NCBI GenBank assembly: GCA_963965975.1
Contig: OZ014419.1
Coordinates: forward strand, 1,240,001-1,304,000
Length of the DNA stretch: 64,000 nt
Direction of reading: 5' to 3'
Source of the DNA: Xestospongia bergquistia
Lineage: Eukaryota > Porifera > Demospongiae > Haplosclerida > Petrosiidae
The notes beneath the pieces were generated by a model. The model saw only the letters and a list, made by a program, of their open reading frames with translations. It was not told where the DNA came from and did not search any database. Below, one piece after another: positions 1-64,000 of the stretch (the stretch's first letter is position 1; every line of letters starts with the position of its first letter). Made by a program: the position numbers and the translations under genes.

Positions 1-3000
1 GTACCTTCTCTATTGATGAGGAACTGTATGAAGAAGACGAAGATATGGATGAAATGAAACCCTCCCCATTCCAACGTGCTGCTCGTAAATCAATGTTTCT
101 GGACAGCACTTGGGGACGATGGCAAGAGAGACTAGAAGCTATGGAGCTACCAGTTAGTATGATTATTAAGTTACGATGATTGTTATATTATTATTGTTAT
201 TAGGATGAGTATGAGTGTCAGGTACCAGAATATAATGGAGAAGGTAGTCAAGGCCAGCGTGTACCAAGTCCTACTATCTCCGTAGATGAGAAAGAAGGTA
301 GCACATATGTGATATTTAGTAATAACAATTACTGCTTCTTATTTTTCTCTCTCTTTCTCTCTCTCTCTTATGCACACATGTTCTTGTAGATAGAGAAGCA
401 GATGAGTGAGTTCTTAAATGATATGTAAAATGTGACGTATGTGATATGGGACATATGTGATGTGTGTGATATGGGACATATGTGATGTGTGTGATATGGG
501 ACATATGTAATGTGTGTGATATGGGACATATGTGATGTGTGTGATATGGGACACATATAGTATGCTTGTTTTCTTATAGTTTAGAAAACATTCATATTGT
601 GGAGTTACTACGTGGTGATGAACCCTTGGGGATTCATCTAGTGAGCTACACATCTCAAGGAAGGTATGTTCTTTTACTTCTTTGCTATGTTGCTACTTTG
701 TATTATCATATTCTGCTTTGCTCTCATTAACGCTATTGTATTATACTAACTATAAGTGTTAATATACTTGTTGACACACTATTAATTGTGTTTGTTAATA
801 TGTAATATTATGTATTAGGATATAAGACATTTTATTTATGATTTTGTCTTTATTCTTTAGAGATCTTGGTGTTTTTATCGGAGCATTGGATCAAGATGGA
901 TTTGCTGGCAAATCTGGAAATTTGTGTGTTTCTGATCGCATTTTAGCATGCAATGGAGAAGATTTCACACAAGAATCAAACGAAAGGTTCTTCATTGTTT
1001 GTTTGTATTCATGTTTAATGTTTGTACTCTTAGAGTTGAAGAGAGATTTCGTGACATGGCAGTCAAGGAACCTCTTCTTCGAATGGCAATATCACGTGGT
1101 TTTAACCTGGACCTACAACAGTCTCAGATCGAGAGAAATAATGAGACTGATGAATCTCACCACCAATCTGTAAACACCAGCAATACCAATGGACTTCCAA
1201 GTGGTGAAAGTAAGGGGTGTGGCTTATGAAGTAATAGTAAAAATTATACAGCTCACTTTGGCTATCACTATCGTCCAAGTGGGTGGGGCACATATATGTA
1301 TTTAGCTACCTTGGTGTCAATTACAGTGTCGTAGTTAATAGAGCAATGTGAATTAGTACAGGAACTATGAGTGAGTAATGACTTTAAGTTTTAAATGTCA
1401 CATTCTATAGGACACGCGTACAAATAACAAATAGCTACCAGCAATAGAATTCTTATTAATGCTGCCTCAATTTGTTCTACAAATTGAGTTTGTAATTTAA
1501 TAATTATTTCTCTATGTATTGCAGCTGCTTCACCTCCAAGTAATACCACTACTGTGTCTAATGTATTGACAAATACCAGACAGATTGGAGTCAAACATAC
1601 TATCGGAATATCTCGTGGTACCCAAGGGACATTTGGATTTGGTCTAACGTCACGTGATGTATCAACTAATGAAGAAGATCATCCTATTTATGTAAAATCA
1701 ATTACCTCTCAAGGACCAGCTTTTCATGATGGAAGACTTAGAATTGGTGATAGAATATTAGAGGTAAATTATCATTACTCTACCTGTCAAATCAATTGGA
1801 CATCCTTTTATTGTTGTAATTATGTCTCTTTTATCCTCTGTGATACACAGGTGAATGATGTATCTGTTAAAGGGATGTCACAGACTGAAGTGGTAAATCT
1901 TTTAAAAGCATCAAGTGAAAAGGTGACATTAGTTGTATCACGTCAAGAGCAGGTCGAAACCCAAGATGATGAGGTAACACATACCAGGGATACTTAACCT
2001 AATTAGTATTCCAAACCAGATACTCATTTCCTTTATAGTATTGTAATATGAACAGCTGTAATTGATGGCTCTGTTTTATACTTTTATGTGTTCAGTTCTT
2101 AGAGACATCAGAAGTTGCTCCCTTACCAGCAAGTGTTGGTAAATCTGTCATGATTCTTGAAATTCCTCTCAATAACTGTGGACTAGCTGGATTAGGAGTG
2201 ACTGTCCATGGAAGAGTTAGTAACTCTAGAAAACATCTTGGCGATATGGGAATTTATATCAAGTCCATTGTACCCGGAGGAGCAGCTGCACAAGTAAGCC
2301 ACACCCACAGTACAATTGAGGGTCAAAGGTCATTTGGTTTATACATTGTATGTACCTTTGTTATGATGGATTGGAATATGTATACTATAGTAATATTTGG
2401 TATCAGCTATCAGTTGAGATTTTGTGTAACAGTTCAACATTGTCTCTTTCTGTTATCCAGGATGGTCGATTGCGAGTTAATGATCTTCTTTTGTCTGTCA
2501 ATGGACAATCACTTACTAATATGAGCAACAGTAATGCTCTGGAAGCTTTAAAGAAAGCACTACATAATGCCAAACCAGAACAAGTGACTAGTATTCAACT
2601 GGTAAACCTCACAATATTATGTGTGTAGTAATGATCATTGTTATAGACTGTTGCCCGAACTGCTGGTATCCAACGCAAACATTGTCTGAGTATGTCCAGT
2701 TTTTCATCGCAAATGCCTGCACTGAAAGAGGAAGAACGTCCAGATCCTGATGGTCGGACTGAAGGAACAGTTGAGGTTGGGATTGATTGTCCTGCTGACA
2801 TGAAGGTCGGTAATTATAATATCTAATGATAATCATGTGATAGTCATGTGATTTTTTAGCTCAGTCCAGTGTTATCTCAGGAGATGGATCTCAGTGATCA
2901 CTATAACACTCAAATTCATGTGAGTTATACATCTCCATGGAAACCAATTTTTGATGTAGTACATGTAAATGTACAGAATGGAATTGTGAGCATTTGTAAT

Positions 3001-3020
3001 TATAATCCTCTCTCCATTTT

Positions 3021-3060
<40 letters not shown>

Positions 3061-4085
3061 AGGATAATTTGAGGCTCTCAAGAAGTTCAACAGGATCTCA
3101 AGGAAGTACTGGAGGACGATTTGACCCTTCCCTGGAGCTATATCCCAGTCATCAAAGATATAGATTAGGGAGTGGAGATCCTCACCAACGATCGTTAGGA
3201 GATTATACAGACACTCATATGACACGAGGGGAGTCCTCTCCTCAAATTAATAGACGTAGTAGAGAGAGATCCCATGACGATAGTCCTCCGAGGGTGATAT
3301 CCAATCACAAGAGGTGATGATTGTAAACAATATTCTATCATAAGTCAATCGGTATTAGTGACAATAAATTTCTAGCCCTTTCTATTTTGTGGAATATTGC
3401 ATGTTATATTTTCTGTTTTTGTGTTTTGATCATTGTATGCTAAAATTGAATGTTGTTGTGATGTTTTTTGAAGCATTAAACAAACTAATAGAATAATAAT
3501 TATGATATTATTTTTATGTTAAATGAAATTGTTCTATATATTGTGTTTTTATCTACATATAGTCATTATGATAACACAATGGATCACATGATATATCACA
3601 AGAACCACCCATCCACTAGTAGTCCAAGAAATAGGCGGAGTCACATGGATCACATGACTAGCGATACAAAGAGATCTTCAAGAAATAGTAATTCACCCAT
3701 GAGACAAGAATCACTAGTAAATAATTGTTTAATGAATGTATGGTTAGACTGATGGTCATCTTCACAATGATTACTTTTAATAATGTATTCTTTTTCTTTT
3801 ATACAAAAGTCTCCAACAACTGAGAGAGTATCCTGGTATATCGCCAATGACTTAACTCATTCATTAGAACGTTCAAGAAATTCACACTCCCCATTATCCT
3901 ATCCTCGATCTGCTAGTGTCCATAGTGAACTCTCAAGTCACATGACACAACCTATCTACCAACATCCTCATCACCACATGTCAACAAATACTCTTCCTTT
4001 TTCTCCTCCTGACCATTCTAGTTATAGCAGTAACAGTAGTAAATCTTTCCAGCGCTCAAGAGAGAGCAGTTTCAGACGAACAAGT

Positions 4086-4119
<34 letters not shown>

Positions 4120-5782
4120 CATAAATAGACAGAGAGACAGAGAGAGACTAAACAGCAACACTAAGTTGGATTATTGTCTCCTCCATTAGTCTCCCCACCT
4201 TATGATACACTGGAAGGTTCACCTACTCCTTCGAATCGAGGAAGAGTTAACAAGTGAGTCACTGTAGTTGATTTAAGTTGAACTATAATTCTTTTTATGT
4301 CTTGTTATAGTGAGGCATTATCTACTTTACCACGTTGTAATAGTGTTCGTAGTAGTAGTGGAAAATATACCATCAATGAAGGAGTGAGTTAATTGGGAGA
4401 GTAATTTCTTCCTATCTTTCAAATCATTATGTTTTATGATCCATTTTTCTGTTTTTATAGGATACCACTGCTAATGGTGATGAAGTTAGTCTGTTCTCTT
4501 ATGCCTCAGATTCTGAGCTGAATAATCCATTCCAACGAGATGACGTAGCTAGAAGATCAATTCCTAAAAGTGAGTTAATGAAAATTGTACATTGCAAATT
4601 CTGCTCTACACACCTCATTCCAGTACTCAAAGATTCATTCTCATGCTCTACAAGCTTCATTCCAGCACTTATATAATTAGACTTATTCTCATCTCCTTAA
4701 GCCTTATTCCAGTACTTATTAGACTCATTCTCATACTCTGTAGTCTCATTCCAATACTTTGACTCATTCCCATGCCCATTTCTAATTCCGACACCCAGAC
4801 TCATTCTCTTGCACTGCTTCATTCCAATGTTCATAGACTCATTCTCATGTATTTGATGATAGAATTATCTGTTTTTCAGAGAAAAACCAGCCTCAACCAA
4901 ATTTGAGCCATTTGCGGTTAGCAAATATGGAACCAAGATTGGAGGGAGAAGGTTCTCCAAGTCCACCATTGTATAGAACTGGAAGTGATGGAGACATTAC
5001 ATTGAACAATAGTCATTATTTTCAGACGGACATGTTAAAAGGAATTGAAGTGGGACCCCATCTTCGTCTAGCTAAGAGCAGCTCATTGGAGTCTTTACAA
5101 ACTGTCATGCACTATACAATCCATGCTGATGGTGGTCTACAAGGAGATGGCAATATTCGCAGGTTTGTAATCAATAATTCATTTTTTGTCATAGAGAGAG
5201 AGGGGGGGAAAAGAGAGCTCATGACCCTGTTATTATTAATTTTATTATAATTTTTACGATTCTAGGAATCGAAGCACTAGAAATAGTTTCCGAAGAGCTG
5301 TAGATCATTCTTATTCTCAAGAATCACAAGGTAATATTATTTTTATTATTTATTGTGTGGATACTTCTGTGTTATTAGATGGTGATAGTATACCATCATC
5401 TACTGTGATTAGTTTAACAAAGAGTCCCAAGAAAAAGTATAAACCAAACCGGAAAAGTATCTTTAGTTGGATAAAGTAAGCTGAAATTTCAAGACTGATA
5501 CTAGTGTTTTGAATAATTGATACCAATACTTTCAGAACAAAGAAATCAAAAACTAAGAAAGACAAAAATCGTCATTCTCGTGTGGTTAGTTCTGAATTTG
5601 ACTTTTCTGAGGAAAGCATCGAGGAGATCGCTAAACAATTTGGGATCTCAGAAGAAACTATTCGTCGAATGCAAAGTCATTCTGGAAAATTAAAAGGTGA
5701 TAGTGATCACGAAGATATACCCAATACCGACAATAATGAAGACTCCTCCTCCTATGTATCTCATAATTCCAGAGCTTTGTAA
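1..5782 (+). CDS. PARD3: Partitioning defective 3 (PAR-3) homologue, 5' partial, about 21 exons
   Basis: Scaffold of the PAR-3/PAR-6/aPKC cell polarity complex at the cell cortex. Three PDZ domains read across spliced exons. PDZ1 lies in exons at about 580-663, 861-986 and 1034-1209 (GDEPLGIHLVSY, then DRILACNGEDF). PDZ2 is at about 1525-1765 and 1851-1975 (GFGLTSRD, DGRLRIGDRILEVN). PDZ3 is at about 2096-2294 and 2461-2600 (GLGVTVHGR, DGRLRVNDLLLSVNGQSL). The order and the SRD and DGRLR motifs are typical of PAR-3. A Ser/Arg-rich tail follows; FQRSRESSFRR at about 4047-4080 resembles the aPKC-binding/phosphorylation segment, but this is tentative. The stop is at 5780-5782. The N-terminal oligomerisation domain is not in the window. 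Introns hold a 25-base minisatellite, a CT tract and a degenerate repeat, listed separately. Confidence 0.9.
437..556. repeat. 25-base minisatellite in a PARD3 intron
   Basis: About five tandem copies of a unit like GTGATATGGGACATATGTGA plus TGTGT, nearly identical, ending about 25 bases before the acceptor of the first PDZ1 exon at 580. It yields spurious HIS/THR-rich open frames on the minus strand. Confidence 0.9.
3024..3058 (+). repeat. (CT)n tract serving as polypyrimidine tract
   Basis: An uninterrupted TC microsatellite ends directly before the acceptor GTCAG at 3058-3062 of a PARD3 exon. On the coding strand it fills the position of the polypyrimidine tract. Confidence 0.9.
4595..4860. 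repeat. Degenerate tandem repeat in PARD3 intron
   Basis: About six to seven diverged copies of a 35-45 base unit containing CATTCCAGTACTT and AGACTCATTCTCATG fill most of the intron between the exons ending at 4570 and starting at 4880. Confidence 0.75.
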
Positions 5783-5966
5783 TATCTAGTGTTTGTATTG
5801 TTCGTTCTTTATTGTTGTGGTTATTATTATCACTGAATTTTAATACAACTTATCCAAAAATGTTCCGACATAATATTATTCGTTGTTTAATATTATTAAT
5901 ACAGCTGTTCTTGTTGTGCATTTATCACCACAATTTTTACTACTTGTTAAATGTAATAACTTACTC

Positions 5967-6015
<49 letters not shown>

Positions 6016-6132
6016 GGCATTTGCAATCACTCTCTATAACTACTTATTTCTATTGTAGACTACAAAAATTGAAATTGTTAATAAATATTAATATAGTATT
6101 AACCACACCTCCTTACAATTAACGGTCAAAAC
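5783..6132 (+). other. PARD3 3' UTR / upstream region of the next gene with (TTA)n
   Basis: A 350-base stretch without coding sequence between the PARD3 stop and the next start on the same strand. It holds a (TTA)n microsatellite at about 5968-6014. An AATAAA near 6080 is a possible PARD3 polyadenylation signal only about 50 bases before the next ATG, so transcript end and next promoter must be close or overlap. Confidence 0.6.
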
Positions 6133-8932
6133 ATGTCTCGTCACCAATCCTGGGTAATATTTTGTTTTGGAGTTTTGTTAGGACTAATAATAGGTTCTAG
6201 TATTGTATTAGCATATGCTCTGAACAGCTTTGGAACGACCCATTATTATTACTATCATGGAGGTATGTCATCTCTTGTCAGAGCAGAAGAACAGTTGAAG
6301 GTATATATATATACATTAATTATGTTAAGACGTTCAATAGGAGGTTCATATTTTCTTATACGTAGGTTACTGGTTAGTGGGTGGAGATCAGTATCACATT
6401 ACACTTGTAATATTCAATATTATGGGAATAGTATGTGCTTTTGTTTGATACCATACTCACTACACATGGTATCTAGGTTTTAAGATTTCGTGTTTTCAAC
6501 TTAGTTTTGATTTCGAATTGAAAGTATTGTAATAACAAACTCTACCTTCATTTTTAATCTAGACTCAGTCCAATTTCCGTGTCCTTGATGATACAGAACC
6601 ATCAAAGATAAAGATACCTACAGGAGAGTATGTACCACGAGATCGTCTTGTCGATGAAGTCCATTACGCTCAACTGGATCCTAAAACTTTACCAAAGTGG
6701 TACAACTCCAAGCAGCTGTCTGCATCACATAATCGATTAAAGTTTAAGACAACCATTCAAAATATTTTAGTGGTTTTGATAAGTCAAAGTTGTGAAGTTT
6801 TTGACAATATTGAAGTTATACTTAAAACATGGGGCAAAGATGTATCGTTGATTCTTTTCACTGCCCCAAGCTGCAAAGTACCACTTGCATTAAAAGAGAT
6901 GCTGTCGAAACAAATACATCATTATACTAATAGATTGGAACTTTTAACCTATCTTGATCATCACTTTGTAAATGTATTTGATTGGTTTGTTCTGATTGGT
7001 CATAATGTTTATATTCATATACAACGATTGAGGTATTTATTACAACAATATCGTTCACATAAAGCTCTCTGTTTTGGAAATCCATGGACTACGGACAAAA
7101 CGGCAAAAAAACTTGGTGTGTTTCAAACTAAAGATTATCCCAAAGAAAGACCGGGGCTAGTAATGAGTCATACTACTGTTCATAGACTAGTCAAGGAAGC
7201 CAGGTTATGTCTTCAACATAGTTCTATCATTAACATTGGACATATCTTTGAAATTGGACGATGTATTGTAAACGAGTTGAATGTGGATTGCTCACATAGT
7301 TTGTCAAAAAAAGTAAGCTCTTATTTTTGAAACAAATGTTTATTTTATTTTATAATTCACAATGAGTTTGGAATATTTAACCCTTCCCCTTTCTAAAAGA
7401 AAGGGGAGACATAATTCTATTCTCCCAATTAGAAAAGGTACCCCTGTTGTAATCTTGTTTTCTCTCTCTCTCTCTGATCTTAGGGTGGCCATGACTTCTT
7501 TGAGGACAAGTCCCAGTTAATAGCAACAAAAGATTTATTACTTCCCTCACATTTTGCTAAGTATGTTACAGTACATCCAATCAAGTCACACGAAGCATTC
7601 CACAAACTCCATTATTATTATACTGTTTTAGAGTATAACCAAACAAAAGCTACCTTACTCCATTTAAAAGAATCAATACGTACCATCTATAACAGATTAT
7701 CCACAAAACCGCCTGAGTCTTCATTAACTTGGAACACCAGTAACAGAATGCTATTTCCTAATGAACATCCAACTCCTCACGATATTTTTCCTACAAGTAT
7801 GTATGAAGTAAAACCTTGGATTTATTTTGACTCTTCCTCGTTCTTTGAAGAACAAGCCGTACATCCTCAACGATCACTTTCAAATGACGATAACTATAAA
7901 CATGAGCTAAATGACTTGTTATTGGAGACACTTCGTTTAGCTAACAATGATTATCCAGTGCCTCTTGTCTTTCACAAACTATTAAATGGTTATTTTCGAC
8001 ACAATGGGATAAAGGGCAATGAATATATTGTTGACGTAGAATTCATGGAAATGAATAATCCTCAAGCCATTATTCACAGAAGATTCACATTGCTCCGACC
8101 ACTTGCTTCAACATATTTAACCCTACCTTCTAAGAACAATATCAATGAAGTCGTTCATTTTATTGTCCCAGTGAGCAAAGTCAACAAAAGACTTGATAGT
8201 TTTCTTGATAGATATGAAAACTTGGCACTTGTTACTAAAGAAAACACTCATTTGATATTAGTTGCATACAGCGAGAATGACTTGGAACAATCCAAAGAAC
8301 AAACTTTAAAATTCACCAAAAAATATCCTGATGCTACTTTCACAATCATTCACGGCAAGGGTGAGTTTTCAAGAGCTAAAGCTCTCGATGCAGGCATGGC
8401 AGTATTAGACGATAACGACATAGCATTCCTCTGTGACATAGACATGGACATTGGTGAAGGATTTTTACATAGATGTCGTCGGAACACAATCAAGAATAAA
8501 CAAATCTACTTCCCTGAAGTCTTCAAACAGTACAAACCAGACTACATCTCTTTAGCTTCAAAATATACAAAAGCTTCCATAAACCGATTCACGGGTCATT
8601 GGGGTTACTATGGTTACGGTATGATATGTATATACAAGTCAGACTATGTAACAATTGGTGGATTGAATACTGAAATTAAAGGATGGGGAGGTGAGGACGT
8701 TGAGTTCTATGAGAGAACACTCAAACACAAGTACCAAGTTCTACGCGCACCAGATCCTGGCCTTAGTCATCAGTGGCATGAAAAAACTTGTGATACATCT
8801 AATCCTTCAAAGTACCAACATTGTATGACATCTAGAGCAGAGGTACTTGCTGATAGACGTGATTTAGCTCATCATATTTTTGAACTAGAAAAACAAAATA
8901 TTTCACAAAGCAAACACTTTTTTTGTATATAA
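6133..8932 (+). CDS. Chondroitin sulfate synthase / chondroitin polymerising factor (CHGN family)
   Basis: Golgi type II membrane glycosyltransferase building chondroitin. Three exons join in frame: 6133-6300, 6563-7312 and 7484-8932, giving 788 residues, the normal length for CHSY1/CHPF. A membrane anchor lies at residues 8-30 (VIFCFGVLLGLIIGSSIVLA). The N-terminal fringe-like GlcA-transferase half follows, then the C-terminal GalNAc-transferase half with GEFSRAKALDAG, the metal-binding CDIDMD (about 8432-8450) and GWGGEDVEF (about 8683-8709). In the first half the usual acidic DDD of the WF..DDDVYI block reads WFVLIGHNVYI (about 6982-7014), so the metal site is lost as in vertebrate CHPF, while the second site looks intact. 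It mixes CHSY and CHPF characters, so no symbol is given. Confidence 0.9.
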
Positions 8933-8945
8933 CATAATGTTGTAG

Positions 8946-10606
8946 TCACACAAAGGTCAGCCATTTCTTTGGATTATCTATTATCATCTGATTCACAATG
9001 TCTTTGGGGATACCCCTATCAATCATCTTTGGGATGACATTTTTTAACAAATGACCATATCCATGTCCTCCATATTTAACCTGTTGTAAGAGAAAGTAAA
9101 TACAATCTCCCTTTTCTAAACCCTCCCTGCATGACTAAGATCATTCCCTTGTATCTCTCTAGGTTTAATGTCAATAAATTAATGTACCAGTCTGTGTTTT
9201 GTATGAATATCCTGAGAAAGAAACAGGCGCTCTTTATAACCACTTTCAACAAGTAGTTTCACCATTTGTATACGTTGAGCATCGCTAGGCATATCAATAT
9301 CAGCATTAAACTAAAGAAAGAAGCTATAATTACAATGGAGAACACCAAAATATATAATACCTGATAATGAGAGCATTCAATACCAAAGAGGTCGTATTCA
9401 ATGCCACATCCTAACTGAGCAAATTTCAAAAGAGATTCTTTTGATAGAATAGTCCTGTCAATGTGTGACATTACAGTTCGGGATAAATCAGCACCTGCAT
9501 GTTGTAGTATGTCTACTATTTCAAAAGGAGCAGGATCAGCTCTTCCAGGATGAATAATAAGTGGAGCGCCTACAAATAGATTTAATTGATCTTGTGTAGT
9601 ATGATGTAAGTACAACGGTTAATGGGTCAAAACTCAAAACAACTAAGACTACTTTGAAAGCTTTGAAAGTCAGATTAAATTTAAGATAACATGCTCTGTT
9701 CATCTTGGTATATTTTGATGTTAAATCTAATACCAACATTTATTAGGAATTATTGACAGGCAAAGGAAAACAGTAAGGGATGGAGGCAAGATCAGAGGAG
9801 ACTTCCATAAAATAAACCTTTCAGAAACAGACCTGTTTTTGTCTGGGCAATTGCAGCAGCTTGTAACACTTTCTTTTCATAAGCGGTGAGTGGCCATGAA
9901 CAACCAATCTCTCCTATAACTCCACATCTTACTCCATTAGAATTAGGTACACCGATTTGTATATCTGCTATCATGTTCTCAGCAATAGATGAAACCTCCA
10001 TAGCTTTAATGTCATCTGGGATAAAACTATCCACATAATAACCTGTACCACAGATAATGTTGACATTGCTAGTTGAAGAAATTTTTGGTAACAATTCTGG
10101 TTTGATGCGAATTCCAGTGACTGTTAAATCACAAATACTTCCACCACCAGCAGCCTTATAGAGCTTAAGTTCGTGGACACTATCCTCTTCAGATGTGATT
10201 TCTAGATTTTTACTATGGCTATAACTATGGATAAAGAAAAGATACAATAAGTGACAAAAACTAATAACTTCTTTCATTATTGATATAATGTACTGGTTCT
10301 AATGTGTAGTATTGGTTATTGTACTTTAAAATTAATATATTTGGGTTCTGGGAATTGAGATTACAATTTAGTAATATTATCTCATTAAAGAATGGTGATT
10401 GTTTCAAGACAGCTGTTCATGTGGTAGTGACTGGCTTTAAACTTACGGATATTGTCTGATTTTTCCCATGTTTTCTATAACAAATGGAAGATCTGTCAAG
10501 TCTTCATTTCCATACTCAGTACATCTATGAGCTGCTTTAAAGTCTAACAGTAGGTGTTCGTGAGGTAAAACAATCCCTAACTCCTCTGGAGATATGGGGC
10601 CCAACA
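8946..10606 (-). CDS. PTER: Phosphotriesterase-related protein (N-acetyltaurine hydrolase family), first coding exon unresolved
   Basis: Amidohydrolase-fold metal hydrolase; the mammalian orthologue hydrolyses N-acetyltaurine (established knowledge). Exons read on the minus strand: 10447-10606 (LGPISPEELGIVLPHEHLLL, with the HEH metal ligands), about 9830-10217 (GVIGEIGCSWPLTAYEKK), about 9550-9370 (IIHPGRADPAPFEI, then VMSHIDRTIL and YDLFG), about 9310-9240, and about 9235-8946 (SQDIHTKHRLVKYGGHGYGH, ending NPKKWLTFV then TGA at 8946-8948). The motif order matches PTER throughout. The short exon with the initiator Met (expected about 10-15 residues) was not found with confidence upstream of 10606. 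The stop lies 13 bases from the stop of the convergent chondroitin synthase. Confidence 0.9.
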
Positions 10607-10958
10607 CTAAAAATAAGTAATCAAATTTTAATTAGATAATGAGTACATGTATAATACAGACAAATGCAGCCATCACTACAGGCTTCATGACCAGTAATTA
10701 TATGAAATGCATCCTTTAGAGTTAGCTAACGATAATGTAGAATACCAGTAATCTAACCTGTTAGGACTTTGTTTCTCAGGTCCATGTGATCTTAACCTAG
10801 TTTGACCAATGAAATTCAGATTATTGAGTAGTGTAAAAAAAATTTGTTCCCCCACAAAATTTTTGTCTATTGATAATCGCATTCATAACTATCGTTAATC
10901 AGTGATACAACGCACCCCACAAGAGCTTGAAGGCAAAATCTGAACTACATATAAAACA

Positions 10959-11004
<46 letters not shown>

Positions 11005-11125
11005 TATTTTGTAGTCTGCTACTAAGCAAAGTTCCTATTACTTTCAATGTAGTATGTTAGTAGAATGTAATGGAACTTTTAACTGGTGATCACTATATTT
11101 AATATATATATATTTTTTATTGTAG
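10607..11125. other. PTER upstream region with (TG)n microsatellite
   Basis: About 520 bases without a supported exon. It should contain the PTER start and promoter and the promoter of the small gene at 11138. A (TA)n(TG)n microsatellite lies at about 10958-11005. A block at about 10880-10955 resembles one at 12190-12260 (see repeat entry). Confidence 0.5.
10878..10955. repeat. Diverged repeat, copy 1 (partner at 12190-12262)
   Basis: Both copies contain ATTCATAAC, then CGC(A/G)CCCCACAA, then GAAGACAAAATCTG or GAAGGCAAAATCTG, then ACTACAT or GTACAT, in the same order and orientation, about 70-80 bases each. They flank the small gene at 11138-11601. Origin unknown, possibly an old mobile element. 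Confidence 0.5.
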
Positions 11126-11137
11126 TTGTTAGTGTCT

Positions 11138-11601
11138 ATGTTAGATAAATGTGGAGTTGCACTGGATAAATCAGCTGGAAATCACACTTATTTTACATCA
11201 CCTCAAAAGTAATGCACTCTATCAATATTATCAGACCCTTTCTATCTCTTTACTACCAGGGACCCTGAAGCATTACAATTGCTTACAAAACTTTATGTGG
11301 AGAGAAGTCGTTCTGTGTGAAAAGAACCAGAGGTTTGAATAATACCATATTTGGAAGTTCAAAGACCATTTATTTCTAGACTGAGTCATTTCCCAGACCT
11401 GTGGGTATACCTCAGGCAGGTCCACAAGAAGGAGAAGGTGCAATTGGAGGAATGGAGAGAGCAGATGGGTTTGGTCTTGAACAAGCTATTGGACAATTGA
11501 CTAACTCTTTGAGGAATTTGTTGGACCAAATTAGAACGATTGTTGATGCTAATGTTAGCAGTGGAGAGGAGGAGGAGGAGAGAGATAATAAACAGCTGTG
11601 A
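11138..11601 (+). CDS. Small unrecognised protein, three exons
   Basis: I do not recognise this protein. Three segments join with consensus sites and constant frame: 11138-11208 (start MLDKCGVALDKSAG; the open frame continues upstream to an acceptor at 11123-11125, so an earlier exon is possible), 11260-11314 (DPEALQLLTKLYVERSRS), and 11380-11601 (TESFPRPVG, then a Gly/Glu-rich link, then FGLEQAIGQLTNSLRNLLDQ and an acidic end). The product would be about 115 residues with no signal peptide and a probable amphipathic helix in the last third, followed by EEEEER. The helix could be a coiled-coil interaction segment. Confidence rests on splice-site and frame agreement only. Confidence 0.45.
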
Positions 11602-12480
11602 GTGTTAGAGACAACAAACAATCATTGATATGTGAAGAACTGACTTATGTTGTCACGTAATTTTCATAAACCTTTTGTTGCTATGGAGTTGGATGAATTT
11701 AATAAAGTTTCTTAGTTTCTGATACTTAGTGCAGTAAATAAAAAGTCAATTATTACTTAACTAACTATTATAAGGCCTGGAAACTAAATAACAAATTAAA
11801 CATCAGAATGAAAATTGAAGATGTAAATCCTATACAGACTAACAAGAGACATTACATTTATTATGTTTACACTTTCAATTTTTGCTCTTCTTTCAATTTA
11901 AGTTTGTTATTTTATAATCTGCAGTGGATGATTTGTGCTCTTAATAATGGTTTTGTAAGACTGGTTAGACCTACAAAGTCAACTCATTGAAGTACACAAT
12001 TTTTAATAACAATAGCTGTTTATAATTGTTATCAAGTTCCAATTAAAGTTATATGACATTTTTAGAGTGTGTTCTTTTTAACAATTTTGAAAGTGATAGT
12101 TTATAATGTGTTCTAGCTTAACTTACTGCTTATGAGATAATTTCTTTCTTTGAGGTGCCTATAAAATTAATCAATGAAAAACGAGTATCATTAATGAGAT
12201 TCATAACCGGTACAGTCGCGCCCCACAATGGCATGAAGACAAAATCTGCAGTACATAAAATACAAAAATTCTTTTGACACTCCCTCTCAATATTTTTATT
12301 CTTGACTCATTCTATAATGATAAAGTAAGTGAGTGCAGTCGGACACCAAAATGGAAAAAAACTGTCTCAATAGGTGAAGATCTCAAGAGTCAGTCAAAGG
12401 AGGGAGAGAGTCCAGTCAAAGGGCTCCAGATAATGGTTAGGCGGGAATATCACGAGCACGCACCTAGCAAGGAACAACAA
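11602..12480. other. Intergenic, no supported gene
   Basis: AT-rich DNA following the small gene; an AATAAA at 11700-11705 may be its polyadenylation signal. It includes the second copy of the diverged repeat at 12190-12262. An open frame of 91 codons at 12274-12549 has no recognisable domain and no supporting context, so it is not called. Confidence 0.5.
12190..12262. repeat. Diverged repeat, copy 2 (partner at 10878-10955)
   Basis: See copy 1. Shared core: GATTCATAAC, CGCGCCCCACAA, GAAGACAAAATCTG, AGTACATAAAA. Confidence 0.5.
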
Positions 12481-13039
12481 ACGCGTGACCACCACTATTT
12501 TGGCGGGAAATATTACATTGCACGCGTAAAGACATTAATAGATTTTTAATTAATTATTTTAAAAAGATTAATTAATTAAAATGGTATAGCTTTTACCTAA
12601 AAACATTAATGATAGTATGATACAAACTAATGTTTATTAATTAAGTTCTTAAAAAATAATTCACAATAATATAAAAATGATCTTAAAAAAGAATTCACAA
12701 TAATAAAAAAATGATCTAATTGGTATAATAATGTATAATACATTAGTTGTAAAAAGATTAATAAGAATTCAGTGTCATTGTAGTTGTAAAAAAGTCAATT
12801 CTTAACTAACTCAATTTTTATTAAATAAGTTCAAAGTTTAAAAAAATAAAATGTTTGATTTGAAGATTAATAAATAATTTTAACTGAAGTTAAGATGATT
12901 GATTGACTTTTGACAAAGTTTAGATAAAAAATGTTTTTGAAAACTTCAATATAATTAACAAATTAAAAACAATATACAAACAAACTATAAAGAAAAACAA
13001 TTTAAAAAATTAAAGAAAAAAAGAAATTAAAAATTAAAA

Positions 13040-13126
13040 TAAGACAGTTGAAGAGTTCCCAAGATTCCTCCAGTCAGTCCACAAGAGTCCTCCAGTCAGT
13101 TCCCAAGAGTCCTCCAGTCAGTTCAT
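13040..13126. repeat. Tandem repeat of a 23-25 base unit
   Basis: About three copies of a unit containing CCCAAGAGTCCTCCAGTCAG with minor variation (CCACAAGAGTCCTCCAGTCAG). Confidence 0.8.
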
Positions 13127-13373
13127 AAGTAGAGAACATAGAGAAAGAAAAAGAAAGTTATCTGGAACAACTGGATTACTAAAGAATGGATAGATGGAGA
13201 GATAGCTCACCTTTTCAACAGTGCTGCTCCTGCAGGGAAAGAAAAAGAGTAGTCATGAACTGGTAGTGACAATGAATGGATAGAGAGTGAAGAGAGACAG
13301 AGGAAGTGAAAAGGGACTACCAACCTACACACACACACAGCACACACACACACGCACCCTAGAAGATCAGAGG

Positions 13374-13442
13374 TTCCCCCCGCCACCTGGCGGCCTTGGA
13401 TATTAAAAAAAATTTTTTTGGGCCGCCAGGCGGCAGGGGGAA
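13374..13442. repeat. GC-rich nested palindrome with A/T centre
   Basis: The left arm 13374-13395 and right arm 13421-13442 are inverted copies matching at 20 of 22 positions. Each arm contains its own small palindrome (GCCGCCTGGCGGC or CCGCCAGGCGG form). The loop holds A8T7, itself self-complementary. It is the most GC-rich point of an otherwise very AT-rich 2 kb and has a CA repeat beside it (about 13326-13352). Confidence 0.85.
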
Positions 13443-13593
13443 TATGATTTTTAGAGATTGTATGAGTGTGTGTATGGTGTAGATAGGCTAGATAGCCCAA
13501 AATAAAATTAAAAAATAAAATAAAAAAAGAGGAAAGAAGGCTTGAAGGAAGACAGGAAAGAGTCCAATGAGCAGGAGAATGACTCATCTTTTA

Positions 13594-13795
13594 CATCCAG
13601 AGAACATCAGAGAAGAACAGTCAAGAACATCAGAGAACAGTCAGAACATCAGAGAAGAACAGTCAAGACCATCAGAGAACAAGAACATCAGAGAACAGTC
13701 AAGGACATCAGAGAAGAACAGTCAAGAACATCAGAGAACAAGAACATCAGAGAACAGTCAAGGACATCAGAGAAGAACAGTCAAGAACATCAGGC
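13594..13795. repeat. 16-23 base tandem repeat (CATCAGAGAA unit)
   Basis: About ten copies of CATCAGAGAA followed by either GAACAGTCAAGAA, CAGTCAAGGA or CAAGAA. The alternating long and short variants form a higher-order pattern. It gives spurious Ser/Glu/Arg-rich open frames on the plus strand. Confidence 0.85.
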
Positions 13796-13942
13796 CAATC
13801 ACAGTAAGAACTTCCAAGTTGAGTCCTGTAGAAATGAAGAGTGAAAATAAAAATCTTTACATAAACAAAAAAATTAAAAAATAAAATAAAAAAAAGAAAA
13901 AATAAAGAAACAGATAAGGATGACATAACTAAAAAGAAAAGA

Positions 13943-14092
13943 TGATCCAGCGATGAGATGAGTCGATCCAACGAAGTGACGAGATATCCAGCGATGAGAC
14001 GAGACGATCCAACGAAGTGACGAGATGATCCAGCGATGAGATGAGTCGATCCAACGAAGTGACGAGACGATCCAGCGACGAGGCGAGTCGTA
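13943..14092. repeat. 42-base CpG-rich tandem repeat
   Basis: About 3.5 copies of a unit made of GATCCAGCGATGAGATGAGT plus CGATCCAACGAAGTGACGAGAT. The period is a multiple of three, so the minus strand shows a 14-residue repeat (GSSRLIAG and SRHFVGS), but there is no sign of a gene. CpG content is much higher than in the surroundings. Confidence 0.85.
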
Positions 14093-14280
14093 GAGAACAT
14101 AGAGGCATGAAAAATGGAGTACCTTTTATATTATCAAGAGATCTTCCTCACGCTTCAATTTGACAGTCAGTCAAGAAAACGCGTGAAAATTTGTCACCTC
14201 CACCACCACCCGCGTGACAAACGTTAATTGATTTTTTTTTTTAATTGATCTAATTAACAATTAATTAAAAGTCTTCAACA

Positions 14281-14891
14281 CTATTCTGCAACTTGCTACT
14301 AGAAAGAAATATATTTGTAATACAATATCTATATGTGATATAGGGTACAATATTTCTGTCAGAAAATTCCAAACTAGTCACTTTAAAGGTCATTTTCTGT
14401 TACAATATGTGCATATCAATATATATTATAAATTAGTGAAACTAGAGTATGTATGTAGGAGACAGCTATCATAGTGTATCCGACTAGTTGTATGAACTCA
14501 GATCTGCCAGTGCTATATAGTAGCTTGGAGAGAAATCCTATATTTGTAAAGACTGTGGGAATGGTTTTACACAGTGTAGCATTCTTACAGTAAAATAATG
14601 TGTTGAGAATTTATAATCCTACAATAGATGTAATAAATACTAACAGAGACTATTTATAAAAACATAGACTCTAGGGAACTTAAGTGCATTTATCATCAGC
14701 CTATTGATTTAATTATGTATTAATGTAATGATCTTGGGATTGCTTTAAAAAACATTTAACAACACTAGAAATATATGTAACTATTAATATAACAGTCTGT
14801 GTTACTATTAATAGCATTTTACTATTTATAGCACAAGCACATGGTCTATAGTACAAATTTTGACCTTATCGGAACGTCAAACGTGTATGTG
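14281..14891. other. Intergenic with one C2H2 relic
   Basis: AT-rich sequence downstream of the CAP-Gly gene; apart from the zinc-finger relic at 14529-14600 I see nothing in it. Confidence 0.5.
14529..14600 (+). pseudogene. Relic of a C2H2 zinc finger
   Basis: In one frame it reads GEKSYICKDCGNGFTQCSIL, then TVK and stop. This matches the GEKPY-C-x2-C-GK-F-x5-L pattern of Krueppel-type fingers with linker, but the two zinc-binding histidines are missing, and an in-frame TAG precedes it at 14523-14525. A decayed fragment of a multi-finger gene is the simplest reading. Confidence 0.5.
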
Positions 14892-14968
14892 TTATTGTCG
14901 TACATAAAGATGGATATTTGACATTGGAGTATATAGACCGTATCCTTTGGAACTGGACAGGGGGAAGA

Positions 14969-15013
<45 letters not shown>

Positions 15014-15713
15014 ATAGGTTAATTTGCTAGTTTCATCTTACCATTCAAAATATTTCTTTCCATCTTTAAATGTTCCATCATTGTTCTTTCCTTGTCCGTC
15101 TTGCTCTGAAAAAAGAAGGTATATTAAAATATAAAATGAAATAAATGGTCAAATAATAACAATGGATGCATGTTTAAAATATAAAAAGATGCATAAATGT
15201 TGTATTGGAAATATTGTATGTGAATGAAACATGGTAATGGATCTATAAATATATCAATGGATCTATAAGTGTGGTAATGGATTTAATTATAAGCAATGGA
15301 TGCTTATTTAAACTATTATTGTTTGGTTTGACATTGAAGATTTATTTTTAACCCTAAATATGCAATACTGCCTTCTAAATAGTTAATTTTAATAGCAATG
15401 GTTCCTTTTTAGTTCTTATTATACTATTCAAAAAATGATTGGTATTTTCCACAAATGGAGGACAGACTTACTTGGTACTTCCAACTCAACTCTGCACATT
15501 TTGTCTCCTTTCCATTGCACACCCACACATCTGATAACACCAGCATCATAGGTCCCATTGCTTCTTTTTACAATAATACTATCACCAATATTAACTTGAT
15601 GAGGGAGGGCAGGTTTTACATATGTGGATATCTCCCATTGTCCTGTACGAACAGTGACTAATAGTTTAGTACCCTTTGGTACCTTAGTATCTATATCTGA
15701 TGTACCTCCTCTG
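14892..15713 (-). CDS. Small CAP-Gly domain protein, CYLD-like layout, 5' end unresolved
   Basis: CAP-Gly domains bind microtubules, EEY/F tails or NEMO-type partners. Three exons join in frame: 15472 to about 15713 (KVPKGTKLLV, then VNIGDSIIVKRSNGTYDAGV and VGVQWKGDKMCRVELEVP), 15042-15105 (QDGQGKNNDGTFKDGKKYFE), and 14892-14952 (CSKGYGLYTPMSNIHL, then YVRQ and TAA at 14892-14894). The GKNNDG and YFEC...GYGLYTP blocks are the CAP-Gly signature. The preceding KVPKG segment recalls the N-terminus of CYLD, but no USP protease part follows because the frame stops. A further upstream exon at about 15784-15824 is possible. The intron between the last two exons carries an AG/CT microsatellite as its polypyrimidine tract. 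Confidence 0.65.
14971..15010 (-). repeat. (AG)n microsatellite, CT tract of a minus-strand intron
   Basis: About 20 GA units between the donor at 15041 and the acceptor next to 14952 of the CAP-Gly gene. On the coding strand it is a CT tract about 20 bases before the acceptor. Confidence 0.85.
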
Positions 15714-16597
15714 AGCAGTGAGAATATTTTATAGTTTTACTTTTTATACATCAATCAACCTATTTTTATAGATTTTTTACCTGTGAGTAGTACAAGCCTT
15801 TACAATATGAGTTGAACTGCTACCTTGATGACATTATGATATTTACAATATCAGTATGTGAAGTAGTCAAGTTTTATACGCTTGTAAAATGGAGCTTCCA
15901 TTAAATCCATAGCTATACAAAATTGTAATAAATATGAGGAAAATACAGAGTGGGCAAACAACAACTTGGTCAATAATAAAACAGTGGAGTCTTGACATTA
16001 CTCTCCAGTGAACTCCATTATATATAGTAGAGCCTGGAGAAGATCTGTCTGACTTTAGTATTGTTCAAAACTAGGATAAATTTGTCAGCAAGTTTATATG
16101 GCCTAGGATAAATTTTTTGCTGGTAGGATAAAGATTTACTGATATTTCTTGTCATAGGATAAAAATTGCTTGATAAATCTTATCCCACAGGATAAAAATA
16201 ACAGGTAAATTTTATTCTATGACAAATATTCAGTAGGACAAAAATTTCTGTGACAGTAGCATTGAATGAGAGAATGTTATAAAATGATCCGTACAGTCTG
16301 GCTTAGTTTTGGTGGGAACCTTGATGATCAGTAAAGAGGAGGGTCTAACCGTCTCTAGAAGGCGTTAATAATATAAAAGGCGGAGCTAGTTAATTGTTTA
16401 TGCTCTATTGCACCCCCTTCAATGTCCTTTTGTTTAAACTTTAAAGGATCTCAAAGAAACACTAAATAGTTACTGGTAAGTACATAATAGAGCAAATCTA
16501 AGGAAGACTTTTTAATAAAAGTACAAATCATTGTTCTTTAGGCCTAGTCTCTTGTGTCCAGGGTTATAAACTCACTCTACTGCAGTCCAGGTCAAAG
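15714..16597. other. Spacer upstream of PDIA5 with a GGATAA array
   Basis: Spacer between the CAP-Gly gene and PDIA5, expected to hold both promoters. AGGATAAA recurs at 16073, 16105, 16125, 16156 and 16189, and a variant AGGACAAA at about 16235, each followed by AT-rich sequence and a CAG/CTG-like end. An acceptor-like CTTTAG at 16538-16543 suggests a 5' UTR intron for PDIA5. Confidence 0.5.
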
Positions 16598-18112
16598 ATG
16601 AGACTGATTCTTACAGTTTATCTCTGTCTCTCTGTCTTTAGTAGTGGAGTAAATGGTAAAGGGACTAATATTATTACTATTGATGATTTGAAGGCATGGA
16701 AAAAATTACTTCGCAGTCGAAACAATGTGCTTACTATGTTTGCTTCAGATAAAAAAATTGCTCAACCTTTGTTGCCAGTTCTTGACAATGTGGCTGAGGA
16801 TGTCAAAGGCACAGGATCTGTGGCATTTGTTGACTGCTCTGATGCTAAAAAATTATGTAAGACACTGAAGATCATTCCCAAAACATACTTACTGAAACAT
16901 TACAAAGATGGTAGTTTTCACAAAGATTATGATCGTCGACTTCAGAAATCTTCCTTTCTCAATTTCTTGAACGATCCAACGAGTGAAGCACCTTGGTCAG
17001 AAGATGAAACTGCCAAAGACGTGAAACACATTGACAGTAGTAGTACCTTTTACAAATTCATTGGGAAAGAACAGAAACCACTTTTGATAATGTTTTATGC
17101 ACCTTGGTGTGGTCATTGTAAGAAAATGAAACCAGAGTTTGCACAAGCAGCTACAAAGCTCAAGGGTAAAGCTGTTCTCGCAGGGATGGACGTTGACAAA
17201 CCAGATGCCATGCTAGTAAGACAGGAATTTAATATCACTGGTTTTCCAACCGTTTTGTATTTTGAAGGAGGTCAGTTATTATACGATTATTGGGGCAGTC
17301 GAGATGAAGCTGGAATCATTGAATGGATGAAAAACCCTCAACCACCTCCTAAAAGAGAGGAACAAACTGTAGAAGCAAACTGGGCTGGTGAACTTGATAA
17401 CATTGTTCATTTAACCGTTGAAAACTTTGAAGAGTTTATAAAAAGTAATCCATCAGTGTTGGTGGCTTTTTATGCACCATGGTGTGGTCATTGCAAGGCT
17501 ATGAAACCAGATTACAACAATGCAGCAAAGATAATGGAACAGGAAAAGATCCAAGGTAAGTTAGCAGCTGTTGATGCAACTGCCGAAAAACAACTGGCAT
17601 CCATGTTTGAGGTGAAAGGATTTCCAACCATCAAATATTTTCAAAATGGTGATTTTGTATATGACTATGGATATCCTCGTTCAACAGAAGCATTTATTGA
17701 TTTTATGAAAGATCCAAAACCCCCTCCGCCACCAGAAAAAGAATGGAATGAAATTGAAAGTGAAATTCATCATCTTACTGATGATGACTTCAAGACATTT
17801 TTAAAAAAGACAAAACACGTCCTTGTCATGTTTTATGCACCTTGGTGTGGTCATTGTAAAGCTGCCAAGCCTCACTTTACAACAGCTGCTGAAGCCTTCA
17901 AAGCCGAACGAAAGACTTCCTTTGCAGCTGTGGATTGTACAAAATATCCCTCAACTTGTACCAGTCATGATGTTCAAGGATATCCAACCATTGTTTACTT
18001 CAATTATGGAAAAAAATCTTTCAAGTACATGGGTCCACGAACTGAGGCAGGCTTTGTTGAGTTTATGAGCAATCCAGATAGTTTTGCTCCAATAGTCAAA
18101 GATGAGTTTTAG
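16598..18112 (+). CDS. PDIA5: Protein disulfide isomerase A5 (PDIr), intronless
   Basis: ER lumenal oxidoreductase. The single 504-codon frame begins with a signal peptide (LILTVYLCLSVFSSGVNG), then a non-catalytic b-type thioredoxin domain (DLKAWKKLLRSRNNVL, residues 30-135), then three catalytic domains with YAPWCGHCK at about residues 168, 293 and 413. This b-a-a-a order and the length match PDIA5. In human PDIA5 the three sites differ (recalled as CSMC, CGHC, CPHC), whereas here all three are CGHC. The end VKDEF is a KDEL-type retrieval signal variant. Having no introns is unusual among the intron-rich neighbours and hints at a retro-copy or intron loss; a 5' UTR intron is possible. Confidence 0.93.
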   Translation: MRLILTVYLCLSVFSSGVNGKGTNIITIDDLKAWKKLLRSRNNVLTMFASDKKIAQPLLPVLDNVAEDVKGTGSVAFVDCSDAKKLCKTLKIIPKTYLLKHYKDGSFHKDYDRRLQKSSFLNFLNDPTSEAPWSEDETAKDVKHIDSSSTFYKFIGKEQKPLLIMFYAPWCGHCKKMKPEFAQAATKLKGKAVLAGMDVDKPDAMLVRQEFNITGFPTVLYFEGGQLLYDYWGSRDEAGIIEWMKNPQPPPKREEQTVEANWAGELDNIVHLTVENFEEFIKSNPSVLVAFYAPWCGHCKAMKPDYNNAAKIMEQEKIQGKLAAVDATAEKQLASMFEVKGFPTIKYFQNGDFVYDYGYPRSTEAFIDFMKDPKPPPPPEKEWNEIESEIHHLTDDDFKTFLKKTKHVLVMFYAPWCGHCKAAKPHFTTAAEAFKAERKTSFAAVDCTKYPSTCTSHDVQGYPTIVYFNYGKKSFKYMGPRTEAGFVEFMSNPDSFAPIVKDEF

Positions 18113-18385
18113 TTTTTATTTTGTAATCCATCCATCCTATCAAATGAGCTGTTCATTATCTATTATTATACAGGTGATTTATTTATAATAGGATTATAGT
18201 GTAGCTATTTTGTACTTTATTTAGTGAAATTGTTATAATAATAATGTGCTAGTATTGGCCACAACACCTAAACTTTGTAACATTCCTGCACATAATATGA
18301 AGGGAACATGTAAGCTTTATGATTCCAGTATTACAATTAACAAATTTGACTTTGAGACATGAAATAACCATCTAATGACTTGTCA
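18113..18385. other. PDIA5/PSMC5 convergent spacer
   Basis: A 273-base tail-to-tail spacer. TTTATT near 18216 would be an AATAAA signal for the minus-strand PSMC5, placed inside the likely PDIA5 3' UTR. Confidence 0.5.
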
Positions 18386-20182
<1,797 letters not shown>

Positions 20183-20376
20183 GTTGTAATCAATGTGATT
20201 GCCACACCCCACGGCTACCGTATTCCGTTCTGTTCCGTATATTACCGGATATTGTCCACATGGTTATTTGGAAGTGAGGTGAGAAGAGCGCTTAGCGAGT
20301 TTTGGCAAGTAAAGTTTTATTCTTCCTGTTAGTTTATTTGTGGTTGTCTAGGATATTTGTCATACAAGATTAGAAA
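20183..20376. promoter_or_regulatory. Divergent PSMC5/TRA2 promoter region
   Basis: 194 bases between two start codons facing away from each other; it must contain both 5' UTRs and both promoters. ACCGGAT at about 20253 and TTCCG motifs resemble ETS-type sites, but no decisive element is visible. Confidence 0.6.
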
Positions 20377-21450
20377 ATGTCGTCTAAGAAAGAAGAAAAT
20401 TCTCATAGGTAAGTTGATCATACTAACGCCTCCTTGATAATGACTCCTCCCACAGGCCAAGAAGCAGATCTCGTTCCTCTTCTCGTAGTAAGTCTAGAAG
20501 CTACTCTCCAAGGTAATCAATTGATCAATCAACAAAATCAATTAATACACACACTCTAGGTCACGATCTCGCTCTCGTTCTCGTTCACCTGTCAGACGAA
20601 GACGTTCATACTCTCGGAGTTATAGTCGTAGTCGCTCAAGGTCACGTGACCGCTACCGAAGGTCCGTATTTGCATACACTTACACTCTATAATAATTTCT
20701 ATATATCTAGCCGCTCACATTCCCCTTATAGACGAAGAAGCTACAGCCCCTACCGAAAACGTGGATGGAGATCTCGAAGTACAAGTCGCTCCCCAATGTC
20801 AAACAGAAGACGTCATATTGGCAACAGAGTAAGACTGTCTTACCAATTTTTATTATTAATGATGTATATTTAGTTTAATCCAGAACGTAATAATGTGATT
20901 GGAATTTTTGGGTTAAGTTTATACACCAATGAAAAAGACCTGAGGGAGATCTTCGAGAAATATGGAGCCATCCAAGAAGTCCAAGTTGTGTATGATCACA
21001 ATGTAAGTGTAGATATGTGGTACAGTGACTAAAGGGTTAAATAATACTTTCAGACTCATAGATCACGAGGATTTGCCTTTGTCTATTTTGAAGACATTGA
21101 AGATGCAGTTGAGGTCAGTTAGTGGGTGTGGTCAATATTAACAGTATTCATATGGGTATTAGGCAAAGGAGAGCTGTAATGGTATCGAGATAGATGGCAG
21201 AAAGATAAGAGTGGATTACTCGATAACTAAACGTGCTCACACACCAACACCTGGTGTTTATATGGGTAAACCAACTAGGTAAGGAAGATAGAATTTTCAT
21301 TAAACTTAAAAGTACCTCTCCATTAGACCAGCTCGTGACAGAGACCGCTATGATGATCATGATAGGGATTATGGAGGAAGATATAGTATGTTTGACACTT
21401 TGAAAAAAGTGAGGTTAAGACGTTTTGTTATTATTATAGGTCGCTATTGA
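20377..21450 (+). CDS. TRA2: Transformer-2 type splicing regulator (TRA2)
   Basis: SR-like RNA-binding protein controlling exon inclusion in the nucleus. The start [11 protein letters not shown] (20377-20411) is followed by RS-rich exons ([16 protein letters not shown] and [13 protein letters not shown]) and then one RRM with RNP2 [10 protein letters not shown] and RNP1 [10 protein letters not shown] (about 21060-21095). The linker [16 protein letters not shown] is characteristic of TRA2, and the tail is Arg/Asp/Tyr-rich, ending GGRYSRY with TGA at 21448-21450. The domain order RS1-RRM-RS2 is complete. The second RS region is short and DRD/RY-rich compared with vertebrate TRA2A/B. Paralogue assignment (A or B) is not meaningful here. 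Confidence 0.94.
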
Positions 21451-22257
21451 GGGTTGCTTCAGCGGACTACTTGTTGCTATCCAATTACTCTTACAACAAC
21501 TAAACAAGACTTGTACATAATACGACTTTTTGTTCTAAGTTTCTTAACTTTTAAAACTACAATAGTTGTCCATCTTAAGTGGATTTTCCTCTCTACAGAA
21601 ATGTATGATGGAAATGTCTTCGCTTATGTTTGTATGAAGAACAAAATGAAAAAAATGCGAAGAAAGAAGTCAATATGTACCAGTAAAATAGCATTGAAGA
21701 AAGCCAGTGTGCATGAGAACAAGTAAAATATGAAGTAGTTTGAAGAACAGAAAAACAAGAAATATGAAGAATATTTTAATAGAAGATGAAGCATTTTAGG
21801 TATGGTCTAAACTGTATCCCAAGGATATATCAATTTATTACTAGCTTCAAGATAAGAAGCAAGTGCGTAGTTATTTTGAAGACTAAATTGAACATTTTGC
21901 TTATGGTTTTTAAAGAATCATTTTTCTTGAGGGTTAAATTGAAATGTAATCCACCCAGACCTCTGTGATCTGTGAAGAACACTAGAGAGCAATGTTTAGG
22001 GAAGTATCATGCAATGTTTATAGCTTGAGGGTTAAATTGAAATGCAATCCACCCAGACCTCTGTGAAGAACACCAGAGAGCAATGTTTAGGGAAGTATCA
22101 TAGTGCAGTATTGCTCATCTTAACAGAGCTATAAAAATTTTCATCAATGTCATAAGCTGCTCATCACTGTATTAATAATAGTAATAGATACATACAATAT
22201 ATAAATAACATCCTAGTAGTCTAATTTCTATGAAGTATTTTGTACATTTGTATGGAA
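21451..22257. other. TRA2/ATP5F1B convergent spacer with local duplication
   Basis: 807 bases without a supported gene, holding the 3' UTRs of both genes. A segment of about 80 bases is duplicated at 21926-22010 and 22024-22100. Confidence 0.5.
21926..22100. repeat. Two tandem copies of an approximately 80-base segment
   Basis: Both copies start CTTGAGGGTTAAATTGAAAT and end AATGTTTAGGGAAGTATCAT. The first copy has a small insertion repeating TCTGTGA, the second lacks it. Recent tandem duplication in the TRA2 3' region. Confidence 0.9.
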
Positions 22258-25231
<2,974 letters not shown>

Positions 25232-25609
25232 GTTGTTATTTGCAGAAAACTGAGGGTCCTTGCCTCAAGAGAACGTGATCCCCTGACGGTCGCGCATGCG
25301 CAGTAGATCTCCACCTCTTAATTAATTATTAACTTTAATTTTTACAATGTCAAGAATCAAGATTATCTATAATTAAGACGCTTGTGACGTCACTACTGAT
25401 AATAGAGACACCTCCAGCAAGTATAGCAGTTGTGATGGCTCACAGACTACTGGTTTGTTTGAAGCATCGAACGTGATTTATCATAACAGACTTTGTTAAT
25501 CATTGCAAATACAAGACGACAGTTTAAATTTTATTGCTAGTGAAATTGATTCATTTAGTGGGTGTGTTCACAGCTGTAGTTTGCAGTGATAATTCCATAC
25601 TGTTATACA
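25232..25609. promoter_or_regulatory. Divergent ATP5F1B/DBF4 promoter with NRF-1 and CRE motifs
   Basis: A 378-base spacer between opposite start codons. CGCGCATGCGCA at 25291-25302 is a perfect match to the NRF-1 consensus (YGCGCAYGCGCR), 60 bases upstream of the ATP5F1B start. TGACGTCA at 25385-25392 is a perfect palindromic CRE (ATF/CREB) site. NRF-1 controls mitochondrial genes in vertebrates (established knowledge); use here is inferred. Confidence 0.75.
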
Positions 25610-27208
25610 ATGGCTAGTCAAACAGGAACTGGTAATGCCATTATATCTATAAATATCAGATTGTCATATTTATCTGATGTTATAGGCACTGTACACACTC
25701 GAAGTCGACGAAAACTTAATTTCGGAGAATCTCAAAGATTCAAAGGGAAAACGTTTTTTCTTGATCTGACAGGCTATCGTCGAGCAAAGGAATTAGAACA
25801 AGACCTCGTTCTTAGAGGAGCTGTAAGTTGACCTTTATTGTCATATGTACATAGTTTATACATTTCTATAATATATTTAGACTATTGAGAAATTTTTGGA
25901 TCGGAAAGTACGCTATTTAATTACTAATAAATCGAACGAAGTGATCCAAAAGGCAACGGCTAAAGTAACATCAAGTCAAAGTCCTCATACTCCATCAACA
26001 GGGTAAATATTATTTAATAAAAATATGCTATTGCTTTGATCTCTCTCTCTCTCCTCCAGTGGATTATCTCAGCTCATATCTCCACTTAGTAATCAATCTC
26101 CATGTAGTGTTAGCGACAAGAAAACAATAGCTAAACCTTACGTGAGTGACTACACTCCTCAATTATTAAGTTAGTATATAATTTTTTGTATATAGTACAC
26201 TCGTGCGCAGAAAATGTTACAGCTGTCATTAGAGAAAAAAACGACCAATACTACCGATATACTCTCTTTGGCTGCCAGCTGGAAGTGCAAGATATTACAT
26301 GTTGATGGTAAGAGCACATGTTTTATGAATGTTAGCACAACTAACTAATATATATAGCTGTTGAGAAAGAATTGAAAAAACTAAAAACTGTTCGAACCAA
26401 AAATGAAGGTTCCAAGAAAATTGTTGATGTTGCTACTGGTAATATTATCAATTTGATTACTTACAAGTGGAAACTCACTGTTCTCTTTTTTAGTTCGAAA
26501 ACTACAGAAACCATTCTTTAAAGTTGAAGATCTCTCACGTCAATATCGTCCCATTATTTATGAACCTCCTTGTTGGCCGATAGCAAATTCAAACTGTTCT
26601 CCAAAGGCTTGTCCTTTTGACCATCCAAGACCTGATAATCCTGTTGATGATTCCATACCTAAAAAGAATCGAGAAAAGGTAATTGTTGAAGAGAAAAAAG
26701 CAGGTTATTGTGAACCCTGTGCCATTCGTTTTGATGATTTGAAATTGGTAAGTTTCTTTCTGTGTTGGCAATGTTAATGAAACATCTTAGCATTTGAGGA
26801 GCTCACAACATCAACAGTTTGCTCAAAATCCTAAGAATTTTGAGAAACTTGACAAACTAATAGAACAGTGTACCAACTTCAGAGACTTTCTTACTCAACT
26901 TGTACAACAGCAATGCAGCTCTGAGAGGTAAGTATGACTCTTATACATTCATACAATGTATCCTTTCTCTACACAGTCCTCTCAAAGGACCTCAGTCTCC
27001 ATTGAGAAAGAATGGCTCTACTATTTGTCCAGAGAGAATATCTATGGTGTCACTACCTTCAAAAGAAGGACCTGTTGTTCTTTGTGATTATTCTTTCCAC
27101 CAGTCAATGGATTCTGGAGTCTGTACTAGACAGATGAAACGAAAACTTCTTGAATCTTCTCCCAGTCTACTGACACCTGATCTTAAACGAGCGAGAACCT
27201 CGTCTTGA
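25610..27208 (+). CDS. DBF4: DBF4-type regulatory subunit of CDC7 kinase
   Basis: Activator of CDC7 needed for firing of replication origins. The start ATG at 25610 gives MASQTGTGTVHTRSRRKLNF after splicing 25610-25631 to about 25686. Motif N (BRCT-like) reads FKGKTFFLDLTGYRRAKELE and KVRYLITNKS. Motif M is KPFFKVEDLSRQYRPIIYEP (about 26510-26570). Motif C is a CCHH zinc finger GYCEPCAIRFDDLKLHLRSS with HQQFAQNP across the intron at 26745-26790. The order N-M-C defines the family. TGA is at 27206-27208. An intron acceptor at 26059 is preceded by a CT microsatellite. About nine exons. Confidence 0.94.
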
Positions 27209-27376
27209 TTGTTTTTAATTTTTTTATTGAAGATTCAATTTTCAATTATTTATTCAGATTCATTTTATTTCAAATTGTATAATAATTACTAATATCGCTA
27301 TGTTTTATTTAATAATTATTTATATTCAATGTTAAATTTACTAATTCCTAAATACCCACACACACAAGTACAGAAT
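27209..27376. other. DBF4/NEK10 convergent spacer
   Basis: 168-base tail-to-tail spacer. TTTATT at 27304-27309 is an AATAAA signal for minus-strand NEK10, 68 bases past its stop, so its 3' UTR runs toward the DBF4 3' UTR. Confidence 0.55.
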
Positions 27377-30300
27377 TTAAGTTGATGAAGTGTTGTAGTA
27401 GTTAGTTTGTTTGAGCACATGTTCAATGAAGAGCTACATAAATTCAGTATATAATTATAGTATACATGATATAGAATTATAATGTCTTACATTAAGATGT
27501 TCATATGTCACGTGATTCTCTTGAGAGGGAGACTCAGATAGTTCTGACAAGGCAGCAAACAGGAGATGTGAAAGGGGAGGCAACAAGCTAACCTCTTGGT
27601 TGGAGCTAATAGAAAGCTAGGATATTATTATATGAGGAATTTTTATTGACTGTTTTATAGATATACCTGATGCAGTTCAGTTTTAAGATTTTCTCTTTGT
27701 GAGCTCTCACAAAAGAGTGCTCTTTTATATCGTATTATAATAGAATAGCAAGCACTGCTTGTGTGTTCATGAGGAGGAAGCTATTGAACAAGAATTATAT
27801 AATTATGTTATAGTCAATAATAATAATATAGTTATAATATTGACCTGTGAAATGTAAATGAGTTTGTGCAACTGTCTCAATAGGTCTCCTACAGGATCGG
27901 CGATTTCTCGAAGATGACGAGGAGAAACACTTAGAAGAGATGACCCTGTAAGGATTAGCAATGTCTACTTCATAAAGTTACACAACTTTAATCACCTGAA
28001 GTGTTTCTTTTATGAGGTGAAACTGGTGACAAAGAATACGAACGCTGTCTTGAAAGAACACTTGTCTCTCCTTCACCTACAAAGGTCATACAATTGTCAG
28101 ATGATATTTGATATATGGTGGACCAACTTGGATCAGAGAAAACTGAATCTGAACCACTGCCTTGTGTTATCCTGAAGGTCCTATCAAAACTGAATCTGTG
28201 ATGCTTTGATGAGACTGTAGCAAGTGAAGGTGGTAATGGTATAGATGGTTGACAATCTGAGAGATTGATACTATCAAAAGACAGCTCTCTTTTTAAGCTC
28301 TTAACAGTACAGTTTCTTTGTTCAGTACTTTTAATACTCTCTTGAATTTGTCTACTTATAAACTGAAAATATAACTTCTATTGTTTATTTAAAAACCTTC
28401 TTGTTTGAGCTCTCTCTTTCAAAATTTTATTTTCCAATAAAATACACTGAGAAGTAGTGTTGTCAAGTTGTTTCATTAGTTGATTAGCAATCATACCGGC
28501 AATCTGTGTGCTAAATGTTGAATTGGTGTCAATGTTTCAACACGTACTTGAATGCTGTCTGGTCTCTTCAATGGATCAGCAACTAGACATTTACAAACAA
28601 CTTCTCTAACTTGCAAAGAATATTGTTGTAGAGGCAGCAAATCAAAATCTACTTCAGCAATCTGAAAATTGGAGGAGGAATTGAAAGTAAGTGTGACTAA
28701 ACTTGTAATTGATACCTTTTTAGCTAACGCCAATATATTTGTTGCATAAAATGGTGGTTCGAGTACTGCAAGTTCATATAGTATACAACCAGATGCCCAA
28801 ATGTCAGCTTTCTTGTCATAGTGTTCATTTTCAACCAATTCAGGACTTGATAACATAATATGAACATTGCATGCAAAATTTTAGTACATTGCTTACCACC
28901 AATAAATCATAGTGCCAACAGTTGATTTCATAACGCTAAATTCTTTGTGATGTTTTGCAAGTCCAAAATCAGCTGAAATGTGATCAGAAATATTATGAAA
29001 AATCATACAAAGTGAGCTGTTGTTACTTATTGTGACTTGATCTTGATCTCCTAATATCATATTAGCAGGCTTCAAATCACGATGTACAATCCTCTTGTCC
29101 TCGTGAAGATAATGCAAGGCACGAATGATCTATTATTTTCTTAGTATTATTATGTTTCAATGCACAAACCAACTTGTGAAAATATGTTCCAAATTCTCTC
29201 CTCTGCAAATTGCTTCATTTTCTCTTTCATTGAGGTAATAAATTCACTTAGTGGCGCACCATCTATCAAGCTCATTAGAATGTAAACATGTTGTGACTCC
29301 TATTACAAGACAAATATTAACTTATTGAACATAAATTTTTATTTTATGCTTACCTCAAAACACTTATAATAGTGAACAATATTGGGATGTTGTAGTTTCT
29401 CATGAATCATAGCTACTTCACTCATGATACGTCCAATGTTTTCACTTCGTTCTTGAGGGGTTTTAAAAGTACCTAACACTGGGTGATTAGCTCGTATTTC
29501 TTTCAATGCATATAAACTTCCATGAGAGCCTTTTCGAACTTTATAAACACTACCATATGCTCCAGTGCCTAAGAGTTCAAGTACATCAAACTCACCAATA
29601 GTATATAATGGATTATTGCTTTGATTGAGGGATTTCTGATTTGTTTTGAGTGTCGATTTTTCTTCAGGGGACAGCAATTCTAACGAGTCCACAAGTTTTG
29701 AGTATGCTGACAAATTGTGAACGTAATGTCCAATGTTGATAAAATCTTCAAAGATGTGTATCGGGAACAGCAACTTAAACAGTCTTCTATTTCTCTCAAG
29801 GCTAAACAAGTATCGCAAAGTACGAAGACAATATTTTATGAGGTTGTGATTTTGCTCATTGGAAGCTGTATCAATTGCCACTAGATAATGTGTAAGCAAA
29901 TATAATCCATTACCATCCACTATTTGTTTTGCACAAACATCATTTAACGAGAGTCTTGTTAACAATGTGAAACAAGCATTTAGAACTTTGCAATACACAG
30001 GCCCACTGTTACTCGGTTTCGGATGTATAAGTATCATTACAACAGGAATACCTCCAAGGGATCGAAAATCATTTACTAGATCCTGGTCTTCAAGAAGCCA
30101 ATCGAGAGACTCTAAGATTCGTTGTTTCACATACAAGGGATGCAAGTTTGACTGTATGAGTGACAGACAGGGACACAATAAATCCTGTTCTTTTATTTGA
30201 TTTTGTGCATTGTATTCTTGACTGAGAAGAAGGAATAAGTCACCACCTAATAACTGCGATGATTGATCATAGCTAGATATTATATGTAGTATAGCATTTA

Positions 30301-31004
30301 ACGGATAGCACTCCAGGACTGCTTCCCTTCCAGAGGGTGTTTTGCTGAAATTGATGAGAGCATTCATTGAAGTTTGTATAATTTGGTAGTGGTTTGCTTC
30401 TAATAAGAACAACAGCTGTTTGTGAGCATCGTATTCAAATAGAATACTGTGTGAAGAAATGCAATGTGTCACTTTCTGCATTATATCTAAAGAAAGATAA
30501 AACACAGGTAGTAATTGTGTCAGATCATGTCCAGCCACTAAGATGCATCTCTTACTTGTCATTTCAGTGACTATCAGTGATAAAGTATTGCATTCCCTGT
30601 CTAGAGATGTCAAGTATTTATGAGTCATAGATTTGAGCTCCTGTCAGTATAAATAATTATTGATACCACAATAAATTTATATATTATGCTTACTTCTGAC
30701 AGTGTTGTCAAAGTAGACAAGTTAGCGACAAACTTGTTCAAAAAGATATCATCTCTCAATAGTAATCTTAAACATTTGAACACAATATGTTTCTGACTGT
30801 CGGTTGCTGATGGTAGCCATGATGGAGTCAAATACTTTGACAGAAGCTCTGAAAACAACTGGTAGGAAACAGTTGTGAGTAAGTATGCTTAGTTTCTAGA
30901 TGCTATTATAATATAAATTAAATATTTACCACTATTGCTTCTTGGTGTTGTTGAAAAGTCCTCTCTCCTTGGAAACGAGCTGTAAAGGCTGAAAGAGTCT
31001 CCAT
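27377..31004 (-). CDS. NEK10: NIMA-related kinase 10 (armadillo plus kinase)
   Basis: NEK family kinase with N-terminal armadillo-like repeats, implicated in checkpoint and ciliary functions in vertebrates. Start [20 protein letters not shown] at 31004, then an armadillo-like helical region (about 30858-29700). The kinase begins at about 29590: [18 protein letters not shown], catalytic loop [10 protein letters not shown] (about 29085), VTITDFGLAK after splicing, [20 protein letters not shown] and RPDSIQ, with a 44-base intron (about 28502-28545). The C-terminal tail has the NEK10-specific block [20 protein letters not shown] then KLIYISQLPPHEH, and the last exon ends [17 protein letters not shown] with TAA at 27377-27379. 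The full length is present. Human NEK10 has HRDLTPNN in the catalytic loop (recalled), whereas here the standard HRDLKPAN is retained. Confidence 0.93.
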
Positions 31005-31110
31005 CGCAGTTTATACATAAAAGTTGGGTGGGGCTGATAGATAGCACTAAATCTGCACGTTTTAAGGGGAGTGTCGGTGAAGGGGTGGATATTGAAAGGA
31101 GGGATTCGCC
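31005..31110. promoter_or_regulatory. Divergent NEK10/PDIA4 promoter region
   Basis: Only 106 bases separate the two outward-facing start codons, so the promoter must be shared or overlapping. It is G-rich on the plus strand; no CCAAT-type ER stress element was recognised. Confidence 0.6.
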
Positions 31111-33383
31111 ATGTTCTCCAGATCTTCGACTTTTCTATTTGTCTGTCTGTTATGGAGTGTTCAGAGTTATGGTACACACGGAGAAGATCTCTTTGTTGAA
31201 CTGACTGATGAAACATTTGAAGATGCAGTTGCTACACCTGATATGATTATAGTGAAATTCTATGCCCCTTGGTTAGTGACTATAATGATGTGTTCCTAGC
31301 AAATGTAAATTGTAATATGTCAACATGTAATTTTATCAGTTATCATAGTATAGTTAATTATGATAGTTGTAGAAATATATATATATATAAATATATATCC
31401 CTCCACACCACAGGTGCGTACATTGCCATAATTTAGTCCCAGCATTCCAAGAAGTGGCTCGTCAATTAAAACCTTTCAACATTACTGTTGCTAGAGTAAA
31501 CATTGAAAAAGAGAAGAAGACACAGGCCAAGTTTGAGATTCTCACACTCCCTGCTGTTCGTATTTTTCGTAGAGGGATTGTATATGACTATGATGGCCCT
31601 ACACAAGAGAAAGGAACAGAAGGTTAGCCATTTTTTCTGATGTAGAAATCATTTTATCTTGTTCTAGCATTGGTGGAGTATTTTATGAAAGAGAAAGACA
31701 AAACACTGGATAATCCAATTATAGAACTCACAGATGACAATTTTGATGAAATTACCAAAGCTACTGAATTGATTTTAGTTGATTTCTTTGTTAAAGAGTA
31801 AGCAAAGACTTTACAATCAACATTTATCTTCTCCATTTAATTAGTTTTTTTATTATACAACAACAGATGTTATCATTATCATTCTCTCTCTCTCTGACAC
31901 ACACACACACATACACACTCACATCTGCTTATGTAGATGTCTACCCTGTAAGCAGCTGGAGCCACACTTTTTAGCTGCTGCACGACGACTTATCAAGAAT
32001 GATCCTCCAATACAGCTGGGTTCTCTAGATGTTCCAAAGAGTATTGAGACAGCAAAAAAGTTTGGGTTACAAAAGTATCCTCATCTCATAATTTTCCGTT
32101 ATGGTGAAATATACAATTATACTGGACCAAAAGAGGAGAATGGTATGTTTTAATAGAATGTAATATTCACTTTAGCATGTCTTTGTTTCAGGAATTGTTG
32201 AATATATGAAGAAACAAGCTGGACCTAGCTCTACTTTTTTGGAAAGTATAGAGGCAGCAAGAGCTTTCAGTCAGTCATCTACTGAGACTTGTGGTATCGG
32301 CTTCTTTTCTAGCGAAACTAGTGCTGATGCTTTAAAAACTTATACCAAATCGGGAAACCTTGCTCGTATGGATCTCAAATTGGGGCACACTACAGACCCT
32401 GCTATTGCAAAACAACTGTCTTTCCCTCTCAATTCAGTGGTTGTGTTTCATCCTCGCAATGTGGTGACAAAATATGAAGCAGGTTATACTGTGGTACCAA
32501 ATGTTGATGAAGGAGAAACTGCTGAAAGTCTAGTCACTGCTTACCTAGATGCCAGTCGACCTTTAGTGGGACAAATGACCAGAGACAATCACATGAGAGC
32601 TTATAAGTATAGACCTTTGCTGGTAGCATATTATGAAGTAAACTGGGACCGAGAGCATAACAAAGGTAAATAGAGTTTACTGCTCTCAAGTAACTCTCTC
32701 TCTCTCTTTCTCTCTCTCTCTCAGATACTTTATACTGGCATTCAATTATTGCTGATGTAGCAGTCAAATATAAAGACACAAAATTGGCTTTTGCAATTGC
32801 CAACGAAGCAGACTTTCCAAGTGACATTCGAGCATTAGGTTTTGCTTCATGGGGAGAAGAGGTAGCTGTCGGTCTCTTTGCACCTGGCCCACGCAAGTAT
32901 CGTTTGATGGAAGAACTCAACAGAGATTCATTAATTGAATTTGTTGACAATTTCTTTGAAGGTAATCTTGAGCCATATTATAGCTCAGAGATTGCTCCCA
33001 AGAAAGGAACAGGACCAATACGAACAATTGTTGGATCGTCGTTTGAGAAAATTGTCTACGATCCCAAAATCAATGTAGTTGTAATGTTGTGCATACCTAG
33101 CATGGACAAGTGTAGAGAGAGTATGGAGTGGTTCTATCTTGCTGCTAAAAAATACCACAAGAAAGATAAGAGTATTCTGTTTGGTGATATCAATGTGGAA
33201 TTGAACGATGTTCCTTTGGAGTTTTTCAAACTTGATGACCTCCCAACTATATTTTTCTCGCCAAAAGGCTCAAAAGGAGAGACAGATTTGATTAGAGTTG
33301 ATCCACTTCCTCAAGATGAAATCGATTTGTCGGGGTGGTTACGATCTAAAGGAGGGATTCCAATACCAAAAGATGAGCTCTGA
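31111..33383 (+). CDS. PDIA4: Protein disulfide isomerase A4-like (ERp72-like) with degenerate third active site
   Basis: ER lumenal thioredoxin-fold protein with an a-a-b-b-a' layout. Six exons: about 31111-31272, 31414-31622, 31665-31797, 31937-32141, 32192-32666 and 32725-33383. Signal peptide SSTFLFVCLLWSVQSYG. The first catalytic domain reads FYAPWCVHCHNLVPAF, spliced at 31272/31414. The second reads FFVKECLPCKQLEP, spliced at 31797/31937. After two b domains, the a' domain (IVGSSFEKIVYDPK) has VMLCIPSMDKCRESM where YAPWCGHC is expected, so the first catalytic cysteine is Met and only the second remains. The C-terminus IPKDEL is a canonical ER retrieval signal. Two introns have CT-rich tracts, with CA repeats at about 31900. 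ERp72 identity is likely, but a lineage-specific paralogue is possible. Confidence 0.88.
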
Positions 33384-33594
33384 GTCCCAGGAAAGATAGT
33401 AGTCTGTTAGTTTTCATTAGCTCCATTGTACTGATAATTTTAGTGTTTTTCTTTTTCAGCAAAAAACAATTTACAGAAAATTGAGGCAGTCACTGACAAT
33501 GATGATTTATTGTACAGTGACAAACATAAAATTTTGTAGCTATAAATAAAATTAGAAACACAAACATAATTATTGTAATTGAAATGACAAAAAA
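33384..33594. other. PDIA4/alpha-mannosidase convergent spacer with overlapping poly(A) signals
   Basis: 211 bases. AATAAA at 33545-33550 would serve PDIA4 (+), and TTTATT at 33506-33511 is AATAAA for the minus-strand mannosidase. The signals are crossed, so the two 3' UTRs overlap. Confidence 0.6.
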
Positions 33595-36500
33595 TTAGGA
33601 CAAGATGATACTGTAAGATGCTAACTTAAGAGGAGAAAGTTTCACACTAGTACTTGTAACACTGGTAATCTTTATACCAAAGTCTGGAGTAGTTTCATCA
33701 ATTTGTTTGATTGTCCAATGAGTGAACAACATGGACATATCAATTGTCTCTACATCATTACTGATCATTCTGAAAGGAAGAAAGAGAGCCAAACAATAGC
33801 ATTAATCTATCAAATTATAACCACCTTATGCCAATTAAAATCTCTCCATGTGGTAATTGTTTTAAAAGCTCCATACTTAACAGATGGACACTCTAAAGAG
33901 AAGACAACATTAAATCAAAATATTTGACTCTAACCTGAGGTAACAATTGAGTAAATGGTATCCATGTCATAGTACAAAAGGAGGTCCATTCTTTATAGTT
34001 GTCTAGTATAGCCACATGAAGTGAAATAGGTGATTGTAGATACTGCATTGCATTAAATGAGTTCATATTAACTGTATCTGTATGTGTGTGTGTGGAGAGA
34101 GAGAGAGAGAGGAGAAAGACAAAAAGAGATTCAATCATTGACTATTGAACAGTACCTGATGGAGTTATTCCAACAAACAGGACATCATCTTGTATAGAAT
34201 TATCGTTACCACGAGGATCATACCACAAAGGAATACGTCTAATTAAAAACCAAATTATTAATAGATTTTTAAATTGGCTAGCACTTACCTGTGCACCAGC
34301 AGTTCAATTTTTCCATTGCTACCAGTAACTGCCATAGGTCTTTGAGCAGCTAAAGTGAGGCCCATTTTTTGTACAGAATTGACTATTGATACACGACCAA
34401 CTAAAGGATAAAAGTTTTCCTGTATATGTTGAGGAAATGAAATAACCACTGTCATATAATAATATTACTTACTTGTATTGGATGTAGCCTTTCATAAGTT
34501 CTTGACTTGTAGAAAAAAGAAAAGGTAAGTCAAGTACATATAAGACCTTATAGTGAGTTTTTACCATAGGGTATATCCCACTTGTGTATGTTGTGAAATT
34601 ATTATTGGTAATCAGGTCAGTCAGTAGTGATAAACTGATGGAATTAGGCTGAGATGATGGTAATGGTCCGACACTAGAACACAAGGGAATACAATTTTAA
34701 CTATACAATTTTCGTAAGTAGCTGTTTGCTTTATTAAGGATGGTCTTACTTAATCACAAACTCTTACCGTGGTTGAAGTTCAAAGAAATCATTATACACA
34801 TCGTCCTTCCTGATAGGTTTAAATAGTCTCAATGTTACATTGATAGGACAAATCTCCTATAATAATACAAATATACTTTAAAAACACACAAAACTTACCG
34901 TATTAATTTCCTGCTCTATTTCCCATACAAGTGGACCAGATGCAGTCTGAACATAACGACTAAGCTGTCAATAAATAACATCTAACGTAAACATGAGACC
35001 ACAAAAATACCTTGCTGTTGTCTAAGAGATCTTTAGAGCCTTTATCTGGAACAAAAGTGTAAACATTGCTCCCATCACAGACAGAGAATGGTATTATCTT
35101 TGATCCCTCAATTTCAAGATACTGTGTAAAATCTAGTGACAGTTTAAACGATTTGTTTGTTAGTAAATTTCTCCACAGAGCTAAATGATTATAACTATCA
35201 AAATCAAGTTGTATCACTCCATTGTTGATTGTATTACTCATAGAATCATCTGATAGATGTTGAGTAGAATATCTAGTATGTTTACTTCTCTTTAAAGTTG
35301 AGAAACTTGAATTAGTCTTGCAATTGATTTTCTTCAAAAACAAAACTTTGATTTCAAATTGCTTGAACTCCACTGGTACATAGAGACGACTACCAATTTG
35401 TTGACTACTCATAGTTTGTGTCTCTCCTTCAACAGATATGTTAAAAACCTATAATTAACTGATTTATCAGATGAAAACTCAGAAAAATACCTGGACACAA
35501 AGTCCATCAGGTAGTTCAAGTTTCACATACATGGGCCTGTGTAAAATAAAATAAAATTTACACTGGCATGATTTTTTAACCTTGCTTGACTGGATGGATT
35601 GAACATGACTAGGACAGCAATATTGTCATCATTCAGTTCATTTAAACTAGCTTTTATTTCAGCATTCAAACTTGGCAAAGGAGTATCACTTTTACACATA
35701 ATGGATTCCTATAGAACACAACAGTAAAAAAGTGTAAAAAAAATGAAAGAGTTAGTTTTATAAACCTTTAAAATGCCAATGGCATCTTGTCCTAAAGTAA
35801 TTGCAGTGAAGAGACGTTGGTTGTAGTCCTCATAGCAAGGAGGGAAACTTGTACCAGTTATAGCATCGTGATGGGCCAACAATGCTGATGTATTTCTGGA
35901 CATTTTTAGAGCCTCTGCTATATTCAGCATTTGAAAAGGATAGAAAGAATTCAACACATCCAACGAAAACAATACTAATTCTTGTTTCCTACTAAGCAGT
36001 TTCTGTGAAGGTTTTGATGTATAAAATCCGCTCCAGTAAGCATCACTTATCAGGAAACTACAAGGTGAGTCAAATAATCCTTCTATACTGTCACATTGAT
36101 CAGAAAGGCATGGATAACAGGCTATATATGGAAAGAAATCTTCATCTATCACTTCAGGGAACTGAACGTTGCTGTTTAATACAGCTGTGAAATAATCATC
36201 AAGTGTTGAGTATTTTACTACCAACTTGTAAGTATCTGAATGGCTATTAATATAATCCATAACGTCTTCTATTTTCTTAAAGTCATTGACAGCATCTGTA
36301 AATGCAAAATCATTCCCAAATGGTACCAGAAGATGGTCAGTTCTGTACCACTCTAGTCTCTTTCTGGATGTATTCACAAATGACTCTGCCTTTTCCTTGA
36401 CATCAAGACCTATAATAGTGGGAGCTGAGTAATGCTCACCAAGTACGTGAGTAAAAATAGACACATTAGATATCGAAGATTTCCAATAAAACTCAAGACT

Positions 36501-37031
36501 TTTTGATTTCTTCATTTTCTGTTTTGTTTGGTCTGGTATTCGATTTATTACTATTGCATTATATTGAAGAGCATGGTAAAGTTCTGGCATCATTAGAGAG
36601 TGTCCAAATGGATCAATATGCCACTCATAATGGGGTCTTACTCCTAAAGTCTCATTGAGATACCGAAGACCCAGAGTCATCTGGTTAACAATCGTAAAAA
36701 CATTGTTAATTGCCTCGTCATGCATCACCCAACCACCACCAATAAACTCCAGCTGTTTAGAACTAACTAGTCTCATGACAGTTGCCTTTTGCTTCTCAGA
36801 AGCATCTTGCCACCATCTTGATAGAAAAGATACTTCTTCCCAGACAAATTTCCTCCTGGTGTCACTATTGAGAGCTTCAATCATTGTGTCAAACACATTA
36901 TGAACATAATCCTTGTAATATTCTTCAAATGATTCTCTGTAGCCTGCATCACAGTGACTGTGGGGAACAAGATGGATTGTAGGGAGGCTTTGTACACTAC
37001 AACAAAATGAAATCAAGAAGATAAGTAACAT
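33595..37031 (-). CDS. Glycoside hydrolase family 38 alpha-mannosidase (lysosomal/MAN2B type)
   Basis: Class II alpha-mannosidase removing mannose from N-glycans. Start at 37031 with a signal peptide (MLLIFLISFCCSVQS), then the metal-binding HLVPHSHCDAGY, RRKFVWEEVSFLSRWW, GGGWVMHDEA, the nucleophile block EWHIDPFGHS (about 36605-36635), LLVPFGNDFAF and the second active-site block LLAHHDAITGTSF (about 35845-35885). The large first coding exon (about 35765-37031) holds the catalytic domain. Smaller exons down to 33595 hold the beta-sandwich part, ending VKLSPLKLASYSIIL. The HCDAGY and signal peptide favour a secreted or lysosomal enzyme. It resembles MAN2B1/MAN2B2, but I cannot choose between them. 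Confidence 0.9.
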
Positions 37032-37143
37032 TGTTATTCAGCCACACCCCCTAAATAGTTAGTAATCTAATTTATTTTAGAAAAATAAAAAAGGGCAGGT
37101 ATAAAAATATAATACTAATACAAAAATTTGTTATTGGAGCCTA

Positions 37144-38786
37144 TTAATCTTTAATTTTCTCATCTTTCAAAATAACAGGTGTAATCTGAATATTACGAGA
37201 ACTTCTAAACGTTCCAGAGATATCTTCTTCAGCTATCATCCCATTCTTGTATACTTTCTTTAACTTGGCAATGAATGGAACTACAAGGATCACTTTCTTA
37301 GCTTGAATTTTAACTTCAATCTGACTCTTTGAAGGTACTTTGACCTGGACATTCTCTTGTCTATTCACAATTAACCTCAGTATATCTCCTAACTTCATTT
37401 TTATATTAGTATGACCAGTATTAAGAGGAATATTAAACATTGGAGCATAACCAAGTAGATGAGGAGGTCTTATCTGAGGATTATTTTTACCTAGAACACC
37501 GCCACGAACAATAATATCTTCTATAAACAGAAAACAAAAGTACATAATTATGCCAGCTGCTATAATGAATTACAGACATTAATATTGAATTCATAAAAAC
37601 AATCTATAGTGAGCAATTTGAGATATTTTTAGTATAAGTCTGCCTTCAGTATGACAGAGAACTAGGACAAATGTCTATGGTGTTTCGTTAGATTTTAATT
37701 GTATTTCTTTGTTCAGAACAACTTTATAATGCTCTATAATCCTAAGGTGTTCAATATATACGAGAGATTTACTATATAGCTACCTTTCTCCTCATCTAGT
37801 TGACCATCAGGTGATATTTCTATTGCTAACTCTCTTCCATGAGTGTATGGTATACCACCTGTTATGTCAACCTATAGAAAAACATCATAGCAAATTAAAT
37901 GCTCTTATGCTCTTACCATATAATCCGTCTTTGATCCAGTGTCAAAAAAATAGGTCTTTTCATCTTCAAAGTCTATAGAAGAGGAGAATTGTTGCTCAAG
38001 GGATGAGTGATTCTTGAAGACTGTTTCACCAAGTTCTGCTGGTGTTTGCATTACATCAGCTTGTTCTATATCATAAGTAATATCATTCAGAGAACATTGA
38101 CTAATTTCCTCAATAATTTCAACATCTCCTTGGGCTACCAAAACTTGAAACTCTTTAAAATTGTTTTGTCTATATTTATATTGAAAGGTCAATATGCCTG
38201 TTGATGAATCAATACAGCCAGGAACAATGTCCTTTTTTCCAACACCATGCCGCCCAATATAGGCAGGACGACCAGGCGAGATGTAACCTCCTTCAAAAGC
38301 ATTTGATGGAATATTACCACTTCGAGCAGAGACCCAGTTCAATATGGCTTTGTTGGGGTTGACAAGCACTTCATAATTTGTTGTGAATGAATTCAAGGAC
38401 CCAAGCCCAAGATAAATATTTGAGCATGAGAACCTACAACCATCACTCTTCTGGACGAAGCCAGGAATCAAAGCATTGCCAAAAGAGGCTCGAGCAATGT
38501 ACAAAGGTTCCTTCGTATCTTGACACCAACCTCCTTCTACAGCATGTGCAGGTATATTTGCACCATGACTGACTTCCTCCCATCGTAAAACACAGCGAGG
38601 CTTTTCATGTTCTTGCTCTATCATTTGTTCTATCATAGGCCCTTCATGTTCTAACTGAGGCTCCAGTTGAAGTTGAGGAGGTGACACTAATGAGACTTCT
38701 AATGGAACAGTTTTGATCGCTTCAAGGTCGATTATTGAAGCTGCTTTCTTTTTAGAAACTCTTCCTTTTCGTGTTCTACTTGTCAT
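37144..38786 (-). CDS. Natterin-like protein: DM9 repeats plus aerolysin-type pore-forming domain
   Basis: Minus-strand gene of about three coding exons: about 37919-38786, 37784-37872 and 37144-37519. The first exon encodes a basic, then Glu/Gln-rich N-terminus and two DM9 (DUF3421) repeats, recognisable by NIPAHAVEGG...YIARA and NIPSNAFEGG...YIGRHGVGKK, each closing with YEVLV or FQVLV. DM9 modules bind mannose-type glycans in oyster proteins (established knowledge). The last two exons resemble the aerolysin-fold half of natterins (GGIP block, VPSKSQIEVKI, YKNGM, ISGTF). No signal peptide is seen, as is common for DM9-natterins. The alternative upstream ATG at 38826-38828 would leave only 20 bases to PPM1G, so 38786 is preferred. 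Pore formation is inferred from fold, not shown. Confidence 0.75.
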
Positions 38787-38848
38787 AGTTTGGCAACGCC
38801 TATATTGAGACACCTCCCATCCACACAAGGGGCGTAATTTATGCAGTA
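38787..38848. promoter_or_regulatory. 62-base divergent spacer, natterin-like gene / PPM1G
   Basis: The two start codons face away from each other with only 62 bases between them, so 5' UTRs or promoters must overlap. No TATA box is visible. Confidence 0.6.
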
Positions 38849-41800
38849 ATGGGCGCCTATTTGAGGAAGCCAGAGACTAAAAAGAACTCCATTAACGGCC
38901 ATCTAACACTCTGTGGACAAAAATGCCCTTATGGAGTGACTACAATGCAAGGATGGAGGGTCACTATGGAAGTATGTATAATGATTACAATGATCAGTGG
39001 TTAGGTTGGTTTAATATCCTAATGGGTGGGACTAATATAGCCATATAGTAGGTGCTTACTATACAGAACAAATAGTACAGATTTCCAACAAAAAATAGTT
39101 ATTACGTTAATAATGTTAACTGCATAATATTAATTTTATAGCCTTCCATAAAATTAAGCCCAACCCACTTCCTCAAAATTATAACTTGTAAGTAGGTGTG
39201 ACTATTGTACTAAGGTTTAGTGTTTTCTCAGTGTCTGATTAACTCGTAAAACTGGTTTGGGTTTGGCACGTGTGTGAATTGAACAAGAACACTCAAATAA
39301 TGTGATATAATTTAATAGGACTCATACACTGTTCAATCAGATTTTGAAGAGAATATACAGTTTTTTGGTGTATTTGATGGACATGGTGGTAAGTCTTCTA
39401 CCTTCTCAATAAGACTGTGACACATTTCTGTTATAACAGGAAAAGAAGTTGCTGTGTATTGCTCACAACATCTCCACGAGTTCCTCAAAGCTAGCAAGAG
39501 CTATATGAATGATGATATTGGTATAGCATTGAGGGATGCTTTCATGATGTGTGATCGTTCTTTGTTGATGAAAGAAGCTATCAAAGAAATGAAAACGACT
39601 GTAGAATGTGATATGCCTACTGAACCAGAGGAAGACAACGAAGATGAGAGGTTAGGAGTAATCTATTGTTGTTTCTAGACTAGAGTGGAAGTCCCATTAG
39701 TTGATTTAGTCTCCTTAAATAAAAACAAAAAGATACTTGAGGTTGAGGCCAACTTTAAAACAGGCACGACATTTATTCAAAGATTTCTGTTAATTCCCTC
39801 TAATCCTCTTGTGTAATCAGAGTAGGTTACTCCCAGTACCCACAACAGTAGTGGGCATGACCAATATTTCTCAGCATCAAGGTCACCTGTTCAATTCATT
39901 ACTAAGCAAACATTTGACATATATCGACTGTGTAATCTAATTTGTCCAACTGATTGAATTCATAATTCAATTGTACTAGTAAATTAGGAACATTAGCTTT
40001 GTGGTAGTATATGGCATCTCCATGACAACCCATACTCTCTCTCAGCTATGTTTGTCTCGTGTTATCAATGAATTCTTGTTTTCCTTCTTTATAGTGATGA
40101 TAACATTGATATGTTAGTGAAGGAAGCTAACATGCCAATAGAAGATGTTCTCATGAAATGTGTCAATGACAAGAAACTTGTTAAGAGTTTAGTTGACTTA
40201 GCCAATAAAGGTTGATGGATGGATGGATGGATGAATGGATGGATATTACACAAACTAACTAAATCTTTCAATAACTGTGACATTAATAATGATAATAACA
40301 TTTTAATGTCCAATTTGTATTGATAAATGAATGAATATATTACAAATAGACATTGAGAATGAATGATGTATTATGTCAATTCTCTTTAGGTCTAGGATCA
40401 CATGATAACAATGATGAGGAAACAACATGTAGTGATAATAATCAAGAAATAAATGAGAATGGTACAAATGATAGTAAAGTAAAGCCAAGAAAATTTCGTG
40501 TATATGAGAAATTTTTCCAAGAACTAATTATGCAAGATGGACCATTGTCAAAAGAGTTAGGCTCTATTATAGATGAAATGGAATCTACATCAGAAGAAGA
40601 AGAAGAAGAAGATATTGAAGAAGGAGAAGAAGAAGGAGATATTGAAGACAGAGAAAGAAATGATGAAGAAGAAGAGAGTAGGATGGATGGTAAAGATCAG
40701 GGAGAAGTGGAAAGACATGAAAGTGAGAGTGAAGGGGACAAGGAGAAAGATTGTAAAGGAGAAAGTGTACAAGATACGACTATTGAGACTAGACTTGGAA
40801 CATCAAAGCCAAATTATGACAACAATATGACTTCAGTTACCAAACCACTTAATAACAGTTGTCATGGTAATCTATGATATCAATAATAACTATATGGAGT
40901 GAGCCTTTGATTACAGGTATGTCGCTAAGAAGAAAGAGAAGTAGAGAAAATGACATAACAGCTTCAAGTAAGTAAAATGTCTACTATTTTAAGGTGTTGT
41001 GACATTTTAAACTGGTATTGTACAATAATTTACACGAAAGTGACATCAATATTAAAGGAAACCACTTGACATTTAAGATTAGAACTGACTTTGACAGGAG
41101 GTATCCCATTTTGTTCCAAATAGCTGTCTCATATCATAGCTGTTGTTACAAAGAGATTTCTTGTTATCTCATTATATATTTATGATTCCACTTTATTCCA
41201 TATTTATGATACTATTAGCTATTATTCCTATTACAAAATCATTATTGTTGTTCATACATGAGATGGTCTATTATGTAATCACCCATTAGGAGGGTGTATT
41301 CATCATACCACACCACACTAATAGGCATCAATACAAAGTTATAGTAAAATAACTTTCTTGAGCTGTATTGGTTATTATGACCTTCCCTTCATTGAATTAG
41401 TATGTGGTTTACCAAGTCATAACAAGAAATTAATTGTTTCCAGGTGTTAACACTATTATATATAATACTGTTTATATGTGACACCTGTGCCTTTTTTAAC
41501 ACCTGGTTTCCTTACATATAGACAAACGACTTTGTGTTGATAGCGATAATGATTACAAAGACTCCCATAATGATTACAAAGACTCTGAAGGTTATGAAAG
41601 TGGGACAACAGCTGTTGTCTGCCTTATCAGAAATGGAGAGATAACTGTGGCGAATGCAGGTGACTCACGTTGTGTGCTCTCATCTAAAGGTATTTTGCAT
41701 CTGTCATGATTATAATAGGCATTAAAGTTGTCATTTAGGAGTGGCTATTGATATGTCTCTCGATCACAAACCGACAGATCCTCTAGAACTTGCTAGAATA

Positions 41801-44421
41801 GAAAAAGCTGGTGGTCATGTTGATGAAGATCTTAGAGTGGACGGAGGACTTAATCTTTCTCGAGCCATTGGTAAATATAATAATTAATGTAACATTCTGA
41901 ACTGTGTATATTGAAATTTCAGTCTTGCTTTGTTCAATGATGGTTGGTCTACATTTTAACTACTTGCAATGTGAAAATATTGTAATAATATGGATAATTG
42001 GATATCTACACTATGTTAGCAATATAGTGTAATATATAGTTTATTGTAATAATATGGATATCTATACTGTGTTAGCAATATAGTGTAATATATAGTTTAT
42101 TGTAATAATGTGGATATCTACACTATGTTAGCAATATAGTGTAATATATAGTTTGTTGTGATAATATGGATATCTACACTATGTTAGTTCTTGGAACTAA
42201 CATAGTGTAAATGTATAGTTTTGGTAATGGTATGTTCATGACTGATGAGTCATTGTTAGTGTCATTTTGTAGTTAGTCATTTACTTCCTATTCAAAGTTT
42301 CCTAATTCCTCAATTGTCTTCTTGACATAGTTAGTTCCATAATACATTTGTACTATCTTCTTAACATAGTTTCATAATATGTCTGTACTGTATAGTAAAT
42401 CTTCTAGACACAGTTAGGTTCATAATATGTCTGTACTGTATAGTAAATCTTCTAGACACAGTTAGGTTCTATAATATGTCTGTACTGTATAGTAAATCTT
42501 CTAGACACAGTTAGGTTCTATAATATGTCTGTACTGTATAGTAAATCTTCTAGACACAGTTAGGTTCTATAATCTTCTAGACATAGTTAGGTTCTATAAT
42601 ATGTTTGTACTGTATAGTGAATCTTCTAGACACAGTTAGGTTCTATAATATGTCTGTACTGTATAGTGAATCTTCTAGACACAGTTAGGTTCATAATATG
42701 TTTGTACTGTATAGTGAATCTTCTAGACACAGTTAGGTTCATAATATGTTTGTACTGTATAGTGAATCTTCTAGACACAGTTAGGTTCATAATATGTTTG
42801 TACTGTATAGTGAATCTTCTAGACACAGTTAGGTTCATAATATGTCTGTACTGTATAGTAAATCTTCTAGACACAGTTAGGTTCTATAATATGTCTGTAC
42901 TGTATAGTGAATCTTCTAGACACAGTTAGGTTCTATAATATGTTTGTACTGTATAGTGAATCTTCTAGACACAGTTAGGTTCATAATATGTTTGTACTGT
43001 ATAGTGAATCTTCTAGACACAGTTAGGTTCATAATATGTCTGTACTGTATAGTAAATCTTCTAGACACAGTTAGGTTCTATAATATGTCTGTACTGTATA
43101 GTGAATCTTCTAGACACAGTTAGGTTCTATAATATGTCTGTACTGTATAGTGAATCTTCTAGACACAGTTAGGTTCTATAATATGTCTGTACTATATAGT
43201 AAATCTTCTAGACATAGTTAGGTTCATATTATGTCTGTACCGTATAGTGAATCTTCTAGACACAGTTAGGTTTCAGCTAGACACATGTACTCCTGATTGA
43301 AATTCCATACAGACATAGTTAATTTATAAGTATATCTTTTAGATATATCTAGACATACTCCCTAGTGAACAGACCCTAATGAGTTCTCTAATAATTATAC
43401 TATAAGCTCTGTGGTATGTTCTAGTCATAGTTACTTCTCCTATATAGTAACTAACAGTGGGTCATTTATTCCCGAATATATTAAACTTTGATCTTGAACT
43501 ATTAGCTATCCTATAGTAATTTAATTATAGTTCTTTTGTACTCTGCACACACAGGTGATCATATGTATAAAGAAAATAGCAAGTTACCATTAGAGGAACA
43601 AATGATCACAGCTCTACCTGACATTAAAACAAGAACTATATTAATAGAAGATGAGTTTTTAGTTCTGGGTACTGATGGGATATGGTAAGTATGTTGAAAT
43701 TTGTACAACAACAGGAATTACCATGCAAATACCATGTGCCATTATAAATGTATTTAACAAGAATTATATCGTATGTGTTGTGTACATTCCACTTGTTGCT
43801 AAAGGAACTGTATGGGAAGTCAAAAAGTCATCGATTTTATCAGAAAGAAGTTGATACAATTATGGGAAGACAAAAAAACTAATCTCAGTACAATTGAAGA
43901 GAGCGATTTACAATTAGCAAAAATTTGTGAAGAGGTAAATGTTACCAGATATACAATATCACCATAACAACCCAATCACCATAGCAACCCAATACTCTAG
44001 TATGTGCTATTTGTGGACACGAATTAGTTTGATTATAATTATGCATAGGTTACTACTACTGTGGTGTGTTTATACAAGCATTCAAATTAATTTAGACACT
44101 GTTTATCATCCGGTAGTTGTAATAGTAGTGAGTCATACATGATCAGCTTTACATTAGAGGAAGAGGGACTTTACATCATATTTACTCAGCAAAACATGAC
44201 TTTATAATGATAAAGATATAATTCCTAAAATTGATAACAACAATTCCCATTAAATATTGCACCTGTCTACTTATTGCTGTCGAGAAATTGTCCCCTCTTC
44301 TATTGTGTAGTTGTGTGACACTTGTTTGGCTCCCGATACTAATAATGATGGTACAGGCTGCGATAATATGACTGTGATCTTGACACTGCTCAAACCTTTT
44401 GACAAACTATTTCAATCTTAA
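38849..44421 (+). CDS. PPM1G: PP2C-family protein phosphatase 1G
   Basis: Metal-dependent Ser/Thr phosphatase of the nucleus, linked to splicing and chromatin in vertebrates. Start 38849: [18 protein letters not shown], then [10 protein letters not shown], the [16 protein letters not shown] metal-binding block (about 39360-39465) and [12 protein letters not shown] long acidic insert (about 40560-40730, runs of Glu) splits the catalytic domain, the hallmark of PPM1G. Then [10 protein letters not shown] (NLS-like), [16 protein letters not shown] (about 41647-41690), [30 protein letters not shown] (about 43650-43684) and [13 protein letters not shown], with TAA at 44419-44421. About 12 exons. 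The intron 41872-43554 is expanded by two minisatellites. ATTAAA at 44452 is a possible poly(A) signal. Confidence 0.94.
41980..42222. repeat. Approximately 57-base tandem repeat with hairpin in PPM1G intron
   Basis: About 3.5 copies of a unit including GGATATCTACACTATGTTAG and CAATATAGTGTAATATATAG. The last copy is converted into a perfect inverted repeat, TACACTATGTTAGTTC (42175-42190) and its complement at 42194-42209 with a 3-base loop. Confidence 0.85.
42340..43275. repeat. 48-50 base minisatellite, about 17-18 copies, in PPM1G intron
   Basis: Unit: CTTCTAGACACAGTTAGGTT followed by CTATAATATGTCTGTACTGT and ATAGTAAAT, with variants in TAAAT/TGAAT, GTCTG/GTTTG and TTCTATAAT/TTCATAAT. Variant types alternate in blocks, suggesting repeated unequal exchange. 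It creates spurious repetitive open frames on both strands. Confidence 0.95.
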
Positions 44422-45261
44422 CGGAATTACTTATTGTTATTATATTATATAATTAAAGTATGTTTCCAATTTTAAAACAATAGTTATTATTTATTTAAAA
44501 TTCCACTCATCTTTTCTCTTAATTAAATATTAATTAACACTCTATTAATTTAAAAACCACGTCAATACACAAAACTCTCTTTGTCGTGGTTAGCATATCC
44601 TTTGTTTTCAATGTTATAAGTTAAATCATTTCCTGATATAACTACCCATTCTACAGGTAAGTCTAGGAAACTAAACCCTTGATAGTATCTTCTCTAAAAG
44701 CAGAGAGTAGCTTGACTGTTATCATTTCTAAAGAGAGCAGTATAATAACCAAAGGGTTATCTTAAAATCATCTTAATAATGAATCAATTCTATAAGAGAA
44801 CTTTGACATATTTCTATGGAGGTCATCATGATGATGTCATTTTGATTGTTTGTAGATAGCAAAGTACAGTACATAGTACACTGTTTATCATATAGTATAC
44901 ATGATCTATGTATATACAATGTATTCCCTTAAAGTTATCGCAAGTACATTTCTTGGGAATGTCATTAATTACTTATAAAAAGAAATACTTATAAGTGTCT
45001 TGTTTATATTAGCTGCCATAGTACTGGATATATTATGCATATGGTGTTTACGAGTATTGGTCAATTCCCTTTATATGTTACTATACTAACAAGGCAAAGA
45101 AGCCATTTGCAACCATGGCAACCACCAAGAATGGCTACTACTTCCCTCTAGTGGTGACATCATTAGCCACAAATGGCTTCCAGTGGTTAACTGGCTATAA
45201 AAAGTTGCTCTACTTGTTTTGAATTTCAGATCTACTCTTTCTCCATACTTAAGATCTCAAA
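44422..45261. other. Spacer with inverted repeat upstream of the secreted orphan
   Basis: 840 bases without a gene. GAAGCCATTTG at about 45098-45108 and its complement CAAATGGCTTC at about 45171-45181 form an 11-base inverted repeat with a loop of about 60 bases, just upstream of a TATA box. Confidence 0.5.
45195..45202 (+). promoter_or_regulatory. TATA box of the secreted orphan gene
   Basis: CTATAAAAAG lies about 65 bases before the ATG at 45262, a fitting distance for a short 5' UTR. Few other genes in this window show such a box, so it may mark a regulated, high-output gene. Confidence 0.55.
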
Positions 45262-45933
45262 ATGATTGCTCTCCGATATATAATAGTCATTTTGTTGTCT
45301 ACTATCTTGCTAGTACCTGCTGTCTGGTCAACACCTACTTTACAAGCTAATGATAGCTCCTTTACTACATTAATCACTAGCCTGTCTGTATTTAGAACTT
45401 TTTTAGTGAGTGTGTGTATTTTAAATGCTGCCATTGTGAAATTATTTCTTTAGAATGAAGAAATTGGTATTGCAGACAAGGAGAAGCTACATTTCCTTAA
45501 AGATATTATGAAGTTTCAAAATCAACAGGAAAAATTGTCAAAAGAGATAGAATCTTATGATCCAGTTAAATGTGCAACTGCAAAGATTGTAATGAGCAAA
45601 TTGATGAAGGAGACTTGTAAAATGGTAAGTGAAACACCACATCATCCTTGATAAGTCTTATTATAATATAATCTTTATGTGTTTAATTAGTTAAATCGTA
45701 GCAATCCAAGTGACTGCAGTAAATACTTAAAGAAGCTGAGCTTACTGGTTGATCTTGAAGAGTCAGCTGGTTCATTTCTTCGGGTGTTAAAAGCGTATGA
45801 TAATACACAATGGGGAAATGATTGTCAATGGATACGTTTAAACATTATCTGCAACACATCAGTGAACCCAGAAGTATCTGCCTTTGTTGCAAGCAAATTT
45901 CCAACCTGTTTCCAAAAGTGTCCTAATAATTAA
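45262..45933 (+). CDS. Small secreted protein, unrecognised
   Basis: I do not recognise a family. Three exons join in frame with exact codon lengths: 45262-45405, 45454-45624 and 45691-45933, giving 185 residues. A clear signal peptide (LRYIIVILLSTILLVPAVWS) is followed by a Lys-rich, helix-prone mature chain with about seven cysteines (in CATAK, ETCKM, SDCSK, NDCQW, IICNT, TCFQKC), which would form disulfides. There is no membrane segment. A four-helix cytokine-like or effector-like fold is possible, but this is speculation. It has its own TATA box and ends 167 bases before the next gene on the same strand, which also encodes a secreted N-terminus. Confidence 0.75.
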
Positions 45934-46100
45934 AAAAGTTATCATAAGTTATTATAATCTAATAATGTATTATTTATTATTGTTGTATGCAATGAAAACT
46001 TTAATTATCATCTTATTAAACAATGTTAATTAATTTTAATAACTAGTTTTGTTAATAATAAAATTAATAATATTCATCTTTAATAACTGGAAATTTGAAG

Positions 46101-49100
46101 ATGCTGCAGAATAGTATACTCCTCCTGTCCCTTCTTTTGTTGATAACAGACTCCCGTGTTGTTCTTCATGTCTCTCGTGATAGTTCAGGCTGTCCTAACT
46201 GTGTCACCAACTTGACATCTGCTTTGGAGTCTGTTAGAACTAACACTAGTGTGCTCATCCATTCAGGAAATTATGATCTTCTGAACGTCACTTTTGACTC
46301 TATTAGTCATATCACTTTAGAAAAATATGGAGAAGGCATAGTTGTCATCAATTGTGCAAGGGAGGGTACTGGAATAGCCTTTCAGAATGTTCACAATATG
46401 ACCATTACAGGTCTAGAATTTGTTGGTTGTGGCAGAAAATACTTCAGCACAAGTCGGGATTTTGGTGAATTAAACAACGAACAACTTGTGTTTTTAAAAT
46501 TTAACGCATCTCTTTACTTTTTGTGGTCATCTAATATTACATTGGAGGATGTGATTGTTCGTGAGTCTTTGGGTATCGCTATTCAAATGTATGGTGTTAT
46601 CGGTAGTAATGTTATTGCAAACTGTACTTTCAAGAATAATCCTGGTGGCTCTCAAGAGCAGGGAGGAGGAGTGTATGTTGAGTTTCCCTATTGTCATCCT
46701 GGAAATCCTTCTTGTATGAATGGATCTGATGTTGATCCCAAGAGTATATCTAATGCCATCTTTCTTATTAAAGGTAACTGGTTTGAAAACAACATAGCTA
46801 GGATATATTATAACAGATCAACATTCATTGTACCCAATCAAATATATCATGATGCTTTTGGTCGAGGGGGAGGATTATCTATATACTTTAAAGGAAAAGC
46901 TAACACAAATACAATATTCATTGAAAATAACACATTCAAAGATAACCAAGCTGTTTTTGGAGGAGGATTGTTCCTTGAATTCCAAGATAATAGCTATAAT
47001 AACTGTGTCACTCTAACTAAGCAGAATCGTTTCTCTGGAAATATGGCTATCAAAAGTGGTGGTGGGATGCATTTAAGTTTTATTTCTTTTGATGGGGTTG
47101 TAGAATTGTCTGTTAGTCCACTACAAAACAATACGATCACTGTAATTGACAGCCTAATTGAAAACAACACTGCAGAGTGGGGTGGTGGTATATCATTTCT
47201 TGGTACAAGAGAGTATGGTATTGTCTACTCAACCAACAAACTTACCTTTGAAAGCTGTCGTTGGCTTAAGAATGTTGCTAGAGTTGGCTCAGGTCTAGAT
47301 CTCTCTGTGCTTCGCTTGCACTCAAATGGAGCTCTCCTTGAAGTTGTGATAACAAGTAGTATGTTTGTGTGTAACTCAGTTATGTACAATCAATCTATAT
47401 TAGGCTATGGAGCACTTTATACAGACTCTATTCCCATTACATTTAAGGAATCAATTTTATTTGAAAAAAACTATGATGGATCAGGACTTGTCGTTGCTAA
47501 TACTAGGATTAATTTTTATAATTCTACTGTTGTAATTTTTAATGGCAACAGGGGTCGTGATGGTGCAGCTATTAATTTTGCTGGGTATGCATTTTTATTG
47601 GTTCATTATAATACTACTTTCAACTTCACCAACAATTCAGCCTCAAACTTGGGTGGAGCTATGTATGCTTACTATCCTGATGGTCGTGAATTGATATCGT
47701 CTCGTAATTGTTTCATCCGGTATTTTAATATAATAACAAGCCCTTATGTTTGGGAAACATCTTTCTTCTTTTCTAATAATACAGCTAATGGTATGCCAAA
47801 CTCAATTTTCACAACTACTGTTTTGCCATGCCTATGGGGTAGAGTGTATGGACAAGCATCTATAGGAAATCTTTCTCAGGATGTTTTTTGCTGGTCCAAC
47901 AAGTGGAACTATGACAATTCCAGCTGTAGTGAGCAGATTAAAACTGACCCAGCACACTTACGTAAATCTGAAAATGTACTAAAAGTAATTCCAGGTAAAA
48001 ATACACCACTGAAGATCACTGTTTATGACGACCAGCAGGTTGATGTTACAAATATATTAGTTTTATCTGCAAATTCTAAGACACCACAAAATATAAAGGT
48101 GGATGAGAGATATCAATACATCTCCACTGACTCAATTGTTTTATATCAAAAAAATCACGACATTATAAACAACACATTAGTAATGGAAACTATTGGCCCT
48201 CGTGTTTTGAGAACCAATTTGAATGTGGAATTTCAGGAATGCCCCCCTGGCCTAACCTTGTCAGCTGATCTCGGATCATGTTTATGTAATGGAAACTATC
48301 ACAATTATATACGATGTTACAATAGCACTTTTAGTTCCACTATTCTGCGGGGTTACTGGATAGGTCATCATAGTGCAGTAAACAATAATATAGTGATTGG
48401 TCTTTGTAGGTTCTGTCATTACGATCATTCTGGTAGTCATATTGAGTTGGGTGATTCATTTAAAGACGTTCAAGAACGTTTCTGTGGCTCAAACAATCGA
48501 GATGGCAAGTTCTGTAGCCATTGTAAACAGAATTTTACCGTAGCTGTCAACTCATATGACTATGAATGTGTGAAGTGTACAGATAAACACGGCAAATATC
48601 ACTGGATCTTTTTCATAGTTTTAAAAGTTTGTCTTCCTCTTTTGTTATTTCTTGGTATTTATCTTTTTAACTTTTCTGTAACATCTGGATTATTAAATGG
48701 AGCCATATTCTACGCTCAAATTCTTACAACAGCCATCCCTCTTGATGGTGGTGACATCATTCCATTTCGTGACATTTTAAAAAACTCAACAGAACTCGAA
48801 GAGACACTTGAAAATATATACATAATAATTTATAGCATATGGAACTTGGATGTTTGCAGTGCTTGTTTTCCTCTCTTTTGTCTCCATCCAAATACAACTG
48901 GACTTGATATTCTAGTGATAGAATATGTAATAGCATTTCTGCCCTTTCTAATTCTCTTCATAGTATTAATAATCTACTGGATTGATCTTGTGATGAAAGT
49001 GCCTGTATGTTGTCAGGGAATCATCAGAAAGGCCTGCTCATGTTTTTCTGGTTCATTCAGTATTTTAAAAGAAAATGCTAAGAATGCTCTGGTTGCTTTA

Positions 49101-50102
49101 ATCATTCTCTCCTATTCTAAAATAGCTGTGATCACTACTTATTTGATAGCACCTACACCACTATACAATATTAGTGGTCATATTATTAATTACGTCCTTT
49201 TCTTTAATGGAAGTATACTTTATAAAGACATTGTTCATCAACATTATGCATTCCCTGTGTTTATCAGCAGTAGTCTACTTCTGTTTATTGTACCTCTTAT
49301 TTTGATAGTTTGTCGATATGACAATCCACAAAATAATGGTGGTTTTCTGAACTGGTTGCTGTACAATTTTCAATATCCATTCAAAGCTCCTTCTGATAGT
49401 AACAATGTTTGTAGTTCGTTTCGAAGTGTGGACAAAGATGACGAGACGGACATAACAATTCCTTTTGGTTGTTGCAAACATCAAGACAAATTCAAATACC
49501 ATTTTAAATTCAATACTCCAAAACAAAATCTGAGTTGCAAATTAAGCTGTTGCCATGGTTACTGTGGATGTCTGTCCTCGTGGAGTGTGCATGATTTTCG
49601 TTGGGTTGCCGGTGCCTACTTGATCTTGAGACTATTCTATCTTGTTGTCTATATAGCATCTTATAATTTTATGGTTCAGTTTCAACTTCAGCTTATTCTC
49701 AGTGTACTGACAGCAGGTTTTTTCCTTCTATTTCAGCCATACAAGAAACATCTGCATAATGTTGTTGATGCTTGTTTTTTCCTCCTACTGGCAATTATTC
49801 TCAGTTTCAGTATGTATCAATACTATTTGACGGTAGCAGGTAGCGAGCCTTCTCTTCGAGGATATATTACTCAATATATTTTAGTTCTTCTACCTGCATT
49901 TTGGATCACTGGATGTCTCATATACGAGTGCTATAAACAGAAAGTCTTTGAGAAGCTCAAGAACAAAAATTGTCACTTGAACCCATGTTGTTACTGCATA
50001 TGTAAAAGGAAGGAGAATCATTCTAACTCAACAGTTGTTTTCGACAATAACTACGTATTGATTAACAGCACTGATGACGTCAATAGTGAAAACAAAGATT
50101 AG
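46101..50102 (+). CDS. Intronless Pmp-like beta-helix ectodomain with multi-span membrane region
   Basis: Single exon of 1,333 residues. A signal peptide (ILLLSLLLLITDS) is followed by about 600 residues of right-handed beta-helix repeats with Pmp-like FxxN...GGA/GGG motifs: FKDNQAVFGGGLFLEF (about residue 278), ENNTAEWGGGISF (355), FTNNSASNLGGAMY (508). A Cys-rich juxtamembrane part follows (CPPGLTLS, GLCRFC, GKFCSHCKQNF, YECVKC; residues 715-830). The C-terminal third has about eight to nine hydrophobic segments, near residues 836, 860, 937, 997, 1054, 1170, 1196, 1224 and 1263, then a short Cys/Lys cytoplasmic tail. Many N-glycosylation sites. The layout looks like an adhesion-type receptor, but no known receptor family is recognised in the membrane part. 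I recall similar uncharacterised families in sponges and choanoflagellates. Start chosen at the first ATG. Confidence 0.85.
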   Translation: MLQNSILLLSLLLLITDSRVVLHVSRDSSGCPNCVTNLTSALESVRTNTSVLIHSGNYDLLNVTFDSISHITLEKYGEGIVVINCAREGTGIAFQNVHNMTITGLEFVGCGRKYFSTSRDFGELNNEQLVFLKFNASLYFLWSSNITLEDVIVRESLGIAIQMYGVIGSNVIANCTFKNNPGGSQEQGGGVYVEFPYCHPGNPSCMNGSDVDPKSISNAIFLIKGNWFENNIARIYYNRSTFIVPNQIYHDAFGRGGGLSIYFKGKANTNTIFIENNTFKDNQAVFGGGLFLEFQDNSYNNCVTLTKQNRFSGNMAIKSGGGMHLSFISFDGVVELSVSPLQNNTITVIDSLIENNTAEWGGGISFLGTREYGIVYSTNKLTFESCRWLKNVARVGSGLDLSVLRLHSNGALLEVVITSSMFVCNSVMYNQSILGYGALYTDSIPITFKESILFEKNYDGSGLVVANTRINFYNSTVVIFNGNRGRDGAAINFAGYAFLLVHYNTTFNFTNNSASNLGGAMYAYYPDGRELISSRNCFIRYFNIITSPYVWETSFFFSNNTANGMPNSIFTTTVLPCLWGRVYGQASIGNLSQDVFCWSNKWNYDNSSCSEQIKTDPAHLRKSENVLKVIPGKNTPLKITVYDDQQVDVTNILVLSANSKTPQNIKVDERYQYISTDSIVLYQKNHDIINNTLVMETIGPRVLRTNLNVEFQECPPGLTLSADLGSCLCNGNYHNYIRCYNSTFSSTILRGYWIGHHSAVNNNIVIGLCRFCHYDHSGSHIELGDSFKDVQERFCGSNNRDGKFCSHCKQNFTVAVNSYDYECVKCTDKHGKYHWIFFIVLKVCLPLLLFLGIYLFNFSVTSGLLNGAIFYAQILTTAIPLDGGDIIPFRDILKNSTELEETLENIYIIIYSIWNLDVCSACFPLFCLHPNTTGLDILVIEYVIAFLPFLILFIVLIIYWIDLVMKVPVCCQGIIRKACSCFSGSFSILKENAKNALVALIILSYSKIAVITTYLIAPTPLYNISGHIINYVLFFNGSILYKDIVHQHYAFPVFISSSLLLFIVPLILIVCRYDNPQNNGGFLNWLLYNFQYPFKAPSDSNNVCSSFRSVDKDDETDITIPFGCCKHQDKFKYHFKFNTPKQNLSCKLSCCHGYCGCLSSWSVHDFRWVAGAYLILRLFYLVVYIASYNFMVQFQLQLILSVLTAGFFLLFQPYKKHLHNVVDACFFLLLAIILSFSMYQYYLTVAGSEPSLRGYITQYILVLLPAFWITGCLIYECYKQKVFEKLKNKNCHLNPCCYCICKRKENHSNSTVVFDNNYVLINSTDDVNSENKD

Positions 50103-50270
50103 TTGTTAATTTAAAACTTGAAAAATAATGTGTGTGAAATATATTATCATTATGCAGGTTTAACAAAATTAATTATTATAATAATCCAAAAAAATTAATG
50201 ATTCTGAAAAAGTTTATTGATACGAGGTAGTCCGCGTAATGTAAAAAGTAGAGGCGGAGTTATACAGCAA

Positions 50271-50756
50271 ATGGAGACTGAAGGAGTCACTGTTAGATTA
50301 GCTAGCGAATCCGATATCCCAGCCATTAACAGTGTCCATATCAGTTCCATCAAAGAAATATGCGCCTCTCATTATAAAGCTGATGAAATTAAGCAATGGA
50401 CAGAGAGGCAGTCCCACGAACGATACAGTAAGTTGTTCAAAGAGGGAAGAGTATACGTAGTCGAGAGAGAGAATACGGTAATTGCCTTTGGTCACATTGG
50501 TAGAACTGAAGATGCAGATTGTGATTATGAAATCAAAGCACTTTATGTAGCTCCAGTTGAAGTCAAGCAAGGTATTGGTCGACTATTGCTGACTACATTG
50601 GAAAGGAGTGTCGAGTACAAGAAGCTTTTAGTGCTTTCCAGCAAAAATGCAGTTGGATTTTATGAGAGATATGGATTTGTGAGAATAAAAGATACACAGA
50701 GATGTTCTGGTGAGTGTGGATCTTTAGCATGTGTGCAAATGATGAAGAGTTTGTAA
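50271..50756 (+). CDS. GNAT-family N-acetyltransferase, intronless
   Basis: 161 residues in one exon, starting METEGVTVRLASESDIPAIN. GNAT features: EIKALYVAPVEVKQGIGRLL contains the acetyl-CoA-binding Q-G-I-G loop (motif A, about residues 95-110), and the closing NAVGFYERYGFVRIKD is the usual motif B end. The compact form and lack of introns resemble bacterial YafP-like GNATs. The substrate is unknown. A bacterial origin by transfer is possible but not tested. It sits between the intronless beta-helix gene and KAT14, whose stop is 82 bases away, tail-to-tail. Confidence 0.85.
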   Translation: METEGVTVRLASESDIPAINSVHISSIKEICASHYKADEIKQWTERQSHERYSKLFKEGRVYVVERENTVIAFGHIGRTEDADCDYEIKALYVAPVEVKQGIGRLLLTTLERSVEYKKLLVLSSKNAVGFYERYGFVRIKDTQRCSGECGSLACVQMMKSL

Positions 50757-50838
50757 CTAAAATTAATTTTGATAATTTTTTATCATTATTTTTAAATTGA
50801 AGCAAACATTTATTATCAATTCAAAACTGCTCAATTTA

Positions 50839-52965
50839 TCATCGTCGAAGTCTCATAAGAAATGCATGCTTAGATAAATGGTAATTGGGAGGGTAATACT
50901 TATCATAAAAGTCCATACAAAACTGTTCAACCTTAAACCCAAATTTCTGGTAGAGCAACATGGCTGAATTGTCTACTGACACATGTAGTGTGACATCTTT
51001 ACCTTGACATGATTGTATTAAATGATACAGCATTATTTGACCTATTCCACAACGTTGGAAGTCAGGATGTACAAGAAGAAATGGAATATAAGCTTCACTG
51101 ATCTTCACATCTGGCGTCATGAAACCACACCCTATGACCAGTTTCTCATACAGTACTACAACAGTAAAATCTGGATATTGTAGATACTCCGTCAAATCTA
51201 CAGACCAGAAAAAATATGATATTAAACTGTTAATTGAAGGAAGATGTTGTTCTTGAAAATAGCAGAAAGAGACAGGCTTTACTTTGTAAGGTGTATCTGG
51301 AGATAATTTGGAAACCAACTCCTTTAAAATTTGTACTTTTGGCGGTAAAAACTCGCTACTTTTAAAAATGAACGGTGTTAAGATGCGAGATGTATACGGA
51401 CTAATGACGTGCTTATCTATTTTGTTTGAAGTTTTTTTCTTTATGGCATGACTTCTTGATAAAACTGGTATTTGTTGTACAGATAGCCTTCTTAAAATAG
51501 ATCTTGCTTTAGCAATTGTAGATACTGGCAGTGAAGTGTCAGGGTCAGATTTGCTATCACCAGCAATGTCTACTGGTTTCTTTAATGGTATAGGTAATTC
51601 CATTTGTTCTGTACTGACATATTTATCAGTTCCTGCTAAGAACTGTGAGATGCATTTATCAAGATTGAAGATGGGTAGTCCCAATTCTCTTTTCTTTTGT
51701 CGAACTTTTAGTTTACAAATTAGACGAGCAATACAAGGTTCTTTATGTGCAGTAGGTGTGAAATGTGACAAGTGATTTAATAAAATCATCTCCTGACGTT
51801 CTGTTAGAGCCAATATTGAAGTAACATCAGTTGAACCAGAAGACATTGATGGACTAGGTTGGTCTGAAATATACTGTTCTTCTTTTGTCTTTTTAGCAGA
51901 TAGACTTTCTTCATCTTCTGATGATCGCTTTCTTGATAAGGAAAGCGTTTCTACAATGGACTGTGAGGTAACAGGGAAAGAAGTGGAACTGGTCAAACCA
52001 GATAAGTCAACCTGTTTGTTCTTACGAGTACGATCACCTACAAAATAAACAATAAATAAGTCTTCTTATGACAGAGAGGCTCCACACAATGATATAATAA
52101 CTGTACAATGTTCAATACCTGATAAAGACTTCAAAACATCTTTAAGTTTTGGTGGTGTCATTTGTTGCAACGACCACCAACCACTTTCCCCAAGAGTCTG
52201 TGTCCCTGAACAAAAAAGGGAGGGACAATTAACGGAGAGTATGCCTGCTACAGTGCATTGCCATGACGACGTTTTGTGACGAGAGGGCATCAATTGAGAC
52301 CATTTGGACTATAATAAGTAGATAATTATCTGATATGGAAAGTGATAGTTCTTTAGTCAAGAAACTAGTTTGTTTATAAATTTAACTTGTTCAATTCTAT
52401 TATTTACCAATAAACTACTAAAATAAGTTTTTTTAAAATACTGGTACTGAACTATCAGCATTAATGAAATTGATTGTAATTAGAACTACAATTCATAGTG
52501 ACAAAGTAGGTGTGTCATAAGACTAGTGTCAAGTTAGGGGTTAAATTTTGTAAGGGACTTTGCCAGGCAATTAACAAATTAATGACAAGTGGACTGTGCA
52601 TTTTACCTCAATGAATTTACAAATTCCAGTATTCCATCGAAAATAACCTTGTCTTCCTTCTTCATTCAATTTTAGATTGTAAAGTGCTAAATGAATAACA
52701 TGAACCCTAAAAATACAATTAACACAAATGATAGGAGCACAAGATTTGATCCCCACCAATTGAGCGTGAGTCGTGCCCATTGATCAGAACCATTGGGATT
52801 GCAGAAAGAGCAGCAGAAATCAAATAGCTGGTCTCCATAGAGTGCTGGAGGCCTCTCACATTGAAGACAATCTAAATGAAATACTTTGTCACAGACTCGA
52901 CATTGTAGTGGCAAGTATTTCGTATCAGCATCTGTATCTATAGCACAATAACCACATCTTGTCAT
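50839..52965 (-). CDS. KAT14: KAT14 / CSRP2-binding protein, ATAC-complex acetyltransferase
   Basis: Subunit of the ATAC histone acetyltransferase complex. The start MTRCGYCAIDTDADTKYLPL at 52965 opens a PHD-like zinc module (CRVCDKVFHLDCLQC, then FCCSFC). Then a conserved block HLALYNLKLNEEGRQGYFRW (about 52620-52710), WQCTVAGILSVNCPSLFCSG and GWWSLQQMTPPKLKDVL. A Ser/Lys-rich linker leads to a C-terminal GNAT domain: GCGFMTPDVKISEAYIPFLL, HPDFQRCGIGQIMLYHLI and the family-typical LLYQKFGFKVEQFCMDFYDK, ending KHAFLMRLRR with TGA at 50839-50841. The C-terminus matches human KAT14 closely. Head-to-head with the SUMO protease, 146 bases apart. Confidence 0.93.
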
Positions 52966-53111
52966 GATGCGAAGATAATCAAGTTATTAAAGGGTTAATA
53001 ACTCTAGTCTGTTCTCAAGGGGTTAAAATATTTTGTCGTCTTTCCATCTTTCATAGCGTGGATCTTACTATTGTCTCAAGTTTAGCTGGATGATTTCTCA
53101 TTCTCCCAAAT
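52966..53111. promoter_or_regulatory. Divergent KAT14/SENP promoter region
   Basis: 146 bases between outward-facing starts. No known core element was recognised. Confidence 0.55.
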
Positions 53112-56100
53112 ATGATAGCAGGTAGCAAAAGATCTAGTGAAGAAGCTAATCTCAACCAGGTGCTCTTTAATTAGAATTTCATTGTGAGTTCTTCCTTCTT
53201 TTTAGCCTGTACCCAAGAGAAAAAAGAATGAGCCATTGTTATCATCAGGTATTATATGAACCTGTAATATCATGTCAATCATTCTATTTATTGGTGATTT
53301 CCCTTCTTTTCTGTTTGTAGAAGATTCCTTATATTTCCGTTTTATGTCTGTTGTTGACAGATCAATTGAACGGTTTGGTCATTTTTTGGGGTGTCTTTAT
53401 AGACGAGGAAGGCGTCCTGTAGAGAAGACAATAACCACACCCTTAATTGTTAACAATATGGAATCACAAGAGACATCAGATACCACGCCCCTTCTCAATA
53501 ATGATGTGGAATTACATGAAAACAAACTTCAGCTGCAAAGTTCATCATTAGCTATGGCTATTGAAGAAAACCTAATTAAACAGGTAATGTTACTCATTAC
53601 GATAAAATCATCTTTATCTTTTGACAGACAGAACTACATACCACCACATCTCCTGTTACATCCAGTACCAGAGCCACGCCTATTACAGCCAGTACAAGAA
53701 CATCTAGCACTGCAGCTGACACTAGAACATCTTCAGTTAGTGTTGGAGGATCTACTATTAGTAGGCAACCTAAAATGTCATATAGCTCATCAACTAGACC
53801 AACTTCCTCCAAGTTGGCGAAAGATCAAAATTATTCAACTCGAAATAAAATAGGTAACAATCTTTGTTCAATAAATATCATATTTTTTAATTGTTTAGGG
53901 AGAAGACAATGTGTAATGTCATCACCAGTGTTAGATTCTGTTATGAATGAAAGAGAAGATGCCATGTTTCAAGAACTTATTTGCTCACATAATATACAAA
54001 CGTCTTCTAGCTCATTACCAGAGAATATTGGACCTACTGCTAACAAGTAAACTCAGCTTGTGTGTACATTTACTGTTATATGGCTGTACATAGGAGTCGT
54101 CAGGACTTCCCTTGTCTCCCTACTACTTTAATACCAGCTGTAACTACCTCATCACCTCCCCCTGTAATCCCTAAACTGTACTCTGTGGGATATAGTAACT
54201 CTATATTTCCGCCAAGAAGAAGACCACTTACAAAAGAGTATTTATCCTCACAAAGAGAAGTCTTACTTCAACCTCCATTACACAGAGATCCCAGTCAATC
54301 TTTAAATAACGTGACTTTTCATCCTCATACGCAATTCTCTTCTTCCTTTGGTTGGACACCATCACTAATTAGACATACACCTAGTGATGTACCTGTGTCT
54401 GGTTTCCATCATGTATTATCACCTGAAGGCACTATACCATTAAAGAATAAACACTCTACTCATCAGACTCAGCCCAGTGCCACTATACATGAGTCTCAGA
54501 CTAAAACCAGTCCAGTTAATGGCTTATCTAGCAGATCAAGTTCATCGTCATTATCTGATTGGCTAACACACCTGTGAGTTTTATCTATAATATGATGTCA
54601 TTTGTCCTTATATTGGTTACTACAGTAAACATGATTTCTCAATGAATACTGCTGACAATGAAGCTAAACTACAAGTTGCCAAGAAATATGCAAAAATCCA
54701 TCAAGAAGAAGTAAGGAAACAAAAGTGGTATAAATTGTATCTCTCTCTCTCTCTCTCTCTCTCTCAAACACACACACACACACATGCTCATAGAGAATAA
54801 AAGCTGACGACACAAGAGCTCAAAAGGTTTTGTAATTATAAAGTTACAATAATTAATACACATTATAGTTAATAGAAATGATGATAAATATGAAAGTAAG
54901 ACCTTGGACACCGCAAATTAAAGAAGAACCAGATGAATTGAATTTATATCTTGATGAAGACGTCCATCTTTTAGTACATTATAGTCTCACTCCATTGTTT
55001 ATTAATATTATCGTTAGGTTGATGATGCTTGGAGACATGGCTATCCTAATGAAGTATTTGCTGAAGGTTATAGCATTAAAGTAAAGAGATGTGATCTACA
55101 GACACTTAAAGGCAATGAATGGCTTAATGATGAGGTAACCGACTGACTGGACAGAAAGATAATATTTATTTAATTTTAGGTAATCAATTTTTATCTCAAC
55201 TTGATCGTTGATACAGTTAACTCTCAAGGAAAACAAAAGGTTCATCTCTTTAATTCATTCTTTTATCCTAAAATTATGTCTACTGGTTACTCTGGAGTCC
55301 GACGCTGGACAAAAAAGGTGAGAACATTCTCTTGTTCACAGAACAAAAGAACTCAGTATTCATCAAGACATCATTTCATTTTATTGATGTAAAGTCAATT
55401 AGTAATTTCTATGGAAGATATCATTTCAACAAGTTTCTAACTAAAACTTTTGAGAGGCATTTCTTTTACAGATTGATCTTTTTTCATACGATCTTGTTCT
55501 TCTTCCTGTACATTTGGGTATGCACTGGTGTCTGGCAGTCATTGATTTCACAAGAAAACATATTGGATATTATGATTCTCTTAGGGGAAGAAACACCAAA
55601 TGTCTAACTGTATTAAGGTGAAGGAGGACCCCATGACAAGAGAAAAATTTGATTATTGACTTTTTTCATTAGAGACTATCTTGTATCTGAAGCTCAAGAT
55701 AAGAAACAAATGACTTATGATGTCAGTGATTGGTCATTGGAATGTTGTCAGGTAGAATTATTTGATAACATACGACTAGTTATTGCTCTGTCTCTATATA
55801 GAACATTCCTGAGCAACACAATGGATCTGACTGTGGAGTGTTCACGTGCATGGTAAGTTGTTAAACTTGTTATGATGTCCTGTTGCTTTTGCATATCAGC
55901 GATTGTTGTGATAAACCACAATAGTTCATAGTTAACAAGCTTCAGATTGGATAGTGACATATATAGATTATATAGTAAGGTGTATTGGTTGACAAGACTA
56001 GAAATAGTTTTGGCATTCATCTTTATATACATCATCTATTTATGTTCTTAAGTCTTTATCAAATATATAAAACATTCTCTTTTCATTTTAGTATGCAAGA

Positions 56101-56243
56101 CATTTGGCTCGTGACAAGACATTTCATTTTTCTCAGGTAATAGGACATATGTATTTAATGAAGACGATTTGTAATTTTAGGAAGATATGCCAACTATAAG
56201 ACGACTTATGGTAGCTGAAATTATTTCCAAGAAACTCATGTAA
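53112..56243 (+). CDS. SUMO-specific protease (Ulp1/SENP1-2 type)
   Basis: Cysteine protease that matures SUMO and removes it from proteins, usually at the nuclear envelope. The start MIAGSKRSSEEANLNQ joins to PVPKRKKNEP, an NLS. A long Ser/Thr/Pro-rich N-terminal region follows. The C48 catalytic domain spans about 54900-56243: LQTLKGNEWLNDEVINFYLN, NSFFYPKI, VLLPVHLGMHWCLAVIDF (catalytic His), IGYYDSLRG (Asp), and IPEQHNGSDCGVFTC (Gln and catalytic Cys, about 55803-55852). It ends AEIISKKLM with TAA at 56241-56243. The active site is complete. SENP1 versus SENP2 cannot be decided. An intron at about 54717-54796 contains a CT plus CA microsatellite before its acceptor. Confidence 0.93.
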
Positions 56244-56369
56244 TGAAGAGTTGCCATCAACACATTGTTTCTCAAAATTTAAATTTTTATCATTATTGGG
56301 GGTGTGGCATGTTTATTTATATGATGATGATGGGAAGAAGAATGGGGTGATCTATCTTCTGAGAATATA

Positions 56370-57918
56370 ATGATGCTACCACCACGTTGGGAAACGAATT
56401 CAAACGAGTCCACAAATGGGATGTTTTGCGCTCTAGTGTCACGAGCAGTGACGCTTTTTGCAATAGGTATAAAGTAAGCTCTTACTAGTAGATTGTAAAA
56501 TGCTCAAGTCGTCTGCAGAGAGACTGACTTTGCTGTTTATGTTTGGTATGCTATAATATTGTAATGATTACTGCATGTATGGTTACTCTATCATATGATG
56601 CCCCCGTATTTGAGAATAATCTTGTATTGCAAGACTATTCCCACCCAAGGGGAAGGATTTTCCAATAGATCGACTTGTCTCTGGTATCAGATATCTGTAC
56701 AATTCAATTAGCTACCATCTTGTTAAAATATCTATGTTATCCTCCCCTACAATTTGAGTTGTAGGGGAGGTAACACATTATGAATTGCAAACAGATACGA
56801 TTATTTTTAAGACTAGGTTATACTCTTAAGCTGATCATTGTAGATCATGTTGATCTCTTGTGTTAGACCATACCCTATCTTCTCTTAAATATCTGGCCAC
56901 ATGAGACAAACCAGACCCTTGTCCTTCTAAGATGGGAATGGTTTGACTACATGTGACTAATCTAAGAAGTTATCTAAGCTGTCATTAATTTTTTGAAATC
57001 CTAAAAATGTGAGACTCCAGTGTTAACAATTATGAATAAGTTGTTAACATTGTACCTCTATTGATTGCAATTTTCTACTAATTATAGGGGCTGTCTTACG
57101 TATGGCATTAGATATGCTTCAAGTAGAGAGTCAATTTGCCACCTCTTGGTTGGTACCAGTCAGTGGAATTGCTGCTACATGTGTTGGTAGGTTCATACAT
57201 AAATATATAATATGTTTATATACACAAAGACACATTAACATGTTGTCAACATTATCTACAATATAATCTGTGAAGGATGTATTCTATTTTAGCTCTGTAA
57301 TTGAGTTATAATTTTCAAGATCTCCACAACAGAATCACTTTTTTACATTGTTATGTTTTCTTCCATCATAGGCCTTCTTTATCCTTACATCACATCAGAA
57401 CCCAAAGGAGATCCTCCTGATGGTGCTATGGTCATTCGCTGTGTTGCTGTCTTCGTTGGCATATACCAAGCTAGCACTGTATCTAACTATTTATATTTTA
57501 CACACCACATGTTTAAATATACATTACTAACTATTACTTTAACTCATAACTTAGAAAATCTACTTTTCAAGCTATTTAGAGCTGTTTGTTACTGTAATGG
57601 CATTGGCTATTGGGATGTGGTGGCTTTTTGATCGCTCACGTTCTGGTCTTGTGTTCAATCTTCTTCTCACTCTCTTCTCTGCCTCTGTCACACAATTTCT
57701 CTTCAAATACAAAGCTACTAGGTTAGTCAAACCTTTGTGAGGTGTGGTGGAAATTCCAACATTAGATTAGGGATCTATGTGTTTGACTCTCTCTCTCTTC
57801 TTATAGGCATCTTGTTGGCAATGACTTTCTTTATCCTAGAACATGGTCCATCTATTTTTCAGCCTGTGTGTTGTTTGGTACTATTGGACGATGGGTACAG
57901 CAGTTAGAATACAGTTAA
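56370..57918 (+). CDS. INSIG: Insulin-induced gene protein (INSIG)
   Basis: ER membrane sterol sensor partner that retains SCAP-SREBP and promotes HMG-CoA reductase turnover in vertebrates. Five exons with exact phase: 56370-56466, 57088-57186, 57372-57478, 57555-57721 and 57807-57918, giving 193 residues (human INSIG2 has 225). Motifs: MALDMLQVESQFATSWLVP, GIAATCVGLLYPYI, VIRCVAVFVGIYQAST, ALAIGMWWLFDRSRSG and HLVGNDFLYPRTWSIYFSAC, ending GTIGRWVQQLEYS. These carry the INSIG hallmarks (RCVAVFVGI, WW-FDRSRSG, DFLY-R-W). About six membrane spans. AATAAA at 57974-57979. The last intron has a CT tract at 57787-57799. Confidence 0.93.
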
Positions 57919-58919
57919 CACCAAAACATTTGGTCAAAATATCGTAAACCATTACTTACGAACACCGCCTATTAATAAAATCAGTTCATTTATATTATCA
58001 TATTATTTGCTGTGTGTGTGCGAGTATAGTTGCTGAAATGTTTTGTCTTTTTAAACAGAATTGAAGAATTTTAAAATCAACAATCTCTATATCTTCCTAG
58101 TCCCAGCAATATCCTACCACATCAGATACACATATAAAGTTTGTAATGTAATACTACACAACATATGTAATATGAACTGAGTAGCATTTTGATACGAATT
58201 TCACACATTTAAAACAGTACCCTTCAAGGAAGGGAATGCTTGTGATAGACAGACAGAAATAGCTATCATGAGATAGTGTTATTAGTTGAGTTATTAATTT
58301 GTACAGCAACGTAGCAATTTATGAAGGTGTGTGCAGTAGCCACACTATCAGTAACATGTGTCAGATATGTGTATGATACAGAGACGCTACAAGGAATAAA
58401 GAAAAGAATAACAGTTTGTATATCAATTCCTTAATTGATGAATGATGACGGTATATCTCAATTGCCATATTATTTAGTTTATAGTCTGATATTAAGGGAA
58501 CTATGTAATTTAGATGCCCAAAAGCTGTCATTATGAAGCCTAAACATAATATACTTTCCATTAGTTAGGACTCTTAACTAATTTGCAATATTATATATGC
58601 AACAAATCCATGACAATGTGTTATATATAATCTACTTAATAGTCATTTGAGTCCATTTTAAATGATAACTAGTAGAGTGACTGACTCGGCATGACTTAGC
58701 ACACTAAAATCTAAATTTTTTTGTTCTATCACCACTTTGCCTTTTTTGTTCTGTTTCTAATTATAAGGTACCAAAGTATTTCAATAACTCTTCCTATTAA
58801 TATAGTGGAAGACTGGAATCCAGTATGTTCCAATATTACAATACATAAGCTGAGTATAGACAATGGGGCATATATAAATTTGTGTATTGAAGAAATTAAA
58901 ATGATTTACAAGACCAAGA
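57919..58919. other. INSIG/TMEM106 convergent spacer
   Basis: About 1 kb of AT-rich sequence downstream of both genes. I see no supported gene; the open frame at about 58721-59023 (+) is largely antisense to TMEM106 exons and has no ATG start. Confidence 0.5.
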
Positions 58920-61125
58920 TTAAAAGGATACTTCTAATACAAACAAATTTAATGATAACTTACTCTACTACTAAATTTATCTCACGTTTCCAATCTGAAC
59001 CAGTACAAATAATACTGAATTGAATAAGAGAGTTAATAATTATTAATATTGTTAGCTAGTTTATTAACTTACAATAGCTTTCTGGCAGCAGATTCGTTGA
59101 AAGTAGCATTCTGAAAGGTTGTAACCTACAGTAATAATAACACTACAATTAAAATTGTACAATTAAATACATAAAAAAAATAATCAAAAAAAGGATGTTC
59201 TGAAGAAAAGACACCTGGGTTACTCCATTTTAACATTTGAAAGTATCAAATTTACCTCTCTGGTTTTTCGACCAGATATAGATTTGGAAACATTCATTGA
59301 CAAGTTGCCAATTAAATTGTCAAAATGACTCAAAGTGACATTAAGTTGACTGAGATAAATAGGGAAGAAGTTACCGTTAGATATTGAGAAGTTAGTCTAG
59401 AGAGAGAGATAGAGTGGAAGGAAGATAATATAGTTAGTATTCAAATATGGCAGCCAAAACTTACTTCAATAAGTAGCGTAATACTTGAAATATTATCTCT
59501 AATATCTGTGTTAGAATGTGCAGGAATCTTTGATTTAACAAAATTATCAAGTTCTGAGCAACTACTAAATGTGATAGCTACGTCACGTGGAAACATAAAA
59601 GCAGCCAAGAAGACACCCACAATTAATAAGACAGCAAATATTATACAAAGAATAACGAAGATACTGAATACCCACCTGAAAATAGAAAGTAAAAACATCT
59701 TATTATGTTCTTTCAATAAGAGATGTGTTTATATACAAAAGGAAAATTTGTATAACATAACCTGGCAACATGTGATTAGCACATGCAATAACACAGAGCC
59801 TATCAGTTATAAATGTGACAATAATTATGAGACACCATAACTAATCACAGTTCCCTAATCAAAGTGTATGAGGTTAATCAAAGTACATGAGGAACGAATC
59901 CCTAATCAAAGTACAGGAGGCACAGATCCCTAATCAAAGTACAGGAGGCACAGATCCCTAATCAAAGTACAGGAGGCACAGATCCCTAATCAAAGTACAG
60001 GAGGCACAGATCCCTAATCAAGGCATAGTTCCCTGATTGAAGTCATAGTGGTATTGTGGTACTAATAACAGCTGCATAATAACTAATTTTGTTTATATAG
60101 CTTAAAGGACATGAATTAGTTCATTAGCACATCCTTTCTGCTATCACTTAACACAACTTACGTTCTTCTGGGTTTTAGTCTTTTGTCTGTGTATGGTATT
60201 AAAGCTACCAGTTCGTCGTCTTGCCCTACAAAGAAACATGAGATGATGACACAACGACATAGATTGAGCCTTTAATGGTAATGTCCCTATTCATCAATTC
60301 CTATTATCCTTACTCCTATTTCACCTACTAACTTTATAGAATACAACTGAACTAAGATTATTAATATGACAACTAATACAGAGTAGAACAAAGAATCAAG
60401 AAACTTAAAACAATGGCTTAGCTAGTAACAGATCTGATCAATAAGCAGGAACATAAATGATATTAGTATTTGAACCCTATAAAAATATTAAAAACAATCG
60501 CAAGATAACCAAATTAAAGATTTGCTTTGTAGAAACATTATTTTCTCCAGACAACTACATTTCTGGCATATTTGCTCACACTGTTTGTAAAATACAAATA
60601 GCATATAAGAGATGTTTACTTTTCTTTTCATTCCTAAAAACTTTGAATATAATTATTGTTAATAATTAGTGTTAATATATTTGTTAAGTAGATGAATAGT
60701 ACTTTTGAACATTTAGTAGCCAAAATGGAAGTAGACATTTCAAATATCAAACTAAATTCAACATTACTGCACAGCACCGGTATGACTGTGCTGTGTTTTA
60801 ACAGTCAGTATAACCTCTATATGGAATAATATGGGTATTAATAAACCAGGAGGTAATTGGACTATTTATTCACACCTACTGTACATAAAGTTCAATAACA
60901 GACATATTTCATCATCATAGTCTGATAACAATATATGTACATATATTGTTAACCTTTAGGAATCTTTCCAGTGCCTTCACAAGTGGGACATTTTCGACCA
61001 GAATGAAAGTCTAAGACACGCGTTCTCTGTCTCCCACTGTTCTGAACGTTGGGATAACCTTTGGACACAGGACGACTACTTCCTGATGTAGACAAATCTT
61101 CCATGCTTTCATCGGAGTCGCACAT
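58920..61125 (-). CDS. TMEM106: TMEM106-family lysosomal membrane protein, C-terminus uncertain
   Basis: Single-pass type II late endosome/lysosome protein. The start MCDSDESMEDLSTSG at 61125 (exon 60954-61125) ends in RKCPTCEGTGKIPKG, the family zinc-motif-like CPTC block. It splices in phase to GQDDELVALIPYTDKRLKPR (about 60168-60228), then the membrane exon WVFSIFVILCIIFAVLLIVG and FMFPRDVAITF (about 59465-59697), then TNFSISNGNFFPIYLSQLNV (about 59257-59397), ATFNESAARKL (about 59073-59128), and FIICTGSDWKREINLVVE (about 58962-59018). The last residues are unclear: splicing to VSF with TAA at 58920-58922, or stopping at 58960. Either way it lacks about 45 residues of the vertebrate C-terminus. 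A lower exon may have been missed. Confidence 0.87.
59852..60025. repeat. 28-base tandem repeat in TMEM106 intron
   Basis: About five to six copies of CCCTAATCAAAGTACAGGAG followed by GCACAGAT. Central copies are identical, the outer ones diverged. There are no spacers, so it is a plain minisatellite. Confidence 0.9.
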
Positions 61126-61772
61126 AATACATAATAGTAGTGTACATAAACACAAATAAATCCGTAATAAAATTAATGTATCGGGCGTGGCTAACAGCAC
61201 AGCGTATTATTATTATTAACCCTCACACCTCTGCGTGGGCGAGCGAAGTGGGATGGCCTAAATAAAATATCTTAAAAGTTACTGCTACATAATTTGACAT
61301 TATGACATTGTGAAAATTAGGTCAATTATTGTTTCAAGACTAAAACTAATTAAATTGTAGCATCAATTTTGTTAAAGACAATGTCAAAACCTACTAGATA
61401 TTTAATTAATGGCTATTGTTTAATTTATTGGGAAGTTTTCTAAAGAGTCTTCTACCAAAAAGTAAAGAATTTACTCACAACGACAATTTCTAAATATTTT
61501 GGAAGAAAACTATTTCATTAAAGTATCAGACACACACACATATATATATATATTAATATTAATACTACCAAACTAGTACTGCACTTTTGCACTACTTTCA
61601 CAATGAAATTTTTCTCAACTTTAATTTTTACAGATCAACCTAGAGCATTTTGAATTGCTTCTTAATTTCTACATTTTTGCAGATAACAGTGATGTTTTTA
61701 AACTTTAAATCACAATATTATACATATATCTTTAGGTAGTTTCAAATTTAAAAATAGAGTGACAATCTTATG
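61126..61772. other. TMEM106/RIF1 spacer
   Basis: About 650 bases of AT-rich sequence between the TMEM106 start and the RIF1 stop, both minus strand: TMEM106 promoter and RIF1 3' UTR. A (CA)(TA) microsatellite lies at about 61532-61555. Nothing else seen. Confidence 0.5.
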
Positions 61773-64000
61773 TTATCGGTGCTCTAAATAGAGATGGACA
61801 AATTGACTACAGACTTTAGCTAATCGTTCTAACTCAACAGGATCAGCAGACTCCATCACTAAAGATAAAGAAACATTTAATGCTGACAAACTCTCAGTCA
61901 GTTTGCTAAGAGACAGTGGTTCCTTGTTGAGACTGGGCAGAGATAACTCAGTAGACATTGTGAATCTGTTGGCTTCTTTCTGATGAAGAGAAGCAGGCTT
62001 TATAATCAACTCATCCTCTGAAATGTGATTTTTAGTTTCTTTGATAGTCTTTGAAGTAGTAGGAGTGGTTTCTATACAAGTATTTTTATTAACAGGAGTA
62101 TCATCTGAGGCAGTAATTGGTGTAATCTTAGTTTGATAATAATACGGCGAGGTTTCTGTTGGTACATTATTATCACTACTGTCAGCAATAAAATCGTTTG
62201 AATTGACAAGATTGGCAGCAACATAGTGGTTAGCAGTCTGTTTACCTAAGTCGCTATTAGTAGCATCACTTTGACAAATTTCCATGGCAACAGTATCTGT
62301 TACTACAGCAACAGTATTTGTTACAGTCGTCTCTATATCAGGACTACTAGTCGTTAGGTCAGTACTTATATTAACATTATCAGCTCTGTTATCAGAATTA
62401 TTGACAAGATGTTTCTCACACAGTAAGGCATTCTTGTCTAGTTTACGTGGTGAAGGATCCACTACCTCTTTAGACAAAGTATCATGTACCGGCGACACTC
62501 GTGTTGTTTCACGAGCCTCTGAGAACAGATCCTGTGATTCTACATCATTGACTGATGTAGATACAATAGTATTATGTTCCATAGTAGACTTTGATATGAT
62601 CTTATCAGACGTGGAGTGGTAAGGTCGAGAGTAACAGTGGTCATGAAACACATGCTTGAAAGATGGATAAAGTAAGAGGTCATTTGTTTCATGAGAGGAT
62701 TGATCTTCTATTGACTTGTTATTGAATATTGATTGAGACTTACTAATAGTAACAATGTCTTTGTCTGTCACATCATCGTCTGTTGAATGTGATGACCCAC
62801 TAGATATGTCATCAGTGGTTGTCTTCATGTTCACAGCTCCTTCAATCAAACTTCTCTCTTCAAAAGAAGGCACATTAACTAAATTGTCCTTTGTTTTACA
62901 GATGTCCATATCTACTGCATTTTGACATTCTTTCTCAGAATTATCATTAAATGGTGTCTGAAAAGGTTGAGTTGATGATTCATTCACTTGAACATCGTCT
63001 TTGAAAGAAGACATCATTTCATCTCTATCATTTAGCGCATGTTGGCTGTCTGGAGTGGAAAAGTTAACCAAAGGTTCTTCTGACGATGGTGAAATGTTAT
63101 CTTCCTCTGTTGCACTTCCATCAACATCATTGTCTGATGATGAAAGTCTCAGGCGCTTTTGAGTCGGTCCAACAATATCATCTTTAACAGGTTTTCTCTT
63201 TTGTCCTTGATTCTTTAAAAATAAAGCCATTATCTTTGTAACAATAATACATCATAACTTACTAATTGATTTTCAAAGTTTCTCAGAGCCAGTCGTAAAA
63301 CAGGGACTTTAGGAGACCTAATTGGCAGAGTATTTACCTGTACAAGGATAATAGAACATGGGTACATGGCTCTACAGTTATATACCTCATGCTCTGAGAG
63401 AGAAGAAAGGTTACCAATGGTCATAATGTTCCTTGCATGAATAACATTGTACAATCCGTGGGTGCTACAGAAAATCAAAGAGAGAAAGTATTACGCATTT
63501 ACTTGGTTCAACTTACTATCGTCCTGATGGGGACAGAGCTGGTAGGATTTGTTCAACTAGTGAGTCACAATTTGTAAGAGAAGGAAAAACAGCAGAGTGT
63601 TCTGTCAGTGGAGGAGTGGATGGGATGTCTGAGACCTATACAAAAAAAAGAAAAAAAACGCATTATTCCCATAAAACCACAAGAATTGATTGATACACAC
63701 AAACTCATTAAGTTCATTTCCTACTTTAACTGTAGAAGGAGTGTTAGTTGTACTACTAGTAATAGCAGATACCACTCCAACTGGAGTAGCAGATAATTGT
63801 AAAGTTCTTCGAGAGGAGAATGGAGACTTTCTTCTTGAATGAGCTAGCAAAGTAAAAAGACTTACAATTTATTGTTAAATAACATTTTAATGTAAACTTT
63901 GTATCCACCTTAACAATTACATTTATAGGCAATTTAAGATAACAATAGTCATTCATTGGTCTATCCAATCATGTATTTATTTGTTAATCTAAACCTGATT
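61773..64000 (-). CDS. RIF1: RIF1 C-terminal region, 5' partial
   Basis: RIF1 controls replication timing and DNA double-strand break repair, recruiting PP1. Only the C-terminal part is in the window. Exons, minus strand: about 63714-63841 (Ser-rich, SRRKSPFSSRRTLQLSATPV), about 63521-63636 (EHSAVFPSLTNCDSLVEQIL), about 63386-63469 (HGLYNVIHARNIMTIGNLSS), about 63257-63341 (NTLPIRSPKVPVLRLALRNF), and the large last exon 61773 to about 63234 with a long disordered Ser/Thr/Asp-rich stretch ending in a helical block (LVMESADPVELERLAKVCSQ) and TAA. The NIMTIGNLSS...TLPIRSPKV block is the conserved C-terminal motif of animal RIF1. The PP1-binding RVxF motif was not found and may lie beyond the edge. 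Confidence 0.88.

What the first reader, a model, noticed from the sequence alone, without database searches (positions are those of the whole stretch)
46101..50102. Intronless receptor-like gene joining Pmp-type beta-helix repeats to a multi-span membrane domain
A 4 kb single exon in a genome region where nearly all genes have many short introns. The ectodomain carries FxxN/GGA-type repeats best known from chlamydial polymorphic membrane proteins, then a Cys-rich stalk and about eight to nine membrane spans that I cannot place in a known receptor class. The layout suggests a surface sensor or adhesion receptor, possibly from an expanded uncharacterised family. This is the best candidate for an undescribed system here.
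Basis: partly seen in the sequence, partly recalled or inferred. Interest (0 to 1): 0.75.

Follow-up and report, generated by a model that had tools for sequence, protein, structure and literature searches.

The report
Huge intronless beta-helix membrane-protein family
One animal genome, probably a sponge's, carries well over a hundred intron-free genes for large membrane proteins that hold a rod-like beta-helix on a many-span membrane base; their job is unknown, and recognising sugars or microbes is a reasonable guess.

The parts
46101..46157 (+). signal peptide, residues about 1-19 (end inferred)
   Evidence: hydrophobic N-terminus, Kyte-Doolittle peak 2.03 over residues 2-26; an N-terminal hydrophobic window is also found in 20 of the 28 own-genome members examined
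46158..47705 (+). right-handed parallel beta-helix ectodomain, residues about 20-535, with FxxN and GGG/GGA repeats
47706..47960 (+). C-terminal coils/cap of the beta-helix, residues about 536-620 (boundary inferred)
   Evidence: strands continue in the model; conserved C537, W551, C577, C597, C609
47961..48239 (+). Ig-like beta-sandwich, residues about 621-713
48240..48590 (+). Cys-rich juxtamembrane stalk, residues about 714-830; homologous to the region that matches Pfam DUF7630 in relatives
   Evidence: invariant C714, C727, W753, G755, C795, C805, C808, C823 in 42 sequences; DUF7630 in 10 of 30 members scanned, at 813-848 of P0036, 880-925 of P0037, 787-821 of P0039; P0001 itself gives no DUF7630 match
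48591..49940 (+). membrane domain, residues about 831-1280, about nine spans; N-outside, C-inside fits best (inferred)
   Evidence: hydropathy, helices of model m0d496c3294e5, charge and sequon distribution over loops
49941..50102 (+). cytoplasmic tail, residues 1281-1333, and stop codon
   Evidence: fastest-changing region, mean pairwise identity 0.17

Best explanation
The gene is one member of a very large, tandemly amplified, intronless family of glycoproteins of an animal that is probably a sponge. Shown by sequence and prediction: a signal peptide sends a beta-helix rod out of the cytosol; an Ig-like sandwich and a disulphide-rich stalk join it to a domain of about nine spans. Inferred: the side faces and loops of the beta-helix bind extended ligands, most likely polysaccharides or surface glycans of microbes or of other cells, as right-handed beta-helix proteins commonly do; the rigid stalk passes binding to the membrane domain, which either signals (for example by ion flux) or drives uptake; the tail carries trafficking signals. 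The large and still changing repertoire would serve to tell food bacteria, symbionts and self apart.
For: Beta-helix ectodomain whose closest solved folds are glycan-active or glycan-binding: Pam1 tailspike, polysaccharide lyase RbmB, mannuronan epimerases AlgE4/E6, PL6 lyases, pneumococcal adhesin PfbA. Twenty sequons in the helix region. Fixed stalk cysteines. Repertoire: 184 places, 130 long open frames, 142 of 184 within 40 kb of another; 20 of 20 sampled long-frame places carry helix and stalk in one exon. Purifying selection in 4 of 4 pairs tested (dN/dS 0.22-0.51), and uneven dS along L006-L007 (stalk 0.057, ectodomain 0.727) that suggests gene conversion. Tails carry [DE]xxxL[LIM] in 26 of 84 proteins against 5.9 expected from shuffles (the set holds P0052, which lacks the membrane part) and [RKE][ED][PS][LI][LIM] in 12 of 28 own-genome members against 0.14; related sequences are not independent.
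Against: The ectodomain is not more variable than the rest: mean pairwise identity 0.36 for the helix, 0.33-0.36 for the spans, which speaks against a hypervariable recognition surface. No ligand site was found. P0001 itself has neither dileucine-like motif, only YVLI, and YxxPhi is common by chance (43 of 84 against 29.2 expected). The REPLL-like motif is in only 4 of 96 database relatives. Nothing shows plasma-membrane location, expression or signalling. Twelve relatives keep stalk and spans without a beta-helix, so the membrane part has a job of its own.
Confidence: 0.4

Rival explanations
1. A TRP/FLC-like channel or transporter: the nine-span part is a distant relative of the fungal flavin-carrier/TRP-like fold and works in endolysosomal or ER membranes, with the beta-helix in the lumen.
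For: UniRef name of the Amphimedon relative P0044 begins 'TRP C-termina' (truncated; its basis is not known to me). BFVD search of the membrane half lists a Megaviridae protein named 'Transient receptor potential ion channel' at rank 4 (probability 0.97, TMt 0.46) and two more Megaviridae proteins at ranks 2 and 13 (TMt 0.49, 0.46). Luminal domain then many spans is also the FLC layout (PMC9600462, passages). Dileucine-type tail motifs are enriched.
Against: All those BFVD rows have E of 0.065 or more and none of 211 rows reaches 0.001. PF06011 gives one row in the whole genome, E 0.55 in a 43-aa frame, and was not listed for P0001, for 30 alignment members, or for the others scanned. The PDB fold search was filled by the Ig-like domain, so the bundle itself is untested.
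Confidence: 0.25
2. Cell-cell or matrix adhesion proteins: beta-helices bind partners or stack end to end, and the membrane part is only an anchor.
For: Chlamydial Pmp beta-helices act in adhesion and are modelled to stack (PMC11166332, passages); adhesin PfbA is among the fold matches.
Against: A nine-span domain with invariant polar and small residues (G863, Q873, Y911, Y942, Y1005, R1167, N1220) is more than an anchor needs; 12 relatives have lost or lack the beta-helix.
Confidence: 0.18
3. Membrane-tethered enzyme: the beta-helix is a polysaccharide lyase, epimerase or hydrolase that trims glycans at the cell surface.
For: Many of the best fold matches are enzymes. Some polar positions on successive coils are conserved: E194 in 39 of 41, H250 in 35 of 41, D296 in 36 of 41.
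Against: Identity to the matched enzymes is 9-17% in the listed rows and no catalytic set was mapped; the deep paralogues vary in helix length, and the fold is shared with non-enzymes.
Confidence: 0.1

Closest known systems
Chlamydial polymorphic membrane proteins (Pmp; PF02415 repeats)
   Same: FxxN and GGA-type repeats forming the coils of a beta-helix; PF02415 was matched in 20 of 30 family members scanned at E <= 0.1
   Different: no autotransporter beta-barrel; alpha-helical membrane half, Ig-like domain and Cys stalk. PF02415 is not specific: 443 of 1448 UniProt proteins with it are chlamydial and almost 200 are non-bacterial (PMC11166332, passage)
Fungal FLC / TRP-like family (PF06011, with ML domain PF14558)
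   Same: a domain outside the cytosol followed by many spans; weak structural resemblance to giant-virus proteins named TRP
   Different: no PF06011 match, no ML domain, beta-helix and Cys stalk instead, far larger family
Right-handed beta-helix polysaccharide lyases/epimerases, phage tailspikes and adhesin PfbA
   Different: those are secreted, virion or wall-attached; no many-span membrane domain; no catalytic set shown here
Animal beta-helix surface proteins such as CEMIP2/TMEM2, PKHD1 and PKHD1L1 (recalled; seen only in search listings)
   Same: beta-helix type repeats outside an animal cell
   Different: those have one span as I recall, with G8 and other domains that gave no match here
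Amphimedon queenslandica LOC109586744 (P0044)
   Same: helix, cap/Ig, stalk and TM profiles all match
   Different: a paralogue or distant orthologue, 28% identical to the window protein's membrane part (identity list)

Membership tests
Chlamydial Pmp autotransporters | FxxN and GGA(I,L,V) repeats in a beta-helix passenger | tested here: met
   counts above shuffles; beta-helix model and fold matches. The GG-motifs here are mostly GGG rather than GGA
Chlamydial Pmp autotransporters | C-terminal transmembrane beta-barrel (autotransporter domain) | tested here: not met
   no Pfam family in P0001; C-terminal half predicted as helices
FLC / TRP-like (PF06011) | match to PF06011 | tested here: not met
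   one row, E 0.548, below the cut-off, 43-aa frame; no family at E <= 1 in P0001
FLC / TRP-like (PF06011) | ML or ML-like luminal domain (PF02221/PF14558) | tested here: not met
   no Pfam family in P0001; ectodomain is a beta-helix
FLC / TRP-like (PF06011) | fold of the membrane bundle | tested here: inconclusive
Adhesion GPCR | seven-span GPCR domain and GAIN/GPS autoproteolysis domain | tested here: not met
   no Pfam family at E <= 1; about nine spans
Right-handed beta-helix fold | parallel coils with three sheets | tested here: met
   (prediction, not a solved structure)
Right-handed beta-helix polysaccharide lyases | catalytic residues | not tested
   no coordinates were available to map them
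The new family (helix + stalk + nine spans) | single exon | tested here: met
   20 of 20 sampled long-frame places; chosen for long frames, so biased. In the unbiased list 96 of 141 stalk-domain rows lie in frames of 1000 aa or more and 24 in frames under 500

The most novel reading that the evidence does not exclude
A sponge-lineage class of surface receptors, not homologous to any described receptor class, in which a beta-helix 'ruler' reads polysaccharide patterns and a nine-span domain converts binding into uptake or ion flux; with well over a hundred intact, intronless, tandem genes shuffled by gene conversion it would be one of the largest recognition repertoires of an early-branching animal, comparable in scale with the odorant or scavenger receptors of other animals.
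Probability: 0.25. Interest if true: 0.85.

Novelty: new variant of a known kind. Interest (0 to 1): 0.62.

Why it matters
Sponges live by filtering bacteria and housing symbionts, yet which surface proteins tell microbes apart is largely open. A family with at least 130 long intact frames in one 146-Mb genome, with a repeated, rigid, glycan-binding type of fold on a membrane domain that no library names, is a direct candidate and makes the question testable. It is also a warning for annotation: such genes get names like 'predicted outer membrane repeat protein' although they sit in animal DNA, and prokaryote-style gene calls pick them up because they have no introns.

Tried and rejected
Bacterial or viral origin or contamination: P0001 lies inside a 146-Mb, 21-contig genome beside CHGN, PDI, alpha-mannosidase and DM9 frames. 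No relative in viral contigs (28 pattern stretches, 0 confirmed), none in genome contigs (49 stretches, 0 confirmed; the patterns came only from the beta-helix), none in the phage records.

Mobile element: flanks of 28 members compared all against all plus the window's own; 18 of 1653 flank pairs are similar, of which two are the window against itself as L001 and others are neighbours or the same tandem unit; no shared ends. Retroposition as the present mode of spread is unlikely because 142 of 184 places lie within 40 kb of another; retroposition or gene transfer at the origin is not excluded.

TRP/PF06011 membership: tested, not met. Fold of the membrane bundle: not settled. Hypervariable ectodomain: not seen.

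Broken copies: 9 of the 37 main rows and 1 have stops inside the match; four short-frame places were read and show the parts spread over separate frames. I described these and mended none.

Third homologue search gave 13 proteins and no new named organism. Paper searches: ten in all; none of the listed titles or abstracts describes the family. Only passages of PMC9600462 and PMC11166332 were read; all other papers were seen only in listings.

Full report
The observation. Window 46101-50102 (+) is a single 1333-codon frame opened by ATG and closed by TAG. The upstream in-frame stop lies directly before the frame, so no coding exon precedes it in frame; an intron in the 5' untranslated part cannot be excluded. 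FxxN, GGG/GGA and sequon counts exceed shuffles. P0001 gives no match to Pfam or NCBIfam at E <= 1 and none to PDB sequences at E <= 1; the alignment profile gives only one chance-level PDB row (E 0.76).

Relatives. A search with the membrane half gave 41 proteins at E <= 0.001, 24-91% identical; a second with alignment A2 gave 54 rows including new ones; a third gave 13 rows. In all 96 proteins, window included, were held. With profiles cut from alignment A1, 56 of 96 show helix, cap/Ig, stalk and TM, 14 show stalk and TM only (12 of them under 650 aa), and the other 26 show other combinations; some of those are fragments and five show the helix alone and are probably unrelated beta-helix proteins. 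On a FastTree of 80 stalk+TM regions, 11 of the 12 short proteins form one fully supported group among longer ones and the twelfth, P0059, is a long branch elsewhere; the root is arbitrary. Named sources: P0044 is Amphimedon queenslandica LOC109586744 with the full layout, and P0083 is Tritrichomonas foetus with the helix profile only.

The family in this genome. A search with P0001 gave 59 rows; 35 main places were kept and 24 second pieces dropped before counting. A search with Pfam DUF7630, which matches the stalk of several relatives, gave 141 rows at E <= 1. Five of those are marked as over the cut-off (two of them only with neighbours in the frame), 150 of 319 candidates were scored, and the control rang weakly in 2 of 14 genomes, so some weak rows may be chance. 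Still, 96 of 141 rows lie in open frames of 1000 aa or more and 24 in frames under 500. A search with one of these new members, L018, gave 37 main places at 61-100% identity with 37 of 974 candidates scored. The union is 184 distinct places: 130 with an open frame of 1000 aa or more and no stop noted, 10 with stops inside the match, and the rest with shorter frames. Of the 130, 59 have a full-protein match and 71 rest on DUF7630 alone. 142 of 184 lie within 40 kb of another; the largest cluster is 22 places on C11. All these are lower bounds because candidates were capped.

Sampling. I fetched 20 long-frame places from the DUF7630 list, chosen by hand to spread over clusters; 16 of them were among the DUF7630-only ones. 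All 20 hold one frame of 1210-1596 aa with helix and stalk profiles; TM was found in 16 of 20 and cap/Ig in 9 of 20. All 28 full-length own-genome members, these 20 plus L001-L008, have 7-10 hydrophobic windows in the C-terminal 45%. Pfam Beta_helix passes its cut-off in 2 of 8 own-genome proteins scanned and Chlam_PMP in 3 of 8. Four short-frame places show the parts over separate frames and look broken.

Evolution. Nei-Gojobori dN/dS in four neighbour pairs is 0.51, 0.26, 0.36 and 0.22 over the whole length. The tails are faster: 1.24 and 0.92 in two pairs, 0.32 in a third. In L006-L007 dS is 0.73 in the ectodomain but 0.06 in the stalk and 0.24 in the spans, which fits gene conversion. Flanks share no common ends. 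The ectodomain is about as conserved as the spans, against a simple hypervariable-recognition story.

Tail signals. An acidic dileucine pattern is in 26 of 84 tails against 5.9 expected (one of the 84, P0052, has no membrane part). In the own-genome set an [RKE][ED][PS][LI][LIM] pattern near the C-terminus is in 12 of 28 against 0.14 expected, but in only 4 of 96 database proteins against 0.4. P0001 has neither. The link to trafficking is inference from general knowledge of dileucine signals.

The membrane part and TRP. The truncated UniRef name of P0044 and weak BFVD rows for giant-virus proteins, one of them named as a TRP channel, point to a TRP/FLC-like relation. The Pfam model PF06011 does not support it anywhere in the genome. 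FLC proteins pair that domain with an ML domain (PMC9600462, passages). I leave the relation open.

Verdict. I call it a new variant of a known kind: a known ectodomain fold on a membrane domain without a library family, in a gene-family size like that of sensory receptors.

Noticed in passing
window 16502-18112 (+): Complete intronless PDI-like gene with three thioredoxin domains, ending KDEF, so intronless genes are not unique to the finding.
   Followed up: partly
window 42367-43272 (+): Long tandem array of 48-49 base units (14.5 copies at 42571-43272, 96% matches), about 3 kb upstream of the gene.
   Followed up: no
window 50271-50756 (+) and 50839-52065 (-): Two different GNAT acetyltransferase frames back to back just downstream of the gene.
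   Followed up: no
L006 and L007 (G000:C2 about 6.965-6.973 Mb): Tandem paralogues with very uneven synonymous divergence along the gene, suggesting gene conversion of the stalk and spans.
   Followed up: partly
L026 flanks: A 407-base direct repeat, 94% identical, lies directly before and directly after the open frame.
   Followed up: no
L009, L012, L015: Short own-genome frames (594-650 aa held) with stalk and TM profiles but no beta-helix profile: members with another or no ectodomain.
   Followed up: partly
C-terminal tails of L017, L020, L022, L024, L026-L029, L032, L035, L036 and L021: Recurring REPLL/RESLL/RDSII motif close to the C-terminus in otherwise dissimilar tails.
   Followed up: partly
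C-terminal tails of P0028, P0031, P0034, P0036, P0046, P0086, P0088 and L006-L008: Recurring Y-G-[SAT]-[TM]-like motif near the C-terminus, seen by eye in the tail list and not tested against shuffles.
   Followed up: no
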